Assembly: GCF_900100875.1 (NCBI RefSeq)
Contig: NZ_FNKQ01000001.1
Span: 1-64,000 of the forward strand
Direction: 5' to 3'
Origin: Halopelagius longus
GTDB lineage: Archaea; Halobacteriota; Halobacteria; Halobacteriales; Haloferacaceae
Length of the DNA: 64,000 bases
Both the position numbers and the translations under genes were made by a program. The notes beneath the pieces were generated by a model, which was given only the letters and a program-made list of their open reading frames with translations, ran no database searches and was not told the DNA's origin. Of the stretch, positions 1 to 64,000 are shown piece by piece. The first letter of the stretch is position 1, and each line of letters opens with the position of its first letter.

Positions 1-38
1 ACTGGTGTTTACGACGGTTCGATTCCGTCGATCGGCGT
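1..38 (+). other. tRNA-like processing element before 5S rRNA (5' end cut)
   Basis: Bases 13-17 pair with 25-29 around the seven-base loop TTCGATT, which is a perfect tRNA T-arm. Bases 2-6 can pair with 31-35 (with two G-U pairs) to give an acceptor-like stem, and the 5S sequence starts right after it. In Haloferax volcanii a tRNA-like structure in the 23S-5S spacer is known to be cut by tRNase Z to make the 5' end of 5S rRNA; the same role is inferred here. The short stretch between the two half-helices leaves no room for an anticodon arm, so this is not a tRNA gene. Confidence 0.65.
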
Positions 39-160
39 TAAGGCGGCCACAGCAGTGGGGTTACACCCGTACCCATCCCGAACACGGAAGTTAAGCCCAC
101 TCGCGTTTCGGTCAGTACTGGAGTGCGCGAGCCTCTGGGAAATCCGATTCGCCGCCTCTA
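39..160 (+). rRNA. rrf: 5S ribosomal RNA
   Basis: About 120 bases with the archaeal 5S signature. The first bases (aggcggc) pair with the last (gccgcct) to close helix I, and the conserved loop CCCATCCCGAACACGGAAG lies at about 74-92. The haloarchaeal order 23S-5S-tRNA-Cys is kept, with tRNA-Cys 170 bases downstream. The exact ends, within one or two bases, are inferred from helix I. Confidence 0.95.
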
Positions 161-173
161 TTCATACTCCACA

Positions 174-202
174 GCCCACTCTCAACGGGAGAGTGGGCTT
201 TT
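174..202 (+). terminator. Hairpin terminator after 5S rRNA
   Basis: A perfect 10-bp stem (174-183 with 189-198) with a five-base loop is followed by a short T run (199-202). It lies 14 bases after the 5S gene, so it is a likely processing or termination signal separating 5S from tRNA-Cys. Confidence 0.6.
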
Positions 203-327
203 CTCATTTCGAAGGTGACGCGCCGGAGAGCGACGAGCATTGCAGAGGCTCACTCCGCTCCCCAACCACCGGTCCGCGTACCGAAGACCGCTAGGCTTAA
301 GCGCGAGACGGGAATACGATTACCTGC

Positions 328-403
328 GCCAAGGTGGCAGAGTCCGGCCGAACGCAGCGGCCTGCAGAGCCGCCCATCGCCGGTTCAAATCCGGCCCTTG
401 GCT
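328..403 (+). tRNA. trnC: tRNA-Cys (GCA)
   Basis: The acceptor stem GCCAAGG (328-334) pairs with CCTTGGC (396-402), and T403 is the discriminator base typical of tRNA-Cys. The anticodon arm GCGGC/GCCGC holds the loop CTGCAGA with anticodon GCA. The T-arm reads GGTTCAAATCC. No CCA is encoded. Its place after the 5S gene is standard for haloarchaeal rRNA operons. Confidence 0.96.
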
Positions 404-560
404 TTCTGCGAGAAACTACCTCGGAGCGCTGCGTCTCGACGGAGCGACGTCCGGGGGCCGATACCCGTTCGTCGAGGAACACCGTTCGTCGGTCCGGTCG
501 GACCGGAGAGACGAGAGCACCGGGGGAATTTACTTTGTGACCGACCGCGCTGTAGGAAGC

Positions 561-1715
561 GTGACCGACCGTTACGACTGCATCGTCGTCGGCGTCGGCG
601 GCATGGGGAGTGCGACGGCGTTCCACCTCGCGGACCGCGGACTGGACGTCCTCGGGGTCGAACGCTACGACGTACCGCACGAGATGGGCTCGTCCCACGG
701 CGTCACGCGCATCATTCGGAAGGCGCAGTACGAGGACCCGGCGTACGTCCCCCTCGTCCGTCGGGCGTACGACCTCTGGCGGGAACTGGAGGACCGGACG
801 GGGCGGGACCTGTTGCACGTTACCGGCGGTATCGACGCCGGGCCGCCCGACAGTCAGGTGTTCGCGGGGTCGGTGCGGTCCTGCGAGGAACACGACATCG
901 ACCACGAGGTACTGTCGGCGGACGAACTGAACGAGCGGTTCCCGGGGTACGACCTGCCGGACCACCACCGCGCGGTGTATCAACCCGACGGCGGCTTTCT
1001 CGTCCCCGAACAGTGCATCATCGCGCACGTCGAGGCGGCGCAGGCCGCGGGTGCGGAGATTCACGCCCGGGAGTCCGTCGCCGACGTGGCGTCGTTCCCC
1101 GACGGGGTGCGCGTCACCACCGACAAGGGGACGTACGAGGCGGACGACGTCGTCGTCACCGCGGGCGCGTGGGCGCGGAAACTCCTACCCGAACTCGCCG
1201 AACTCGCGGTTCCCGAACGGCAGGTGCTCGCGTGGCTTCGCCCGACGGAACCCGAACGGTTCGAGGCGTCGAACTTCCCGGTGTTCGTCCACGCCGCGGA
1301 CGACGGCCACTACTACGGCTTCCCCCGGTACGACGTTCCCGGCTTCAAGTTCGGGAAGTTCAACCACTTCGAGGAGGAGGTAGACCCCGACGCGATGGAC
1401 CGGGAACCGCGCCGGGAGGACGAGGAGATGCTCAGAGCGTACGCGAAGCGGTACTTCCCGGACGGCGCGGGGCCGACGATGCGACTCGCAACCTGCATGT
1501 TCACGAACACGCCGGACGAACACTTCATCCTCGATACGCTCCCCGACGACCCCCGAATCACGGTCGGCGCCGGGTTCTCCGGCCACGGGTTCAAGTTCGC
1601 CAGTTCCGTCGGCGAAGTCCTCGCGGACCTCGCGACCGACGGTGAGACGGACCACGACGTCGACCTGTTTCGGTTGGACCGGTTCGACCGATTCGACGGG
1701 GCGCGAGGCGGCTAA
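561..1715 (+). CDS. FAD-dependent amine oxidase (sarcosine / N-methyl-tryptophan oxidase-like)
   Basis: The 384-aa protein opens with a beta strand and the FAD-binding motif VGVGGMGSATAFHLADRG, followed by ERYDVPHEMGSSHG, as in monomeric sarcosine oxidases. The C-terminal part carries GAGFSGHGFKFASSVGE, the end of the DAO fold. Such enzymes oxidise N-methylated or other secondary amino acids with O2, releasing aldehyde and H2O2. The GTG at 561 starts directly at the flavin-binding strand; a GTG at 537 would add eight residues. An open frame to 240 runs through the tRNA-Cys gene and is not coding. The stop overlaps by 4 bases the stop of the convergent antiporter gene. Substrate is unknown. 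Confidence 0.85.
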   Translation: MTDRYDCIVVGVGGMGSATAFHLADRGLDVLGVERYDVPHEMGSSHGVTRIIRKAQYEDPAYVPLVRRAYDLWRELEDRTGRDLLHVTGGIDAGPPDSQVFAGSVRSCEEHDIDHEVLSADELNERFPGYDLPDHHRAVYQPDGGFLVPEQCIIAHVEAAQAAGAEIHARESVADVASFPDGVRVTTDKGTYEADDVVVTAGAWARKLLPELAELAVPERQVLAWLRPTEPERFEASNFPVFVHAADDGHYYGFPRYDVPGFKFGKFNHFEEEVDPDAMDREPRREDEEMLRAYAKRYFPDGAGPTMRLATCMFTNTPDEHFILDTLPDDPRITVGAGFSGHGFKFASSVGEVLADLATDGETDHDVDLFRLDRFDRFDGARGG

Positions 1716-3595
1716 CCCAACTCGCCGTGCAGTCCGGGGTGGCACCGTTCGATGGCCTCGTGGACGGACTCGCGTCGTCCGACGAACGTCAGGTGGTCGC
1801 CGCGACGGAGCGTCAGATCCGGCTCGGGTATCTGGGACTCGCCGTCTCTGCTGACGAGTGCGACCAACACCCCGTCCGGGAGGCTCTCGTCTAACTCGCC
1901 GATGGACCGCCCGACGAGTCGTTCGGCGGTGACCTCTATCTCCTGTACGTCGCCGTTGCGACCGAGTTCGCTCATCCACTCCGAGAGCGCCGGTCGTTCG
2001 ACGGCGTTGTCCATCGACTGGGCGATGGACTCGTTCGCGGAGATGGCGCGCACGCCGAGTTCTTCGAACGCTTCGACGTTCCCCGGCGTGTTCACCCGGG
2101 CGATGACCGTCTCGGCGTCGAACTTCGAGTTCGCCAGTTGGGCCACGAGGAGGTTCACCTCGTCGTCTTCGGTCGCGGCGGCGACGATTTTCGCGTTCTC
2201 CGCGCCGGTCGAGCGCAGAACGCCGATGTCGGTCGCGTCGCCGTGGTGGACGGTGAAGCCCTCGTTCCGAGCCGTCTCCACCACGTCCGCGTCGCGTTCG
2301 ACGACGACGACGTTCTCTCCTCTGTCCTCCAGTCGTTTGGCGAGGCCGCGGCCGACGCGGCCCCCGCCGACTACGATGACGCGCATTGGAATCACTTCCA
2401 GTAGTTCCGCGATGTGGCGGGCGAACCCGCCTTCGAAGACGACGGTAGTGAGGATGACGAGAAACACCGTCCCGACGAGAACGGTCGCAGCCTCCGGGTT
2501 CGACGGTCTGAGTTCGAGTGCGAACAGGGTGGCGACGCTCGCTGGGATGATGCCGCGGGGGCCGACGGCGCTCATGAACAACTGTTCGCGGAACGTGAAC
2601 CGCTCGCCGTACGTACAGAGCAACACGAGTGCGGGGCGGACGACGCAGACGACGGCGACGACGACGAGGACGCCGCCGACGCCGAGGGAGGTGAGTTCGT
2701 CGAACGACAGAAGCGTAGCGAGGGAGATGAAGACGAACGAGAGGACGACGAGCGTCACGTCGCCTTTGAACGCCGCGATGTCGTCCTCGTGCGGCAGGTC
2801 GGCGTTTCCGAGGAGGATGCCCGCCGTCGCCACCGCCGCGATGCCGGCTTCCGTCGTTATCGACTCCGCGATCCCGTACGTCCCGATAGCGCCGACGAGG
2901 ACTATCAGCCGGGCGTTCTGGACGGCGTTCGTCGGCGGGAGCGATGCGTGGTCGAGGAGGTACCAGAGGACGCCCGCCGCGAGTGCGCCGACGAGAACGC
3001 CGATACCGAGTCGGGAGGCGAACGACTGCAGGAGATGCGCCGGTCGGGTGTTCCCGGCGACGACGGCGTCGAAGACGGCCACCGCGAGTATCGCCGCCGT
3101 CACGTCGTTGACGATGCCTTCCGTTTCGAGGGCGGCCGCCACCCTGTCGCGGACCGAGACGACGCCGAGAATCGGCGTGATGACCGTCGGGCCGGTGGCG
3201 ATGAGCAACGACCCGACGAGGAAGGAGAGTTCCCACGACGCGCCCAACGCGAACCGAACCGCGGCGGCGGTTCCGACCAACCCGATGGCCGCGCCGACGG
3301 TGACGAGTCGGAACGCCTCCCGCGGCGTCTGGCGAATCTTCTCTACTTCGAGGTGGAACGCGCCCTCGAAGATGATGATGGCGACGCTCAGGCCGACTAT
3401 CGCCGGGAGCGACGGTCCGAACGCGTCGGCGGTGACGAGGCCGAGTCCCTCCGGTCCGACGGCTATCCCCGCGAGGATGAGAAAGAGGACGCTCGGCATC
3501 TGCAGTCGGTCCGCGAGGACCTGCGCGGCGACGCCGAGTCCCAAGATCGCCACGACGAGCGAAACGAGTCCTGTTCCGGAGTCCACGCCGGACAC
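1712..3595 (-). CDS. CPA-type cation/proton antiporter with C-terminal TrkA-N and TrkA-C domains
   Basis: A 627-aa membrane protein (GTG start). Residues 1-395 form about 12-13 hydrophobic segments typical of Na+/H+ exchangers, including an LIATGPTVITPIL motif and a VNDVTAAILA segment. A soluble regulatory half begins near residue 404 with MRVIVVGGGRVGRGLAKRLED, the Rossmann NAD-binding site of TrkA-N (RCK), followed by TrkA-C (about 540-620, DLTLRRGDHLTFVGRRESV). Expected role: Na+ or K+/H+ exchange across the membrane, gated by nucleotide binding. Single gene, convergent with the oxidase upstream. The ion carried cannot be told from sequence. Confidence 0.88.
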   Translation of the reverse strand: MSGVDSGTGLVSLVVAILGLGVAAQVLADRLQMPSVLFLILAGIAVGPEGLGLVTADAFGPSLPAIVGLSVAIIIFEGAFHLEVEKIRQTPREAFRLVTVGAAIGLVGTAAAVRFALGASWELSFLVGSLLIATGPTVITPILGVVSVRDRVAAALETEGIVNDVTAAILAVAVFDAVVAGNTRPAHLLQSFASRLGIGVLVGALAAGVLWYLLDHASLPPTNAVQNARLIVLVGAIGTYGIAESITTEAGIAAVATAGILLGNADLPHEDDIAAFKGDVTLVVLSFVFISLATLLSFDELTSLGVGGVLVVVAVVCVVRPALVLLCTYGERFTFREQLFMSAVGPRGIIPASVATLFALELRPSNPEAATVLVGTVFLVILTTVVFEGGFARHIAELLEVIPMRVIVVGGGRVGRGLAKRLEDRGENVVVVERDADVVETARNEGFTVHHGDATDIGVLRSTGAENAKIVAAATEDDEVNLLVAQLANSKFDAETVIARVNTPGNVEAFEELGVRAISANESIAQSMDNAVERPALSEWMSELGRNGDVQEIEVTAERLVGRSIGELDESLPDGVLVALVSRDGESQIPEPDLTLRRGDHLTFVGRRESVHEAIERCHPGLHGELG

Positions 3596-3766
3596 CCACC
3601 GGAACTACTCGCTCTCGGCACAAAATCACCGGGGACGGCCCGGACGCACCGGCGAACGTTCAGTTTCGTCTCGAAGTCACCACCCCCGACGGGAACTGGT
3701 ACGGTACTCGAACGCGAGTCCGGCGAAACGGTAACCGTTATACCCCGCGTATCCCATGCTCGAACT

Positions 3767-4627
3767 ATGCAACGACGTGCCGCGGCTATCTACGTCGCGT
3801 TCTTCTTAGTCATCGGTGCGGCATCGTACTCGCTCATCGCGACCGCACAGACGCCCGAGGTACAGTTCCAGAACCCCGAATACTCGGTCTCGAAGGGTGA
3901 GACGTTCCAAGTCGGCCAGCAGACGTACAACGTGAGCGAACTGTCCGCGAGCATGGAGGAGGGCGGTCACGGCGGCGGTGCCTCCCTCACGCGGTCGGCC
4001 ACGCTGACGTACACCGAACAGTCCGCGGAGTACACCGAGACGTGGGAGAACAACACCTCGGTGACGGTCCAGGACACCAACTGGACCGTCCTCGTTCCCA
4101 ACGACTCGGACCCCTCGCAGTTCACCCTCCGGCAGAACGTCAACCGGACCAGCCTCCTACAGCAGGACCCGAACGCCGACAACGAGACGGTGACGCGGAA
4201 CGGCGAAGAGTACGTCGTCGTCCAGAATCAGGACGGTAACGCGACGCTCGTTCCCGCGAGCGAGTACTTCCCCGCCCCGCAGTCCCGACAGGTGTCCGAG
4301 GGCGACACGCTCCAGTATCAGGGTAACCAGACGAACGTCGCCAACGTGACCCAAGACGGCGTCGAGGTGACGTGGACGGCGGCGCGGACGAACACCATCG
4401 ACGTCTCCAGCGACAGTAACGTGACGCTCAACAACCAGACGTACCTCGCGCACTTCAAGAACAACGAGACGCTCCAACTGACGCAGAACTTCGAGAGTTA
4501 CCACGCCCAAGAGGAAGAGATAGAGACGTTCCACACGCAGGAGAACGGCCTGTGGGGAATCGTCGTCCTCTGTGGCTCCGTGGCGGTTCTGCTCGTCGGC
4601 CTCGCGTTCCTGCCCTCGCGGTACTGA
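3767..4627 (+). CDS. Membrane-anchored extracytoplasmic protein, function unknown
   Basis: A 286-aa protein with an N-terminal hydrophobic segment (about 7-25) and a C-terminal one (about 262-281) ending in a short basic tail. Between them lies a beta-rich, Thr/Asn/Gln-rich domain with many N-x-S/T sequons (for example NNTS, NRTS, NVTQ), suggesting a glycosylated domain outside the cell held by one or two membrane anchors. The start is the ATG at 3767; an open frame upstream to 2414 is antisense to the antiporter. Typical of halo-specific surface proteins; I do not recognise the family. Confidence 0.75.
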   Translation: MQRRAAAIYVAFFLVIGAASYSLIATAQTPEVQFQNPEYSVSKGETFQVGQQTYNVSELSASMEEGGHGGGASLTRSATLTYTEQSAEYTETWENNTSVTVQDTNWTVLVPNDSDPSQFTLRQNVNRTSLLQQDPNADNETVTRNGEEYVVVQNQDGNATLVPASEYFPAPQSRQVSEGDTLQYQGNQTNVANVTQDGVEVTWTAARTNTIDVSSDSNVTLNNQTYLAHFKNNETLQLTQNFESYHAQEEEIETFHTQENGLWGIVVLCGSVAVLLVGLAFLPSRY

Positions 4628-4826
4628 ACGTCGCCCCGCGGCGACCGGTCGCTTTTTTCCGCACCGACTCCGACCACTACCGATTGCGCCGTCCCTCGAA
4701 TCGCCGTTCCGTCCTCTGACGGGTATCTCGACCGCTCTCCCGTCCGGTTCGGCGCCGACCGCCGAACGTGTCAAACGGTACCACCCATCTCCCACAAGTT
4801 AAACGTCTACGTTACCAACTAGGGAT

Positions 4827-5111
4827 GTGAGCGAAGAATCAGGGCGTCGGAACCTCCGAATGCCCAACGACGACGAGATGTTCGCCGTCGTGACGCAGCA
4901 CCTGGGTGGAAACCACGTGCGCGTCCGATGCGCGGACGGCGAAACTCGTCTCGGCCGGATTCCCGGTCGGATGAAGTACCGCAACTGGATCAACGAGGAC
5001 GACGTGGTACTCGTCGAACCGTGGTCGTGGCAGGACGAGAAGGCGAACATCGAGTGGCGGTATTCGAGCGAAGACGCGGAGCAACTCCGCGCCGAAGGCC
5101 ACATTCAGTAA
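4827..5111 (+). CDS. eif1A: Translation initiation factor aIF-1A
   Basis: A 94-aa S1-like OB-fold protein. It has the family patterns [38 protein letters not shown] and [14 protein letters not shown], and the full family length. It binds the A site of the small ribosomal subunit and helps place initiator tRNA. The GTG at 4827 is preceded by AT-rich DNA; an internal ATG after LR is less likely because the leading residues match other archaeal proteins. Confidence 0.93.
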
Positions 5112-5303
5112 TTCTTTCTTCGGCTTCGCGGCGCGTCGTCCGTGAGGCGAACACGTCCCGTGCGAGGGATTTTCACCGCGGCGTCGAAGCGACCGGTAGC
5201 GAACGGTGCGTTCGTACCGCGCGACGTACCCGTATCGGTATCGTCCCACGCGGCGTCGGCATCGGCGGTCGGATAAAAGAGGCTGGACGTTCTACGCGCA
5301 GGT

Positions 5304-5663
5304 GTGCCCGACAATCCCGACGACGACTTCGACGCGCGCGCGTCGCCAGAGGACGTAGACGACGCGCCGACGGTCTCCTGTACTATCTGCGACCGCGAGT
5401 GGTCGTTAGCGTACGAACTCGACGAGATGCAGGTCGGTAACCAGTCGTTCGAACAGTTCGCCCTCGACCACATGCGGCACACGGGTCACTTCCCCGACGA
5501 CGTGCGGCCGTGGATAGCCGACTGTCAACACTGCCGGGAGGGCGAGGAGTTCCTCTCGGAGGCCCCGGCCCGCCGGTGGTCGAAGACGCACGCGCGCCAC
5601 ACGCGCCACAGCGTCGTCCTGCAACACGAGGAGGAGACCGAGACGGTCGTCGACCCGGAGTAG
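5304..5663 (+). CDS. Small Cys/His-rich haloarchaeal protein, probable zinc binding
   Basis: A 119-aa acidic protein. After a disordered acidic N-terminus come a CTIC pair (about residues 27-30), a DHMRHTGH segment (about 56-63) and a CQHC pair (about 73-76), then HARHTRHS. Two CxxC pairs with spaced histidines suggest one or two zinc-finger sites. The GTG at 5304 follows a GATAAAAGA promoter-like stretch. Function unknown; probably regulatory or nucleic-acid binding. Confidence 0.7.
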   Translation: MPDNPDDDFDARASPEDVDDAPTVSCTICDREWSLAYELDEMQVGNQSFEQFALDHMRHTGHFPDDVRPWIADCQHCREGEEFLSEAPARRWSKTHARHTRHSVVLQHEEETETVVDPE

Positions 5664-5830
5664 TCCTCGCTCGGATTCGAGGCGTTCGTCGAACGGGGCG
5701 ACGACGGTTCGCTCGCCCGTGACGGCCTCACCGCGAACGTCCACCGTCTCTGCGTCCAGTTCGAGGCGGCCCGTATCGGTTTCTACGAGGTCTATCGAGA
5801 GACGCGCCCTCCTTCCGTACCGTACGTCCG
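5664..5830 (-). pseudogene. Coding-like antisense stretch, possible gene relic
   Basis: On the minus strand this otherwise empty gap reads as an open, acidic, GC3-rich frame containing SIDLVETDTGRLELDAETV and VVAPFDERLESERGLLRVDD. The frame continues only as a shadow under the neighbouring plus-strand gene and has no ATG of its own. It resembles the tail of a halo protein that has lost its start. Weak evidence, from composition only. Confidence 0.25.
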
Positions 5831-5883
5831 CGCGGGGGTGACGCGGAGTCTGTCGGGACGGCGCGCAGACGACGGCGGCGGGG

Positions 5884-6891
5884 TCAGTCGCTCCCGTCGG
5901 CCGCGACGGGGACGCGGAGTCCGCCGTCGGCCGCCTCGAACCGCGTGTCGAAGTCGGTCGAACGCTCCCGCATCGCCTCGCGGTTCCACGCCGCCTCGTC
6001 GGCGGTCGCAGCGTGGACCGCGCAGTCGCGAATCACCGTCGGGACGAGGTGCAGTTCGCGGACGACGCCGTCCGTCGTGACCGTCGCCTCGAAGAGGAAC
6101 CCCCTGTCGTTTCGGAGGCGGCGGTCCACCGCGTAGTCGTCCACGAAGTCGCCCGTATCGTAGAGGATGGGCGCGCCGTCGTACACCTCGATGCCGTGGA
6201 ACACGTGCGCGCTGTGGCCGTGGAGGAAATCGACGCCTTCGTCGACGAGGAAGCGAGCGAACGCCCGAAACCGCTCCGGCGGGGATTCGGTCATGTTCGG
6301 TCCCCAATGGAGCGACGCGACGAGGAGGTCCGGGTCCCCCGCCGCGTCGATAGCCGACCGAACCCGTTCGACGCAGTCGTCGTCTGTCGGGTCGATATCG
6401 ACGTGCGCCGTGCCCGGCGAGTCCTCCGTCGCGGCGTACTCGGGCGTGTTGTCCGTGAAGGCGACGACGGCCACCTCGAGTCCGTCGACGGTCACCCGCG
6501 CGGGCCGCCACGCCTCCTCGGCGGTCCGTCCGGCGCCGGCGTACGCGATACCGGCGTCCGAGAGGGCGTCGAGGGTGTCTTCGAGGGCGACTTCCTCGAA
6601 GTCGAGGACGTGATTGTTCGCGAGCGTCGCGTACGAGACGCCGACGTCGGTCAGGGCGGTAGTCGCCCACGACGGGTCGGCGCGGAAGTGGAAGGGGCGG
6701 TTCGTCCGCGTCCAACGTTGCCCGCGCGTCGAGAGGCAGCACTCGAGGTTGACGAACAGTCCGTCGGCGGCGGCGAGGCGGTCACGCATCGTCCCCCAGA
6801 CGGCGGGCGGAGGGCGTTCCCGCTGTCGTTCGTCCACCTTTCGTCCGAGCATCACGTCGCCGGTGAACCCCAGTCGAACGGTCCGGACCAT
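5884..6891 (-). CDS. CapA / PGA_cap family metallophosphoesterase-like protein
   Basis: A 335-aa protein starting with LGFTGDVMLGRKVD, followed by DGLFVNLECCLS, VSYATLANNHVLDF and, later, LLVASLHWGPNMTESPPERF and DFLHGHSAHVFHGIEVYDG. These are the metal-binding motifs of the calcineurin-like PGA_cap fold (D, N-x-E, N-N-H, H-W-G, G-H-S-H). Members are linked to poly-gamma-glutamate or capsule metabolism. No signal peptide is seen. The ATG at 6891 is chosen over a GTG two codons upstream. No cap synthesis genes lie nearby, so the substrate is open. Confidence 0.82.
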   Translation of the reverse strand: MVRTVRLGFTGDVMLGRKVDERQRERPPPAVWGTMRDRLAAADGLFVNLECCLSTRGQRWTRTNRPFHFRADPSWATTALTDVGVSYATLANNHVLDFEEVALEDTLDALSDAGIAYAGAGRTAEEAWRPARVTVDGLEVAVVAFTDNTPEYAATEDSPGTAHVDIDPTDDDCVERVRSAIDAAGDPDLLVASLHWGPNMTESPPERFRAFARFLVDEGVDFLHGHSAHVFHGIEVYDGAPILYDTGDFVDDYAVDRRLRNDRGFLFEATVTTDGVVRELHLVPTVIRDCAVHAATADEAAWNREAMRERSTDFDTRFEAADGGLRVPVAADGSD

Positions 6892-6985
6892 ACTCACTCG
6901 GTTTCGGCTGCGAGTCCGTAGAACTGTAGGCGGCCGCGAGACGACTGTCCCCGACTCCGACGGGTGAAGCTGGGGAGGCGGCGCG

Positions 6986-8026
6986 TTACGGCGTGATGAC
7001 CGCGCGGCCCTCGATTTCGTTGTGTTCGAGTCGTTCGGCGACGGTGTTGATGTCGCCGAGGTCGTACTGCGAGGTTCGGAGTTCGACGTCGCCGCGTTCG
7101 ACGAGGCGGACCAGTTCCTGCAGTTCGGTGTACTCGCCGACGAGCGTTCCGACGTAACTGAACTCGCCGTCGACCAGCGTCTGGGAGGGTTCGTGGACGT
7201 GGCCGCCGTAGCCGACGACGTGGTGGTCGCCGCCGGACCCGGCGATTTTCGGCCCGATCGCCGTCGTCTGGTCCGCCCCGACGAAGTCGATAATCTGCTC
7301 TGCGCCCCGGCCGTCGGTGATGGCGAGAATCTCCTTCTCTACGTCCTCCTCGGAGGGGTCGAGCGTGTGGTGCGCGCCGAGGTCGGCGGCGAGTTCGCGG
7401 GCCTCCGCTTTGATGTCGAGGGCGGTAATCTCGGCGGCGGTCATCGCCTCCAGACACTGCAGGCCGATGTGTCCGAGTCCGCCGACGCCGATGACGACGG
7501 CGTGGTCGCCGGGGTTCAGTTCGTTCGCGGCCTTCTTGACCGCGTGGTAGGCCGTGATGCCCGCGTCGGCATGTGGCGCGATGTCCGTCGTGTTCACCTC
7601 GCCCGGCAGGGGGATGACCGCCCGTTCGTTGGTGAGGAGGTACTCCGCGAACCCCCCGTCGGTGGTCAGGCCGGGGAACGCTAAGTTCACGCAGTACATG
7701 TCGTTGCCGAGGCGGCACTGCCGACAGACGCCGCAGGTCATCACCGGGTGGCAGATGACCTTCTCGCCCTCCTCGACGGTCCTGACCTCCGGTCCGACTT
7801 CGACCACCGTCCCTGCGTTCTCGTGGCCGAGCGTCATCGGGAGGTCCTGTTCGACGTAGTCCGTCCACATCCCCTCGATGATGTGGTTGTCCGTCTGGCA
7901 CCACCCCGCGCCCTCCACCTCGACGACGACGTGGTCCGACCGCGTCGCCTCCGGACGGTCTATCTCGTCTATCTGCAGGGCGTTCTCCATCTCGTCCGTG
8001 TACTCGTGCAGGCGTGCGGCTTGCAT
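6986..8026 (-). CDS. Zinc-dependent alcohol dehydrogenase (MDR family)
   Basis: A 346-aa MDR enzyme. Catalytic zinc ligands are in GAGWCQTDNHIIEG (Cys near 36) and LGHENAGTV (His-Glu); structural zinc ligands sit in the CGVCRQCRLGNDMYC cluster; the NAD-binding motif is VIGVGGLGHIGLQ. It should interconvert an alcohol and aldehyde or ketone with NAD(P)H. The ATG at 8026 fits the family N-terminus (QAARLHEY); the longer frame to 8071 runs through the promoter-like AATTACAATAAAAG. Single gene; substrate unknown. Confidence 0.88.
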   Translation of the reverse strand: MQAARLHEYTDEMENALQIDEIDRPEATRSDHVVVEVEGAGWCQTDNHIIEGMWTDYVEQDLPMTLGHENAGTVVEVGPEVRTVEEGEKVICHPVMTCGVCRQCRLGNDMYCVNLAFPGLTTDGGFAEYLLTNERAVIPLPGEVNTTDIAPHADAGITAYHAVKKAANELNPGDHAVVIGVGGLGHIGLQCLEAMTAAEITALDIKAEARELAADLGAHHTLDPSEEDVEKEILAITDGRGAEQIIDFVGADQTTAIGPKIAGSGGDHHVVGYGGHVHEPSQTLVDGEFSYVGTLVGEYTELQELVRLVERGDVELRTSQYDLGDINTVAERLEHNEIEGRAVITP

Positions 8027-8157
8027 CGTCCCACAGGAACTCCCGCCGTAATTACAATAAAAGTTCGTCAAGGTTCTGTTCGCGGCGGATCTCCGGCGGT
8101 CGGACGTTCCGCCCGCCCGACCGAAAGAATCTTGAACTATCTCCCTATCTGACGGGT

Positions 8158-8370
8158 ATGAGTATCGAACGTCCGCCCGCCGTCCCGCGCGAGTGGTGCC
8201 CCGACTGCGGCGAGGAGATGCTGTTCAGCGGCACGCAGTCGGCCGGATACGCGCAGTTCTTCTGCGAGCACTGCCGGTACCGCCGCGACACGTTCGTCGG
8301 CGTCGCGACGGTCGAGGAAGCGCAAGCCGACGGTAGCGAGACCGGCGGGTCCGAATCGGGCGCGGACTGA
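8158..8370 (+). CDS. Small zinc-ribbon protein
   Basis: A 70-aa protein with CPDC (about residues 14-17) and CEHC (about 36-39), a classic four-cysteine zinc ribbon, then an acidic Gly/Ser-rich tail. Such short ribbon proteins are common in haloarchaea and mostly uncharacterised. The ATG follows an AATCTTGAACTATC promoter-like region, suggesting a nearly leaderless message. Confidence 0.72.
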   Translation: MSIERPPAVPREWCPDCGEEMLFSGTQSAGYAQFFCEHCRYRRDTFVGVATVEEAQADGSETGGSESGAD

Positions 8371-8409
8371 CCGCGGGAGTCGCCGCCCGGCGCGTCCGCG
8401 ACACGACGG

Positions 8410-8832
8410 TCAAAACGAGATGTGCGAACTCGAACTCGGTCCGCCGTCGTCGTCGCCGTCCTCGTCGATGCCGCCCTCGTGAGCGAAGGAGTAACTCCGG
8501 TCGTCGAGGTACACCGTCCCGTCCTCGACTGTGACGTCGACGTTCACGAGCGTCGTCCCCTCGGCCTCGCCGTTGTCGCAGTGCCCCGAGCAGGTGTCGA
8601 ACGCGGACCCGTGTCGCGGACAGACGACTTCGCCGTCGCGGACGGCCGCGCCGAACCCCCTGTCGAGTCGTTGCGGTTGGTGCATACACCGGTTTATCCA
8701 CGCTTCCACACTCTCCTCGCAGGGGAGGAGTATCACCTCCTCCGTCTCGCCGTACTGGTCTCGGACGGTGAACAGCCACGAGTCGTTCTCGTGTACGTCC
8801 GCCACCGTCGTGAGTCGCGTTCGCTCTGGCAC
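8410..8832 (-). CDS. Rieske [2Fe-2S] protein
   Basis: A 140-aa protein with the two Rieske cluster motifs: CMH at about 49-51 (in NRCMHQPQRLDRG) and CPRHGSAFDTCSGHC at about 71-85. There is no membrane anchor, so it resembles soluble Rieske ferredoxins or small subunits of oxygenase or nitrite-reductase systems. The C-terminus is a long Asp/Gly/Ser-rich tail. GTG start at 8832. No partner oxygenase lies nearby. Confidence 0.87.
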   Translation of the reverse strand: MPERTRLTTVADVHENDSWLFTVRDQYGETEEVILLPCEESVEAWINRCMHQPQRLDRGFGAAVRDGEVVCPRHGSAFDTCSGHCDNGEAEGTTLVNVDVTVEDGTVYLDDRSYSFAHEGGIDEDGDDDGGPSSSSHISF

Positions 8833-8889
8833 GTGCGGTGCAACGACCGCCCGACGCGTAAACGTTCGGCGGCGGACGGGGACGCAATC

Positions 8890-9543
8890 TCACTCCGTCT
8901 CGTCTGCGACGCCGCCGACCAACCGACGTACCGCCGCCATCTGGTCGTCGCCGATGGCGTGGCCGAGTCCCTCGGACACCTCGTCGGTCACGTCCGCGTC
9001 GAGGCGTCGGAACGCCGCCGCCGACGCGCGGACACGTTCGGGGTCCACGCGCGGGTCGTCGTCGCCGCACCCGAGGTACGCCGGCGTCCCGTCGAGAGAG
9101 CCCTCGAACGCCCGAGCTTCGGGGTCCGGTCCGAACAGGCCGCCCGCGAGGACGGCGAGGCCCCCGTACCGGCGCGGGCGCGCGGCGGCGAACTCCGCGG
9201 CGACGCACGCCCCCTGCGAGAAGCCGACGAGGACGGTTCGTTCGGGCGGAACGCCCGCCGCTCCCGCCTCGTCGAGTGCGCGGGCGACGAGGCCGAACGC
9301 CGAGGAGAGCCACGGTTCCTTCGCCTCCGGGGGGTCGTCCGTCGGACCGGGGTACCACGCCTTCCCGGCGGGTTCGGGCGCGAGGTACGTCGCGCCGTGG
9401 TGGTGAAACTCCTCCGCGAGGCGCAGGAAGTTCCGCGCCGAGTCGCCCCGGCCGGGGAGCATCACGACGGCCGCCGTCGCCGCCGCCCGCGGCGCGCCCG
9501 CCACTTCGATGGGTCGACCGTCGTGCGGGCCGCCGTCGCTCAC
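8890..9543 (-). CDS. Alpha/beta hydrolase (phospholipase/carboxylesterase family)
   Basis: A 217-aa hydrolase of the YpfH/EstB type. It has the oxyanion region VVMLPGRGDSARNF, the nucleophile elbow GFSQGA (Ser near 112), an Asp in GCGDDDPRV and the catalytic His in GLGHAIGDDQ. The GTG start at 9543 overlaps the TGA of the upstream VOC gene (GTGA), so the two are translationally coupled. In several genomes this esterase neighbours ring-cleaving VOC dioxygenases, suggesting joint breakdown of an aromatic or ester compound; that role is inferred. Confidence 0.85.
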   Translation of the reverse strand: MSDGGPHDGRPIEVAGAPRAAATAAVVMLPGRGDSARNFLRLAEEFHHHGATYLAPEPAGKAWYPGPTDDPPEAKEPWLSSAFGLVARALDEAGAAGVPPERTVLVGFSQGACVAAEFAAARPRRYGGLAVLAGGLFGPDPEARAFEGSLDGTPAYLGCGDDDPRVDPERVRASAAAFRRLDADVTDEVSEGLGHAIGDDQMAAVRRLVGGVADETE

Positions 9544-10547
9544 CGCGGGGCCTCCCCGCCCTCGCCCCCGTCGCCGTCTCGCCCCTCCGGCGAGGTGAGC
9601 GTCGGCAACTGCGATTGAATCATCTCGCGGTCCTCCTCCAACCACGACGGCAGGCGAAGCGACGCGCCGGGTGCGCCGTCGGTCGCATCCACGCCCAGGC
9701 CGGGCCGTTCCGTACAGAGTTCGAAGAGCACCCCGCCGGGGTCGCGGACGTACAGCGAGTGGAAGAAGTTCCGGTCTTTCACGCGCGAGACGTCGAAACC
9801 GCGTTCGTCCAGCAACTCGCGCCACTCGTGGAGTTCGGCCTCGCTCCCGACGCCGAAGGCGACGTGGTGTATCGACCCGCGGCCCTCCCGGCCGTACGGC
9901 GCGTCGTCCAGGAGAAGGTCCACGACGGACTCCCGTCCGTCCGGGAGGCGGTAGCGGACGGCGTCGTCCGTCTCCGCGACGAGTTCGAACCCGAGCGTCT
10001 GCAGGAGGCTCGCGGTGACGTACGGACTCGTGGACCGCACCGAGACGCCGCGGACGCCGCGAATCGCCGCGTCGGCGGGGACGGGACTCGTCCACGCGTC
10101 GGCGTCGCTCTCGTCCTCGACGGCGTCTCCGCCTCCGATTTCGCCCGCGTCGTCCTCGATCAGTTCGATTCTGGTCCCGTCCGGATCCGAGAGCGACAGG
10201 CGGCGTTCGCCGAAGCGTTCGCTCGGCCCTTCGGTGTCGATATCTCGCGCCGCCAGTCGCTCGGTCCACGCGCCGAGCGAATCCGGCGGTACCGAAAACT
10301 GCACCGACGGGATGCCGGGGCGTCCGTCTCGCCCCTCGACGTCCGCGGGGTACGCGAACGTCGTGAGGACGGTGCCGGGGCGTCCCTCGCTATCGCCGAA
10401 GTAGAGGTGGTAGACGAACTTGTCCTCGAAGTTCACGGTCCGGAGGACGAACCGTAGGCCGAGAACCTCGGTGTAAAAGTCCACCGTCCGCTGGGGGTCG
10501 CCCGCGACGACCGAGACGTGGTGTACGCCGGGTGTATCGGAGAGCAC
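9540..10547 (-). CDS. VOC-family ring-cleaving dioxygenase / glyoxalase-like protein (two VOC domains)
   Basis: A 335-aa protein with two VOC modules, about 1-130 (GVHHVSVVAGDPQRTVDFYT) and 145-290 (GVRGVSVRSTSP; GSIHHVAFGVGSE). Metal-ligand positions include His near the start of module 1, HHVAF, and Glu in VLFELCTE. The family is annotated as ring-cleaving extradiol dioxygenase with Fe or Mn. GTG start at 10547; upstream frame extension is unlikely because it lacks family residues. Stop overlaps the following esterase start. Confidence 0.82.
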   Translation of the reverse strand: MLSDTPGVHHVSVVAGDPQRTVDFYTEVLGLRFVLRTVNFEDKFVYHLYFGDSEGRPGTVLTTFAYPADVEGRDGRPGIPSVQFSVPPDSLGAWTERLAARDIDTEGPSERFGERRLSLSDPDGTRIELIEDDAGEIGGGDAVEDESDADAWTSPVPADAAIRGVRGVSVRSTSPYVTASLLQTLGFELVAETDDAVRYRLPDGRESVVDLLLDDAPYGREGRGSIHHVAFGVGSEAELHEWRELLDERGFDVSRVKDRNFFHSLYVRDPGGVLFELCTERPGLGVDATDGAPGASLRLPSWLEEDREMIQSQLPTLTSPEGRDGDGGEGGEAPR

Positions 10548-10708
10548 TCTCGGAACGTACGCTCCGGCGCGCAATAAGCCCGTTCGGGGCGTCGGCGTCA
10601 CCCCCGGACGCGAACGTAACCGGCCTCCCGCCCGGCCACTGACATCGATGTAACCGGGTGGCGTCGGCGTCCGCGGGTCCTTATCCGCACCGGCGAAGAA
10701 GGGAGGGT

Positions 10709-11329
10709 ATGAGCGACGACGACGCGCCGCCGGTGACCGCGGAGTATCCGGACAGCGCATTCCGAACGACCGGAACCGACCACATCACCATCTGGGGGAG
10801 CAACGAGGCGGACACGCTCGCGTTCTACCGCGACCTGTTGGGGATGCGGCTGGTCCTCCGGCAACCGAACCTCGACGACCCCTCCCAGACCCACCTGTTC
10901 TTCGACACCGGCGACGGCCGTATCCTGACGTTCTTCGTCGGCGACCGGCCCTCGAACCCCCACGGCCAGCGCGGCACCACCGGCGCGGTGCACCACCTCT
11001 GTTTCAGCGTGGACCCCGAACGATACGAGGAGGTGATGGAGGCGCTAGACGAGGCGGGCCGCGGATACAACGTCTTCGACCGGGGCATCTTCCACTCCAT
11101 CTACACGCAGGACAACAACGGCCTCGTCATCGAGCTCTCGACGGACAAGTACGATATCCCCGACGACCGGCGCGCGGACGTCCTCGCCACCACCCAGCGA
11201 ATCCGCGAGGAGGACGGCGCGGACTACGCGAAGGACGAACACCTCGCGGCCGCCCTGGAAGAACTCGGCTTGGACGCGACGCCGTACGACCTGCCGGACG
11301 CCGACGCCGGCGTCGGCGGCGTCGAGTAA
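10709..11329 (+). CDS. VOC-family (glyoxalase/dioxygenase) protein
   Basis: A 206-aa single-module VOC protein. It contains TDHITIWGSNEADTLAFYRD, VHHLCFSVDPERYEE and GLVIELSTDKYD, giving the His, His and Glu metal ligands. An added C-terminal helical segment (ADVLATTQRIREEDGADYA) extends it. It is divergent to the two-module VOC gene at 9540-10547, suggesting a shared pathway. The ATG at 10709 follows a GGGAGGGT motif. Confidence 0.8.
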   Translation: MSDDDAPPVTAEYPDSAFRTTGTDHITIWGSNEADTLAFYRDLLGMRLVLRQPNLDDPSQTHLFFDTGDGRILTFFVGDRPSNPHGQRGTTGAVHHLCFSVDPERYEEVMEALDEAGRGYNVFDRGIFHSIYTQDNNGLVIELSTDKYDIPDDRRADVLATTQRIREEDGADYAKDEHLAAALEELGLDATPYDLPDADAGVGGVE

Positions 11330-11402
11330 TCGGTTCGCGGTGCGGTCTCTCCGTTTTGTCGCTCGAAACTCGGACGTAGAGGGCGAACGCCGAAGCGCCC
11401 CG

Positions 11403-12053
11403 TCAGAGACCGAAGTGCGAGTCGCGTTCGACGACCGCGTACCCCTGAACCGCGAGCGCATCGTCGCGGTACCGTCTCGCGACGAACTGTTGGGGGACGC
11501 GCCGGAGTCCGAAGCGCCGGTGCGCCGCGTACTCGACGTCGACGAGCGTCCGGTCGCCGTCGCTGCGAATCGTCGAGACGTACGTCGCCCACTGCCGGTC
11601 GTTCATCGTGACCTCCGACTCGACTCGGTAGTTCCCTTCCGGCGTCGTCTCCGTCTCCGTGCGGACGGTCACGTCGGCGGAGCGCAGACCGAAGAGATAC
11701 GACGTCGGGTACGTCACCGCGTCGTCTCGCGCGTTCACATCGTCCGCGACTCCCCACTGTAACGCGAGTATCGGCGGCGTCGGTCCGGCGAACTCGTCGC
11801 GGACCGTCTCGGGGTCGGCCTCGGTTCGGAGCCGAATCGTCCCCTGCGACTGAAGAATCGGAGCGCGTGCGACGACGACCGAGGCGGCCGCGACGACGAC
11901 GGCCGGCAGGAACGACGCCGTCAGGTACGTCCCGAGGAACACTGCAACCGCGAGCACGGCGACGAGCGCTGAAAGTGGGCGTTCACGTCTGAGGTATCGC
12001 CTCGTGACGGCGAGCGCCTCGCTCGGACGTTCGATATCGTTCGTGGAGGGCAT
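11403..12053 (-). CDS. Two-TM haloarchaeal membrane protein, unknown function
   Basis: A 216-aa protein with a basic N-terminal cytoplasmic stretch, two adjacent hydrophobic segments (about 28-47 and 50-66), then a soluble domain rich in beta strands (VTVRTETETTPEGNYRVES). I do not recognise a family beyond similar uncharacterised halo proteins. A GTG one codon upstream is an alternative start. It stands alone between convergent and divergent neighbours. Confidence 0.7.
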   Translation of the reverse strand: MPSTNDIERPSEALAVTRRYLRRERPLSALVAVLAVAVFLGTYLTASFLPAVVVAAASVVVARAPILQSQGTIRLRTEADPETVRDEFAGPTPPILALQWGVADDVNARDDAVTYPTSYLFGLRSADVTVRTETETTPEGNYRVESEVTMNDRQWATYVSTIRSDGDRTLVDVEYAAHRRFGLRRVPQQFVARRYRDDALAVQGYAVVERDSHFGL

Positions 12054-12131
12054 CACGAAAACTGCGCCTCGGACGAGAGTTAACCTTTCTGAAACTTCCC
12101 CTCCGAGGGAGACGGCCGTTCGGTCGGTCGG

Positions 12132-13619
12132 TTAGAACGGGTAGTCGCGCGCGTCTCGCTGGAGCGATATCCACTTCGTCTCGGTGACTTCGTGGAGCAT
12201 CGTCTCGCTGTTGTACCCGCCCATCCCGGAGGCGGCGGTACCGCTGAAGGGGATGTGCGCCTCGTCGTTGATGGGCTGGTCGTTGATGTGGACGTGGCCC
12301 GTCTGCATTCGGTCTGCGACGTCCATCGCCGTGTCGAAGTCGCCCGCGTGGACGGACCCCGAGAGGCCGTACTCGGTTCCGTTGGCGATTTCGACCGCCT
12401 CGTCCACGTCCGAGAACGGGATGACCGGCGCGATGGGGCCGAAGTGCTCGTTACACGCGGCGGGCATGTCGTTGGTCACGTCCGAGAGGACGGTCGGTTC
12501 GACGACGAGGGAGTCCTCCACGCCGTCTAACTCCGCGATTCCGCCGCCGGTTTCCAGCGTCGCGCCCGCCTCGACCGTCTCCTCGACGTACCCGAGCATC
12601 TCGTCGCGTTGAGACTCGGAGATGATGGGGCCGACGATGGTGTCCTCGTCGTGGGCGCTCCCGACCGTGAGTTCCTCGGCGCGTTCGGTCAGTCGCTCGA
12701 CGTACTCGTCGTAGACGTCCTCGTGGACGACGTGCCGGTTGATGGAGATGCACACCTGCCCTTGGTGGACGAACGACCCGAACACCCCGCCGTCTATCGC
12801 GCGGTCCAAGTCGGCGTCGGCGGTGACGACGTGGGCGTTGTTGCCGCCGAGTTCCATCGCCTGTACCGCGAGGTTCTCCGCGGCGGTGGCGGCGACCTGT
12901 CGGCCGACGGGCGTCGAACCCGTGAACGCGACCATGTCGCTCTCGGGGTGGCCGGCGACGGCGTCGCCGATGTCTGACCCGCGACCGGTGACGACGTTCA
13001 GGACGCCCTCGGGGAGGCCCGCTTCCTCGAACAGTTTCGCCAAGAGGAGGCCGCCCACGATGGGCGTGTTCGTCGCCGGCTTGAGGACCACCGCGTTCCC
13101 GGTGGCGATGGCGGGCGCGACGGCGCGCATCGAGAGGTTCAGCGGGAAGTTCCACGGCGAGATGACCGTGACGACGCCCTTCGGGATTCGCTTGACGATG
13201 TTCTCCTTGCCGGGGACGTTCGACTGGGCGTGTTCGCCCTTCATCCGGACGGGGAGCGTCGCCGCCTCGCCGAGGTGGTCGGAGGCGATCTGGACGGACG
13301 TCTCGCCCATGATCTGTCCGCCGCCGGCCTCGTACTCCAGCAGTTCGATGACCGCCTCGCGGTTCTCCTCCAGGACGCCGAGGGCCTCCTGCACGACCCG
13401 TTGTCTCCGGGCGGGCGGCGCGTTCGCCCACTCCGTCTGCGCTTCGGCGGCCGCCTCGTAGGCGGCGTCCACGTCGGCTTCGACGCCCGCGGGGACGCGC
13501 GTGAACGTCTCGCGCGTCGAGGGGTCCTCGTTCGCTATCGTCTCCTCGCCCGCGGAGTCGGTCCACTCGCCGTCGATGTACAGGGAGTTCCAGTCGGCGT
13601 CTACCGAGATGTCTACCAT
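12132..13619 (-). CDS. NAD(P)-dependent aldehyde dehydrogenase
   Basis: A 495-aa ALDH superfamily enzyme of normal length. It has the cofactor motif ISPWNFPLNL, FTGSTPVGRQV, the general base in AMELGGNNAHVV and the catalytic cysteine in HQGQVCISINR, then EHFGPIAPVIPF. The pattern is closest to benzaldehyde/vanillin-type dehydrogenases, but the substrate is uncertain. It is read alone, with the next gene 343 bases upstream on the other strand. Confidence 0.92.
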   Translation of the reverse strand: MVDISVDADWNSLYIDGEWTDSAGEETIANEDPSTRETFTRVPAGVEADVDAAYEAAAEAQTEWANAPPARRQRVVQEALGVLEENREAVIELLEYEAGGGQIMGETSVQIASDHLGEAATLPVRMKGEHAQSNVPGKENIVKRIPKGVVTVISPWNFPLNLSMRAVAPAIATGNAVVLKPATNTPIVGGLLLAKLFEEAGLPEGVLNVVTGRGSDIGDAVAGHPESDMVAFTGSTPVGRQVAATAAENLAVQAMELGGNNAHVVTADADLDRAIDGGVFGSFVHQGQVCISINRHVVHEDVYDEYVERLTERAEELTVGSAHDEDTIVGPIISESQRDEMLGYVEETVEAGATLETGGGIAELDGVEDSLVVEPTVLSDVTNDMPAACNEHFGPIAPVIPFSDVDEAVEIANGTEYGLSGSVHAGDFDTAMDVADRMQTGHVHINDQPINDEAHIPFSGTAASGMGGYNSETMLHEVTETKWISLQRDARDYPF

Positions 13620-13962
13620 GTGGACCGTCCACTACGTCCTCCCCGACCAAAGTCGAGCGACCAATGCGAGGAAATCTCGGTTACCGACAGACTTAGACGG
13701 CCGTCGCGTCCGGCCGCCGGTCCTCTCCGATTCCGGACTATTCCGCCGCTTTCTGCCGGCGCCGTGCATCCGAATATCGGAACTAAAATCCGGTTGTGAA
13801 CGCCGTTCCGCGCCCGAAACCGCGACCGTCGACTCGGTCCGGTGACGGCGGTGTAACCCGGTTACCCTCGTGCCAAGGAATAGATAAGTAGCGGTAGCTC
13901 GTATCGGAGTGTACGAACGCGCTCCGACGGCACCCTGTCTGAGGAGATACGTTTCAACCGCC

Positions 13963-14208
13963 ATGGCTCACAGCACATCGAACGCGAACGGTTTCGGCGA
14001 CCTGACTCCGAGTGCGAAACTCGTGCACGTTCTGCTTCAACGGGAGTCACCGCTGACCCAGAGCGAACTCGTCGAACAGACGCAACTGTCGGCGCGAACC
14101 GTCCGAAACGCGCTCGACCAGTTGGAACGTGCCGACTTGGTGAGCAAGGACATCTGTCTCCGCGACGCCAGAAAGCGGGTGTACTCCACGACGGCGAACG
14201 CCGAGTGA
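13963..14208 (+). CDS. Small winged-helix DNA-binding protein
   Basis: An 81-aa MarR/TrmB-like winged helix: LTPSAKLVHVLLQ, QSELVEQTQLSARTVRNALDQLERADLV, then the beta-wing to YST. It has no sensor domain, like many haloarchaeal mini-regulators. The ATG at 13963 is used; the longer upstream frame lacks acidic halo-type residues. Divergent from the aldehyde dehydrogenase, so control of that gene is possible but unproven. Confidence 0.75.
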   Translation: MAHSTSNANGFGDLTPSAKLVHVLLQRESPLTQSELVEQTQLSARTVRNALDQLERADLVSKDICLRDARKRVYSTTANAE

Positions 14209-14734
14209 CGCTCCGTCGTCGGCTTCCGTCCGTCTCGGCGACGAGGCGACCGCCTCCGTTTATTATTAAACATCTGGATACAATTAATTATGACTTGAAT
14301 ATTCCATTCGTCTCTCGTGGAAGCTGATTTACAACCGTTCACAAGCGCGTCACGACACTATTGTCGTTATTAAGAGCGGTAGAAGCGACTTCGAGTTCTG
14401 GCGAACATTTTTCCGAATATACTCCGAATCCCCGTATTAAACAGGTGTATGTGGGAATCAGAAGATGGTGGCAATATTAGCCTTTACATTACTAATTGTA
14501 CAATTGGCGGTGACGACTTCCGCCGAGGCAAGGAGGCGAACTCACCGGTGATCGGTTCGCCTCGCCGCATATCCATTACAGGATTACGGATGTAACGGCG
14601 ACGTTCCTTCGACGCCGTCCGGTATAAGCGGACGACCTCCGGCCGAACGCTCGAACCGGTTCGGGAGAACGGAACTGAGAGGCGGCGAGAGTCGAGACGG
14701 AGGCGCCCGTCGGGCCGTCCGGTAATACCGACTG
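14209..14734. other. AT-rich intergenic region with inverted repeats
   Basis: A 526-base stretch with no gene. It is A/T-rich at 14262-14480 (TTTATTATTAAAC, AATTAATTATG) and contains a 9-bp inverted repeat, GAGGCGAAC...GTTCGCCTC near 14535-14567, placed 170 bases beyond the stop of the IclR gene and a possible terminator for it. The rest shows nothing I can name. Confidence 0.5.
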
Positions 14735-15499
14735 CTACGAGTACGTCATGTTGACTTCGATGACGTTGGCCGCGCTTTTGACGCTCCGGGGGATGTCGTC
14801 TTGGTAGCGTTCGTCGTTCATCCGACTCATCGGACCCGAGACGCTGACTGCTCCGAGAATCTCGTCGTTCCGGTCCAACACCGGTGCGGCGATGCATCGC
14901 ATCCCGGCGACCCGTTCCTCGTCGTCCGTCGCGTACCCCCGTTCTCTCACCTCCGCCAACTCCTCGAACAGGAGTTCGGGGTCGGTGACCGTCTTCTCGG
15001 TGACGTTCGGCATCCCGTGTTCTTCGAGTATCCGTTCGACCTCCTCTCGCGGCGTGTGCGCCAGAATCGCCTTTCCGAGCGCGGTCGTCTGGAGGGGGAC
15101 GCGCATCCCGGGTCTCGTGTCGAGGGTGACGGCGTTCTCGCCCTTCGCCTTGTATAGGAAGACGCCGAGGCCGTGCTCCTCAATCATCAGGTTCGCGTGT
15201 TCGCCCGTCTCCTCGGCGAGTCGCTTGACGACCGGACGCGCGACGCGGTACACCTTCATGTTCTCGCGCGCGCACCCGCCGTATTCGAGGAACCGCGCGC
15301 CGATTCGGTATCCCTCCGACTCCTTGACGACGAAGTCCAGTTCCTCTAACGTGCTCAGGTGGTCGTGGGCCGTACTCTTCGGCACGCCCACCCGGTCTGC
15401 GACGTCGGCGACGCTCGGGTGGTCGAGTTCCTGCAACGCGTCGACGACGGCGAACATCGTTCCCGCGGACTTCACCCGAAGTCGGTCTGTCGTGGACAT
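14735..15499 (-). CDS. IclR-family transcriptional regulator
   Basis: A 254-aa regulator. Residues 8-70 form the winged helix (AGTMFAVVDALQ; SVADVADRVGVPKSTAHDHL), and 80-250 the GAF-like IclR ligand domain (LDTRPGMRVPLQTTALGKAI; RERGYATDDEERVAGMRCIA). It lies divergently 300 bases from the sugar ABC transporter operon. In Haloferax volcanii an IclR-type activator controls L-rhamnose catabolism, so it probably senses a sugar or intermediate of this cluster. Confidence 0.88.
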   Translation of the reverse strand: MSTTDRLRVKSAGTMFAVVDALQELDHPSVADVADRVGVPKSTAHDHLSTLEELDFVVKESEGYRIGARFLEYGGCARENMKVYRVARPVVKRLAEETGEHANLMIEEHGLGVFLYKAKGENAVTLDTRPGMRVPLQTTALGKAILAHTPREEVERILEEHGMPNVTEKTVTDPELLFEELAEVRERGYATDDEERVAGMRCIAAPVLDRNDEILGAVSVSGPMSRMNDERYQDDIPRSVKSAANVIEVNMTYS

Positions 15500-15767
15500 G
15501 CGTGAGATATGTTGACAGAGGACTCATAAATGTTTGGCAGTACCGAACGGCGCCTCTCGCGGCAATTTCCCGTCAGACGGGCCGTTCGGCCGTCTCGCGC
15601 CGCCCTCCGCGACGTACCTCTCCCGTCGGCTAATACCGGACGGAACTCGCCCTCCGCGGGGAGAGGAGTCTCCGCCACCGTCGCGCTTTCGCGCGGCGAC
15701 GGCGCCGCCCACCGACTCACTCACCCAAACTTTTATGACAGTTTCGTACCGTCTCGGTAAACATACC

Positions 15768-15796
15768 CATGGTGGTCAGTGCCACCGTGTGGGAGT
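15768..15796 (+). promoter_or_regulatory. Inverted repeat in sugar-operon leader
   Basis: CATGGTGG and CCACCGTG, separated by TCAGTG, form an imperfect palindrome about 30 bases before the start of the binding-protein gene and about 35 bases after the TATA-like ACTTTTATGAC (15728-15738). It may be the operator of the divergent IclR regulator or a leader hairpin. Position and symmetry are seen; function is inferred. Confidence 0.35.
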
Positions 15797-15801
15797 AAAT
15801 C

Positions 15802-17238
15802 ATGTCCAACGAGCAGCAATCGTACGACAGGCTGGATAGGCGGTCCTTCGTCGCGGGACTCGGCGCGGCGGCCGCGGCCGGTCTCGCCGGGTGTTCGGGC
15901 GGCGGCGACGGCGGTAGCGGAACCGGCGGCGGGGGCGGTTCGGGCTCTCAGAGCCTCGACTTCTGGCTGTTCGGCGGCATCCCGGCCGAACGCGAGTACA
16001 TCAGCAACCACTACGGCGAGTTCTCCGACCACGACGTCAGCTACCAGCACCAAGAGTGGGGCCAGAAGTACCAGATAATCGCCTCCGCGGCGGCGAACGA
16101 CAACCTCCCGGACGTGATGGCCGGACAGACCCAGCAGATTCCCGACTACGCCGGGGCGGGCGCGATTCAACCCCTCGACCGAGAGGGGTTCGGGGACCGT
16201 CTGGAGGAGATAAACGGCAACTTCATCGAGGCGAACGTCGAGACGCAGATGTACTCGGGCCTCGGCGACACCGACGGGGAACGGCAGTGGGGGGTCCCCG
16301 GCGGGTACGCCGACCTTGGCCCGTTCGTGGACATCCGGACGGACTACCTAGAGCAGACGAGTTTCGACGAACCGCCGCGGACGTGGCCGGAACTGGTCCA
16401 ACTCGGCACGGAGATGCAGGAACTGGACGACGTCTCCGCCGCCATCACCGCGCCGGGGACCGACTTCGGGCTGACAGCGGGGTACTTCATCGGCTTCGTC
16501 TACGCGAACGGCGGCCGGTACTACGACCCCGAGTCGCTGACGGCGACGGTGGACCAACCCGGCTTCGTCGACGCCGTGAAGCTGTATCAGGAGATAGCCG
16601 AGGCGGGACTGTTTCCCGACTCCATCGCGGAGAACGACCACATCGCCGCGGGCCGTCTCCTCCGGGAGGGGGAGTCGGGCATCTTCATCACCTACTCGCA
16701 CGCGAACGCGGTGTACCAGACGACCGGCGCGCCGCAGGAGTGGCTCGACGGCGAAGGTCACACCGTCACGCGCGCGCCCCTGCCCGAGAACCCCTCCGGG
16801 CAGTTCGAACCGCGGGACCTCCTCCTGCAGAACGCCCAAGGGTTCATGCTCGCGAACGGAACCGAGAGCGACGCCGAACTGCAGGCGGCCCTCGATTACA
16901 TCGAGTGGTGGAGCCAACCCGAACAGCTCGCGCCGTGGACGTACCGGTCCGACAGCGACGTGGGCATCCGCGGGCGCGTTCCGACGCTCAAGAGCGCGTT
17001 CGAAGACCCCTCGGACCTGTTCGAGAGCCAGTTCGGCGATCTCATCACGCTGTACCAGAACGACAACCTGTTCAACCGCACCTCGCGGTTCCCCTCGTTC
17101 TCGGGGGTCGCCTCCGTCCAGAGCGTCATCAACACGCAGGTCATCCAGCCGGTCGTCCTCGGCGAGGCCACCGCGGAGGAGGCCTGCAGTAACGCCAACT
17201 CGGCGGTGCAGGACGTCATCGACGACGAGTTGGCCTAA
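15802..17238 (+). CDS. ABC sugar transporter substrate-binding lipoprotein
   Basis: A 478-aa extracellular solute-binding protein (family 1). The N-terminus DRRSFVAGLGAAAAAG followed by LAGC is a Tat signal with lipobox, then a Gly/Ser linker and the binding domain (LDFWLFGGIPAEREYI; VPGGYADLGPFVDI; IEWWSQPEQLAPW). It captures sugar outside the cell for the two permeases downstream. First gene of the operon 15802-20456. Confidence 0.92.
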   Translation: MSNEQQSYDRLDRRSFVAGLGAAAAAGLAGCSGGGDGGSGTGGGGGSGSQSLDFWLFGGIPAEREYISNHYGEFSDHDVSYQHQEWGQKYQIIASAAANDNLPDVMAGQTQQIPDYAGAGAIQPLDREGFGDRLEEINGNFIEANVETQMYSGLGDTDGERQWGVPGGYADLGPFVDIRTDYLEQTSFDEPPRTWPELVQLGTEMQELDDVSAAITAPGTDFGLTAGYFIGFVYANGGRYYDPESLTATVDQPGFVDAVKLYQEIAEAGLFPDSIAENDHIAAGRLLREGESGIFITYSHANAVYQTTGAPQEWLDGEGHTVTRAPLPENPSGQFEPRDLLLQNAQGFMLANGTESDAELQAALDYIEWWSQPEQLAPWTYRSDSDVGIRGRVPTLKSAFEDPSDLFESQFGDLITLYQNDNLFNRTSRFPSFSGVASVQSVINTQVIQPVVLGEATAEEACSNANSAVQDVIDDELA

Positions 17239-17287
17239 CGAACCGTCGGACGCCTCCCCACAACCACATTCGACACGAGACACACCA

Positions 17288-18214
17288 ATGAGCTTCCCAG
17301 ACCAGACGCGTTCGTCGTACGAACGAACCCTCGATAGAATTCCCGATACGCTCCAGGTGTACGTACCGATTCTCCCGGTGATGGTCCTCGTGGGGGTGTT
17401 CATCCTCTACCCCATCGCGCAGGCGATATACTCCAGTTTCTTCTCGAAGGACCTGCTGAACCCCAGCGACGTGGAGTTCGTCGGCCTCGCCAACTACGCG
17501 GAGATATGGACCAGTCCGACCATCCATCAGGTGCTGTGGAACACGCTCGTGTGGGTGACCGTCGGCAGTCTGGCGGCCATCGTCCTCGGGTTCGTGATGG
17601 GGTGGCTGCTCCACGAGAAACTCCCGTACGTGAGCGTCGTCAGCGCTATCGTCCTCATCCCGTGGGTCCTGCCGCGGGTCGTCGGGGCGTCCATCTGGCA
17701 GTTCATGTTCGGCGGGTCGCAGGGCATCGTCAACGAACTGCTCGTCCAACTCGGCGTGATAGACGAGTACATCGTCATGCTGGGGTCGAACGACCTCTCG
17801 CTTTGGCCGCCCATCGTCGGGATGATTTGGCGACTCGCGCCGTTGTTCGCGCTCCTGACGCTCACGTCGTTCCAGGGCATCGACGACCACCTCTACGAGG
17901 CGGCGCGGATGGACGGCGCGACGCCGTGGGAGCAGTTCCGGCACGTCACCCTCCCGATGATGCGGTACAACCTCGCCATCGGCTTCCTCCTGATGCTCAT
18001 CTACAACATCAGGAACTTCTCGATGATATGGGTGATGACGAAGGGCGGTCCGGGCGTCTCCAGCAGCACCCTCCCCGTGATGATATACCGGACGGCGTTC
18101 GTCGATTTCAACGTCGGCTTGGCGTCGGCGCTGTCGATGATACTGTTCGTCGTCCTCCTGGTGTTCTCGTACTACTACATCAAGGTCTACGACAAGATAC
18201 AGGGTGAGTTCTGA
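17288..18214 (+). CDS. ABC sugar transporter permease (MalF/UgpA type)
   Basis: A 308-aa inner-membrane permease with six hydrophobic segments and the EAA loop YEAARMDGATPWEQFRHVTLP (about 199-219), which contacts the ATPase. Gap of 49 bases from the binding protein. Its TGA stop overlaps the ATG of the next permease (TGATG). Confidence 0.92.
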   Translation: MSFPDQTRSSYERTLDRIPDTLQVYVPILPVMVLVGVFILYPIAQAIYSSFFSKDLLNPSDVEFVGLANYAEIWTSPTIHQVLWNTLVWVTVGSLAAIVLGFVMGWLLHEKLPYVSVVSAIVLIPWVLPRVVGASIWQFMFGGSQGIVNELLVQLGVIDEYIVMLGSNDLSLWPPIVGMIWRLAPLFALLTLTSFQGIDDHLYEAARMDGATPWEQFRHVTLPMMRYNLAIGFLLMLIYNIRNFSMIWVMTKGGPGVSSSTLPVMIYRTAFVDFNVGLASALSMILFVVLLVFSYYYIKVYDKIQGEF

Positions 18215-19179
18215 TGGCCGCAGACACCGACGACCCGACCGCACAGTTCCGGAAGAACCAATCGTGGCTGTACGACAGCGAAGGGGGCGCGTACCTGCGG
18301 AAGACGCTCGTTGGGGCGGCGACGCTCCTCGTCTTCCTGTTCGTCCTGTTTCCCCTCTACTGGATGGCCGTCACCGCGTTCAAGACGACGGCGGAGATAC
18401 AGCGGATTCCGCCCACCGTCTTCCCCGAGGAGTTTTCCCTGGAGGGATTCAGACTCGTCGTCGAGTCGTCGCTACAGGCGGGCGGGTACGCGGGACTCGT
18501 CGAGGACCTGTTCGGCTACACCGTCTCCTCGGCCATCGACATCGACATCCTCGGGCTCATCTTCAACAGCCTGAAAGTCGCGATAGGCGCGGGCCTGATA
18601 GCTCTCGTCCTCGGGTCGGTGGCGGCGTACGTCCTCGCGCGCCACGAGTTCCCCGGAAAGAACGCCCTGATGAGCCTGCTTTTGGCGTCGCTGATGTTCC
18701 CCGGCACGGCCATCATGGTGCCGGAGTGGGAACTCATCAACACCCTGAACCTGTTCAACACCCACGTCGCGTTGGTGCTCATCTACGGGGCGATGACCGC
18801 GCCGTTCGTCGTCTGGTTGATGAAGGGGTTCTTCGACGACTTCCCCGACTCCATCATCGACGCCGCGCGGATGGACCAATGTTCGTCGTACGAGACGTTC
18901 CGGTACGTCCTCGTCCCGATGGCGCGAAACTCCCTCATCGCGTCGTTCATCTTCGCGTTCCTTCTGGCGTGGAACGAACTGGTGTTCGCGCTGACGCTCC
19001 TGAGCAACGAGAACTACACCGTCCCGCCGGGACTGCTCACGTTCGTGCAGGGGTTCAACACCCAGTGGAACGTCGTCGCCGCGGCGTCCATCCTCGTCTC
19101 CCTGCCCGTCCTCGTGGGACTGGCGTACATCCAGCGCTACTTCGTCCAAGGCCTGACCGGCGGCGCGATAAAGGGCTAA
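18214..19179 (+). CDS. ABC sugar transporter permease (MalG/UgpE type)
   Basis: A 321-aa permease with six hydrophobic segments. The EAA loop is IDAARMDQCSSYETFRYVLVP. Compared with typical family members it carries a longer first periplasmic loop (about 70-110). Start overlaps the preceding stop, so the two permeases should be made in equal amounts and form the heterodimeric channel. Confidence 0.92.
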   Translation: MAADTDDPTAQFRKNQSWLYDSEGGAYLRKTLVGAATLLVFLFVLFPLYWMAVTAFKTTAEIQRIPPTVFPEEFSLEGFRLVVESSLQAGGYAGLVEDLFGYTVSSAIDIDILGLIFNSLKVAIGAGLIALVLGSVAAYVLARHEFPGKNALMSLLLASLMFPGTAIMVPEWELINTLNLFNTHVALVLIYGAMTAPFVVWLMKGFFDDFPDSIIDAARMDQCSSYETFRYVLVPMARNSLIASFIFAFLLAWNELVFALTLLSNENYTVPPGLLTFVQGFNTQWNVVAAASILVSLPVLVGLAYIQRYFVQGLTGGAIKG

Positions 19180-19244
19180 CCCCCTTCGCCGCCGTCCGCA
19201 CCGTCCTCGGGGCGTCTCCCCGTTCGTCCCCGACTCCGATAGAC

Positions 19245-19260
19245 AATAATTTTAATACGT
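19245..19260 (+). promoter_or_regulatory. TATA-like promoter of the ABC ATPase gene
   Basis: ATAATTTTAATACGTG lies 12-27 bases before the ATG at 19272, in the 92-base gap after the permease gene. This suggests the ATPase can also be transcribed from its own start rather than only by read-through. Confidence 0.45.
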
Positions 19261-19271
19261 GACAGTGCGAG

Positions 19272-20456
19272 ATGTTGACTCGCATGACCCGGCTAGAACT
19301 CGGTAACGTAACGAAGACGTTCGACAGTCCCGGCGGAGAGGTCGTCGCCGTCAACGATCTCTCTCTGACCGTCGAGGAGGGGGAGTTCCTCGTCTTGCTC
19401 GGACCGTCGGGGTGCGGGAAGACGACGACGCTCCGCATGATAGGCGGGTTGGAGGAGCCGACGGAGGGCGACGTGATGTTCGACGGCATCCGGGTCAACG
19501 ACGTGAAAGCGCGCAACAGGGACGTGGCGATGGTGTTTCAGGACTTCGCGCTCTACCCGCACATGACCGTCGAGCGGAATCTCGGCTTCGGCTTAGAACG
19601 GGAGGACAACGACCTCTCGTCGGCGGCGATTACGGAGAAGGTGCGGGAAGTCGCGGAGATGCTCGAGATTCTGGACCTCCTCGACAAGAAACCCGCGGCG
19701 CTGTCGGGCGGACAGAAGCAACGCGTCGCACTCGGGCGCGCCATCGTGCGCGAACCGCGACTGTTCCTGTTCGACGAACCCCTCGCGAACTTGGACGCGA
19801 AACTGCGGAAGACGATGCGGACCGAAATCGACCGCCTCCAGTCGCGGATGGACATCACCTCCGCGTACGTCACGCACAATCAGGAGGAGGCGATGACCAT
19901 CGCGGACAAGATAGCCGTCCTTGACGACGGGAAACTCCAGCAGGTGGGGACGCCCGCGGAGGTGTTCAACGAACCGACCAACCTGTTCGTCGCGCGGTTC
20001 GTCGGCAGTCCGGACATGAACGTCTTCGAGGCGACGATGACCGAGGACGGCGACGCCTACCGGATCGAAACCGCCGGCACGTCGTTTCGCATCCCCGCGG
20101 CCCTCGTCCCCGGCGAGACGGCGGCGATGGACGTGACGGTGGGGTTCCGCCCGCAGGACCTGTTCCGCGAGGGCAGTTCCGCGACGCGGCGGGGTCACGG
20201 CGGGCCGGTCATCGACACCGACGTGAACGTCATCGAACCGCTCGGGACGGACGCCATCGTCCACGCCGACGCCGAGGCGGGCGAATTGACCGCCACGGTG
20301 ACGCGGTTCCACGAGATAGACGAGGGCGAGTCCGTCCGGTTCACCGTCGCGCCCGAACACGTCTACCTCTTCGAGAAGGAGACAGAGCGACTCATCAAGG
20401 GACGGCTCGACGCCGAGACGAGCGACACCGGGAGCGCGGAGGAGGCGACGGTCTGA
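19272..20456 (+). CDS. ABC sugar transporter ATP-binding protein (MalK/UgpC type)
   Basis: A 394-aa ATPase. Walker A GPSGCGKTT (about 46-54), Q-loop in MVFQDFALYPHMTVE, signature LSGGQKQR, Walker B LFLFDEPLANLD and H-loop AYVTHNQEE are all intact. Residues 250-380 form the TOBE/OB regulatory domain. It powers the transporter encoded upstream. ATG 19272 or 19284 are both possible starts. The stop abuts the convergent amidohydrolase stop without a gap. Confidence 0.92.
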   Translation: MLTRMTRLELGNVTKTFDSPGGEVVAVNDLSLTVEEGEFLVLLGPSGCGKTTTLRMIGGLEEPTEGDVMFDGIRVNDVKARNRDVAMVFQDFALYPHMTVERNLGFGLEREDNDLSSAAITEKVREVAEMLEILDLLDKKPAALSGGQKQRVALGRAIVREPRLFLFDEPLANLDAKLRKTMRTEIDRLQSRMDITSAYVTHNQEEAMTIADKIAVLDDGKLQQVGTPAEVFNEPTNLFVARFVGSPDMNVFEATMTEDGDAYRIETAGTSFRIPAALVPGETAAMDVTVGFRPQDLFREGSSATRRGHGGPVIDTDVNVIEPLGTDAIVHADAEAGELTATVTRFHEIDEGESVRFTVAPEHVYLFEKETERLIKGRLDAETSDTGSAEEATV

Positions 20457-21323
20457 CTACTTCGTCGCTCGCTCGAACGCCCGTCCGGTGAGCCACTTCC
20501 TGTCTTTACTGCTGAGTCCGTCCACCCGCTCTAACCACGTCAGACACTCCTCGTACGTCGCCTCGTCGCTGACGTTCGGGTAGTCCGCCCCCCACACGAG
20601 GCGTTCTCTGCCGAACTGCTCTAAGAGCCACCGCAGGTGGTCGTGCATGTCCTCGTAGGGGTACGCCTCCTCCGAGCGGTGCTGAACCTCCGACACCTTC
20701 GCGTACACCGTGTCGTACTCCGCGAGTTCGGCGTACCGCGCGAACGCGGACTCGTCGGGCGACTCGTTCGGGTCGGCGTGCGAGAAGTGGTCTATCAGGT
20801 ACGTCAACTCGGGGTACGCCTCGACGAGTTCGACCACTTGGTCGAGTTGCTCGACGTGCGCGAGTATCTGCACCGCGGCGTCCGTCTCGCGGGCGGCCTC
20901 CCAAAACTCCGTCTCCGCTTTCGCCTCCCGAAGCCACTCGACGGAGGGGTCGAACGTCTCCCACATCCGGTCGTACGGGCATATCGCGCCGAGTCGGAAG
21001 CCGAGTATCCCGTCGTTCGACATCAGGTCTCTGAGCCTCTGGGCCGCCCCGTCGGCGAACTGATCCACCATCACGATACCGCTGAGGCGGTCGTACTCCG
21101 TCGCCGCCTTCACGGTGTACCAGTTGTCCGTCCACTCGCAGATGGGGTAGCCGACGACGACGGCTTCGTCCACGCCCGCCTCGTCCATGTCGTCGAGCAA
21201 CTTCTCGGCGGTGTAGACGGCGTCCACGTCGAACGTCTCCACGATGTCGACGATGTCGCCGTTCACCCACGGGTGGTCGCGACTGGGATGCCCCCACGCG
21301 TGTGTGTGGCTGTCTACGATCAT
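20457..21323 (-). CDS. Amidohydrolase-2 family protein (possible sugar lactonase)
   Basis: A 288-aa TIM-barrel hydrolase: metal motif IVDSHTHAWGHPS at the start, YLIDHFSHADPN (His-Asp-His) and LVWGADYPNVSD (catalytic Asp) near the end. The family includes L-rhamnono- and L-fucono-lactonases and decarboxylases. Given the neighbouring ABC transporter and mutarotase, a deoxysugar lactonase is the best guess. The ATG at 21323 starts right at the metal motif; the longer frame to 21422 runs over the next gene's start. Confidence 0.78.
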   Translation of the reverse strand: MIVDSHTHAWGHPSRDHPWVNGDIVDIVETFDVDAVYTAEKLLDDMDEAGVDEAVVVGYPICEWTDNWYTVKAATEYDRLSGIVMVDQFADGAAQRLRDLMSNDGILGFRLGAICPYDRMWETFDPSVEWLREAKAETEFWEAARETDAAVQILAHVEQLDQVVELVEAYPELTYLIDHFSHADPNESPDESAFARYAELAEYDTVYAKVSEVQHRSEEAYPYEDMHDHLRWLLEQFGRERLVWGADYPNVSDEATYEECLTWLERVDGLSSKDRKWLTGRAFERATK

Positions 21324-21401
21324 CGTCCGGTGGAACACTCCGGCGTCCCATAAATTATTCCTCGGCGAAATCGATTTGTAGGGGTCGGGCGATGTGACAC
21401 C

Positions 21402-21707
21402 ATGGAGCGCATCGCGTTTCACTTAGAGATAGCTGACGGGAAGCGAGAGGCGTACAGAGAGAAACACGAGGACGTGCCCGAGGCGTTAGAGGAGGCGTAC
21501 CTCACCTCCGGGGCGGGTCTTGAGACGTACAGCGTCTTCGAGAAGGACGGTCACGTCTTCGGCTACATGGAACTGGAGGACAGAGAGAAGATTCGTCGGG
21601 TGATGGAGTCGAGCAAGGCCCAATCGGACTGGAACGAGGTGATGGACCCCATCCTCGAAGACGGCGACGGCGATATGTGGATGGACGAGGTGTATCGGAT
21701 GAAGTAG
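21402..21707 (+). CDS. L-rhamnose mutarotase-like protein
   Basis: A 101-aa ferredoxin-fold protein of the RhaM/RhaU family: RIAFHLEIADGKREAYREKH, YSVFEKDGHVFGYMEL and MWMDEVYRMK carry the conserved Glu, His and Trp positions. These enzymes interconvert alpha and beta anomers of L-rhamnose or L-fucose. Divergent from the amidohydrolase (78 bases between starts). It is the main clue that the cluster handles a 6-deoxy sugar. Confidence 0.85.
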   Translation: MERIAFHLEIADGKREAYREKHEDVPEALEEAYLTSGAGLETYSVFEKDGHVFGYMELEDREKIRRVMESSKAQSDWNEVMDPILEDGDGDMWMDEVYRMK

Positions 21708-21719
21708 GGACGGCGCGGG

Positions 21720-21818
21720 TTACTCCGCGAACGCGAACACCGGCTTACACGTCTCGGAGTTCAGGAACGCCCCGAAGGCCGACTCGACCGCTTCGGGTTC
21801 CGGTCTGAACGATGGATT
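21720..21818 (-). pseudogene. 3' relic of a dehydrogenase gene
   Basis: The minus strand reads PEPEAVESAFGAFLNSET then CKPVFAFAE and a stop at 21720-21722, which looks like the C-terminal end of an MDR-type dehydrogenase (final KPVFxF). Upstream of about 21818 the frame is lost. It sits beside the mutarotase gene, so it may be what is left of a sugar dehydrogenase of this pathway. Family match is by eye only. Confidence 0.45.
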
Positions 21819-22261
21819 TCATCGTTGAGACGTAGTGCTCTCGGCGGCGGAGCCTTCGAAACACGATTCGGGGGCGACGTATTGTGAGTTAGGACGGGCC
21901 GCCGAACGGGAGGGAGACGGACCACGGTCGACTCCGTCGGGCGTCTCCGGCTTAGTCTAATCTCTTCTATTCGAGTTCGACGGAACGTTACAGACGATCG
22001 GAACCAGAAATATACGAATATGGCTGGTATGGGTCCGTACTAGTTCTATTTCGGGATGAATTGCCTCTCAAAGAAGTCGGATCGATAGCTGGTGTTTTTC
22101 TGCTCAGTGATTCGGAGATAATTCGGCATATGGCGGTTATGTCGGTTGATATCCACTTCGGAACCTCTCCGAGACGAATTCTGCGCTCTCTCTGGTGAAC
22201 AGAAGATATTGTACCACGAGGAGGGAAGACCGATTCGAGGCGCCGGTTCGTCTCGGTTCGC
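21819..22261. other. Intergenic region without recognisable gene
   Basis: About 440 bases between the dehydrogenase relic and the next gene. A/T content rises from 21960 (AATATACGAATATGG near 22010) and short broken frames occur, consistent with decayed sequence. I see no RNA gene, repeat or clear promoter. Confidence 0.4.
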
Positions 22262-23275
22262 TCAGGGCGTGACGACTATCTTCCCGACGCTCTCGCGGTC
22301 TTGCATCGCGGCGAAGGCGTCGTCGGTGGCGTCCAGCGAGAACGTCTCGTCTATCTCCGGGGCGAGTTCGCCGTCGGCGACGAGTTCGACCAACCGCTCT
22401 AAGTCGGTCTGCGTGCCCATCGTACTGCCGACGACGTGCTTCTGTCCGAGGAACAGGTCCGGGACGTCTATCTCCGAGGTGCCGCCCGCGGTGCGCCCGC
22501 AGACGGTCATCGTCCCGGCGCGGCGGAGTACGTCCAACCCGAGGCCGGTGTAGGGGCCGCCGAGGTGGTTCACCACCGCGTCGGGGCGACCGATTTCGAG
22601 TACCGCCTCGCGGAGTTCGTCGGGGTCGGTTCCCTCTATCGCGTGGTCCAGACCGAGTTCGTCGAGGCGGTCGAGTTTCGCCGCCGAGGAGGAGGTGCCG
22701 ACGGTTCGCGCGCCGAGAACGTCCGCGAGTTGGACGCTCGCGACGCCGACGCCGCCGGTCGCGCCGGGAACGAACACGAGGTCGCCGGGCGAGACGTCCG
22801 CCCGCCGGAGCATGTGGTAGGCGGTCACGTACGCCGTCGGGAGGGCGGCCGCCTCGGCCGCGGTGACCGACTCCGGGAGCGGAATCAGGCGGTCGGCGTC
22901 GACGCGCGCCGCCTCCGCGAGGCCGCCGTGGTACAGAGAGAAGTTCTCACAGAGGTTCTCCGGCCCCTCCCGGCAGAACCGGCAGACGCCGCACGTCTCG
23001 TTCGGGCAGAGGACGACGCGGTCCCCCGCCTCGACGCCGGTCACGCCCTCGCCCACTTCGTCTACGACGCCGGCGACGTCGAGTCCGCTGACGAACGGAA
23101 GGTCGTCGGCGTCGACCATCGCGGAGTCGCCCTCCAGAATCCAGAGGTCGTGTCGGTTGATGGAACAGGCCTCGACGTCCACGACGGCCTCCCCCGGTCC
23201 GGGGTCGGGCGTCGGTCGGTCGACGAGGCTCACTCCGTCCGGTCCGACGAGTTCGCCGAACGCTGCAACGCGCAT
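22262..23275 (-). CDS. Zinc-type quinone oxidoreductase / alcohol dehydrogenase
   Basis: A 337-aa MDR protein. RVAAFGELVGPDG opens it; the four structural-zinc cysteines lie in CPNETCGVCRFC plus CENF (about 91-110); the nucleotide motif is VPGATGGVGVASVQ. The GATGGVG form is typical of NADPH-dependent quinone oxidoreductases. ATG at 23275 fits the family; longer open frames upstream are shadows of the PhoU gene. A decayed copy of this gene's 5' end is found at about 34.65 kb. Confidence 0.87.
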   Translation of the reverse strand: MRVAAFGELVGPDGVSLVDRPTPDPGPGEAVVDVEACSINRHDLWILEGDSAMVDADDLPFVSGLDVAGVVDEVGEGVTGVEAGDRVVLCPNETCGVCRFCREGPENLCENFSLYHGGLAEAARVDADRLIPLPESVTAAEAAALPTAYVTAYHMLRRADVSPGDLVFVPGATGGVGVASVQLADVLGARTVGTSSSAAKLDRLDELGLDHAIEGTDPDELREAVLEIGRPDAVVNHLGGPYTGLGLDVLRRAGTMTVCGRTAGGTSEIDVPDLFLGQKHVVGSTMGTQTDLERLVELVADGELAPEIDETFSLDATDDAFAAMQDRESVGKIVVTP

Positions 23276-23334
23276 AGGTAGACGAACCGGTCGCAGGCCC
23301 ATAACCGTGGGTGACGGCCGCCGCGGACCGTCGT

Positions 23335-24363
23335 TCAGTCGCCGCCGTCTCCGTCTGTATCGGACGGCGACGCGGCGGGTACGCCGTCCCGAATCGCCGT
23401 CCGAAGTCCGACCTCCGCGATGTTGCCCGCGTGTTCGGCCGTCCGGCGAACGCCGTCGAGGGCGTACGTGAGGCGGTAGTCGCCGTCGGGGGCCTCGAAC
23501 AGTCGGCGATCGAGCGTCTCGGCCTCCTCGCGCACTCGGTCGCGGGCGTTCAACGCCGCCGCGGCGGTGTCGGCGTCCGCGACGACGGCGGCCACCGCGT
23601 CGTCGACGGCTCCTCGGGCGGTTTCTGCGATGTCGGCGATGTCGTCTACGGCGCGCGTCCGCGGGTTCTCCACCGCGGCCCCGACCGTCGCGATGCGTTC
23701 GGCGTGGTCGGCGATACGCTCCAGTTCGCGCGCCGTCGCGTGCAACCGAAACAGTTCCTCGCGCGTCGCGCCGAGGGCGTCTATCTCGTCGAGGCGCGTC
23801 AGTCCGCGACAGAAGTGGCGGTCCACCATCGCGTAGAGGCGGTCTGCCTCGTCGTCGCGGTCCGAGAGGTTCTCGGCGGGTCCGTCGCCGGTCAGCACCG
23901 CCGTCGCCTCCCGGTGCATCGAGAGTGCGACGAACTGCAGTTGGCGCACCGACTGCCGGACCGACACTTGGTTCGCGTCCAGCAGGTTCCGGACGACGAC
24001 CCTCTCGTCGCTCCGGTCGGTGACCGTCATCCCGGCTAAACTCCTCGTGACACGCCTGAGGACTCGTTTCTGGGCGTCGGTGAACGACTCCGAGACGTCG
24101 AGGACCACCTCCTCGTACCCGGCGGTGTAGGCGGCCCGGAGCGTCTGTTCGAGGCGTTCCGTGCTCTCGGGGGCGACCTGCACCGTCACGCAGCCGGTCG
24201 ACCCGTCCTCGCGCCCCGGCGCTTGGACGACCAACAGGCCGTCGATGTGGGTGTGGAGGTCGACCACCGTGCCCGCGCTGATGTCTTCGTCCTCTGCCCA
24301 TCGTTTCGGAAGTGAGACCGTGTACGTCCCGTTGCTGACTTTCTGAATCTTGCGCGTCTCCAT
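23335..24363 (-). CDS. Phosphate uptake regulator: AbrB-type domain fused to PhoU domain
   Basis: A 342-aa protein. Residues 1-50 (KIQKVSNGTYTVSLPKRWAE) are a SpoVT/AbrB swapped-hairpin DNA-binding domain; 120-330 are PhoU-like helical bundles (FRLHATARELERIADHAERI; ALDGVRRTAEHAGNIAEV, with the conserved E-x-x-RIADHAE metal site). It follows pstB by 85 bases and should repress or tune phosphate uptake when phosphate is plentiful. The DNA-binding fusion, common in haloarchaea, implies direct transcriptional control. Confidence 0.9.
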   Translation of the reverse strand: METRKIQKVSNGTYTVSLPKRWAEDEDISAGTVVDLHTHIDGLLVVQAPGREDGSTGCVTVQVAPESTERLEQTLRAAYTAGYEEVVLDVSESFTDAQKRVLRRVTRSLAGMTVTDRSDERVVVRNLLDANQVSVRQSVRQLQFVALSMHREATAVLTGDGPAENLSDRDDEADRLYAMVDRHFCRGLTRLDEIDALGATREELFRLHATARELERIADHAERIATVGAAVENPRTRAVDDIADIAETARGAVDDAVAAVVADADTAAAALNARDRVREEAETLDRRLFEAPDGDYRLTYALDGVRRTAEHAGNIAEVGLRTAIRDGVPAASPSDTDGDGGD

Positions 24364-24448
24364 CTCTCGTCCCGTTAGGCGGTTTCGCCCTCGTCTGCGT
24401 CCGTCTCGTCGTCGCTCGCTCGGCGGTTCGACTCGCGGCTCACGGCGC

Positions 24449-25360
24449 TCACCCGAACTTCCCGGTGATGTAGTCCTCGACGCGTTGGCTCTGCGGTTCC
24501 TCGAACAGTCGGTCGGTGTCGCCGTACTCGACGAGTTTGCCGCCCGTCAGGAACACCGCCGTCTGGTCGGAGATGCGGGCGGCCTGCTGCATGTTGTGGG
24601 TGACGATGACCACCGTGTACTCCGTCGAGAGGTCGTGGATGAGGTCCTCTATCTTCGCCGTGGCGATGGGGTCCAACGCCGAGGCGGGTTCGTCCATCAG
24701 GATGACCTCGGGGTCGGTCGCCAACGCCCGAGCGATACAGAGACGCTGCTGTTGGCCGCCGGAGAGGCCGAGGGCGTTGTCGTCGAGGCGGTCGTTCACC
24801 TCCTCCCAGAGGGCCGCCTGCCGAAGCGACCGTTCGACGAGCGCTTCCTCCTCGCTCTCGTCGGACCGACCGAGCAGGTTCGACAGCAGTCCGGTGTCGA
24901 TGTCGCCGTGCTTCCGCGGCCCGTACGCGACGTTCTCCCTGATGGACTTCGGGAACGGGTTGGGCGACTGGAACACCATCCCCACGCGCTTGCGGAGTTC
25001 GACGAGGTCCACCCGGTCGCGGTATATCTCCTCGCCGTCGAGCCGGACCGACCCCTCGACGCTCGCGGCTTTGATGCGGTCGTTCATCCGGTTGAGACAG
25101 CGCAGGAACGTCGATTTCCCGCACCCCGAGGGGCCGACGAGCGCGGTGACGCTGTTCTCGGGTATCTCCATCGACACGCCGTCGAGGGCGTGGTCGTCGC
25201 CGTAGTAGACGTCTAAGTCCTCGACGGCGAGTTTCGCCCGCCCGTCGAACTCGTAGTCGCACCACTCGGCTCGAATCCGCTCGTCGGTCTCTCCGTTCGT
25301 CGTTCGGGCGGGTTGGTCGGTACTGCGGTCGGTCTCTGAAGGTTTGGTAGTCTCGCTCAT
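24449..25360 (-). CDS. pstB: Phosphate ABC transporter ATP-binding protein PstB
   Basis: A 303-aa ATPase with Walker [10 protein letters not shown], PstB-specific [10 protein letters not shown] and [20 protein letters not shown], signature [14 protein letters not shown], and [13 protein letters not shown]. An extra acidic N-terminal stretch of about 45 residues precedes the core. Start overlaps pstA by 4 bases (ATGA). Fourth gene of pstSCAB. Confidence 0.96.
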
Positions 25361-26985
25361 TCTCGAAGTTTGCTGCGGAAGTAGTATCTCGTGACGATGC
25401 CGACGAGGTAGAACGACAGCACGACGGCCAACAGCACGAGCGCCGTCGCCCACTTGAACTGCTCGAGGTCGGAGACGGGTCCCGACTTCCCGACGCCCGC
25501 CGTGATGAGTGCGTACAGTTGGTACGGCAGGGCGGCGGTCGCCTGCATCAACTCGGGGTTCTCCACGAACGGCGGCGACGCGGTGAACCGGAAGCCGCCG
25601 ACGACGTCTACGGTCTGTCCTCCGGGGACGAACGTCCCGCCCGCCATCGTCAAGAGGATGGGCGCCGTCTCGCCGGCGATTCGGCCGACGCCGAGGATGA
25701 CGCCCGTGACGACGCCGGGAAGCGCCGCCGGGAGGACGACGCTCCGGACGGTCTGCCACTTCGTCACGCCGAGGGCGGCGCTTGCGTCGCGGTACTCGTC
25801 GGGCACCGCGAGCATCGCCTCCCGACTCGTGATGACCACGAGCGGCAGTAACATGAACCCGAGCGTGAGCATCCCCGAGAACAGCGTCCTGCGGCCCCCG
25901 AACCGGGGGACGAGGAACGCGAAGCCGAACAGCCCGAAGACGATGCTCGGGGTGCTCCAGAGGCCGTTGGTGGCGACTTCGATGACCTGCGTGAACCGCC
26001 CCCGCTCGGCGTACTCGGTGAGGTAGATGGCCGCGCCGACGCCCAACGGAACCGCGAACGTCACCGCCCCGACGACCAGCCACACCGTCCCCACGATGGC
26101 CGGGAGCACGCCGTTGTGGTCGTTGAGCAACGCCACGCCGTTCGTGACGAACGGCCACGACACCGGCCAGACGATAGTGTGGCTGAATCCGAACAGGTCG
26201 ATGGTCGTCTCCGGGCCGACGCCCGCGCCGACGGCGATGCCCCGGAACAGACCCGGCGCGCCCTTGGTGACCGTAAACGCCACGAGGACGACGAGTACGG
26301 AGACGATGGCGAGGACGTTCAGCGACACGAGCACGTACGCGCCCGTGTGTCGGCCCTGCGCTCCGAACCCGCCGTACGCTTTCGCCGCCGCCCACCCCGT
26401 CAGGAGGGCGCAGAACAGCGTCAGCGCGGGCACGACGAGGTCCGCGGCGAACGTCGCGCGCAGGCCGGTCGGTTCCCACGACCACGCCGGGCCGATTGCG
26501 CCGGTGAGGAACGCGCCGCCCGCGAGGAGGGCGAGTGCGCCCGCAGGGACCGTAGAGCCCACGTCCTCGCGCGGGACGACCGAGACGGCGAAGGCGACGC
26601 CGCCCGCGAGGACGGCGACGGCGACCCACCCGAGGCCGCCGAGGCCGAGCGTCTGCGAGCCGACGAGTCCGCCGACGACGAACCAGACGCCGGAGAACGC
26701 CGCCGCCGCGACCGCCCCGGCGTCCGACCGGGGCGTCGATTCGACCGCGCCGACGCTGGATCCGACGCCGAACGCGACGACGGCGAGGCCGAGAACCGCG
26801 AGGAGGCCGCCGAGGAGCGACACCGTCCGCACGCCGCCGACGGTCCCCGTGACGGACACCACCTCGAACAGCGCGGCCAACCCGAGTGCGAACAGGAGGG
26901 CCGAGAGTCCGACCGCGCCCGCGGCCGCCGCGCCAGTTCCGGTCGCCCGTTCGCGGACGAGGTCCGATTCGGTCGCGCCGGCCAT
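25357..26985 (-). CDS. pstA: Phosphate ABC transporter permease PstA with long N-terminal membrane extension
   Basis: A 542-aa permease. The PstA core (about 240-540; [50 protein letters not shown] is the EAA loop) is of normal size. Before it come about 230 residues with six or more extra hydrophobic segments, rich in Gly/Ala/Val, nearly doubling the usual 290-300 aa. Starts overlap pstC by 1 base and pstB by 4. The extension's role is unknown. Confidence 0.93.
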
Positions 26986-28118
26986 CAGTCGCTCCCCCCG
27001 AGTTTACGGCGCATCCGCGCCTCTATCAACTGCGACCCGACGCTGAGACAGAGGACCGTCACGAACAGGATGACGCCCGCGACGAACAGCGCGTTCATCT
27101 GCAGGCCGGTCGCCTCGCCGTAGTTCGCCGCGATGAGCGACGTGAGCGTCTCGTATCCGTAGAACACGTTGTAGAGAGGTTCGGCTATCTTCGGGTTGTT
27201 TCGGAGCATCACCGTCGCGGCCATCGTCTCGCCGATGGCCCGCCCGACGCCGAGGAGGACGGCCGCCGAGACGCCCGAGAACGCCGCCGGGAGGGTGATT
27301 GCGGTCATCGTCTGCCAGTCGGTCGTCCCCAAGGCGAGCGACCCGCTCTTCATCGATTCGGGCACGCTGTCGAGGGCATCCTCGGCGACCGACACCACCG
27401 TCGGGAGCGCCATCAGGCCGACGACGACGCCGACGAACAGGTACGTCCCCTGCCCGACGAGGTCGAACTTCTCGGAGGCCCACGGGCTGAGTATCGTGAA
27501 CCCGATGAACCCGTAGACGATGGAGGGGATGCCGGCGAGAATCTCGACGCCGGGCTTGACGAGTTCGCGGACCGTCGCCGGGGCGATTTCGCTGATGAAA
27601 AGCGCCGCGGCGACGCCGAGGGGTCCGGCGACGAGCGTGGCTATCGTCGTCACCACGAGCGTCCCGTGTATCATCGGGACCATCGAGTAGCGAACCGGCG
27701 GCGACGCGGCGTCCCACCGCGTCTGGAGGAACATCCGCGCGCCGGGGACGGTCACGCCGAACACCTCCGCGCTCTCGTACGCTACCGCGGGCCACGCCTC
27801 CACGAAGATGAACACCGTGATGAGCCCGAGAACCAGAATCGTCGAAATCGTCATCGTCAGGGTGACCGCCTCGGCGGTCAGTTCCCGGTGGCGGACCCAC
27901 CCGTACCCCGTCGTCGCGAGGAACGCGGCGAAGAGGGCGACCGTCAGCGGGGAGCTTACGAGGAAGCCGACGAACGCCGCCAAGAGGCTGACCGACCCGA
28001 CCAAGGCGGTGGCCAGCGCCGACCGTTCGGTCTCCGCTACGAATCGCCGCGCCCGGTCGAACCGCCGCCGAAACGGAGCTGACGCCCCCGAGGGGGGCTT
28101 CTCTGTCGTCGATGTCAT
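26985..28118 (-). CDS. pstC: Phosphate ABC transporter permease PstC
   Basis: A 377-aa permease with about seven hydrophobic segments. The PstC pattern [18 protein letters not shown] and the EAA-loop region [19 protein letters not shown] are clear. The ATG at 28118 is chosen because the extension to 28163 lies in the gap downstream of pstS and adds no halo-like sequence. Stop overlaps pstA start. Confidence 0.94.
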
Positions 28119-28179
28119 GATTGGATATGAATGTGGATAGGAAGTCGGCGAGTCGCACGCCACCGAGAGGGACGCGGCG

Positions 28180-29388
28180 TTACGGTTGGGCGGGCAGCTT
28201 CTGCTTTTCGGCCTCGATGTCCTTCGTCGGCAGCGGAATGTAGTTGACGTCCTCGACGAACGTCTTCTGCCCGAAGGTGGTCAGGAACATGTTGATGAAG
28301 GCGGCCTCCCGCATGTCCGTCCCCTCGGGGGTGTCGTCGGTCTTCTTGGTGTACATGTGGAGGTCGCGGTTGAGCGGGTACGAACTGTCGTAGATAGTGT
28401 TCTCCGCGTCCTTGCTCGGCTTGTACACCGTCCCCTCGATGTCGAGGGCGATGGGTCGAACCTGCTCGCCGGTGAACGCGAGCGCCATGTACGCGATGGC
28501 GCCCTCGTTCTGCTGGACGACGGTCGCGACCTGCTGATTCTGCCCCTTCCGGGTGTCGACGCCCGGCATCGACGCTTCGGCGTCGCCGAGCATGTTGAGT
28601 CGGAACGCCGTGTCCGTTCCGGAGCCTTCGGCGCGGCCGACCACGTATATCTCTTGGTCGGGGCCGCCGACCTCGCTCCAGTTGGTAATCTCGTCTTGGT
28701 AGATTTTCCGGACCTGCTCGCCGGTGAGTTGGGTGACGCCCGCGTCGTAGACGTCCTTGCTGACGACGACCGGTTGGCCGTCGCGGCCGACGACGTGGTC
28801 GACGAACTGCTCTTTGGCCTTCGACTCGGTGATTCCGAGTTCCGCGGTGATGGGGCCCGACGAGTTGCCGATGTCGACGAGGCCGTCGCGGACGGACTTA
28901 CACCCGGTCCCCGAGTGACTGAGGGCGACGCTCGTCGCGAACGGCGGTTTCGCCTGCGTTTCGGTCGCCTCGAACCCGTAGAGACCGGCGAAGTAGTCGG
29001 CGAGTCGCTTGTCGGTCTGTATCTCGTCCCAACCGGGGACGGTCCCCTCGTCGCTGGACCCCCAGTACTCGCCGTCGTCGGCGGGGGCGTTCGAGTTCCA
29101 GTAGGAACTGCCCTTGTTCGAGATGGGGTACACCGTCGAGGACCCCTCGGCGGTGAGCATCGACTGGTCGCCCGATTCGGTCTCCTCGGCCTCGGTGGTC
29201 TCCTCCTCGGTCGGGCTCTCGGTCCCCGTCTCGCCGGCCGCCTCCGTGGTTGCGTCGGTTTCGGTCTCGGTTTCCTGCTCGGCTTGGCCCGAACAACCCG
29301 CGATTCCGGCGGCCCCGATGGCCCCGGACGTCACCAGAAACTTCCGCCGTGATACTCGATCTGTCAGACGCTCTGACTCTTGCGTCAT
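28180..29388 (-). CDS. pstS: Phosphate-binding lipoprotein PstS
   Basis: A 402-aa Tat lipoprotein: VSRRKFLVTSGAIGAAGIAGC, then an acidic Thr/Glu linker and the binding domain (LTAEGSSTVYPISNKGS; VALSHSGTGCKSVRDGLVDIGNSSGPI; VGRAEGSGTDTAFR). The SS-TV and GSGT motifs bind phosphate. First gene of the minus-strand operon pstSCAB plus phoU-like gene. Confidence 0.95.
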   Translation of the reverse strand: MTQESERLTDRVSRRKFLVTSGAIGAAGIAGCSGQAEQETETETDATTEAAGETGTESPTEEETTEAEETESGDQSMLTAEGSSTVYPISNKGSSYWNSNAPADDGEYWGSSDEGTVPGWDEIQTDKRLADYFAGLYGFEATETQAKPPFATSVALSHSGTGCKSVRDGLVDIGNSSGPITAELGITESKAKEQFVDHVVGRDGQPVVVSKDVYDAGVTQLTGEQVRKIYQDEITNWSEVGGPDQEIYVVGRAEGSGTDTAFRLNMLGDAEASMPGVDTRKGQNQQVATVVQQNEGAIAYMALAFTGEQVRPIALDIEGTVYKPSKDAENTIYDSSYPLNRDLHMYTKKTDDTPEGTDMREAAFINMFLTTFGQKTFVEDVNYIPLPTKDIEAEKQKLPAQP

Positions 29389-29420
29389 CGATTCGAGCCT
29401 CAGTAGTCATAATAAAAACA

Positions 29421-29430
29421 GTTTATAATG
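29421..29430 (-). promoter_or_regulatory. TATA box of the pst operon
   Basis: On the minus strand CATTATAAAC lies about 35 bases before the pstS ATG, giving a leader of roughly ten bases. A/T-rich DNA with the partial palindrome GTTACTAATAACGATATTAG (29450-29431 on the plus strand) lies just upstream and may bind the phosphate regulator. Confidence 0.5.
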
Positions 29431-29610
29431 CTGGTCTAATATCGTTATTAGTAACACGTATCGATACTGTTTGGGAATATAAGAAAACATACGTCCGTAT
29501 AGGTCCGGAGCTCTACATTGACAAACGTTCTCACTAATCGGGGAACGTACCGCTGGTGATACAGTTCAACTGCGCAAGGTATAACGGCCAGCCGTCGGAA
29601 CCGACGGGAC

Positions 29611-30630
29611 ATGAGTTCGGAGGACGGAGACGCATCCCCCGACGACATCGTCGGTCTGTCGGTGCGGGAGGCGACGGACGCACTCGTCTCGGAGAACCCC
29701 GCCCGCGACCCGGAGTCGGTCCGGGCGGTGCTCGACCACGTGACCGAAGACGGCGTGGTGACGCGAGACGCGCTCGAAGAAGCGTTCTCGGACGCGTCGA
29801 TGGTCCTCGGCACCGCCGAGACGCGAACCGAACTCGCGTCGATGGCGCTCGCGGAGGCGAGAGAGACGGCCGCTCCCGTCTCGGACCTCGAAACCGTCCG
29901 GGCGCGCCTCGACGCGTTCGAGTCGGCGGTGACCGACCTGCAACGCCGCGCGACCGACCTCGGTTCGGACCTGCAGACGCTGGTGCGCCGGCGCGACGAC
30001 TCCGGCTCGATTTACGACCTCGTGACCGACCTGCGGCGCGTCACCTCGGACGCGAAGACGGTCCAACGGACCGCCGACGCCCTCCAGACCGACCTCGAAG
30101 CGTTCGAGCGGTGGGCGACCGACGCCGACGCTCGGTTCCGCGAACTCGACGCCGACGCCGACGCCCTCGAACGGTCGCTCGACGCGTCCGCGAACGTGGT
30201 AGAGAAACTGGCGGACGGTGACGAGAGCGGTCGGGAGACGCTGTCGCTTCCGACGACCGACGACGCCGTCGCCGCCGACGCCGCGTGGGCCGACGCGACG
30301 CTCCGCCTCCGGGTCGTAGAACTCCTCGTCGCGGACGCGCGCGCGGAACTCGCCGACCTCCGGCGGTGGGCCGACCGCGAGAACGACCGCGACGCGGCGT
30401 TCGACGCCCGCGCCGAGGAACTCGAACGCCGGTTCGACGAGTTAGACGAGAAGCGGGAGACGCTCGGCCGCCGCCTCGACGCTCTGGGCCGCCCGGCGTG
30501 GCGGGAGCGTCACGGCGACCGACTGTCGGGGTTCGACGCCGCCCTCGACGACTTCGAACCGCCCGTCGCGTGGGGCGACGTGCGCGGGGTGCTCGAACGC
30601 TACCGTCCGGCCCTCGAAGGCGCGGCGTGA
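29611..30630 (+). CDS. Haloarchaeal coiled-coil protein, unknown function
   Basis: A 339-aa very acidic protein that is almost wholly helical. Heptad-like Leu/Ala/Val spacing runs from about residue 60 to 330 (ARLDAFESAVTDLQRRATDL; RFRELDADADALERSLDA). No membrane segment, signal or catalytic motif. N-terminal VLDHVTEDGVVTRDALEEAF resembles an EF-hand-less helical pair. Similar proteins are annotated as halo transducer-like; I cannot assign a role. Confidence 0.7.
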   Translation: MSSEDGDASPDDIVGLSVREATDALVSENPARDPESVRAVLDHVTEDGVVTRDALEEAFSDASMVLGTAETRTELASMALAEARETAAPVSDLETVRARLDAFESAVTDLQRRATDLGSDLQTLVRRRDDSGSIYDLVTDLRRVTSDAKTVQRTADALQTDLEAFERWATDADARFRELDADADALERSLDASANVVEKLADGDESGRETLSLPTTDDAVAADAAWADATLRLRVVELLVADARAELADLRRWADRENDRDAAFDARAEELERRFDELDEKRETLGRRLDALGRPAWRERHGDRLSGFDAALDDFEPPVAWGDVRGVLERYRPALEGAA

Positions 30631-30681
30631 CCTCGGCCGAGGGTCTCCGTCCCGCGATACGAGACCTCGATCGGGACGAGC

Positions 30682-31785
30682 TTAACTCCGTTTCTCCGGC
30701 AGGCTGTCGAAGAACTCCTGCACCATCGGCATCCTCTCTGTCACGACGGAACAGCTCTCGAACTCCGCTTTCGCGTTGTCTTCTGCGACCTCCTGTTTCT
30801 CGGGGTTACCGTGGCCGCCGGCGGTCGCCGCCTCGTCGAGGACGTCACAACCGTGCGAGAGCGCGTCGGTTATGCAGGCGAACTCGTCGAGCGGTGTTTC
30901 GACCGCTTCGACGGCGTCTATCTCGACTATCGTTTCGTGGAGGTCCTCGAAGTCCCCCGACAGTCCGTAGAACGTCCCGGAGGCGTCGTCGTACTCCTCG
31001 TCCCGATACTGCTCGAACCCCCGTTGCAGCTTCCCAACCTCATCGGAGAGCGTCCGGACTATCTCCGCGAAGCGATCGAACTGGGATATCTCCGTTTCGA
31101 GTCGTTCGACCTTCGTGTCGTAATCTGCGGGTTCGAGGTCGTCGATGGCGTCGAGGCTGTCAGAGCGCGACTGCTCCTTGATGTTACTAACCGTCTCTTT
31201 CGCCGCACCAGCCGCCTCGGTCACGAGCTCCACTTGGCTGCCGACTCGGTCGTACTCGCCGCCGTAAAATCGGTCGGTGGTCTCGCCCTGCCGATAGAAC
31301 GCACGACTGAGGTGCTGGTGCGTCTTTCCCGCCCACCAGAGGAACCAGTACACCTCTCGAAGACGGGATAGCCGCTCTCGCTGCGCTCCGGTGGCGTCGC
31401 TCCCGATGTCGTTGAATCGACTCCGCGCATCGTAGAGCGGGCCGGCGTTCTCCTCGAACGAGAATCCGTCCGTCGCGTTCAAATCGTGGAACCCCCGATT
31501 CGGGCCTGCAGCGTCGACGTACCGTCCGACCGCTTTGTCGAGGTCGTTTGCCGCCCGGTCCAACGTTCGTTCGACGTCGTCGGGCGTTTCGGACTGCGTC
31601 TCCGTCTTCGTCTCCGTTTCCTCGCCGGCCGGCGTCGGTGAATCGGTCGCTACGCTCTCCGGCGTCGGTGTATCCGTCTCTTCCGATGGCGTTCGACTCG
31701 CGGACGTGGCCGCCTCTGGCTCCGAGGAAGAGCACCCCGCCAAGAAGACTCCGCTCGCCATCGAGAGATACGTCCGTCGATTCAT
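30682..31785 (-). CDS. Lipoprotein with helical extracellular domain, unknown function
   Basis: A 367-aa protein. MNRRTYLSMASGVFLAGC is an RR-type signal with lipobox; a Thr/Glu-rich linker covers about 20-70; the rest is helical (DLDKAVGRYVDAAG; KVERLETEISQFDRFAEIVR). The signal indicates export and lipid anchoring. Convergent with the coiled-coil gene, 51 bases between stops. No family recognised. Confidence 0.72.
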   Translation of the reverse strand: MNRRTYLSMASGVFLAGCSSSEPEAATSASRTPSEETDTPTPESVATDSPTPAGEETETKTETQSETPDDVERTLDRAANDLDKAVGRYVDAAGPNRGFHDLNATDGFSFEENAGPLYDARSRFNDIGSDATGAQRERLSRLREVYWFLWWAGKTHQHLSRAFYRQGETTDRFYGGEYDRVGSQVELVTEAAGAAKETVSNIKEQSRSDSLDAIDDLEPADYDTKVERLETEISQFDRFAEIVRTLSDEVGKLQRGFEQYRDEEYDDASGTFYGLSGDFEDLHETIVEIDAVEAVETPLDEFACITDALSHGCDVLDEAATAGGHGNPEKQEVAEDNAKAEFESCSVVTERMPMVQEFFDSLPEKRS

Positions 31786-31915
31786 ACCGATCGGTTACAG
31801 TCTCCGTACAAAGAATTATTGATAATACGAACTGTTCTCGCTCCGACGGTTCTCCGGGGATACTCCGAATCTCGTATCGACCGCCTGTCCTCGTGGAGAG
31901 TCCCATCGAGGGTTG

Positions 31916-32785
31916 CTACCGCCGTGCGTACGCGACGACGTTCGCGGCGTCGTCGAGCGTCAGTTTCAGTGCGCCGCCGTCGGTGCGGACCGTCAGTTCC
32001 AGTTCGAGGGGGTCCTCGCTCGTAATCGTCGTCTCGGGGTCGAGAAGCGGCAAAAGTTCCCACGGGTACGTCTCGCGCGGGTCGATTCCCGAGTCGAACA
32101 GGAACGACGCCACCGCGGGATGGTCCACGACGACGGCACCCGCGTTCAGGTGGGTCCGGTCCCCGCAGGCCCGACACTCGAACTTGACGTCGAGGGCGGC
32201 GCGGTACGCGACGGACTCCTCGTCCGACCGGACGGTGAGCGTCGAGTCCACGCGGCCGTGACAGAGCGTACAGAACCCCCGGCTCAACTGGTGTGCGAGC
32301 GTCAGCACGTGCTTTCCGAGCACCTGCGGGAGGTTCTCGCGGGGCGTGCTCGCGACGGTCACCGGCGGCACCGGCATCTTCGTTATCAGGTTCTCGCAGG
32401 CCGAACAGTCGATGACGACGTTGCCCCCCTCGTACCGCGCGGTCAGTTCCTCGCCGCAGAACATGCACTCGCCCGCGCGGACGGAGTCGACTTCGACGTC
32501 CTCGGTGGAGAAGTACCCCGAGACGGCCGCGCCGATGGTCTGTTTTCCGGTGTGGGTGAGCACGTACCCCTCCTCCGTCTTCCGGACGAACTCCGGGACG
32601 AGTACGTTCAGGTGGTAGTTGAACTGCCCGGAGTCGCGGACGCCGACCCGCGACTGGAGTTCGGTGAACGAGACCGGTTCGCCGTATCGGTCCCACAGTT
32701 CCCGGAGAATCGAGATTCGCAGTTCGTTGGCGACGGACCCGAACAGGTCGTCGAGTTCCGAAACGGGTATTCCGTCGATCGACAC
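31916..32785 (-). CDS. Winged-helix (ArsR-like) regulator with zinc-ribbon C-terminal part
   Basis: A 289-aa haloarchaeal regulator. Residues 8-75 form an ArsR-type winged helix (LFGSVANELRISILREL; FTELQSRVGVRDSGQFNYHL). Three Cys pairs follow, CMFCGEEL with CSAC (about 108-130), CTLCHGR and CRAC, forming zinc ribbons, then a sensor-like domain. Common in haloarchaea as a DUF-type transcription factor. Ligand unknown. Confidence 0.78.
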   Translation of the reverse strand: MSIDGIPVSELDDLFGSVANELRISILRELWDRYGEPVSFTELQSRVGVRDSGQFNYHLNVLVPEFVRKTEEGYVLTHTGKQTIGAAVSGYFSTEDVEVDSVRAGECMFCGEELTARYEGGNVVIDCSACENLITKMPVPPVTVASTPRENLPQVLGKHVLTLAHQLSRGFCTLCHGRVDSTLTVRSDEESVAYRAALDVKFECRACGDRTHLNAGAVVVDHPAVASFLFDSGIDPRETYPWELLPLLDPETTITSEDPLELELTVRTDGGALKLTLDDAANVVAYARR

Positions 32786-33129
32786 GACGCGAACTCGTCG
32801 CTCAATTTACATCAATATTCCGTGTTCCGCACCTGCTCGACGGTTCGAGCGCGTTCGGCGCGTGCGCGACCGAGGAAATATCACTCACAGAACAGAAATA
32901 TTTCTCTGGGAACGCTTACAGTCCATCCCGCCGTCATGTCGAGCATGCACGGATCCTCCGATAGACGCCCTATACCCTCCAGTTATCGGATGGCGAGCGA
33001 GTCGAGGAATCGCGGACGCGACGTTCCGAGACTCCCCTCCCGGTTCGTCCACGGCGGACGAACCGCACGTCGAGGCTCCCACCGTAGCGTGGCGACCCCG
33101 TTCGCTCGCACCGCGACTCTCGAACGCAG

Positions 33130-33891
33130 ATGACCGACGACCACTCCGAGGAGGACGCTCGCACCGACGGCACGGGCGTCGTCGCCCCGGACGGAGAGAC
33201 GCCGACGTGGCGGGAACGCAAAGAGCGCTCGGCGGGCCTGCCGCGCCTCACTTACGAGTACTTCGAGCGCTCTCGCCGCGAAGACGAGGAGTTGCGGCGG
33301 GAGTCCGACTACGTCGAACGCGACGTGTTGGGCTTCCCGACGTGGCCCCACGAGATAATTCGTAACCTCTCTATCGCGTGTTTCTTCGTCGGTATCATCC
33401 TGTTTCTGGCGGCGACGCTCCCGCCGCACATCGGCAACCCGGCGAACCCGAGTTCCACGCCGGGCATCATCCTGCCGGACTGGTACCTCTACTGGTCGTT
33501 CGGCCTGCTGAAGCTCGGTCCGCTGAACCCCGAGTTGGCCGTCCTCGGCGGGCAGAAGCTGATGGGCGACCGGATGTACGGCGTCCTCGCGAACATCGTC
33601 GTCGTCGGTGCCATCGCCATCGTCCCGTTCCTCAACAAGGGAAGCGCGCGACGCCCCGTCGAGCAACCGTTCTGGTCCGCCGTCGGCGTCGGCGGCGTCA
33701 CCTTCGCGCTGACTCTCAGCATCTACTCGGCGAAGAACCTCGTGCCGATGAACGTGGACCTGCTGTTCGATATGACGTTCCTCCTGCCGCCCGTCGCGGC
33801 CCTCGTCGCGTACCCGGTGCTGAAGGCGATGCGCGAGGGGTACATGTACGGCCTCAACAAGCGGTACTACCGTCTCCGCCCGCCGAAGTGA
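33130..33891 (+). CDS. Cytochrome b C-terminal (subunit IV-like) membrane protein
   Basis: A 253-aa protein with a hydrophilic N-terminus and three or four hydrophobic helices from residue 80: FPTWPHEIIRNLSIACFFVG, then HIGNPANPSSTPGIILPDWYLYWSFGLLK. The last is the PEWY-like quinol-site region (here PDWY) of cytochrome b/b6f subunit IV. No heme-binding N-terminal cytochrome b or Rieske partner is adjacent, so the gene is an orphan here. Expected role: quinol oxidation in a bc-type complex or nitrate-respiration branch. Confidence 0.82.
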   Translation: MTDDHSEEDARTDGTGVVAPDGETPTWRERKERSAGLPRLTYEYFERSRREDEELRRESDYVERDVLGFPTWPHEIIRNLSIACFFVGIILFLAATLPPHIGNPANPSSTPGIILPDWYLYWSFGLLKLGPLNPELAVLGGQKLMGDRMYGVLANIVVVGAIAIVPFLNKGSARRPVEQPFWSAVGVGGVTFALTLSIYSAKNLVPMNVDLLFDMTFLLPPVAALVAYPVLKAMREGYMYGLNKRYYRLRPPK

Positions 33892-34001
33892 GCCGTCCGG
33901 CCTCGGTCCTTCGCTTTCGGCCCTCCTCCGAGCCCGGACGTTTCAGCGGTTCGCTACCCGTTCGCCGGAAAAATCGATCCTCTCCGTTCTCGCCGGTGTA
34001 A

Positions 34002-34412
34002 CTATACGCCGGGATTCGTATCGCCGAGATACTCCGCGTCTCCGAATCCGAGGAACGGCCAAAAGACGAACGGGAGGACCGCCAGTCCGAGTCCCGTCCC
34101 CGGTCCTTTGCCGAACTGCTTGGCCACGTCGACGAACAGTGCGATCATGAGTATCCAGCCGATGACCGGGATGATCGGCAGAGCCACCCACCACGTCGGA
34201 CGGTCGGCGATCTCGACCAGATAGAAGAAGTTGAGGAAGGGAACGAACGCGCCCCATCCGGGTTGGCCCGCTTTTACGAACGTCTTCCACATCCCGATGG
34301 CCGGAACGAAGAAGAAAGCCAGTATCAGGAGGAGGAAGAACACCGCTCCGAGTCCTGCACCTGCGTCGCTCTGTAACGGAATCATCACGCTGCTGCCTGC
34401 GTTACTTACCAT
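34002..34412 (-). CDS. Small four-TM membrane protein (DUF5684-like)
   Basis: A 136-aa protein with about four hydrophobic segments and the pattern FVPAIGMWKTFVKAGQPGWG, FVPFLNFFYLVEIADRP, PVIGWILMIALFVDVAKQFGK, which matches DUF5684-type proteins. Its short loops carry the conserved Lys, Gly-x-Pro-Gly-Trp and Asp/Lys. Function unknown. An ATG nine codons in is an alternative start. Confidence 0.75.
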   Translation of the reverse strand: MVSNAGSSVMIPLQSDAGAGLGAVFFLLLILAFFFVPAIGMWKTFVKAGQPGWGAFVPFLNFFYLVEIADRPTWWVALPIIPVIGWILMIALFVDVAKQFGKGPGTGLGLAVLPFVFWPFLGFGDAEYLGDTNPGV

Positions 34413-34639
34413 GTATCTCCACAGTCCCCGTCTATCAAATCGAGCAATAAAACTTGCTAACTAAGTATACTGTATTTAATTCTAACTTGTCTGGGAGATT
34501 CGGCACAGCTGTTCCTCACTATCGGGATTCAGCGGCCTCTAGGTTGTGATAGAAAGTTTACGTATTCTGCGGTCGTTCTCCTCTCGGAACTGCAAATATC
34601 GGAACTGATAATCAGGGGCAGGGCCAGTCGTCGTCACGG

Positions 34640-34694
34640 CCGGTTCGGTGACTTCGCCGAACGCTGCGATGCGCGCGGGTACACGCACCGGTCA
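34640..34694 (-). pseudogene. 5' relic of a zinc quinone-oxidoreductase gene
   Basis: The minus strand reads R-I-A-A-F-G-E-V-T-E-P where the intact gene at 22262-23275 reads RVAAFGELVGPDG. DNA identity covers the start region and its upstream flank, including CACCGGTC, but the ATG has become GCG. Homology fades after about 55 bases. It is a dead fragment of a duplicate of that dehydrogenase. Confidence 0.6.
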
Positions 34695-34783
34695 CTGGTT
34701 CGTAATTGCGGGCACTCTGCGAACGGGACGGAGGTCCGAGAGCGGACGGTGACGCTCGTCGGCTCCGAGCCGTAGTCGGCGAC

Positions 34784-37531
34784 TCAGAACACGTTCACCG
34801 TCACCGTCTGCGGGTCGAGGTCCTCCACGGCCACCTCGTACTCGCCGGGCGAGTCGAACGTGTGCAGGAACGTCAGGTCCGTCGACCCGCCGGGTTCGAG
34901 GTCGACTCCGCTCGTCCGGACGACGTCGTCGTCGACGGTGAGTTTGACCACCTGCAGGCTCTCCTCGTCGCCGGTGTTTCTCACCGTCACCGGAATCTCC
35001 AGTTGGCGGTCCACCGTGGTCTCCTCGGGCACCTCGAAGCCCTCGTAAGAGAACATCCGGAACTCCGCGGACTGTTCGGTGACCGTCACCGTCTTCGAGA
35101 ACGAGGCGTCGCCGTCGGCGGCGGCCATCGTCACCTCGTGGTCGCCCGTCTCGGAGAGGCGGAGGGGGAACTCGACTTGCGCCTCCTCTCCGGCGCCGAC
35201 GCGGACGAACGTCTCCTCGACCGTCTCGCCGTCGACGCTGAGCGTCATCCGTTCGCCGCCGACGATGCCGCCCGAGTTGCTCGCCTCGACGAGGACGGTG
35301 AACGGTTCGCCGGCCATCACCTCCTCGGGGACGATGGGCGTGTCGTACTCGTAGGAGGGCGGTTCGTACGCCGGAATCTCGGACTGTTCGCCGCCCTCGG
35401 GCGGGCGGAGGCGGACGGCCTGCCCGCCGCCGGTGACCATCGACGCGTGGAGCGTATCGTCGGCGGAGACGAGGAACTCGTAGTAGGCGACTTCGTCGGG
35501 GTTCGACTCGTAGTCCGCCTCGGGGCCGTCGGCGTACACCTCGGCGACGTACTTCCGGTTGCTCTTCAGGAAGTCGAGCGGAACGGGGAGCGTGCGCGGG
35601 GTGTCGTCCGTCCCGGTGCCGACGAACCACTCCGCTCCCTTGCGGCGGGCGATGGTGGCGTAATCGCCGATTTCGGCCGCGCCGGCGACGGTTTCGTCCC
35701 ACGCCGCCGGCACCTGCTCGATGTACTCGAAGGTGTCCAAGTCGTCGTAGTGCTCCGGCATGTCGGCGACCATCTGGAGGCCGCTGAACAGCATCGGATA
35801 CAGGGCGAGTTGGCGCGCGACGGTGTTGTGGACGCGCGTGTTGCCGTACTCTTCGTACAGGATGTCGAAGATGCCCGGCGTGTAGTCCAGCGGTCCGGCC
35901 ACCATCCGCGTGAACGGGAGCGTGAGCGTGTGCGACGGCGGGTTCCCCTCTGGCCGGAAGTTCTCGTACTCCAGTCCGCTCACGCCCTCGCGGGTCATGA
36001 GGTTGGGGTACGTCCGCCGCACCCCGGTCGGCTTGATGGGTTCGTGGACGTTGAGCATTATCTCGTGCTCTGCGGCCTTCTTCGTCACGTGGCGGTAGTG
36101 GTTCACCATCCGCTGGCCGTGGTGGTGGTAGCGTTCGCCGTCGATGTCTAGCCCCTCCTCGCTGACGTAGCCGGACTTTATCGCGTGGATGCCGAGGTCC
36201 TCGTACAGCGAGAACGCCTCCTCCAGTTGCTCCTCGTAGTTGCCGACGCCGCCGCCCGTCTCGTTGTGCGCGACGACGTTCACGCTCGGGTCTTTCGACT
36301 GTCCGTACTCGACCACCTCCTGCAGGTCGTAGTGTTCGGTCGACTCGGTGAACGAGAACTCGTGCGGCGGGTTGCTCCAGGAGTCGAACCCGCCTTCCCA
36401 GCCGACGTTCCACCCCTCCACGAGGAGCGAGGAGATGCCGTGCTCGCTGGCGAAGTCCATGTAGCGTTTGGCGTTCTCGGTGGTGGCGCCCACGTCCGGG
36501 CCGGGCGCCCACCGCGACTTGCCGACGTGAATCTCCCACCAGATGCCCATGTACTTCTGCGGCTCTATCCAGTCGGTGTCGTCCAACTGGTTCGGTTCGT
36601 TCAGGTTGACGATGAGGTCCGACTCCACGAGGGCGCCCGGGTCCGACCCGAGGGTGAACGTCCGCCACGGCGAGACGTGCGGCGCCTCGCCTTTCACCTT
36701 CGACTCGCCGTCGGGCCACGGGACGAGCGTACTCTCGAACGTCGTCGGGTCGTCGTCGGCACGGGTGAGCGTCATGCCCGCGTAGTCGGTCAGGGCCGCC
36801 TCGTGGACGCTCATATACGCTTCGTCGCCGACGCGCATCGTCACCGGCGTGTTCGCGCCGTCTACCTCCGACCCCACGTCGGGCGTCGGCTTCACCTCGC
36901 TCAGCGGCGTCTCCTCGTAGAGGTACTCGTAGTTCTCCCAGTCGTCCGGAGTCCACCACGAGGTGTAGTCGTCGGCGAACGCGAACTCCGTCCGCTCGTC
37001 GGTGACGACGAACGAGCCGAGGTTCTCCTGTTCGGGCAAGACGTACCGGAACGCGGCACCGTCGTCGTAGGCGCGAAAGAGGAGGTTCAGAGACCGTTTC
37101 GACCCCTCCGTCTCCCGGAGGCCGACGGCCAGTTCCTCGTAGTTGTTCCGAATCGAGTCGCTCGTGCCCCAGACGGGGTCCCACGTCTCGTCGATACTGC
37201 GACGCTCCGCGCCCGTCACCTCGAACGAGTCGGCCAAGGGCGCGGCGTCGCGGAAGGCGAGTCCGAGCGTCGAACGGTCCACCACCGTCCGACCGCCGTA
37301 CGTGACGGCGTACGTCGGCGTCCCGTCGACCAACTCGAACGTCACCTCCACGTCGCCGCCGGGCGAGGTGAGCGACTGTACCTTCGTTCGGTCGCTCCGT
37401 TCGGTGCTCTCTATCGGCTTTGCCGCCACTCCGGACACTATCGACGTCAGTCCCCCGACGGCCGCCGCACCGGCGACGAATTCGCGTCGTCGAAGGAGCG
37501 AATCGGACGTATCGTTGTTATCTCGTGACAC
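34784..37531 (-). CDS. GH97 family glycosidase with two C-terminal beta-sandwich domains
   Basis: A 915-aa secreted enzyme. LLRRREFVAGAAAVGGL is a Tat signal. Residues about 45-310 are the GH97 N-domain and 310-610 the TIM barrel with VVAHNETGGGVGNYE (Glu near 423), IMLNVHEPIKPTGVRRTYPN (Glu near 496) and TREGVSGLEYEN. The barrel strand AIKSGYV lacks the Asp found in retaining GH97 enzymes and follows the SusB-like inverting pattern, so an alpha-glucosidase is likely. About 180 extra residues (from 733) form two CARDB-like domains beyond the usual 650-700 aa. GTG at 37531 is preferred; TTG 37540 or GTG 37537 are possible. Confidence 0.87.
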   Translation of the reverse strand: MSRDNNDTSDSLLRRREFVAGAAAVGGLTSIVSGVAAKPIESTERSDRTKVQSLTSPGGDVEVTFELVDGTPTYAVTYGGRTVVDRSTLGLAFRDAAPLADSFEVTGAERRSIDETWDPVWGTSDSIRNNYEELAVGLRETEGSKRSLNLLFRAYDDGAAFRYVLPEQENLGSFVVTDERTEFAFADDYTSWWTPDDWENYEYLYEETPLSEVKPTPDVGSEVDGANTPVTMRVGDEAYMSVHEAALTDYAGMTLTRADDDPTTFESTLVPWPDGESKVKGEAPHVSPWRTFTLGSDPGALVESDLIVNLNEPNQLDDTDWIEPQKYMGIWWEIHVGKSRWAPGPDVGATTENAKRYMDFASEHGISSLLVEGWNVGWEGGFDSWSNPPHEFSFTESTEHYDLQEVVEYGQSKDPSVNVVAHNETGGGVGNYEEQLEEAFSLYEDLGIHAIKSGYVSEEGLDIDGERYHHHGQRMVNHYRHVTKKAAEHEIMLNVHEPIKPTGVRRTYPNLMTREGVSGLEYENFRPEGNPPSHTLTLPFTRMVAGPLDYTPGIFDILYEEYGNTRVHNTVARQLALYPMLFSGLQMVADMPEHYDDLDTFEYIEQVPAAWDETVAGAAEIGDYATIARRKGAEWFVGTGTDDTPRTLPVPLDFLKSNRKYVAEVYADGPEADYESNPDEVAYYEFLVSADDTLHASMVTGGGQAVRLRPPEGGEQSEIPAYEPPSYEYDTPIVPEEVMAGEPFTVLVEASNSGGIVGGERMTLSVDGETVEETFVRVGAGEEAQVEFPLRLSETGDHEVTMAAADGDASFSKTVTVTEQSAEFRMFSYEGFEVPEETTVDRQLEIPVTVRNTGDEESLQVVKLTVDDDVVRTSGVDLEPGGSTDLTFLHTFDSPGEYEVAVEDLDPQTVTVNVF

Positions 37532-37660
37532 GAACACCAACTCGCCTGGAAATATGATAAACTATTTCCACAAACGAACACAAATTCAATAATCGTTCAA
37601 TATGCTCGGTAACGGTCAGTTCGGGCGATAACGGGGGCTGTGGCGGCCACCGTTCGGTCC

Positions 37661-37742
37661 CCGATCGAAATCCCGCGGCTGCCGTAGATTTCGCTGTTCA
37701 CTTCGTTCACAGCAGAGGTCTGACGGATTCGACGGGCGTTCG
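37661..37742 (+). repeat. Left copy of tRNA-derived att-like repeat
   Basis: AAATCCCGCGGCTG (37668-37681), a TTCGCT..TCACTTCGTTCAC hairpin segment, and GACGGGCGTTCG (37731-37742). The same order of words recurs at 40660-40728. AAATCCCG with GACGGGC resembles the T-arm/acceptor end of a tRNA. The two copies bracket the copper cluster. The right copy is better preserved. Confidence 0.5.
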
Positions 37743-37885
37743 TTACGTTGTCGAACGATAAACTGTATGAGATAGCGCGGTCGTTATCGCGGTCGGGCTT
37801 CCAATGGACGTACGGGGACGACGCGGACGTCGATTGGGGAAGAAAGTAGTCAGAACGCACGGATCTACGAACCAAGTCCACACTA

Positions 37886-38491
37886 ATGGTTACGCTCAAG
37901 ACGGTCGATCGACTCGTAGGCCTCCTCGTCGTCGGACTTCTGCTGTACGGAAGTTACGGTTGGTGGCGAGCGACGCAGCGAGCACGCGCGACCGACGGGA
38001 TGATGGGTCAGATGATGAGTACGATGCCGGGGACGGATCCGATCTGGTACCTCTTCGGAACGCTCGTTGCCGTGGGTGTCGTTCTCGGGGTCTACGTCGG
38101 TAGTCGCGAACAACTTGCTAATATGTTCGCGACGTCGACTTCGGCCGGTGCCTCCGAAGACGACCGCGACAAAGAGGACGCGTCTCCGAGTGACCGCTCC
38201 CCCGAGCGTCCGTCGGCGGAGTCGGTAGGTGAGTCTTCGATGGACAGTTCGCTCTCGGAGCGAAACTCGGTACTGAGCGTTCTCCCGGAGGACGAACGAC
38301 GGGTCGTCGAACCGATTCTGGAGTCGCCCGGGCTAACGCAGGTCGAACTGCGTGGTCGGTCCGACTTCTCGAAGGCGAAGGTGAGTCAGACCGTCAGCGA
38401 ACTCGAAGATAGAGGCCTGATCTATCGGGAAAAGCAGGGACGGACGTATCGGGTGTATCCCGGAGAACTCTTGAAGGAGTACCAATCGTGA
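37886..38491 (+). CDS. Membrane-anchored winged-helix regulator
   Basis: A 201-aa protein. Two hydrophobic segments (about 8-27 and 53-72) flank a Met-rich loop with GMMGQMMSTMPGTD; a disordered acidic linker follows, then a MarR-like winged helix (about 130-198: PGLTQVELRGRSDFSKAKVSQTVSELEDRGL). The Met-rich exterior loop is a plausible Cu(I) sensor, with the DNA-binding domain inside the cell. It leads the copper cluster, so membrane-bound copper sensing is inferred. Confidence 0.75.
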   Translation: MVTLKTVDRLVGLLVVGLLLYGSYGWWRATQRARATDGMMGQMMSTMPGTDPIWYLFGTLVAVGVVLGVYVGSREQLANMFATSTSAGASEDDRDKEDASPSDRSPERPSAESVGESSMDSSLSERNSVLSVLPEDERRVVEPILESPGLTQVELRGRSDFSKAKVSQTVSELEDRGLIYREKQGRTYRVYPGELLKEYQS

Positions 38492-38704
38492 GGGACGCCG
38501 GTAACCGTCCTGCGTGGGCTATCAGAAGAGGCTACTCCGAGTCGCGGAGGTCTCTCGGTACCGAAAACGGCTCCGACGAACGATTCTATCCGAGAGAAAC
38601 GATTAGAATAGCCTATGAACGCTCTGGCCGCTTCTCCTCGGATCGTTCGCGCCCACAGGGATAAATCTGGAGCGTGCCTATGAGCAGATAGAGGTACAAG
38701 ACAG

Positions 38705-39019
38705 ATGCGAAGCTCAACACTCGCTGTACTCGCTGCCCTCGCGATCCTTCTGCTTACCGTCGGTGGCGTCACCGCCCACGGAGGCAACGGTACCGCCTCC
38801 GACCACGACAGTAGCGGAGCGAACGCCTCGGCGGCAGACTGGGCCACGTGGATGGAACGACATATGACCGAGCACATGGGCGCGGACGCAACCGCGCGAA
38901 TGCAAGAGCGAACGGGAACGAGTTACGAGGAGATGGGCGAACACCTGGCGGGCCACCGGAACGGATCGATGATGGGCGGCATGATGAACGGCAGTACGAC
39001 GGGTATGGGGTGTCACTAA
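38705..39019 (+). CDS. Secreted Met/His-rich protein, probable metal (copper) binding
   Basis: A 104-aa protein with a Sec-type signal (residues 1-24, ending near VTAHGG). The mature part is rich in His and Met: WMERHMTEHMGADATARM, GSMMGGMMNGSTTGMGCH. Such spaced methionines typically hold Cu(I). It lies between a Met-rich membrane regulator and a blue-copper protein. Function is inferred from composition and context. Confidence 0.72.
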   Translation: MRSSTLAVLAALAILLLTVGGVTAHGGNGTASDHDSSGANASAADWATWMERHMTEHMGADATARMQERTGTSYEEMGEHLAGHRNGSMMGGMMNGSTTGMGCH

Positions 39020-39142
39020 GAGCCTCTGATCGACCCTTCGACTCCCACGGTCTGAATACCCAATAACGGAATGAGCCTGATACTCTAAAACGTATCACAC
39101 CGCTGAGGGTATGTACGTGCAACCCTCACTACGAGTAATTAA

Positions 39143-39766
39143 ATGAGAACTGGACAACCACACTCGAACCGACGAACGATCCTCCGACTAGCGAGTGGGA
39201 TTGGAATGCTGAGTGTCGCTGGCTGCCTCGGTGCCGCCACCAACGGTTCCGATCCTCACGAGAGTGGTCCGACGTCAGACCACGAGCATACCCACGACCA
39301 TACGCACGCGGAGGATACTCATCTCGGGGGGCCGGTCGCTCACGCGGACGTCGCGATGCAATCCACCGACGCTGGACATCACTTCAGCCCGCACATCGTC
39401 TGGATAGAACCGGCCGGAACCGTCACGTGGGCGAACGAGAGCGGCGCCCACACGACGACAGCCTACCACCCCGACGTCGAGAAACCGCTACGGATTCCAG
39501 AGAGTGCACCACCGTGGGACAGCGGTATGTTCAGCGAACCCGGCAAGACGTTCGAGCGCTCTTTCGAGGACGAAGGCGTCTATGACTACTTCTGCACCCC
39601 GCACGAATACCGAGCGATGGTCGGTAGGGTTATCGTCGGCGAGCCGAGCGTGGATACGCAGCCAGCGCTCGCACCACCACAGGACGGTCTCCCCGAGGAA
39701 GCGCAGACGTTGCTCTCTCGACTCAACGCGCGAACGAAGGACGCCCTGAAGCAACCCGATGAATAG
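39143..39766 (+). CDS. Halocyanin-like blue copper lipoprotein
   Basis: A 207-aa plastocyanin-fold protein. N-terminal RRTILRLASGIGMLSVAGC is a Tat-type lipobox signal. A His-rich linker (HEHTHDHTHAEDTH) follows. Copper ligands are visible: His in TTAYHPD (about 113), then Cys, His and Met in YFCTPHEYRAMVG (about 152-161). A C-terminal tail of about 40 residues follows the domain. Expected role: periplasm-side electron carrier or copper holder; the extra His tract suggests metal capture. Confidence 0.85.
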   Translation: MRTGQPHSNRRTILRLASGIGMLSVAGCLGAATNGSDPHESGPTSDHEHTHDHTHAEDTHLGGPVAHADVAMQSTDAGHHFSPHIVWIEPAGTVTWANESGAHTTTAYHPDVEKPLRIPESAPPWDSGMFSEPGKTFERSFEDEGVYDYFCTPHEYRAMVGRVIVGEPSVDTQPALAPPQDGLPEEAQTLLSRLNARTKDALKQPDE

Positions 39767-39793
39767 CGCCCGACTGCACCAGTACCACAGTAG

Positions 39794-40363
39794 ATGAACC
39801 AGAAGACACCCGGACAATCGGACGATAGCGGCTCCCCAGAGACCGCTAGATTCAGTAGACGAACGTTCCTCAGCGCGGCCGGTGTCACGGGTATCGGTGC
39901 CCTCGCCGGTTGTTTAGGAGGGAGTGACTCCACGGCCAACTTCGGAACGGGGGACGATGCCAAGCGACTTCGCGAGGCCGCTGCGTCGTATCTCGATACT
40001 GCGACGCTGTACAAGGCCCCGAACTGTTCGTGCTGCCGCGAGTACACCGAGTACCTCGAAACGGCGACTGACGTCAGCGTCGAAGTCGTCGAAGTCTCCG
40101 ACCTCGCGAAGACGAAGGAGAAGTACAACGTCCCGCGAGACGTCGAAAGCTGCCATACGATGGACATCGGGGACTACTACGTCGAAGGTCACGTTCCGCT
40201 GGAAGCTATTGGCAAGCTCGCGGAGGAGAAGCCCGACATCGCCGGAATCGCACTTCCGGGAATGCCACGTGGCTCGCCCGGAATGCCGGGTGAGAAAGCC
40301 GAGGAGTTCGTCATCTCTGCCGCCTCTGAAGACGGCACCTACCGCGAATTCGTGCGGATCTAA
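39794..40363 (+). CDS. DUF411 metal-binding lipoprotein
   Basis: A 189-aa Tat lipoprotein (FSRRTFLSAAGVTGIGALAGC). The DUF411 core contains LYKAPNCSCCREYTEYLE, with its CxCC copper-binding cysteines, then DVESCHTMDIGDYYVEGHVP and LPGMPRGSPGMPGEK with the His, Cys and Met positions of the family. Bacterial relatives lie in copper and cobalt resistance operons. It follows the halocyanin-like gene by 27 bases, so they probably form one operon. Confidence 0.87.
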   Translation: MNQKTPGQSDDSGSPETARFSRRTFLSAAGVTGIGALAGCLGGSDSTANFGTGDDAKRLREAAASYLDTATLYKAPNCSCCREYTEYLETATDVSVEVVEVSDLAKTKEKYNVPRDVESCHTMDIGDYYVEGHVPLEAIGKLAEEKPDIAGIALPGMPRGSPGMPGEKAEEFVISAASEDGTYREFVRI

Positions 40364-40443
40364 CCGGTACGAAGTCTAGGTGGACAATCCCGATACTAGA
40401 CGCGAAGGAGGGGAGTACGGAGTGTGCTCCCCTCTGCGGTTCG

Positions 40444-40575
40444 ATGGCCGTTGCATTCGGAGCACTCGGAATCAGCAGCCTCGCGACGGCAATCGGACTG
40501 TTCACAGGGCTGAAGAACAACCGTGATGGAGAATCCCCGACCCGACGGGAGTCACGTGAGCGCCTGCGAACGTGA
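40444..40575 (+). CDS. Possible small membrane peptide or gene remnant
   Basis: A 43-aa frame, MAVAFGALGISSLATAIGLF, then a short basic/acidic tail ending RERLRT. One hydrophobic segment. The frame is open a little upstream (ECAPLCGS) without a start, so this may be the C-terminal piece of a truncated membrane protein at the island edge. Weak. Confidence 0.3.
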   Translation: MAVAFGALGISSLATAIGLFTGLKNNRDGESPTRRESRERLRT

Positions 40576-40607
40576 CTACGTCGGGGGAGTGAGGCCGAAG
40601 GCCGAAC

Positions 40608-40728
40608 GGACCCGACGGGATTTGAACCTCGGTCGCTCGCTTCGCTCGCTCCCTGTTTCAAATCCCGCGGCTGTCGCTACTTCGCTCCTCACGTTCGTCG
40701 CAGAAGTAGCGGACCCGACGGGCATTCG
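40608..40728 (-). repeat. tRNA-derived att-like site beside integrase (right copy of the repeat)
   Basis: On the minus strand GGTTCAAATCCCGTCGGGTCC (40608-40628) is the T-loop and acceptor 3' end of a tRNA. The word GGACCCGACGGG occurs twice, at 40608-40619 and 40711-40722. Between them lie AAATCCCGCGGCTG and two GCTCGCTTCGCTCGC-type hairpins. No complete tRNA is present and the T-stem is mismatched. Placed 100 bases before the integrase gene, it is a likely attachment site or its remnant. Confidence 0.55.
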
Positions 40729-40752
40729 CCATGCACTCTGACAAGCCTGAAT

Positions 40753-40777
40753 TAATCGCCACGCCATCTGGCGATTA
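40753..40777. promoter_or_regulatory. Perfect inverted repeat upstream of integrase 1
   Basis: TAATCGCCA (40753-40761) pairs with TGGCGATTA (40769-40777) around a seven-base spacer. It lies between the att-like site and the integrase start, so it may be an integrase arm site, an operator or a hairpin ending the att region. Confidence 0.45.
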
Positions 40778-40829
40778 GCGACTCACACCCGAGCCGTCTC
40801 CGTCTCACGTGATTCGACCACGAAGAGAC

Positions 40830-41843
40830 ATGACCCTCGAACCACTCGAACCAGAAGAAGCAGTCGAACTGTACCTCCAAGACAGAAAAAGCGAACTCGC
40901 GAAGTCCACCCAATACGCACACTCCTCTCGCTTGGGGCACTTCGTCCGTTGGTGCAACGAACAAGGAATCGACAATCTGAACGAGCTAACTGGACGGAAG
41001 TTACACCGATACCGGCTCTGGCGACGAGCAGATGGGAACCTCGCACCGCCGACGGAGAAATCACAGATGGACACGCTTCGCGTGTTCATCCGATGGTGCG
41101 GAACTATCGACGCAGTCCCTACTGATCTCTGGTCGAAGGTCGTCTCACCGAGTCTCTCCGAAGGTGAGAACTCTCGGGACGTGATGGTAGATTCAGAGGT
41201 CGCAAAGGGTATTCTCGAATATCTCTCCACGTACGAATACGCATCCGAACGCCACGTTACATTCCATCTGATGTGGCATGCACTACTTCGGAGAGGGGCT
41301 GTTCGCGCTTTGGACTTGGAGGATTACGACTCTGAAGAGATGTCCCTCGACGTTCGACATCGCCCAGAAACAGAAACGCCGATTAAGAATAAACACAACG
41401 GAGAGAGGTTCATAGCGCTCTCTTCAGAGACGTGTACAGTACTCGATGCATGGATAGAAGATCGACGTCCTGACTCGGTTGATGAATATGGTCGAAACCC
41501 CATGCTTTCCACTTCACAGGGGAGAGCACATCTAACGACGATACAAAGTTACATCTATTCGATTACTCGGCCCTGTACGTATGACAAGGACTGTCCCCAT
41601 GACCGAGAGATCTCTGAATGCAAAGCCGCTGCGATGAGGAGTTCTGCATCAACATGTCCGTCATCACTCTCACCACACGCTGTTCGTCGTGGTGCAATCA
41701 CCCATTGGCTAAATTCGGATGTTCCTGAGCAGGTAGTGAGTGCAAGAGCAAACGTATCACCGGCAGTCTTGGACGAGCACTATGACCGACGAACAGAACG
41801 AGAGAAGATGGAACAACGGCGGAGGTATCTTGATAATGTCTGA
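40830..41843 (+). CDS. Tyrosine recombinase / integrase 1
   Basis: A 337-aa integrase. Residues 1-95 are the SAM-like core-binding domain (VELYLQDRKSELAKSTQYAH). Catalytic positions: Arg in ALLRRGAVRAL (about 158-160), His-x-x-Arg in SPHAVRRGAITHW (about 292-295), and the nucleophile in DEHYDRR (Tyr near 320). A Cys/His insertion (CTYDKDCPHDREISEC) is shared with integrase 2 and typical of haloarchaeal integrases. Adjacent att-like site supports site-specific integration. First gene of the A/T-richer island. Confidence 0.9.
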   Translation: MTLEPLEPEEAVELYLQDRKSELAKSTQYAHSSRLGHFVRWCNEQGIDNLNELTGRKLHRYRLWRRADGNLAPPTEKSQMDTLRVFIRWCGTIDAVPTDLWSKVVSPSLSEGENSRDVMVDSEVAKGILEYLSTYEYASERHVTFHLMWHALLRRGAVRALDLEDYDSEEMSLDVRHRPETETPIKNKHNGERFIALSSETCTVLDAWIEDRRPDSVDEYGRNPMLSTSQGRAHLTTIQSYIYSITRPCTYDKDCPHDREISECKAAAMRSSASTCPSSLSPHAVRRGAITHWLNSDVPEQVVSARANVSPAVLDEHYDRRTEREKMEQRRRYLDNV

Positions 41844-41930
41844 TCCATTGACTGGGAATCACCCCATAGAAGGAGTTCTCAAAGACTCCGATATCGTCGC
41901 TACCCCTTGAACCGCTTATCTATTAATCAG

Positions 41931-43430
41931 TTACCTCAATGCAGCCTCGACCTTCTTCGCTTCTTTTATTATTTTCTCGGTATTCTCTATCCACTCTTGC
42001 TCTGAATCATCTGGGAAATACTCACGGTGCAGATGTCTGCCAATTTCCTCCGCAGTATAATTTGGATTCGCCCAGTCAGTCAATCGATCAATCTCGAATA
42101 CGGTTTTAATACCTTCGTTGTTCTCAATGAGTACTTCCTTCTGATCCGAAGGGAGGTTCGGTAGAAAGAGATTCAGCGGGAGTACGCTCAGCAGTTCATC
42201 TGTGGAGAGATGGGACTCAATGAGTTTTTCTCGGAGATTTAGTGTTGCTGCTACCTCACCTGTAGTCAGTAAGCCCCGGGATTCAATTCCTCTGAGGATG
42301 TTTCCTGAGGGTTCCGACTTCTCGTACCGCTGTTTGAAGATTGAACCACCCTCAAATTTCGCTCTGTGAATAGAAAGGACACCGTCTGCCTGATGTTTCT
42401 CAAATGGCTCCTTGACAAAATTATCATAGAACTCCTCTGTTTCCCAATTCTCATCGCAAACGCACAGAGTAAGGCTGGTCATCCCGGCGTTCAACATCAT
42501 AGATCCAGTATACACGCTCTCACCTTCAGCGAGAACAGCCTGCTTGATGTCATCTATAATCTCAGTATCATTCTGAATTTCGTTGATGAGGATGAAGTAG
42601 TGAGTTTTGTCTGTTAGAACATAGTTCAGTTCCTCTTCAAGTTCAATAAGCGCCTGCTGTATTCCAAACTGGCTCAACTTCCCTGCATCATACAGTTGGG
42701 CTAGTGTGTTTCGGTATTCCGCTTCTTCCTTGCGTTCTGAAGTCAAAAGAGAGATGATTTGCTCCTTATGTAGATACTCGTGGATGAACCTTGTCTCGAA
42801 ACAGGTAGTATCCATGAATTCCTCATTGTGAGGTTCAATATCGTACGGTTCAGGCTCACCACAGAGCAGTTGGTATGCTCCCCATGCGAGGCGGACATCA
42901 TCTTCTGTTGGACGGACAAGACTGAACCGTTGGAGACTTGACTGAAGTTTTTGAGTTAATGAGGTTCGTTCGTGGTTCTCAAGAGAGAAATCGGATTCTT
43001 CTTCGAGGTATATGTAGAGAAGCGCGAGGTAGATATCTTCTTCAGTTTCTTCCTCTAGTTGGATAACAGACTCTGCATAATTTATCAGATTCTCAGACCC
43101 GAGTTCCTCCAACTCCAAGAAGTCCTGTTCAAATTTCGCCTCAAAGGATCGGAGACTCTGATTGAATTCCTTAGTTCGTTCTCTGAGTTGGTCTCGATTT
43201 TTAGCAGACTGCCACCGATCTATGAGATCCCTATATTTAGGGAGTATATTCACAAGAACTACTAAGACAGCCAGTAATGCCGGTGAGAGAATAGACAAGT
43301 AAGTCAAGGACGCCAATATTGGAACTAATACTATGTCCAGAATCAGGTAGACATAGTTGTGTTTTAGAAACGTGACGAGTCCCATATTACTGGGTAGGTG
43401 GTATACGTGAATAATCAAGTAACTTATCAT
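41931..43430 (-). CDS. Large membrane-anchored protein of unknown family
   Basis: A 499-aa protein. Two or three hydrophobic segments lie at about 28-65 (YLILDIVLVPILASLTYLSI; ALLAVLVVLVNILP), then a long, Glu-rich helical region (ERTKEFNQSLRSFEAKFEQDF) and a mixed alpha/beta C-terminal part (VLTDKTHYFILINEIQND). Codon use is much more A/T than in the chromosome. No catalytic motif recognised. Between two integrases, it is cargo: an immunity or surface-exclusion role is possible but only a guess. Confidence 0.7.
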   Translation of the reverse strand: MISYLIIHVYHLPSNMGLVTFLKHNYVYLILDIVLVPILASLTYLSILSPALLAVLVVLVNILPKYRDLIDRWQSAKNRDQLRERTKEFNQSLRSFEAKFEQDFLELEELGSENLINYAESVIQLEEETEEDIYLALLYIYLEEESDFSLENHERTSLTQKLQSSLQRFSLVRPTEDDVRLAWGAYQLLCGEPEPYDIEPHNEEFMDTTCFETRFIHEYLHKEQIISLLTSERKEEAEYRNTLAQLYDAGKLSQFGIQQALIELEEELNYVLTDKTHYFILINEIQNDTEIIDDIKQAVLAEGESVYTGSMMLNAGMTSLTLCVCDENWETEEFYDNFVKEPFEKHQADGVLSIHRAKFEGGSIFKQRYEKSEPSGNILRGIESRGLLTTGEVAATLNLREKLIESHLSTDELLSVLPLNLFLPNLPSDQKEVLIENNEGIKTVFEIDRLTDWANPNYTAEEIGRHLHREYFPDDSEQEWIENTEKIIKEAKKVEAALR

Positions 43431-43699
43431 ACTAGTCTACCAACTTGATGGATATCTAAGCGCTCTCTTTCTCGTGTACGATGGAAAATCATCTGGATAG
43501 ATTCTCTTCGAACAAATAGTATATATCGTGATGTGAGCGTGAAAGAGAAATCAAGGAGGATCCACAGAAGGAAACTTCAGAAGTTGACTGCGTCTTTTCT
43601 GAGAGTAGTGTTTCGGAAAAATCTCCTACCAGTAATGTCGAGGAGATTAGATAGTTTGTGGAACCTACGGTTTTTATGAATCTGTTCTTAACTAACAGT

Positions 43700-43845
43700 T
43701 GCATTCGCTTGCTAAGGCGACGACGCAAGCGGATCAAAGTCCGACTGGCCTGCCCACCCTTCCAAAGTTGACAGGCCTTTCGGACTAACACGCCCCAAGG
43801 TGGAAGCGCACTCGGAGATCCACAGCAGTGTGGACTCTCCAGATG
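43700..43845 (-). ncRNA. Candidate structured RNA with three strong stem-loops
   Basis: Three helices follow each other. C: 43814-43823 with 43830-43840 (10 bp, one bulge). B: 43738-43744 with 43780-43786 (7 bp) plus 43747-43752 with 43772-43777 (6 bp), closing a 19-base loop. A: 43706-43712 with 43725-43731 (7 bp). All are perfect or nearly so and GC-rich inside an A/T-rich gap. A TATA-like box at 43864-43873 on the minus strand would start transcription near 43842, at the foot of helix C. The protein frame covering it is unlike a halo protein. Family unknown. Confidence 0.5.
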
Positions 43846-43863
43846 TGGCTTACCGCTCATACT

Positions 43864-43873
43864 GTATAATTAT
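43864..43873 (-). promoter_or_regulatory. TATA-like box for the structured RNA
   Basis: ATAATTATAC on the minus strand, preceded by GC-rich CCCGCCC. The spacing of about 25 bases to the first stem-loop fits archaeal promoters. Confidence 0.4.
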
Positions 43874-44014
43874 GGGCGGGTCAAAGGCCGCTTCTGCGTT
43901 GGGTGAACATCACTAGCCGAATCTGTCGCAGCCTCATGAAAGATACATCTAAACTCAACGCTCGCAGCAGGGTCGTAGTGGTCGCAGATCAGGAGGTAGC
44001 TCAGGAGGTTCTCG

Positions 44015-45160
44015 ATGAGTAGCCAACAAACCCAACCGGAGATCACTCAGGAACAACTCCTACGGGCAATCCAAAGAGAGAATATATCAGAGGACCTCCA
44101 ATCGATCTCGCCTGAAGAGGCCATTGAGTTCTACTTCGACGATCGGTCCCGAGACCTCGCACCGAATACAAAGAGAGTTCACCGATCGGCCCTCCGCTTC
44201 TTCAAACGATGGTGCTCCGAACAGGGTATTGAGAATCTCAATGACCTCACAAGCCGTGACTTAAGCAAGTATCGTAGCTGGAGACGAGACGAAGCTACGA
44301 CAAAAGTTGATTCACTAAGTAAGTCCTCTGAAGAGTCTCAAATGAACATAATCCGCTCATTCATTCAGGTATGTGAGCGGATTGATGCAGTTGAGAGTGG
44401 GCTTCACAAAGACGTCCCTTTCCCAGACATGGACGAGGGTGATGATGTCTGCCTTGATGAAGTGAGTTACGAGCGCGTCTCAGAGATATTAGGATACCTT
44501 CGGGAGCACGAGTACGCCAAGCGCGGGCATGTTGTATGGGAGGTCATGGCTGAGACTGGTCTGCGAACTGGGGCTATACACTCTTTGGATATCTGTGATT
44601 ACAAAACCGGTAAAGAACAGGACTACCTTCGTCTCCGCCATCGACCAGAGAGCGGAACATCTCTGAAGAATGGCGCAAAGAGCGAGCGATATGTTGCCAT
44701 CAGCGATCAGGTACGTACTGTAATTGATGACTACCTGTTGGAAAACTACCCAGACGCAGAGGAGAAGTACAAGGATGAGTACGGTCGAGAACCTCTATTA
44801 AGTGCTGGACAGGGTCGGATCTGCCGGTCCACGCTCAGAAAATACGTCTATATGTGGACGCGCCCTTGTGAGATCGGAAAGGAATGTCCTCATAATAGAG
44901 ATAAACGCAATTGCGAAGCGACTGACAACGATGCTGCATCAAAGTGCGGGTCCAGTAAGGCACCCCATACGGTTCGAACAGGGTACATTACTCACCTACT
45001 GGGTTCAGGCGTTAACGCCTCGTGCGTTAGCAGTAGGTGTGATGTTACTGAGGATGTGATGGGAACCCATTACGATACTCGAGACGAATACGACAAGATG
45101 GTTACTCGCCAACAAGCGCTAAAAAGTACTGAACCAGATGACAATGGTTCTAATCCCTAA
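44015..45160 (+). CDS. Tyrosine recombinase / integrase 2
   Basis: A 381-aa integrase related to integrase 1. Core-binding domain at about 35-130; Arg in AETGLRTGAIHSL (about 187), His-x-x-Arg in APHTVRTGYITHLL (about 318-321), Tyr in MGTHYDTRDEYDK (about 350). It shares the CEIGKECPHNRDKRNC insertion. It is preceded by CAGGAGGT eight bases before the ATG, a strong Shine-Dalgarno sequence, unlike most genes here. Two integrases 3 kb apart suggest nested or tandem elements. Confidence 0.9.
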   Translation: MSSQQTQPEITQEQLLRAIQRENISEDLQSISPEEAIEFYFDDRSRDLAPNTKRVHRSALRFFKRWCSEQGIENLNDLTSRDLSKYRSWRRDEATTKVDSLSKSSEESQMNIIRSFIQVCERIDAVESGLHKDVPFPDMDEGDDVCLDEVSYERVSEILGYLREHEYAKRGHVVWEVMAETGLRTGAIHSLDICDYKTGKEQDYLRLRHRPESGTSLKNGAKSERYVAISDQVRTVIDDYLLENYPDAEEKYKDEYGREPLLSAGQGRICRSTLRKYVYMWTRPCEIGKECPHNRDKRNCEATDNDAASKCGSSKAPHTVRTGYITHLLGSGVNASCVSSRCDVTEDVMGTHYDTRDEYDKMVTRQQALKSTEPDDNGSNP

Positions 45161-45294
45161 ACAGTAGGTGTAAGCGCGCTCTATCGGCTAGTTGACCAAA
45201 GGCTCGCAACCGTCAATCAACGTTCCACGAGAAGTAGGCGCTAAGTTTTCTGCCTAGTTGAGCATCAATATGTACATATCATTGATAAGATAGC

Positions 45295-45334
45295 CAGACT
45301 ACAAGATGGATTACTAGTAATATTACGAGTAATC
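45295..45334. repeat. Palindromic site, copy 1 (shared with 51.75 kb)
   Basis: CAGACTACAAGA, three bases, then ATTACTAGTAA: the same 26-base arrangement occurs at 51748-51773. TTACTAGTAA is itself a palindrome, and a second one, ATTACGAGTAAT, follows at once (45321-45332). Candidate protein-binding (operator or centromere) site of the integrated element. Confidence 0.5.
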
Positions 45335-45524
45335 TACTGAGACAGATGATGAGTAAACCGAGGAGACTACACGGAAGTTGATGAGGTAATTCCTCGGTAG
45401 AACGGTTGAAAGAGTATAATTCGGATATCAACATCTCAACTGAGGTCTGTGATGCGACCAATATATCGTTAGTAAAACCTGTCATACCAACCATTTATAT
45501 CAATGAATGTACTTGTATGATAAG

Positions 45525-45689
45525 ATGGCAAAACTCCATACTGAGATACCGGATAGGCTGAAGAAAGAATTAGAAATGATGAGTGAGATCCACAATGTCC
45601 CTCAACGACTCATCGTAGTTACTGCTCTCCGTGAGAAAATTGAAAAAGATAGCCCAAAGGCCGTTGAGTCGCTAACTAGCGACACATAA
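45525..45689 (+). CDS. Small DNA-binding-like (ribbon-helix-helix / antitoxin-like) protein
   Basis: A 54-aa protein: AKLHTEIPDRLKKELEMMSE then VPQRLIVVTALREKIEKD. A beta strand followed by two helices is the ribbon-helix-helix layout of CopG-type regulators. A TATA-like CATTTATATC lies about 30 bases upstream. ATG at 45525 chosen over 45507, which would add six residues. No toxin partner is adjacent. Confidence 0.6.
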   Translation: MAKLHTEIPDRLKKELEMMSEIHNVPQRLIVVTALREKIEKDSPKAVESLTSDT

Positions 45690-46114
45690 CTTCCATTGGT
45701 CTGTCTTAAACAAGGCCCTCGTATTCTAGAGTAGCCTTGGGTGGGAGGGAAGTCGTGGGCAGGTATGTGACGTATAAGAAGTAACGCCCGACCACTATTC
45801 TGTACCTCCTCTGCGCGACCCAAGCTAGCGTGATTCCTCATTATTCTGGAGCAATCAAGTTCGAGTTCCCGTCTCGATATGGTACCCCTCGTTTAGTCTG
45901 TTAGAGTAGGTCCCCCTCAGATCGCAGTTCGGGGGGCTGGTTAGTTCACCCCGTAGGGGTGAACATAGCCCCGTTGTCTGTACCATCCTTTTTTAAATAC
46001 TGATTCGGGGTTGCAAGATCCCTGTTGCAAGAATTCCGTTACGATTTTAGTTACGATCTCGTCGTAAGGAGTGGGAATCATCGGTTTTGTAGAGTGGTGT
46101 TGGACCACCGTTTC
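45690..46114. other. Non-coding stretch with hairpins
   Basis: No convincing gene. A perfect 9-bp hairpin GTTCACCCC/GGGGTGAAC with loop GTA is at 45944-45964, just after a C5...G6 pairing (45911-45936). A TTTTTTAAATAC promoter-like tract is at 45989-46000 and repeated GTTACGAT words follow. It could hold a terminator for the small gene and a promoter towards the tandem repeats. Confidence 0.4.
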
Positions 46115-46465
46115 CGGTAAGGGGTGAGAGCGGCTGAGATATAACTCCGTACGAGGGGTGGGTACGTATCTACGTTCGCCCGCGTTGTTCGCTGAACGTA
46201 CACCCTATATCCAAAGTGTATAATCTTCGTTCTCCGCCGTTCTGAGTGCCCTACACCGGTTTCGTGTTTTCACTTTGGATACGGTAGTAGTTCCGGAACC
46301 GCCGGTTTTGGTGAGGGATGAGGGTGAGATGTAACTCCATACGAGGGGTGGTTGTTCACTTCCACTCGTCCTCGACCACCGTGAGACACCCCACATCCAA
46401 AGTGTATAATCTCTATTTTCTAGTGTTCTGGGCCTCCTACTTCGATTCCGCGTTTTCATGTTGGG
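46115..46465. repeat. Imperfect tandem repeat, unit about 186-190 bp
   Basis: Two head-to-tail copies. Matching anchors: CTCCGTACGAGGGGTGG at 46145 and CTCCATACGAGGGGTGG at 46335; ATCCAAAGTGTATAATCT at 46209 and 46395; GTTTTCA near each end. AGTGTATAATC could be a plus-strand TATA box. On the minus strand the copies read as KTRNRxRxxRTxENxDYTLW, but no start or stable frame supports a protein. Flanking parts are less conserved. Confidence 0.6.
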
Positions 46466-46721
46466 TTCGGCAAGGAGTGTTTCGGAACGAACGTGCGGAC
46501 GCCGATGAGTCGGTCGCTGAGTCTGTCATACGTCCACACATTCCGTCTCTGAGGTTCGCCCCTTCGATGGGTCGTAGTACATATTTCTCACTTCGACCGC
46601 TGAGAGCGCGTTCCACGGCCTCTGCTGAGGGGTAGGCGACGCCGTCGACGATGTACTCGTTTCAAATGTCTCCGTTTTCGTTCCGGTGGACCCGAGCGAC
46701 AACTCGAGGACGCTCACTCAT
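46437..46721 (-). pseudogene. Small gene with in-frame stop at codon 20
   Basis: The frame begins MSERPRVVARVHRNENGDI, meets TGA, and continues NEYIVDGVAYPSAEAVERAL and LRPIEGANLRDGMCG to a TAG at 46437. Both halves look like one acidic halo protein of about 94 residues; the stop (GACATTTGAAAC) seems a point mutation. A restart is unlikely because no ATG follows closely. Third in line after two small overlapping genes. Confidence 0.55.
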
Positions 46722-46797
46722 CGTCGATGCCCTCCCATGTGCAATGCCCGTAGCATTTTCGCCACGGTCCAGAGACGAGGGTGCGTTCCTTCACCTG

Positions 46798-46998
46798 CTA
46801 CGTAGCATCGTCTGAAATCGTTGCAGACCGGCAGTCAGGAACGGGTTCGTCGGCGTCGAGGTCGGGGTTGTGGATTCGCTTCTGCCCGCCGCCTTTCTTC
46901 TCAACAACTGGTTCGTTGTATCCCTGCGCCCACTCCCGGAGATCGTCTGCTTCGTTCCGAACGACTGCTTCACCATCGCAAGGCGCAGGTTTACTCAT
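46798..46998 (-). CDS. Small acidic plasmid-type protein, unknown function
   Basis: A 66-aa protein: CDGEAVVRNEADDLREWAQG, then a basic patch (EKKGGGQKRIHNPDLDADE). Its ATG lies inside the last codons of the upstream gene (ATGAGTAA overlap), so the two are translated together. No motif beyond one Cys at each end. Confidence 0.6.
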   Translation of the reverse strand: MSKPAPCDGEAVVRNEADDLREWAQGYNEPVVEKKGGGQKRIHNPDLDADEPVPDCRSATISDDAT

Positions 46999-47242
46999 CG
47001 TTGGATTCCTCCATGTGACTCTTCCGTGGCACATCCCGGAGGTCCTCGATTTGGATGTCGAGACCGTCGGCGAGAACGCCGAAGGGGACGTGACCGAGGC
47101 TGTCTTCCCATGGCTCGGTCCCTTTAACCGTACGAGCGAGATCCTCCTCAACGATTTGTTGTAACCTGCTGACCGCTGCGCGGAGTTCGTTCAGGTGTTC
47201 AACATCGACGAGGAAGACGAATAATGGAAGACCCGTTTTCAC
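46991..47242 (-). CDS. Small helical protein, unknown function
   Basis: An 83-aa frame with HLNELRAAVSRLQQIVEEDL (helix), then FGVLADGLDIQIEDLRDVP. It overlaps the next gene by eight bases. The only start is GTG at 47242, which falls inside the relic of a ParB-like gene on the other strand, so the original 5' end may have been replaced. Confidence 0.55.
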   Translation of the reverse strand: MKTGLPLFVFLVDVEHLNELRAAVSRLQQIVEEDLARTVKGTEPWEDSLGHVPFGVLADGLDIQIEDLRDVPRKSHMEESNDE

Positions 47243-47323
47243 AACCTCGCTGGCGACCGATTCCGGGGCGAGAAAGTCATCCGCGAAGAGCTAACGAAGG
47301 CTGGCACCAGCGACGATTCATGA
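47224..47323 (+). pseudogene. Broken copy of the ParB-like gene's 5' end
   Basis: ATG then codons for MEDPF, one extra T, and, in the shifted frame, HNLAGDRFRGEKVIREEL ending at TGA 47321-47323. It matches the 5' end of the gene at 48505 (MGNPFHDLADDRFRAEKVIV) both in DNA and in the upstream TAATGG. Only about 70 bases are homologous; the rest is gone. Confidence 0.6.
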
Positions 47324-47896
47324 CCCCAGACCGGGTGATTCGTGTCTCTGAACCCTATCGAATAGCCAGTAGACACCAGCAACAAACATGAATAGGACAC
47401 TAAACAGCGAAGAGAGAAAGCCCAGAAGCACGATTCCGTCCATCACTTCGTATGGGATCTCCACACTAAGTGCTGTTGAGGTCAAAAATACCGTGATAAG
47501 AAAACTCCCTCCTACCCCAATGAACAAAGCAATGACTGCAAGTTGGACGTGAGTCTGGCTGATAAACTCAGAAACCGTAGTTTCGTCACTCTTCTTGGGT
47601 CCAACCTCAACGTCAGGAGGGACGGGCCACTTTGAAACCTGATTGGTGACCCAGTACACCCTTCCATTCGCCCCTTGACAGCTACTAACTACATCTATCT
47701 CTTCAAGGAGATCAAGGCGGTCCTTGACTCCCTGTCGACTCATCCCCAGTTTGTTCATCAAGTATTTCACGCTAACAAACGGCCGGGGGGCCGTCTGAAT
47801 AGCGTCCACGATGTGGTGATCCTGTGTTTCCCGTCGCTCGTTGACATCGATTTTCTCATCTATCCACTCTGGAACATCGGGCAATCCATCACTCAT
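47318..47896 (-). CDS. Winged-helix protein with two C-terminal membrane segments
   Basis: A 192-aa protein. Residues 20-85 form a winged helix (FVSVKYLMNKLGMSRQGVKDRLDLLEEIDVV); two hydrophobic helices (about 120-142 and 154-180) follow. Typical of haloarchaeal plasmids and viruses. The ATG at 47896 (MSDGLPDVPEW) is preferred to 47911. Probably a membrane-tethered regulator of element functions. Confidence 0.68.
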   Translation of the reverse strand: MSDGLPDVPEWIDEKIDVNERRETQDHHIVDAIQTAPRPFVSVKYLMNKLGMSRQGVKDRLDLLEEIDVVSSCQGANGRVYWVTNQVSKWPVPPDVEVGPKKSDETTVSEFISQTHVQLAVIALFIGVGGSFLITVFLTSTALSVEIPYEVMDGIVLLGFLSSLFSVLFMFVAGVYWLFDRVQRHESPGLGS

Positions 47897-48014
47897 CCTC
47901 TGAGTTGGCACCCCTCAACTCTCCCCGAACCGTCATGGAATCGGCGTGTTGGGACATATCAACTCCCAATTCAAGTCATCACACTAAGTAGTCACGGTGA
48001 GTGAATTTCTGTGT

Positions 48015-48221
48015 ATGTCGAAGATAAGACGGCTCACCAAGGGCCAGCCAAGGCGTGGAGGAGACGACGGCCGACACCCTGTCATCACCCTTCTAGCGAT
48101 CGCGACGGTAATTGGGTTACTCCCTGCGATAGTCATCGGGATAGGTCCCGCAGTAATCTCCACGGGGGCACTCGCGGCAATCTGGCTGTTGTTCCGTCGA
48201 CTCGGAGGTGAATGGCTGTGA
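48015..48221 (+). CDS. Small membrane protein
   Basis: A 68-aa protein with a basic N-terminus and two hydrophobic stretches (HPVITLLAIATVIGLLPAIV; AVISTGALAAIWLLF). Overlaps the next gene by 10 bases, so they form a pair. Possibly element-encoded holin-like or virion-type proteins; no family recognised. Confidence 0.58.
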   Translation: MSKIRRLTKGQPRRGGDDGRHPVITLLAIATVIGLLPAIVIGIGPAVISTGALAAIWLLFRRLGGEWL

Positions 48222-48409
48222 GCGGTGAAGACATAGTAGAGTTGGGCATCGCGGGTGTCGTACTGATACTACTGGGGTCAGCCCTCGCTCCGATACTCCC
48301 GTTCAATTTCGCGGCCATTGGATGGCTGATGATTGCGTTAGCAGTATTCTTGGCGCTCGCTATGGTTGTTGTCGGGGCCGCTCAGGTCCTTGACGCCATA
48401 TCTGGGTGA
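48212..48409 (+). CDS. Small membrane protein
   Basis: A 65-aa protein with two hydrophobic helices (GIAGVVLILLGSALAPILP; WLMIALAVFLALAMVVVGA) and short acidic ends. Its start overlaps the preceding gene, indicating translational coupling. No motif recognised. Confidence 0.58.
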   Translation: MAVSGEDIVELGIAGVVLILLGSALAPILPFNFAAIGWLMIALAVFLALAMVVVGAAQVLDAISG

Positions 48410-48504
48410 CTGGAAAAGGCCGTCAAACCGGTTTTCTTGTCTTCGTTGAGGGACCGAACAACGTGTACCGTTATCTATGACGAACGTGCGCTTCTGACTG
48501 AATA

Positions 48505-48641
48505 ATGGGGAATCCATTCCACGACCTCGCTGACGACCGATTCCGGGCTGAGAAAGTAATCGTCCGGAAGGGACAGAGTTCTACTATGGATGGCTACGAC
48601 TCTGGCACTACCACCGACCGGCTGTCCTGCTCGACGGCGCG
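48505..48641 (+). other. Frameshifted N-terminal part of the ParB-like gene
   Basis: From ATG 48505 the frame encodes MGNPFHDLADDRFRAEKVIV. Near 48560-48570 (GTCCGGAAGGGACAG) the sense passes to another frame, EGTEFYYGWLRLWHYHRPAV then LLDGAVKIGDEEG, which runs into the gene annotated from GTG 48642. Both parts look like coding sequence of one protein. Either a small deletion broke the gene or a frameshift is used. Confidence 0.55.
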
Positions 48642-49331
48642 GTGAAAATCGGGGACGAAGAAGGCGACGACGAGTATATCGGGTCAACCTACATCGACAG
48701 ACCCGAAATCGTCCACAGCGAACAGACCGAGCCGCCGATTGAAGAAGTGCCTCCGAGTGCGATCCAACCCTCCCCGTACACTCAGCGTACGTTCGACGAC
48801 CCCGACTTCCTCCAATACGTCCGGCAGGTCCGGTCACAGGGGCACCTCGGGTCGTTCCCTGTTGTTCGACCCATCGAAGATGGGTATGAGGTCGTGAGCG
48901 GTCATAAACGGAGCGAGGCCGCGAAGCAAGCCGGACTACAGTCTATTCCGGTGTTCGTGACAGAGATGAGTGACTGGGAAGCCGCCGTCTGGTTCGTCGA
49001 CGAGCATATCCCCATCACGGAGGACGAAATGCACGACGGATTCAAGGCCCAGCACCGGGGCTGGTATCGGGAAGAAGCGGTCGAGGGCGCGTTAGACGAA
49101 CTCGTTGACCGATGGGGAGAAGAGAAAGCCCGTGAACACCCCGTTGTTCGGCGCTGGCTCGATGGTGAGGTCATTTCGGATGACGAAGAGGAGGAGGAGA
49201 ATGAGGACGACGCTCCGAACAGCGATGAGGCAGAAGTCGTTCCGGACAACGAAGACGATGAGAACGAGGATGGCACTCCGGACAACGACGATACAGAACT
49301 CGCTCAGGAAGAAGACGCCGTGGAAGCCTGA
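48642..49331 (+). CDS. ParB/Sulfiredoxin-fold protein (5' part frameshifted)
   Basis: A 229-aa frame. EVPPSAIQPSPYTQRTFDDP and FPVVRPIEDGYEVVSGHKRSEAAKQAG form the ParB N-terminal (ParB/Srx) domain with its GHKR box; a helical part follows (VDRWGEEKAREHPVVRRWLD), then a very acidic tail of Glu/Asp repeats. GTG 48642 is the first start in frame, but homology seems to continue upstream out of frame. It lies 3 kb from parA and may bind the element's partition site or act as a nuclease/NTPase of the ParB-like class. Confidence 0.75.
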   Translation: MKIGDEEGDDEYIGSTYIDRPEIVHSEQTEPPIEEVPPSAIQPSPYTQRTFDDPDFLQYVRQVRSQGHLGSFPVVRPIEDGYEVVSGHKRSEAAKQAGLQSIPVFVTEMSDWEAAVWFVDEHIPITEDEMHDGFKAQHRGWYREEAVEGALDELVDRWGEEKAREHPVVRRWLDGEVISDDEEEEENEDDAPNSDEAEVVPDNEDDENEDGTPDNDDTELAQEEDAVEA

Positions 49332-49553
49332 CTAACCCATCCGGTAGAGCGTCGCAACTTCTCTGTCTTTGAGACTTGTTGCACCGTTCAGTTGGTCCCG
49401 TTCTTCTGGTTCCAGTACGAGGTATTCCTCGCCTCTCTCAACACGGTTCCCCAACCCTACAACCAGATCTTCGCCGCTCTTGTACGCTTTCCGCTGGTCT
49501 GCGGCAGCGAGGATGGCGAACGCTGTATCCATCGGGAGTTCCTGAAGAGACAT
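49332..49553 (-). CDS. Small protein, unknown function
   Basis: A 73-aa protein: SLQELPMDTAFAILAAADQR, KSGEDLVVGLGNRVERGEEY. Its stop is directly next to the stop of the ParB-like gene. ATG 49553 is preferred over 49583. No motif recognised. Confidence 0.5.
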   Translation of the reverse strand: MSLQELPMDTAFAILAAADQRKAYKSGEDLVVGLGNRVERGEEYLVLEPEERDQLNGATSLKDREVATLYRMG

Positions 49554-49672
49554 CCGCTTCCTTATCCCAGTTAGAAAACCCAATCATCTAGATTGATATG
49601 AATCGCTTCTGGAACGGACGAACAAGAGCAGAAGGTAAACAACTATACTGCCGCGACACGGAAAAACTGTGT

Positions 49673-49891
49673 ATGAGCGAGGCCCATACTTCGGACGGGG
49701 AGGACCATGTCATCCTTACCTATGAGGATGGCATCTACGTCGCTGAGGACCCCGAAACCGGCGTCGCCAGTCAAGGGTCAACCCGGCCTGAAGCCCTAAC
49801 TAACCTCGCCGAAGCAATCGAACTCCATCTTTCTCCTATTCCGGACGACGTCGAGGACGACCTAGAACCGTCCTCGGCACCGTGGCTGTAG
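49673..49891 (+). CDS. hicB: HicB-family antitoxin
   Basis: A 72-aa HicB-type protein: VILTYEDGIYVAEDPETGVA then GSTRPEALTNLAEAIELHL, the partial RNase-H-like fold of HicB antitoxins. It precedes the HicA gene by 125 bases. ATG at 49673 begins the core; an ATG at 49598 would add a sequence without family match. HicB binds HicA and represses the operon. Confidence 0.85.
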   Translation: MSEAHTSDGEDHVILTYEDGIYVAEDPETGVASQGSTRPEALTNLAEAIELHLSPIPDDVEDDLEPSSAPWL

Positions 49892-49986
49892 TCCGAGTCT
49901 TGTAGCCTCGAAGTAGTGCCCCTAGAGACCCGTAGCCCCCTTCACGTGCGCACGGGAACACTCTATGACACCGAGAAACCGGGGGG

Positions 49987-49995
49987 ATTTTTAAG
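49987..49995 (+). promoter_or_regulatory. TATA box of hicA
   Basis: ATTTTTAAG lies 22-30 bases before the GTG at 50017, the spacing of a leaderless archaeal message. It suggests that the toxin has its own promoter apart from hicB. Confidence 0.45.
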
Positions 49996-50016
49996 TTGCC
50001 GACCGCCTGTGAATCT

Positions 50017-50262
50017 GTGACTCGCCGCACGTTCTCGGGCCGGGAGGCCGTCAAAGCCCTCCGGAAACACGACTTCAAGATAGCCAACCGGGGCGGGAGC
50101 CATGTCACCCTCGTCTACAGACATCCCGAGACCGACGAGTACCGCCGAGTGACCGTCGTGATGCACGACGAAATAGCGACAGGAACACTTCAGAAAATCG
50201 CGAAGCAGGCCGGAGCCGATGACTTCCAGAAGTTCTGCGAGTGGATCGGCGATACTCTATGA
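50017..50262 (+). CDS. hicA: HicA-family mRNA interferase toxin
   Basis: An 81-aa dsRBD-like toxin: FSGREAVKALRKHDFKIANR, then GGSHVTLVYRH with the catalytic His, VTVVMHDEIATGTLQKIAKQ. The full HicA length is present and the active-site His is kept. With hicB it forms a type II toxin-antitoxin pair that stabilises the element. GTG start supported by the TATA position. Confidence 0.87.
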   Translation: MTRRTFSGREAVKALRKHDFKIANRGGSHVTLVYRHPETDEYRRVTVVMHDEIATGTLQKIAKQAGADDFQKFCEWIGDTL

Positions 50263-50321
50263 CGCCGATATTCAGGGACTCGACTGATCAGCACATAGGT
50301 CTCACGACTGACTAAGAAAGA

Positions 50322-51149
50322 ATGCAGGATTTCATTGTGGACGATCAGCCACGGTCACGGTCTATCGGATTTGATGCTACAGACAGGCAGAATGTGGTCG
50401 TGACCGTTGGCGTTCTTCTGAACCGAACACAGGAAGCGTCACTTCTTGATGACTTATATCGGACAATCTCTGATGACGGCTATCTACCATTCCGGACAAA
50501 GAGCCGCGACCTCTCTCTTCCATCACAGAAGGTAGTAGATATTCTCCGTCGATGTAATGGGAAAGTCGGCATCTGTGTCCACACCGACGATGTCAAACTC
50601 CCGTTTGCTGAGGCAGTCCATTCTGCGATGATCCTTAACAATCTGGGCGTTACTACGGACGATACTATCGCCATTGTTGATGGAGACGAATCTCGAGCCG
50701 AGAAATTATATCAGGGGGCCTCAGCGATCGATATTGTTCCACCTTCGATAGTGAACTGTGTCCGATCAGAACTCTATTATCCACATCTCCTTCTGGCCGA
50801 CCTTGTAGCGGGTATCATAGCAGACGCCGTCTCGGAGGATTCTGCCGTTCTTTCTTCTATCTCACCGGAGGGGCCAGTAGAGGCAATAATAAATACAACT
50901 CAAGACTCTCAGCAAGGGTTCTGGGGACGTGGTTATTCTGCTGTCGCACGCGGGGAAGGAGAAGTACAACGGGCAACATACGAACAACGGTATGCTAGCT
51001 CACTCCGCGAGCGTGTGACATGCTGGTTCAACGGGAGTTTTGGGCAAACTCATGCACCTCCACCAGAGAGCGACGGAGTTCAACCGGTAGTGGGAAGACT
51101 CAACGCAATAGGCTGTAGCGATGTCGCTATGTGGTTAGATAGTCAGTAG
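50322..51149 (+). CDS. RNase H-like fold protein (DUF3800/DUF2209-like)
   Basis: A 275-aa protein. IGFDATDRQNVVVTVGVLL (first strand with Asp), VVDILRRCNGKVGICVHTDD, TIAIVDGDESRAEKLY and YYPHLLLADLVAGIIADAV give the spaced acidic residues of an RNase-H-like nuclease. Family placement is by pattern only. It follows hicA by 59 bases. Role unknown; such proteins occur in mobile elements. Confidence 0.6.
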   Translation: MQDFIVDDQPRSRSIGFDATDRQNVVVTVGVLLNRTQEASLLDDLYRTISDDGYLPFRTKSRDLSLPSQKVVDILRRCNGKVGICVHTDDVKLPFAEAVHSAMILNNLGVTTDDTIAIVDGDESRAEKLYQGASAIDIVPPSIVNCVRSELYYPHLLLADLVAGIIADAVSEDSAVLSSISPEGPVEAIINTTQDSQQGFWGRGYSAVARGEGEVQRATYEQRYASSLRERVTCWFNGSFGQTHAPPPESDGVQPVVGRLNAIGCSDVAMWLDSQ

Positions 51150-51159
51150 GAAAAGGCAC

Positions 51160-51339
51160 AGATTCCCGCCTCCACCCCCGTTTCCACGTGGGACCTATCC
51201 GAGGACGCGCATTGAGTTTCTAAACGATCACGTCCCCGTTCGGACCACGTCTTACCGGGTGTGGCAGGAGTGGTGCGACGGGCTTCAAACGCCGGTGCCT
51301 GCGGCGCTCCATCTAGTAAGTGGGAGACACCCGTATTAG
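51160..51339 (+). pseudogene. Coding remnant
   Basis: An open frame without start reads YPRTRIEFLNDHVPVRTTSY, RVWQEWCDGLQTPVPAAL and HLVSGRHPY, ending at TAG 51337-51339. It looks like the C-terminal end of a larger protein. An overlapping frame (51261-51605) has no convincing halo character, so I do not call it. Confidence 0.35.
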
Positions 51340-51639
51340 AAGTTGTCCTTTATTTTGCGAGGAGAGAGGATGATTCTACAGAGAGAAACCACCTCTTCCA
51401 GAACGAATCAAGTGACTACAGAGATCAAGTTGTAGCCGAGTTCTTGAATCTTGAGCCGATTCCGTTGCACGCTCAGACGAGGCAACAGAAACTCCTAGTA
51501 GAAATTGATCGAACACGTCGAGCTAATCGAATGTCGATGTGGGGAGGAGGGAAGCAACGCCCCAGAATGAGATGTTTGGAGTCTGATTTAGAATCCCTCA
51601 GTTAGCAGTAATGAAGAGGGGGATTAACCGTGCAGAGTC

Positions 51640-51830
51640 GGCTTAGTTGGATGTACTTCTATCCGTCTGTATGGATGGACATCTATGCAGCCAGATGTAC
51701 AGACATCCGTATGTAAATATGGTTGTACAGCCGGTTGTCTGTAAATACAGACTACAAGAAATATTACTAGTAAGCCAACAAGTAAACTGTAGAGGTTACT
51801 CGTCAGTAAACCGGCTGACCCCCGGATATA
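51640..51830. repeat. Iteron-like and palindromic repeat region (copy 2 of the 45.3 kb site)
   Basis: Repeated words GGATGTAC, TGTACAGACATCC, GTTGTACAGCC and CTGTCTGTA lie at 51650-51745. TCTGTAAATACAGA (51738-51751) is a perfect palindrome. CAGACTACAAGA plus ATTACTAGTAA (51748-51773) copies the site at 45295-45320, and AGTAAACC words follow. It lies 650 bases before parA. Candidate replication origin, partition site or operator. Confidence 0.5.
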
Positions 51831-52453
51831 TCACCTCACTCATAGTTTTTGAAACTCTATAGCCACTAGTGGATAGCCCATTAGAGAGATGACTCCGTTG
51901 GTGCTCGTTCCGGTACGTGATAGCAGCAGAGGAGGAACACGACTATAGACCGTAGTGGCTCTGTTTAGAGCCTTAGTTAGTAATAGAGAGCGCGTGCTAA
52001 ATACGGTGGATGTGTCGAGCCGACTACGGAAATTGACTGTTGTGGGAGGTATCAGGAAGGCCAAGATATCCGACCCTGCACAGGAGCGCGTTCCGGATGC
52101 GTTAGTCGCAACTAGAGAGATCAAGGCTCGTCGAGGAAGGCGTCATGGATTTCTTCGACTGTCATATCTCTGTGACCGTCTACGCCTTTTGGGAGTAAGG
52201 CCACTAAATCATACTCGCCCTCATATAGATCTATTAACGTACGCTCTCCTCTCTGAGCCGTTCTTCTGTATTCTGGAACGGATCTTTGAATTAGGAGATT
52301 CGTACATTTCTGTTGGTACGTTTCGATGGTACAGTAATTAAGCAACAGAAGTTAGACTAAGACGTTATACTCAATATTCAGCCTAATCTAAACAAGTTCT
52401 TGGTTAGTTTACGATACGTATTTGCTTATTTAGTTTGACTGTCTATACGAGTT
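51831..52453. other. Intergenic stretch before parA
   Basis: No gene with halo character is seen. Short frames on both strands (for example a 128-codon plus frame from 51955) lack acidic composition. From 52365 to 52440 words of the form TTAGTTTA/TAATCTAAAC recur (GTTAGACTAAG, CCTAATCTAAAC, GGTTAGTTTACG, TTTAGTTTGAC), possibly operators for the partition operon. Confidence 0.4.
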
Positions 52454-52463
52454 AATTTTAATA
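52454..52463 (+). promoter_or_regulatory. TATA box of parA
   Basis: AATTTTAATA lies about 28 bases before the ATG at 52487, fitting a leaderless message beginning there rather than at ATG 52469. Confidence 0.45.
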
Positions 52464-52486
52464 CCAGAATGGCACTCGCTCCGAGT

Positions 52487-53317
52487 ATGTTGACCTACTC
52501 AACATATACTGAAGCAGGCGGAGTTGGGAAGACCACCCTTGCTGCCAACCTCGCACGTGCACACCACGACCACAACCGGAACGTGCTTGTCATAGATTTA
52601 GACCCTCAAGATGGAGATCTCACGTACCTACTCAACGTCGACGACGAACGAAAATCAGACAATGTCGATACACTCACCCACCACTTAGCCGGGATCGGCC
52701 AAGGCCCAGTCGAGCATCTCATTCAGACTACCGAAGAGGACATTGACATCATTCCTGCCCATAACTCTCTCGCAAACCTTGGAGACTGGTTCGCCCAAGC
52801 CGAGGAGCGGTTCGACGACTTCAACCGGCATACGCGATTACTCACCATCCTCCGGAACGCAGGAATCCAACAGAGATACGATACACTCATCATTGATCCG
52901 CCCGCCACGGAGGGGCCCCAACTGTATAATGCCCTTGCAGCGTCGCAAAACCTCGTTATCCCCATAGAACTCTCTGGCAAGGGGAAGCAGTCAATCGAGG
53001 GCCTCTCCTCTCTTGTTCGAGCGCTCGAACAAGAGATTAACACTACAATCGGTGTTTTAGCCGTCGTTCCGGACGGAATCAAACACACGACCGACCAATC
53101 CCACTACCGCAAGGAAATCGAATCTCTTGGCTTCGACGTCCCCGTCGTCATCGGTGAACGGGCATCACTCTTCGAAGGATGCTGGCGGCGACAATGCACG
53201 GCGTTCCGGTTCGTCGAAGAACATCGACATCGGAAACGCGGGTATGAGGAAGAGACGCTCGAAAAAATTCACGAGTTGGCTGAGTTCCTAGAGGCAACAG
53301 AAGAGGGAGGTGTCTAA
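52487..53317 (+). CDS. parA: ParA/Soj-family partition ATPase
   Basis: A 276-aa deviant Walker ATPase. TEAGGVGKTTLAANLA is the Walker A motif, with Glu-Ala in place of the usual signature Lys, as often in haloarchaea; VLVIDLDPQDGDLTYLL is Walker A', and YDTLIIDPPATEGPQLYNAL Walker B. The end is helical. It segregates the element when extrachromosomal. The last eight bases overlap the next gene. An ATG 18 bases upstream is the alternative start. Confidence 0.9.
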   Translation: MLTYSTYTEAGGVGKTTLAANLARAHHDHNRNVLVIDLDPQDGDLTYLLNVDDERKSDNVDTLTHHLAGIGQGPVEHLIQTTEEDIDIIPAHNSLANLGDWFAQAEERFDDFNRHTRLLTILRNAGIQQRYDTLIIDPPATEGPQLYNALAASQNLVIPIELSGKGKQSIEGLSSLVRALEQEINTTIGVLAVVPDGIKHTTDQSHYRKEIESLGFDVPVVIGERASLFEGCWRRQCTAFRFVEEHRHRKRGYEEETLEKIHELAEFLEATEEGGV

Positions 53318-53663
53318 GATGAAAAAAGGCTCCTCAGCAGATCCATTCAAAGAGACAGAGCAGGGAGGCACAGACCAAGCCACCGAGACAAATGAAGTCC
53401 AATTCGATCAGTCCCAAACCGATACAGAGAGACGGTATCCCTATCTGCTCCGCAGAAAGACAGCCAAGGATGAGCGAACAATGGTCCAATTCTTCCTGCA
53501 GGAAGAGACTACACGAAGGGGATCTCAAAGCAAGGTCGAAGTAGAGCAAGTCCTTAACGAAGAAATCCTCTTAACTGACTTCCGCGAAGCGGCATTTAGA
53601 GCAGGGCTTTTGCACCCAGAGTCAATAATAGAAATCCTCCAGACATGGGGATATGACCTCTGA
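53310..53663 (+). CDS. ParA-partner protein (ParB-like adaptor candidate)
   Basis: A 117-aa protein. A disordered Gln/Thr/Glu N-terminus is followed by RRKTAKDERTMVQFFLQEET and a C-terminal helical part (VEVEQVLNEEILLTDFREAA). The GTG start overlaps parA, so the pair is coupled, as for ParA plus a small centromere-binding partner. RTMVQFFL resembles a ribbon-helix-helix strand. ATG 53319 is an alternative start. Confidence 0.65.
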   Translation: MSKMKKGSSADPFKETEQGGTDQATETNEVQFDQSQTDTERRYPYLLRRKTAKDERTMVQFFLQEETTRRGSQSKVEVEQVLNEEILLTDFREAAFRAGLLHPESIIEILQTWGYDL

Positions 53664-53863
53664 GAAGGACGATTAGATAGAGAAAGGTTAGCATCGATCG
53701 ACCGAGTTCAGAATTTGAGCCAGAGCCGTTTCCTCGAACAAAAAGAATAGCTCAACGGAGAATTATGGCGACTTTGTCCTCAGTTCAGAAACCGAGTGGG
53801 AATCAGACAATGGAGAAGGTGAGAATGATATTGACTTTGGAGGATTCTACTAACCTGATGTAT
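53664..53863 (+). other. Gap with decayed coding sequence
   Basis: In two different frames the gap reads acidic or basic peptide-like stretches (SSEFEPEPFPRTKRIAQRRI; LSSETEWESDNGEGENDIDF) without a start. This suggests a small frameshifted remnant. No RNA or repeat is visible. Confidence 0.3.
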
Positions 53864-54280
53864 CTATCTGGCGAGACCTGAGCAATCACTCTCCCGTTGG
53901 TGAATGGCGTCTTCAAGGAGCATCAGTCGGTATCTGAGGTCAATTTTGTCTGAACTCTTTCTGTGTGGGAGTGTATCCTCGAGGGTCTCCCTGAATCGTC
54001 GAAGGTTATCAAGGCTGTGTGTCCATCGGACCTGTTCGACATTCCGAAACCGCTTAAACTCTTCATTTAGATACCAGCGGGCTTCGTCCGTGTCGCTGGT
54101 CCGGTGGAGGATATAGAGGTTCTGGAGGGTTTCGAGAATTGCTTCGGTGGTGGATTTATCGGTGCGTGCTTTGTGTCTGATTTCGGCTTCTGTTGCTGGA
54201 CTAGTGAGGGTAAGTGCAACAGTTGTGACACGCTCAATAGGGGGAGTCTCGTTGGACCAATCGTCATTTCCTGCTTCCAT
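53864..54280 (-). CDS. Winged-helix-like small regulator, unknown target
   Basis: A 138-aa protein: VTTVALTLTSPATEAEIRHK then STTEAILETLQNLYILHRTS form a helix-turn-helix; YLNEEFKRFRNVEQVRWTHS and a helical tail follow. It resembles regulators found on haloarchaeal plasmids. Convergent with the parA operon. Confidence 0.62.
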   Translation of the reverse strand: MEAGNDDWSNETPPIERVTTVALTLTSPATEAEIRHKARTDKSTTEAILETLQNLYILHRTSDTDEARWYLNEEFKRFRNVEQVRWTHSLDNLRRFRETLEDTLPHRKSSDKIDLRYRLMLLEDAIHQRESDCSGLAR

Positions 54281-55070
54281 GTTTTCCGTGAACGCGTGGA
54301 CGTGTGATGAATCAATCCCAAGTCCGGTGAAAGTAGTCCTCAGGACTTCTCAACACGGTATTCTATATCCACCGTTTTCTGCATCTCTCCCAATCCCGTG
54401 TTTTGGACGGTACAAGTGAACTGAGGCGGTAGTTTTTGCACGAAATGCGAGAAATGGCACATATGTGCCTTTAGTACGGATTCTGGGTGAAAGTGAAATA
54501 GTGTAACTCCGGAAGTACGTGGGGAGGAAAATCACTCTACTTTCGCAGAGGGTTACTCAAGGACAGCACTCTCAATACTTCTTATACCCTCACGGATCAC
54601 GGCTCTACTCCCTGTCGACACCTGTCTCTGAGATATTCTTTCTCGACGCTGTTTCTACGAGTAGGGGGATAAGACACTACCTCACGGAGAACATCACTTC
54701 TCAATTCACTCGTTACTCAACCCGATATAGCCGCACAGACCCCTGTACAGAGGTCATCGCTAACTCTGTTACTACTCTCGAAACCAGTCTCTGGAATATT
54801 TATTCTCGACCCCCAAGTTCCCCAAAGTGGTCGAGAATAGACATGGAGACATCTTCGCGTGCTTCTTCGCTCTTACAGATTTAAGGACCAGATGATGGAA
54901 ATCACCTCGCAACTCAGCAGATTAGATCTTAGTCGCCGTCCGGTTACAACCTCGGTGCAGCGAAGTGACTGGATCTTAATTCAACGGAAGCGTAGTAACT
55001 TCAACCGAGAAAGGTTTAAACAAAACACCCTATTAGTATCGAGTGAGCGGCCGCTTATAGCGAACGAAGT

Positions 55071-55094
55071 ACGATACTATGGACATAGTATCGT
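55071..55094. promoter_or_regulatory. 24-base palindrome, candidate operator or partition site
   Basis: ACGATACTATG GA CATAGTATCGT: 11 of 11 positions match across a two-base centre. The words TATCGAGTGAGCG and TATCGTGCGAGTGAGCG occur on both sides (55038 and 55090). Such symmetry marks a dimeric protein's site; which protein is unknown. Confidence 0.5.
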
Positions 55095-55448
55095 GCGAGT
55101 GAGCGTCTAAAAGCGCATTTTATCACTAATCCGGCATCTCTCGACCGGAACGCGCGGGAGATGGGATCTCTGTAGGAGTCCTCACCTACAGAATCTCTTC
55201 ACTCAGTGGAGAGAAGCCCCGACTAAAGAGAATATATCCGGGGTGTGGTTACTGAGATTAATCAACTTCTCTTCGTGACTGAGACAGGTACTCTACCTCC
55301 GTTCTTTAGTGAGTAACTCCTTGATGACTCTGAGTAAGAGCTATCCTCACGGGGCAGGCAAAGTCCGTATGCTCGGTTCTGAATAGTTCTATAGACGATT
55401 CCTGTAAAGGCGATTTGTGTAATGATTGTGTGAAATCGGCGAGGGTAC

Positions 55449-55455
55449 TTATATA
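55449..55455 (+). promoter_or_regulatory. TATA box of the J-domain gene
   Basis: TTATATA, 24-30 bases before the ATG at 55479, with no room for a ribosome-binding site; the message is probably leaderless. Confidence 0.5.
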
Positions 55456-55478
55456 CGAGTTCAATACGGTCTGTTACG

Positions 55479-56717
55479 ATGACCCGAATCAATGGTGACG
55501 TGACAGAAGAGCGGCGACTTGATGCGATAGATGTACTTGCGGAAGAAGAAGGCGCGAAGACCAAAGCGTTGCGACAATTGCTTGATGTAGCTGCTACGGT
55601 GCAGGAGGAAGACCTCGTCGAGTCCGGTGAAACGACGATTAGCACGCTACATACTCTGGTGGAAGAGACCGCTGAAGATAGACAGGAGACGACTTCGCTA
55701 CCAGCCAGCGTATCCGGGTCAAGGGACTGGCGGAGTCTCGGATTAGAACATGACGTGGAGATGGATCCCGAAACCCTCGACTTAGGCGATAAAAGCGTAG
55801 TGAGTAAAACGCACTCAGATCGGCTCCCTGCGATAGTTGCTCTGATAAATCACACACACGGTCTCAGGGGCGAAATCATTCGAGAGAACCTAGTATCCCT
55901 GCTAAAACGGGAATTCGATGTGAGCGAGGAGACCGCAAGAAAAGACGTCCAGCGCCTAATTGATCGGGGAGTCCTATACCCGAAACTTGAGGCTGATGAG
56001 GAGATCTGGTCTAAGAGTCGTATCGACGAGATTCGGACAACAATGTCACCGCGAGAGTTCGTGGACCTCAAAGATCTCAACTACCCATATAACGAACCTG
56101 CGCGGAAAATATTCGACAATACTAGCAAGGCTTGGGAGTTGTTCACCGAATCGAAGTACAAATCCGACCTCATCCGCACTAAGGAGGCCCATAGAGACAG
56201 TATATACCAAACAATGCGGGCTGTATCACAACTCATTGGGACTCGCCCATACGTAGAACCGGCGGACGCAGAGTCGGCGTCACAGTTGAGATGCGAAGCA
56301 TGGTACCTCGTTATGGAAACCGCCTTAGACAAATGGCGCTCACGAGGAGTAATCTCTCCCGAGGAATCGGCTGCTGCATACAGTCTTGTGAGGGTCGCTA
56401 GGGAAACGACCTCTGAGGCGGATGTTAAGGGTGTTATCGACCGATTGGATAACTTCCAGACGGTTTGGAGGGGATCCTCAACTGAATTGAATTACGATCT
56501 GTCCGTCGAGGAGGCGTGTCAAATCTTAGGAGTAGAGTCAGAAAATCTGTCAGAAGAGAAGGTGAAGAGCCAGTATCAGGAAGTGATACTGGAAACACAC
56601 CCCGATTCAGCAGAGACTCCCGTCGATGAAGGAAGAACTACCGATGAGATGGATAGAGAGAGCGTTAATAGAGTTCAGGACGCTCGTGATGTACTACTGG
56701 ACGCGATATCTGACTAA
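55479..56717 (+). CDS. Helix-turn-helix protein with C-terminal DnaJ (J) domain
   Basis: A 412-aa protein. Residues 1-110 are acidic and helical. About 118-175 form a DeoR-like winged helix (LRGEIIRENLVSLLKREFDV; SEETARKDVQRLIDRGVLYP). About 342-410 form a J domain: SVEEACQILGVESENLSEEK, KVKSQYQEVILETHPDSAE with the HPD triad at 374-376, and VNRVQDARDVLLDAI. J domains switch on Hsp70 ATPase, so this protein could bring DnaK to a DNA-bound target. No dnaK is nearby. The combination on a mobile element is unusual. Confidence 0.72.
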   Translation: MTRINGDVTEERRLDAIDVLAEEEGAKTKALRQLLDVAATVQEEDLVESGETTISTLHTLVEETAEDRQETTSLPASVSGSRDWRSLGLEHDVEMDPETLDLGDKSVVSKTHSDRLPAIVALINHTHGLRGEIIRENLVSLLKREFDVSEETARKDVQRLIDRGVLYPKLEADEEIWSKSRIDEIRTTMSPREFVDLKDLNYPYNEPARKIFDNTSKAWELFTESKYKSDLIRTKEAHRDSIYQTMRAVSQLIGTRPYVEPADAESASQLRCEAWYLVMETALDKWRSRGVISPEESAAAYSLVRVARETTSEADVKGVIDRLDNFQTVWRGSSTELNYDLSVEEACQILGVESENLSEEKVKSQYQEVILETHPDSAETPVDEGRTTDEMDRESVNRVQDARDVLLDAISD

Positions 56718-56824
56718 TCGTAGTCTCCGCTCTGGAGTTAGTGTCCTTCCCCCGGTGCAGTAACTAAGCGGTTCACGTTCTAATTCGGGTGGGGATTCAT
56801 ATCCAATCCCTGCAAGAATAGACT

Positions 56825-56971
56825 ATGGACAACATCAATAACCCGGCGCAACTTCCAGAAGGAATTCTAAGAGGGATTTCTGACGCAGTTAACGGAGACT
56901 TTGCGTCGAAGGAGGAGATTCGGTCTGCCTTTCTCCACTACACTACTGACAGTAGAACGAAGGAGAAGTAG
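56825..56971 (+). CDS. Small protein, unknown function
   Basis: A 48-aa frame: MDNINNPAQLPEGILRGISD, then AVNGDFASKEEIRSAFLHYT and a charged tail. Balanced composition and a plausible helix suggest a real small gene between the J-domain and CoiA-like genes. No motif recognised. Confidence 0.4.
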   Translation: MDNINNPAQLPEGILRGISDAVNGDFASKEEIRSAFLHYTTDSRTKEK

Positions 56972-57122
56972 AGAAAAGCAATAATAATCGTGCAGTAGAC
57001 ATGACCTTCCTAAGCTAAAGTGTGCAGATGCCTCATCTTTCAGTTGCTTGCGTAGGCTACTGCAAGAGGTCATTATGACCAACAGACATTAAGTAAGAGT
57101 CTCTCGTTCCAGATACTACCGA

Positions 57123-58373
57123 ATGCCCTTTATCGCGGTTGACGACGACGGCCAACCACTTCTCCCTGTAAACGTCGACGATGACGAAACTGCGCTCTGC
57201 CCTCAATGCGATGAAGAAATGAAGGTGAGAGAGGGGGAGAGAATTGCTCGGCACTTCTACCATCCTCCAGAGTCGACGTGTGCAGGCGAGTCATCGATAC
57301 ATCTAGCGATGAAGTCGATTGCATTACAGAAACTCACCACAGAATATGATGACTCAACGGTGCGCGTTGAATTCCGTGCTGAGGACACACCCCGCCGAGC
57401 AGATGTATTTGTGGAGTTCTCTGAGCCACAACATCCACTTGGGGCCGGTATCGCGGTCGAAGTTCAATACCGGAACGACGCAAAAGACATCACAGAAACA
57501 ACTGCAGATTACCTTACAGGAGGATACAGCGTCATTTGGCTGTTCGAAGAGAATTACGAGGGTGAACATCCAGACTACGATGACGTCGAACTCCCTCAAG
57601 CGATTCCTGCATGGCCATTCGGAGTGCCTCACGGACCCTCCTTAGACGAAACCGGAACGAAAGCAGACTATCTCAATATCACAGAGACGGACCTCGCACC
57701 CTATCTGAGTCTTGACTCTGCAGGTCAACTCTCAGTTACTGAGTTCGGCACTACACAGCCAGATAAATCAACCTCTCCCACAAACCCAAGTTGGTCTCTC
57801 AAACAGACCATACATCTCAATCTCTCACCCTCATCACCCGGTGTAAAAGAACTGTACCGTTCGTGGGTGTACGGCCTCATCAGGGAGAAAGAAAACGCTC
57901 GTCGAGAATCAGTTGAGAGTAGAAAGCAAGAGGTAGAGTCCGCTGGTCGATCGTGCTATCTTAGCAAGCGCTTTTGGAGAGGAGAAGGAGATACGTTTGA
58001 AATAGGTCTCGATGCCCACAGTCACCGACCTAGTCGGTTCTGGGTGAAGAAGTATAGTGGAGGGTTTCGACCCGAAATTGAAACCTACACTAAGAAACCA
58101 ATTGGGGAACAACTGACAGAATTCGTTATTCAGGCGTGTTACGAGTTGGAGTCCGCTCAGAAACTTGCTCCCCAGAATGGAGAGCGCACAGCCGTCTGGA
58201 CTGGGAGTATTGACAAAGTGTGGGTCGGTATTTATCGAACTCACTCAGATACCGTTCAGGCTTGCTTCGGCAGGGACACAAATTCGATAGTAGTCGATCT
58301 TGGTCCTGTTCATTTCGACAAACTCGTTGAACTGTGCGCTGAAATCCGGCTCTGGTACGGAAAATCCGCTTAG
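57123..58373 (+). CDS. CoiA-like nuclease domain protein
   Basis: A 416-aa protein. Cys26, Cys29, His44/47 and Cys53 (CPQCDEEMKV; ARHFYHPPESTC) form a zinc site, then RRADVFVEFSEPQHPLGAGI and AVEVQYRN give Asp94, Glu113-x-Gln115, the active-site pattern of CoiA-type PD-(D/E)xK nucleases. The layout is the same as in CoiA competence proteins; the 200-residue C-terminal part is not recognised. In mobile elements such nucleases may serve DNA uptake, recombination or defence. Confidence 0.75.
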   Translation: MPFIAVDDDGQPLLPVNVDDDETALCPQCDEEMKVREGERIARHFYHPPESTCAGESSIHLAMKSIALQKLTTEYDDSTVRVEFRAEDTPRRADVFVEFSEPQHPLGAGIAVEVQYRNDAKDITETTADYLTGGYSVIWLFEENYEGEHPDYDDVELPQAIPAWPFGVPHGPSLDETGTKADYLNITETDLAPYLSLDSAGQLSVTEFGTTQPDKSTSPTNPSWSLKQTIHLNLSPSSPGVKELYRSWVYGLIREKENARRESVESRKQEVESAGRSCYLSKRFWRGEGDTFEIGLDAHSHRPSRFWVKKYSGGFRPEIETYTKKPIGEQLTEFVIQACYELESAQKLAPQNGERTAVWTGSIDKVWVGIYRTHSDTVQACFGRDTNSIVVDLGPVHFDKLVELCAEIRLWYGKSA

Positions 58374-58457
58374 TAGATGCTGTGTAGGTGACAAGAGAGC
58401 ACTTCTGCGGTCCGGAAACAGGTATATAAACAAGAACTGCAACCAACTACCAGAGGA

Positions 58458-58709
58458 ATGGCTGACGTGCATCTAAATCTTGAAGATTGGGAGGGGGCAC
58501 TCGGCCCTCAATCCGACGATGAACCGTTGTTCTACGAACTAACCACCGACGGAGAAGAGATCCGCCTAGTCGGCCCATCTCCCGGTCAAAAGTTCGAGCA
58601 CAGCCGAGACGAATTCATCGATTTAGTGGCTGCTGGTGAGTGGATTGTAGCAGATGACGATTGGGAGAATCAGGTATACCTCACTCCGGACGGAGAACGT
58701 CCGTACTGA
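58458..58709 (+). CDS. Small acidic protein, unknown function
   Basis: An 83-aa protein: EPLFYELTTDGEEIRLVGPS, SRDEFIDLVAAGEWIVADDD, ending TPDGERPY. Compact alpha/beta, no Cys. It sits 83 bases before the methyltransferase and may belong with it. No family recognised. Confidence 0.6.
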   Translation: MADVHLNLEDWEGALGPQSDDEPLFYELTTDGEEIRLVGPSPGQKFEHSRDEFIDLVAAGEWIVADDDWENQVYLTPDGERPY

Positions 58710-58792
58710 GTATAGACTGCCTGCTCGTTCCTACCGGAACGAACAGAGACTGTTCACACCAAATTGATATACCATTAGAATGAGTCCCTGCC

Positions 58793-61700
58793 ATGACTCT
58801 CCAGCAGATTACTGCGGGCGATATTGCGAATTGGGACTCTCTCAACGACATTGCCACCTCTTTCGAGAAACGCGGGCTCAAACCGCGACCGAACCTCGGG
58901 GAAGACCACGAACTCGTTCTCCAACTCGCAGATGACGAGTTCGTTACCATCGTCGAGGCCGGACCCGGCGAGTCAGCGACCGACTTCAAGCCACAAAATC
59001 GCACGCGCCACACGAACTTCGTCGCCACCAACAACTACGAGGACTTCACCTTCATCACACGCGTTCGCAGTTGGGAAGGCCAACAACACGGTCGAATCAA
59101 GCACCAGAAACTCTCCTTCACCAAGAAGCAGTTCCAAAGCGAGAGCGGCGAGAAGAACACCATCCTGCAGAAACTGAACTCCATCGAGTACGGCTCGTCG
59201 GCGGCCATCTACGACACGCTATACGATACTCGGCAGGTCGTCAAGGAGTTCTACCAACAGTTCGAGACCTTACGCACCGACCTCGTGCAGGAGGTCTCCG
59301 GCATCCCCGACGACCGGGGTGATGCGAAGCAGCGGTATGTGCAGGTCATTCTCGACCGGATGATTTTCCTCTACTTCATTCAGGAAAAGCGCCTGCTCGA
59401 CCGCAACCCCGACTATCTTCACGAGCAACCTGTAGAGGTCGTAAACGAGGGCGACGATCGCTACGAGGAGTTCTACGCGCCCCTATTCTTCGATTACCTC
59501 GCGGAGGATAAGCAGAACCCGGACTTCGGTAAACTTCCATACCTGAACGGTGGTCTGTTCGCGAAGAATCCCGTTGAGGAAGAGTTCAAGGATGCAAAAC
59601 TGGGCGAGTCCGCTAAAGAGACGAACGAACTATTTGACGAGATTCTGGACTTCCTCTCTGATTGGAACTGGAACGTTGACGAACGACTCGACATCGTAGA
59701 CCCGAAGAACCTCTCCCCGGCGGTCCTCGGGCACATTTTCGAGCAGACGGTCAATCAGAAAGAGATGGGCGCGTACTACACGCCTGAGGAAATCACGGGC
59801 TTCATGGCTCGGCGGACGATTCATCCGTATCTCCTTGACCAACTCAACGAAACCGTCGGCGCGAACTACGAGGAAATTGATGACGTGTTCGGATTCGCTG
59901 ACCCGGGCGTGAGTGCTGATACAGCGGCTATCGCTGACGGTGGAATGGTCACTCATCAGGCTCCGACCGAGAACGTCGATGTTGGGCACGTCGAAACGCT
60001 CTACCACGACATCCTGAAGGAAGCAAAACTCCTTGACCCTGCAGTCGGTAGTGGAGCGTTCCTCCTCGCCGGACAGGAGGTGCTCCTCGACCTCTATATG
60101 CAGTGTATCGAGTTCTTCCAGCACCTCGAAGACGAGGGGAAGGGCTGGGAACTCTCTTCACGAACGCGCGACGAGTTGGACATTATCGCGTCCGGGAAGG
60201 GCAGCGCATCGCTGTATGCGAAACGCACTATCATTCTGAACAACCTCTACGGGGTGGACATCGACGAGGGTGCAGTCGAAATTTGCAAACTCCGCCTCTG
60301 GCTCTCAATGGTTGCAGACATTGAGGACGAGCCCGGTGAGGTCGAGCCGCTCCCCAACATTGACTTCAACATTCGGCAGGGGAACTCGCTCATCGGATTC
60401 ACCGAACTGATGGAAGTGAATCAGGACGGTGACGCGCCACTATCAAACTTCGGTGGTGGTGTAGGTGAAAGCGTACGTGAAAAGTACGAAGACATCATTG
60501 ATGCAGTAGAAAAGCATCGGGACGCCGATACCGCGACAGAGGCGACGAATTGGCGGAAAGAAGCCGAACGCCGTCTTTCCGCGCACCAGAACGACCTTGA
60601 TGAGAAGGTCTTGGAAGGATTCCGTGATGCTGGAGTCAAAGACATCACTAAGGAGGATGTAGAGAACCACTCTCCATTTCACTGGGTTCTCGAATTTGCC
60701 TCTGTGTACGCCGATGGTGGTTTTGATGTAATAGTTGGAAATCCACCGTGGGACGTTATCGAACCGAATAGGGAGGATTATTTCACTAAGTTCGATGAGG
60801 TATTTCGGCAACGAGGTCCATCCGAGAAGGATCAAAAGCAAGAGACTCTGCTGGAGGACCCATCGATTGCCAAGGGGTGGGAAGAGTACCAGAATAGCAT
60901 GAAAACCCGGGCATCGTATTTCAATAACAATTCGCAGTATGAACTCCAAGATCCTGAGATAGATGGTGATTCTGTCGGCAAAAAGAATGACCTGTCGATG
61001 TTATTCTTGGAGCGAATTTTTGACTTGGCGAGCGATAAATCGTATGTCGCTCAAATCCTCCCGGGGACTACTTTTGTCGGGTCTGCTGGGAAAGACCTCA
61101 GAATGAAATTACTGAATGAGACAGAGATACGAGACTTAGCAATATTCCAAAATGGCGGCATATTTGCAGACCTCCACGGCCAGTACAAATTCGGGGTGTT
61201 AACCTTCAAAAACAGCGGTAAAACTGAGGCGTTAAAGTCGATACATCGAAAGGGTGAATTAGATGTTTTAATGGATATTGATTCATCTGCCGTCACAGTT
61301 CCCCATGATGTGCTGGAAAAGTATTCCCCGAAGGCAAAGATATTCCCTCTTATTGAATCTGAACAACAAGTGGATATCCTGTCAAAGTACATAAAGCACC
61401 CCCCACTAAGTGACGATTCTCAGGGCTGGAAGATGAAGCCGTATCAGGAGATCAATCGTTCCTCAGACAGGGACCGTTACGTTGAATCTGAGGAAGAAGG
61501 AGATTATCCTGTATATGGAGGGTCAAACATATATTCATACAGCTATACCCCTGAATTCATCGATGGGTTGGAATCTCCGACACTCTGGAGCGTAGACGAG
61601 GAACATGACCCAGAGAAAAGTGCGAAACGTCGCATTCGAGAGAAGGCGTTTCGTTCGCGAGACCCGGAGATGGGTCTAAAAAAGGCCATCTACAACGAGT

Positions 61701-62419
61701 TCGATGGTAATGGATCTCAGAAGGGGTTCGTGAATGACCTATTAGAACAGGAGCGAGGGAAGCCGCTTTCTTTAGAAGATATCAAACTTGACTGTAGCGA
61801 ATATCGTATCGTCTTTAGAAACATTGCTCAACCGACTGACGAGCGCACGTTTATCTGTGCGGCCATCCCAAAGGGTATCGTCTGTCACCATGCGATTAAC
61901 ACGATTCGGCCATACACATTCAACATCAATCGCGAGGACCTCTCTGAGTTCCCCCTCCACTCAGTCTATGAACGAGTGTTTACTGACCGAGAATTATTCG
62001 TAGCACTTGGTCTGTTAAATAGCATACCGTTCGACTACTTGATGAGACGGAAGATCGAGAGGAACCTCGTGATGTACAAACTAACGGAATCACAGGTGCC
62101 GAGGCTTACTGAGGGCGATGATTGGTTCAACTACATCTGGGAGCGTGCTGCTCGTCTCAACTGTTATGGGACTGCTTTTGAGGAGATGAGGAATCGGCTG
62201 GGTGGTATTGAGCCAGTTGAGGATAAATCGAAGAGGATGGATGTACGGGCAGAGATAGATGCGGCTTCATTCCATGCGTACGGTCTAACTCACCGTGACA
62301 CAGAATTCGTTCTCGATACTTTCCACCGTGTATCCTCACCACGTGTAATGACCGACGAATACTTTGATACGGTCCTTGAGAAATATGACCTTCTTAAGCG
62401 GGAAGGTCCATACTCATAG
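58793..62419 (+). CDS. Large N6-adenine DNA methyltransferase (Eco57I/PglX/DrmMI type)
   Basis: A 1208-aa protein. An N-terminal region of about 320 aa is followed by MGAYYTPEEITGFMARRTIH (AdoMet entry helix). Motif I is LLDPAVGSGAFLL (Asp415-Pro-Ala-x-Gly-Ser-Gly) and motif IV is VGNPPW (Asn650-Pro-Pro-Trp), both intact. The C-terminal 400 aa resemble a target-recognition part (PVYGGSNIYSYSYTPEFIDG). Size and layout match methyltransferases of type IIG, BREX (PglX) and class 1 DISARM (DrmMI) systems. No PD-(D/E)xK nuclease motif is evident at the N-terminus. Codon use shifts to A/T after residue 650, hinting at a mosaic gene. Confidence 0.88.
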   Translation: MTLQQITAGDIANWDSLNDIATSFEKRGLKPRPNLGEDHELVLQLADDEFVTIVEAGPGESATDFKPQNRTRHTNFVATNNYEDFTFITRVRSWEGQQHGRIKHQKLSFTKKQFQSESGEKNTILQKLNSIEYGSSAAIYDTLYDTRQVVKEFYQQFETLRTDLVQEVSGIPDDRGDAKQRYVQVILDRMIFLYFIQEKRLLDRNPDYLHEQPVEVVNEGDDRYEEFYAPLFFDYLAEDKQNPDFGKLPYLNGGLFAKNPVEEEFKDAKLGESAKETNELFDEILDFLSDWNWNVDERLDIVDPKNLSPAVLGHIFEQTVNQKEMGAYYTPEEITGFMARRTIHPYLLDQLNETVGANYEEIDDVFGFADPGVSADTAAIADGGMVTHQAPTENVDVGHVETLYHDILKEAKLLDPAVGSGAFLLAGQEVLLDLYMQCIEFFQHLEDEGKGWELSSRTRDELDIIASGKGSASLYAKRTIILNNLYGVDIDEGAVEICKLRLWLSMVADIEDEPGEVEPLPNIDFNIRQGNSLIGFTELMEVNQDGDAPLSNFGGGVGESVREKYEDIIDAVEKHRDADTATEATNWRKEAERRLSAHQNDLDEKVLEGFRDAGVKDITKEDVENHSPFHWVLEFASVYADGGFDVIVGNPPWDVIEPNREDYFTKFDEVFRQRGPSEKDQKQETLLEDPSIAKGWEEYQNSMKTRASYFNNNSQYELQDPEIDGDSVGKKNDLSMLFLERIFDLASDKSYVAQILPGTTFVGSAGKDLRMKLLNETEIRDLAIFQNGGIFADLHGQYKFGVLTFKNSGKTEALKSIHRKGELDVLMDIDSSAVTVPHDVLEKYSPKAKIFPLIESEQQVDILSKYIKHPPLSDDSQGWKMKPYQEINRSSDRDRYVESEEEGDYPVYGGSNIYSYSYTPEFIDGLESPTLWSVDEEHDPEKSAKRRIREKAFRSRDPEMGLKKAIYNEFDGNGSQKGFVNDLLEQERGKPLSLEDIKLDCSEYRIVFRNIAQPTDERTFICAAIPKGIVCHHAINTIRPYTFNINREDLSEFPLHSVYERVFTDRELFVALGLLNSIPFDYLMRRKIERNLVMYKLTESQVPRLTEGDDWFNYIWERAARLNCYGTAFEEMRNRLGGIEPVEDKSKRMDVRAEIDAASFHAYGLTHRDTEFVLDTFHRVSSPRVMTDEYFDTVLEKYDLLKREGPYS

Positions 62420-62442
62420 TTCAACATGTTTTATTAAAGGGA

Positions 62443-62991
62443 TTATCTCTGTATATTGTCCAATTTGTCTTTCAGCCGGGTGAATTCTTTTTGAAGGGCC
62501 TCTTCAGAGCGCGGACCGTTTACTGACACCTTTCCCGTCGAAAATACTGTAATAGTAGTCTCCTTCGAGGGCCGATAAAATAAACCGGGAAACTGTTCTG
62601 GTTCATATTCTACTTTATCAGACGGTAATTCCTTAAATATGATAGACAAATCTACTTCATTGCCAAGTTCGCCAATACCGACTAAGTATCTAATCTCGAA
62701 TTCAGGTGTACTCTCGAGACTAAAATCAGTTATTTCTGATACTTTATCCCTAAACATTCCATCGACTTCGAACAATTGACTGACTGAATTGCCTCCCGCA
62801 ATGCTGTATTTTCCACTTTGGAAAAGAGTGACCGTAGGTAAGTCGCCTGAGATAGTCACATAAGCCATTGAGTCCCCGGATTCGTAACTATACTCGAATG
62901 AAGAGTCTGCTAATAGTTTATCCAGTTGGAGTTCAACTCCCAGTTCGCCACCACCAACCGCATTTACTACCTGTACCACGTTACTTGACAT
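62443..62991 (-). CDS. tbp: Divergent TATA-box-binding protein (TBP) paralogue
   Basis: A 182-aa protein of TBP length with the two-fold repeat. Repeat 1: VVQVVNAVGGGELGVELQLD and VTLFQSGKYSIAGGNS. Repeat 2: VGIGELGNEVDLSIIFKELP, YEPEQFPGLFYRPSKETTIT, VFSTGKVSVNG. Repeat 1 has lost the EPEQFPG segment and with it one of the four DNA-kinking Phe; the other three positions (LF, QF, VF) seem kept. Haloarchaea carry several TBPs, but this one is far from the usual sequence and faces a methyltransferase gene, stops 23 bases apart. ATG 62991 is preferred over 63042. Confidence 0.85.
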   Translation of the reverse strand: MSSNVVQVVNAVGGGELGVELQLDKLLADSSFEYSYESGDSMAYVTISGDLPTVTLFQSGKYSIAGGNSVSQLFEVDGMFRDKVSEITDFSLESTPEFEIRYLVGIGELGNEVDLSIIFKELPSDKVEYEPEQFPGLFYRPSKETTITVFSTGKVSVNGPRSEEALQKEFTRLKDKLDNIQR

Positions 62992-63058
62992 AGGGACATA
63001 TTGATGAAATACAACCCGGCTCCACCCGATTTGTGCAGTCATTCATGGATACATACCA

Positions 63059-64000
63059 TCATTTTCCAATCACTCCCCAACAGACAAGTTGAGCCTTCAC
63101 CTGACTCTCTCTAACGAGTTTAGCCTGATACTCAGTAGACGCCTCAATATTCTCTTCAAGGAATGCCTCTAGTTCTTCGAGGAACTCGGTTGACGGCCAG
63201 TCCGGGAACGACTCGTACTCCACATGATGTCGGAATGTCTCGCGGAGAATCCGGTCTTCGTCGGTGTTCCCTAGTTTAATGCCCTTCAGCCGACCGTGGA
63301 GGTCATCTGCCCACTCACCTATCGTCTCGTATTCTTCACGTGAGCAGGGGTCATCCCCGAAGTTCGTCTGAATATAGTGGGCGATGAAGTCCAGAATTGT
63401 CTCCTGCTCCTTTGAGTAGGAGTCACCCTGTTTGAACGCGCCCTCAACCTGCCCCTCGCGTATCGATTCGAGCCTCTCGTCGAGAACGTCCGTAATCTCC
63501 TCGCGGTTCGCCATCACGTGGTCGGTGTTCCCCGAGACCGGCTCACCTTCGACAGACGGACTGATGGAGAGTGTCTGTACAGACCGCTCCTTCACGTCGT
63601 CGCTGAACGGCTTGTAGTAGAATGCCCGTCGAACACGTCCGAGTGGGGCATTCTCATCTTCACTATCGAACCAGAGGTGCGCAAGCCCAAAAACACCCGG
63701 ACGCGGCCCCCTGTCGTGGTTGATAGCATTCGTATAGAGGAACTCTCTTTCTTCCGGCGGGTCGTCGAAAAAGTCCTCGGCGTACTCGAAGTCGTCAGCC
63801 GTGAGCCCGTACTCCTCGTTCAACTCGCGTTTGAGCAGGAAGCGATCGTATGCGGCTTCCTCGTTACTTCCCGCATTTCGTAGGAGGGGGTTCTTCGAGG
63901 TATCGTCAAGTTCATTCACGTCAGAAACCTCGCGAGACCGCCGTAGCGAGTCCTCGATTTCATCGACCTCCAGTTCCCCGATGGTCTTCTGCGTATCGAC
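63059..64000 (-). CDS. C-terminal part of a large protein (runs off the window), possible defence helicase
   Basis: The frame is open from the window edge (no start within the last 36 codons that looks native) to TGA at 63059, giving more than 313 aa. It is acidic and mixed alpha/beta: LLRNAGSNEEAAYDRFLLKR, RAFYYKPFSDDVKERSVQTL and YQAKLVRESQVKAQLVCWGV. I do not recognise the fold. Neighbouring a PglX/DrmMI-like methyltransferase, the tail of a SNF2- or DEAD-type helicase (as DrmD in DISARM) is a reasonable guess. 67 bases separate it from the TBP gene, so both are likely one transcript. Confidence 0.6.
   Translation of the reverse strand, partial: VDTQKTIGELEVDEIEDSLRRSREVSDVNELDDTSKNPLLRNAGSNEEAAYDRFLLKRELNEEYGLTADDFEYAEDFFDDPPEEREFLYTNAINHDRGPRPGVFGLAHLWFDSEDENAPLGRVRRAFYYKPFSDDVKERSVQTLSISPSVEGEPVSGNTDHVMANREEITDVLDERLESIREGQVEGAFKQGDSYSKEQETILDFIAHYIQTNFGDDPCSREEYETIGEWADDLHGRLKGIKLGNTDEDRILRETFRHHVEYESFPDWPSTEFLEELEAFLEENIEASTEYQAKLVRESQVKAQLVCWGVIGK

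Follow-up and report, generated by a model that had tools for sequence, protein, structure and literature searches.

Analysis of the window, that is, the whole stretch of 64,000 nucleotides (positions 1-64000 of contig 1 of a 3.87 Mb host genome that is 99.8%-complete), revealed a GC-rich non-coding segment at 43700-43858 that folds into three tandem hairpins. It lies between the start of a 499-aa gene on the minus strand and the operon of the tyrosine recombinase IntA on the plus strand. The reading we prefer, with a probability of about 0.45, is that the segment forms a structured 5' leader, or a short non-coding RNA, of the integrase operon on the plus strand; the function so assigned is a prediction, and the segment only a candidate for it.

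Fold and predicted promoter of the segment

The features of the segment and of the genes that follow it are given below.

43671..43677, plus strand: TATA-like box TTTTTAT, centred about 27 nt ahead of 43701; putative promoter
43700..43858, plus strand: GC-rich non-coding segment with three tandem hairpins; RNA z -5.7 on the plus and -3.6 on the minus strand
43703..43734, plus strand: hairpin 1, 10 bp with a 12-nt loop TAAGGCGACGAC and one G-U pair (arms 43703-43712/43725-43734); z -3.2
43738..43786, plus strand: hairpin 2, 7+6 bp of Watson-Crick pairs only, interrupted by a 2x2 internal loop and capped by a 19-nt apical loop (arms 43738-43752/43772-43786)
43799..43857, plus strand: hairpin 3, imperfect stem of about 18-19 bp with small bulges and a tetraloop at 43825-43828 (arms 43799-43824/43829-43857); z -4.6
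43852..43881, no strand: hairpin 4, an inverted repeat ACCGCTCATA...TATGGGCGGGT read from the sequence; alternative fold
43936..44022, plus strand: 28-codon ORF; its stop overlaps the start of IntA (ATGAGTAG)
44015..45160, plus strand: IntA, SNJ2-type tyrosine recombinase (Pfam PF00589), downstream of the hairpins

Folded as RNA, the plus strand of 43700-43858 reached -71.4 kcal/mol, which none of 1500 dinucleotide-preserving shuffles equalled, while the minus strand reached -71.0 kcal/mol and was equalled by 3 of 1500. A scan of both strands in 1596 windows of 159 nt showed the segment to be the strongest fold in the 64 kb, the next best window having a z of -5.2; each window was set against 20 shuffles and the position of the segment was chosen by hand, which tilts the ranking slightly towards it. 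The segment has a G+C content of 58%, compared with 39% for the 270 bases to its left. Its codon score is below zero in each of the six frames, whereas genuine genes of the element have positive scores in the frame that they use. In the hairpins 45 of the 48 pairs are Watson-Crick. A minus-strand ORF at 43489-43860 (123 aa, basic) was rejected as a gene, having neither a family nor a codon signal.

The initial annotation had described a compact, strongly folded RNA at this position, and the fold, the shuffles and the lack of a coding signal confirm that description. Its helices of 10 and 13 bp were recovered, the latter as 7+6 bp, while its third helix of 7 bp proved to be part of the longer stem of hairpin 3. 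Its overall reading was thus partly retained: the folded segment outside the Rfam families stands, a regulatory or element-maintenance RNA is still a candidate, and the omega-RNA and the minus-strand promoter, considered below, do not hold.

The box TTTTTAT at 43671 is the sole TTTWWWW site on the plus strand from 43432 to 44014, and the usual spacing of 27 nt places a predicted start at about 43701, just before hairpin 1. Haloarchaeal TATA motifs are of the TTWT type (PMC4983044). The chance of a TTTWWWW site in a given 7-nt window is about 0.4% of placements in the element and, as an estimate, roughly 3% at the composition of the gap itself; the BRE consensus CGAAA is poorly matched at this box. 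When the segment was folded as DNA the two strands were nearly equal (z -4.6 and -4.2), and the strand preference therefore rests on the RNA energies and the TATA position and is not proof.

The 28-codon ORF has the top codon score among the scored stretches, and AGGAGGT motifs are found ahead of IntA. Since the small ORF overlaps the IntA start and these motifs are present, the gene order fits a leadered message of the small ORF and IntA. Transcription of the plus strand would begin from the box at 43671, and the RNA would be either the structured start of this leader or a short non-coding RNA ending ahead of the 28-codon ORF. The hairpins may then set the amount of integrase through stabilisation of the message, attenuation or binding of a protein, and control at the level of the integrase would help the element to stay quietly integrated. 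Several points count against the leader or short-RNA reading: no poly-T terminator-like site was found, IntA could be driven from a second TATA-like site, at 43865, with no need of the hairpins, these are just as good when taken as DNA inverted repeats, and in haloarchaea structured leaders are said not to be typical (PMC4983044). Hairpin 4 flanks the A/T-rich stretch TATAATTAT (43865-43873) and overlaps the foot of hairpin 3, the slightly wider region 43845-43885 having a z of -3.1; it may serve as an operator surrounding a second IntA promoter, or form a part of that promoter.

The integrated element and its integrases

The G+C content of the window drops from about 65% to 45-55% starting at about 40.6 kb, and the element is A/T-richer than its host, in line with the initial annotation. 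The landmarks of this element, other than those listed above, are as follows.

40608-40628: attL, which duplicates 21 bp of the tRNA-Arg(CCG) 3' end
40809..41843, plus strand: IntB, second SNJ2-type integrase, beside the left attachment site; 46% identity to the SNJ2 integrase
41931..43430, minus strand: 499-aa cargo gene, divergent from the hairpin segment
68544-68616 (contig position, outside the window): attR, the intact tRNA-Arg(CCG) gene

Because a copy of the tRNA-Arg(CCG) 3' end is present at 40608 and the intact tRNA gene at 68544, the island is an integrated element of about 28 kb, which extends about 4.6 kb past the end of the window. The sequence GGACCCGACGGG is present twice at the left end of the element, at 40608 and 40711. 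The element carries the two tyrosine recombinases IntB and IntA with the 499-aa gene between them, and further genes code for ParB-like, ParA-like, HicA-type toxin, CoiA-like and type IIG restriction-methylation proteins and a TBP. Two copies of an 85-nt direct repeat (46200-46284 and 46386-46470), 73% identical and spaced by 186 bp, lie where the element has no clear genes.

The 499-aa protein has a hydrophobic N-terminus and matches in 8 of 391 haloarchaeal genomes, its own genome included, while searches against Pfam, PHROG and PADLOC gave no match. A relative with 77% identity was identified in genome G293, where the DNA similarity ends at the gene boundaries and the flanks are unrelated. 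It is possibly an uncharacterised defence or cargo gene.

IntA shares 38% identity with the SNJ2 integrase and has relatives in 349 of the 391 haloarchaeal genomes, the top-listed ones being about 44-52% identical and the best about 52%. In several homologous loci the slot of the 28-codon ORF is occupied by what reads like a small RHH-like (ribbon-helix-helix) protein, judging from sequence. In many haloarchaeal genomes SNJ2-type integrases of the IntA family occur as tail-to-tail pairs, adjacent or several kb apart (examples are loci L021, L028 and L029 and genomes G093, G140, G155, G135, G318, G415 and G333), and such pairs look like a recurrent two-recombinase element. IntB and IntA of the window, unlike those pairs, have the same orientation and a cargo gene between them.

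Search for relatives of the segment

We asked whether the segment belongs to a known RNA family. Scanning of 43400-44100 against Rfam 15 with cmscan at E values up to 5 gave chance eukaryotic families only, and the full window at gathering scores gave 5S rRNA and tRNA-Cys only; the earlier statement that the RNA resembles neither tRNA, SRP RNA nor RNase P RNA is borne out, as no Rfam 15 family matches. R1, a covariance model derived from this one sequence, matched only itself in its own genome. The covariance search proposed in the initial annotation was carried out with R1 across 391 haloarchaeal genomes representing a sample of the class, and across 125 and 146 genomes of two further families; no relative was found in these overlapping sets, over 500 relatives of the host in all, and because stricter filters were applied to the large sets, remote relatives may have escaped detection. 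R1 likewise found no relative beside the integrase in the loci of 29 IntA homologues, which were drawn from the 391 haloarchaeal genomes; integrase searches in collections of genome contigs and viral contigs yielded none that could be used.

Searches with blastn in 170 genomes of the family gave two short matches in apparently coding DNA, taken as chance, and a distant blastn search of plasmids and phages gave no match to the segment. Searching GTDB genomes and viral contigs for the exact patterns of the hairpins yielded nothing relevant; five viral matches to the pattern of hairpin 3 were discarded, being unsupported by the covariance model. No shared fold was seen upstream of the IntA homologues. 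The minimum z upstream of 30 integrases (the 29 homologues and IntB) was about the minimum of some 16 random windows, so a structured leader was rejected as a general trait of the IntA family; the few outliers among these 30 upstream regions include two that contain tRNA 3' ends. The segment was also rejected as an attachment site, since it has no second copy in the genome and the real att repeat is at 40608 and 68545.

The segment is a singleton, which accompanies neither IntA nor the 499-aa gene in the genomes searched. Confidence in any reading is limited for this reason, and as no homologue was found the RNA reading has no support from covariation.

Alternative explanations and comparison with known systems

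The main rival, which we hold possible though not probable, is that the hairpins act as inverted repeats in double-stranded DNA, either as operators at which repressors of the IntA promoter bind or as arm-type sites for the integrase and accessory proteins. The almost fully Watson-Crick pairing, the near equality of the two strands as DNA, the recombinase gene directly downstream and the bracketing of the TATA-like TATAATTAT by hairpin 4 are all consistent with it. However, repeated binding sites would have arms copied from one hairpin to the next, which is not the case here, and no such direct repeats were found; the stems, that of hairpin 3 above all, are long for operators, and RNA folding favours one strand. 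A non-coding RNA from the minus strand, the reading of the initial annotation, has a slim chance: that strand folds too, and hairpin 2 is better there (z -5.6 against -4.5 on the plus strand), but the fold of the whole segment is weaker than on the plus strand. The minus-strand TATA box, thought to lie at the right distance at about 43865-43873, predicts a start at about 43840, inside hairpin 3, and the transcript would be without one arm of this hairpin, which makes the minus-strand reading doubtful. An equally slim chance is given to a fold arisen by accident, or to the remnant of a decayed gene or insertion without present function. The segment is known from one genome only, and the loss from the integrase slot of the RHH-like gene of several homologues indicates that the region was rearranged; against this, three adjacent stems are each far beyond the shuffles, and decay would erode pairing and not preserve it. 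The suggestion of an omega-type guide RNA or a remnant of an IS200/605 end draws on the compact folded shape within a mobile element and on nothing else. This suggestion is hardly credible, since a search for the zinc-ribbon/nuclease domain PF07282, positive in 8 of 14 controls with Haloferax volcanii among them, detected no TnpB, linked or elsewhere, in the 99.8%-complete genome. There is moreover no second copy of the RNA in the genome, no relative at IS ends and no match in the 391 genomes of haloarchaea, a group where TnpB is common.

An origin of replication, of the rolling-circle or single-strand type, is an improbable reading of the segment; an initiator would then recognise hairpins formed by one particular DNA strand, as happens in SNJ2-type viruses. 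In those viruses the hairpin origin lies downstream of the Rep-Arvir gene, and Rep-Arvir origins, too, have strong hairpins in tandem within a short non-coding region, in elements with SNJ2 integrases (PMC13107129). The published tandem-hairpin pattern was reproduced on seven records (SNJ2, HHPV4, pL6B, HGPV1, HRPV11, PL23 and Harhisp1), to which the region downstream of the Rep-Arvir gene of the host genome itself was added; the stretch of HRPV9, too short to judge, is outside these eight regions. All eight contain a hairpin with a TAAG loop and a varying stem, often after larger hairpins, and hairpins comparable to those of the segment were found in HHPV4, HGPV1 and Harhisp1. Hairpin 1 holds the element's one copy of GCTAAGGC, an 8-mer from the SNJ2 nick hairpin, but this is weak as evidence, being expected by chance at an estimated 4% or so. 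The element is without a Rep-Arvir gene, no recognised initiator was found among its ORFs tested, the 15-bp core GTGTGGCTAAGGCCA is absent from it at up to 3 mismatches, the GTGTG-stem-TAAG-stem nick hairpin is absent from the segment, and the segment lies between two gene starts and not downstream of a rep gene. On these sequence comparisons the segment as a Rep-Arvir origin is not supported, and the origin reading is retained as an improbable rival in the form of an origin for some other initiator.

The sole Rep-Arvir gene of the genome is on contig 1 at 763620-765017, far from the element, and its product is 32% identical to RepSNJ2. Downstream of it is the hairpin CCCTAAGAGGG, which agrees with the published origin in its TAAG loop, and two further integrases are located near 787539-789553 on the same contig. 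In the Rep-Arvir nick hairpin the stem changes are compensatory (GGC/GCC, GCC/GGC, GCT/AGC and CCC/GGG) round a constant TAAG loop, which lends support to the published model.

Should the segment be a leader RNA, as we prefer, it would represent control of site-specific recombination at the RNA level in a group, the haloarchaea, whose use of structured leaders for regulation is thought rare; should it be a DNA site, it would be an operator, recombination or replication element that has so far gone unrecognised in elements with SNJ2 integrases. That a strongly structured leader controls an archaeal integrase, and hence the switch between the integrated and excised states, is advanced very tentatively and is on balance unlikely; such a leader would be of a type without described relatives, in archaea among which structured leaders are held rare.

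Among the known systems, the omega RNA of IS200/605 TnpB is alike in being a compact folded RNA in a mobile element and differs in its TnpB, which is missing here. The Rep-Arvir origins of betapleolipoviruses (SNJ2, HHPV4, HGPV1) share with the segment the tandem strong hairpins, the short non-coding stretch and an integrase of the SNJ2 family, whereas the segment has no GTGTG-stem-TAAG-stem hairpin, no rep gene upstream and no Rep-Arvir in its element. The structured 5' leaders and small RNAs of Haloferax volcanii are comparable in that the predicted start here falls 27 nt after a TATA-like box and a long leader is possible; none of the Haloferax leaders plotted is over 250 nt (PMC4983044). 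The SNJ2 integrase operon, made up of the integrase and small accessory genes, differs from the present one in that here the accessory ORF has 28 codons, a second integrase is nearby and a hairpin cluster is present, no comparable cluster having been found upstream in the homologous loci searched; the two operons are alike in their SNJ2-type integrase, in the small ORF overlapping its start and in the position of the element at the 3' end of a tRNA gene.
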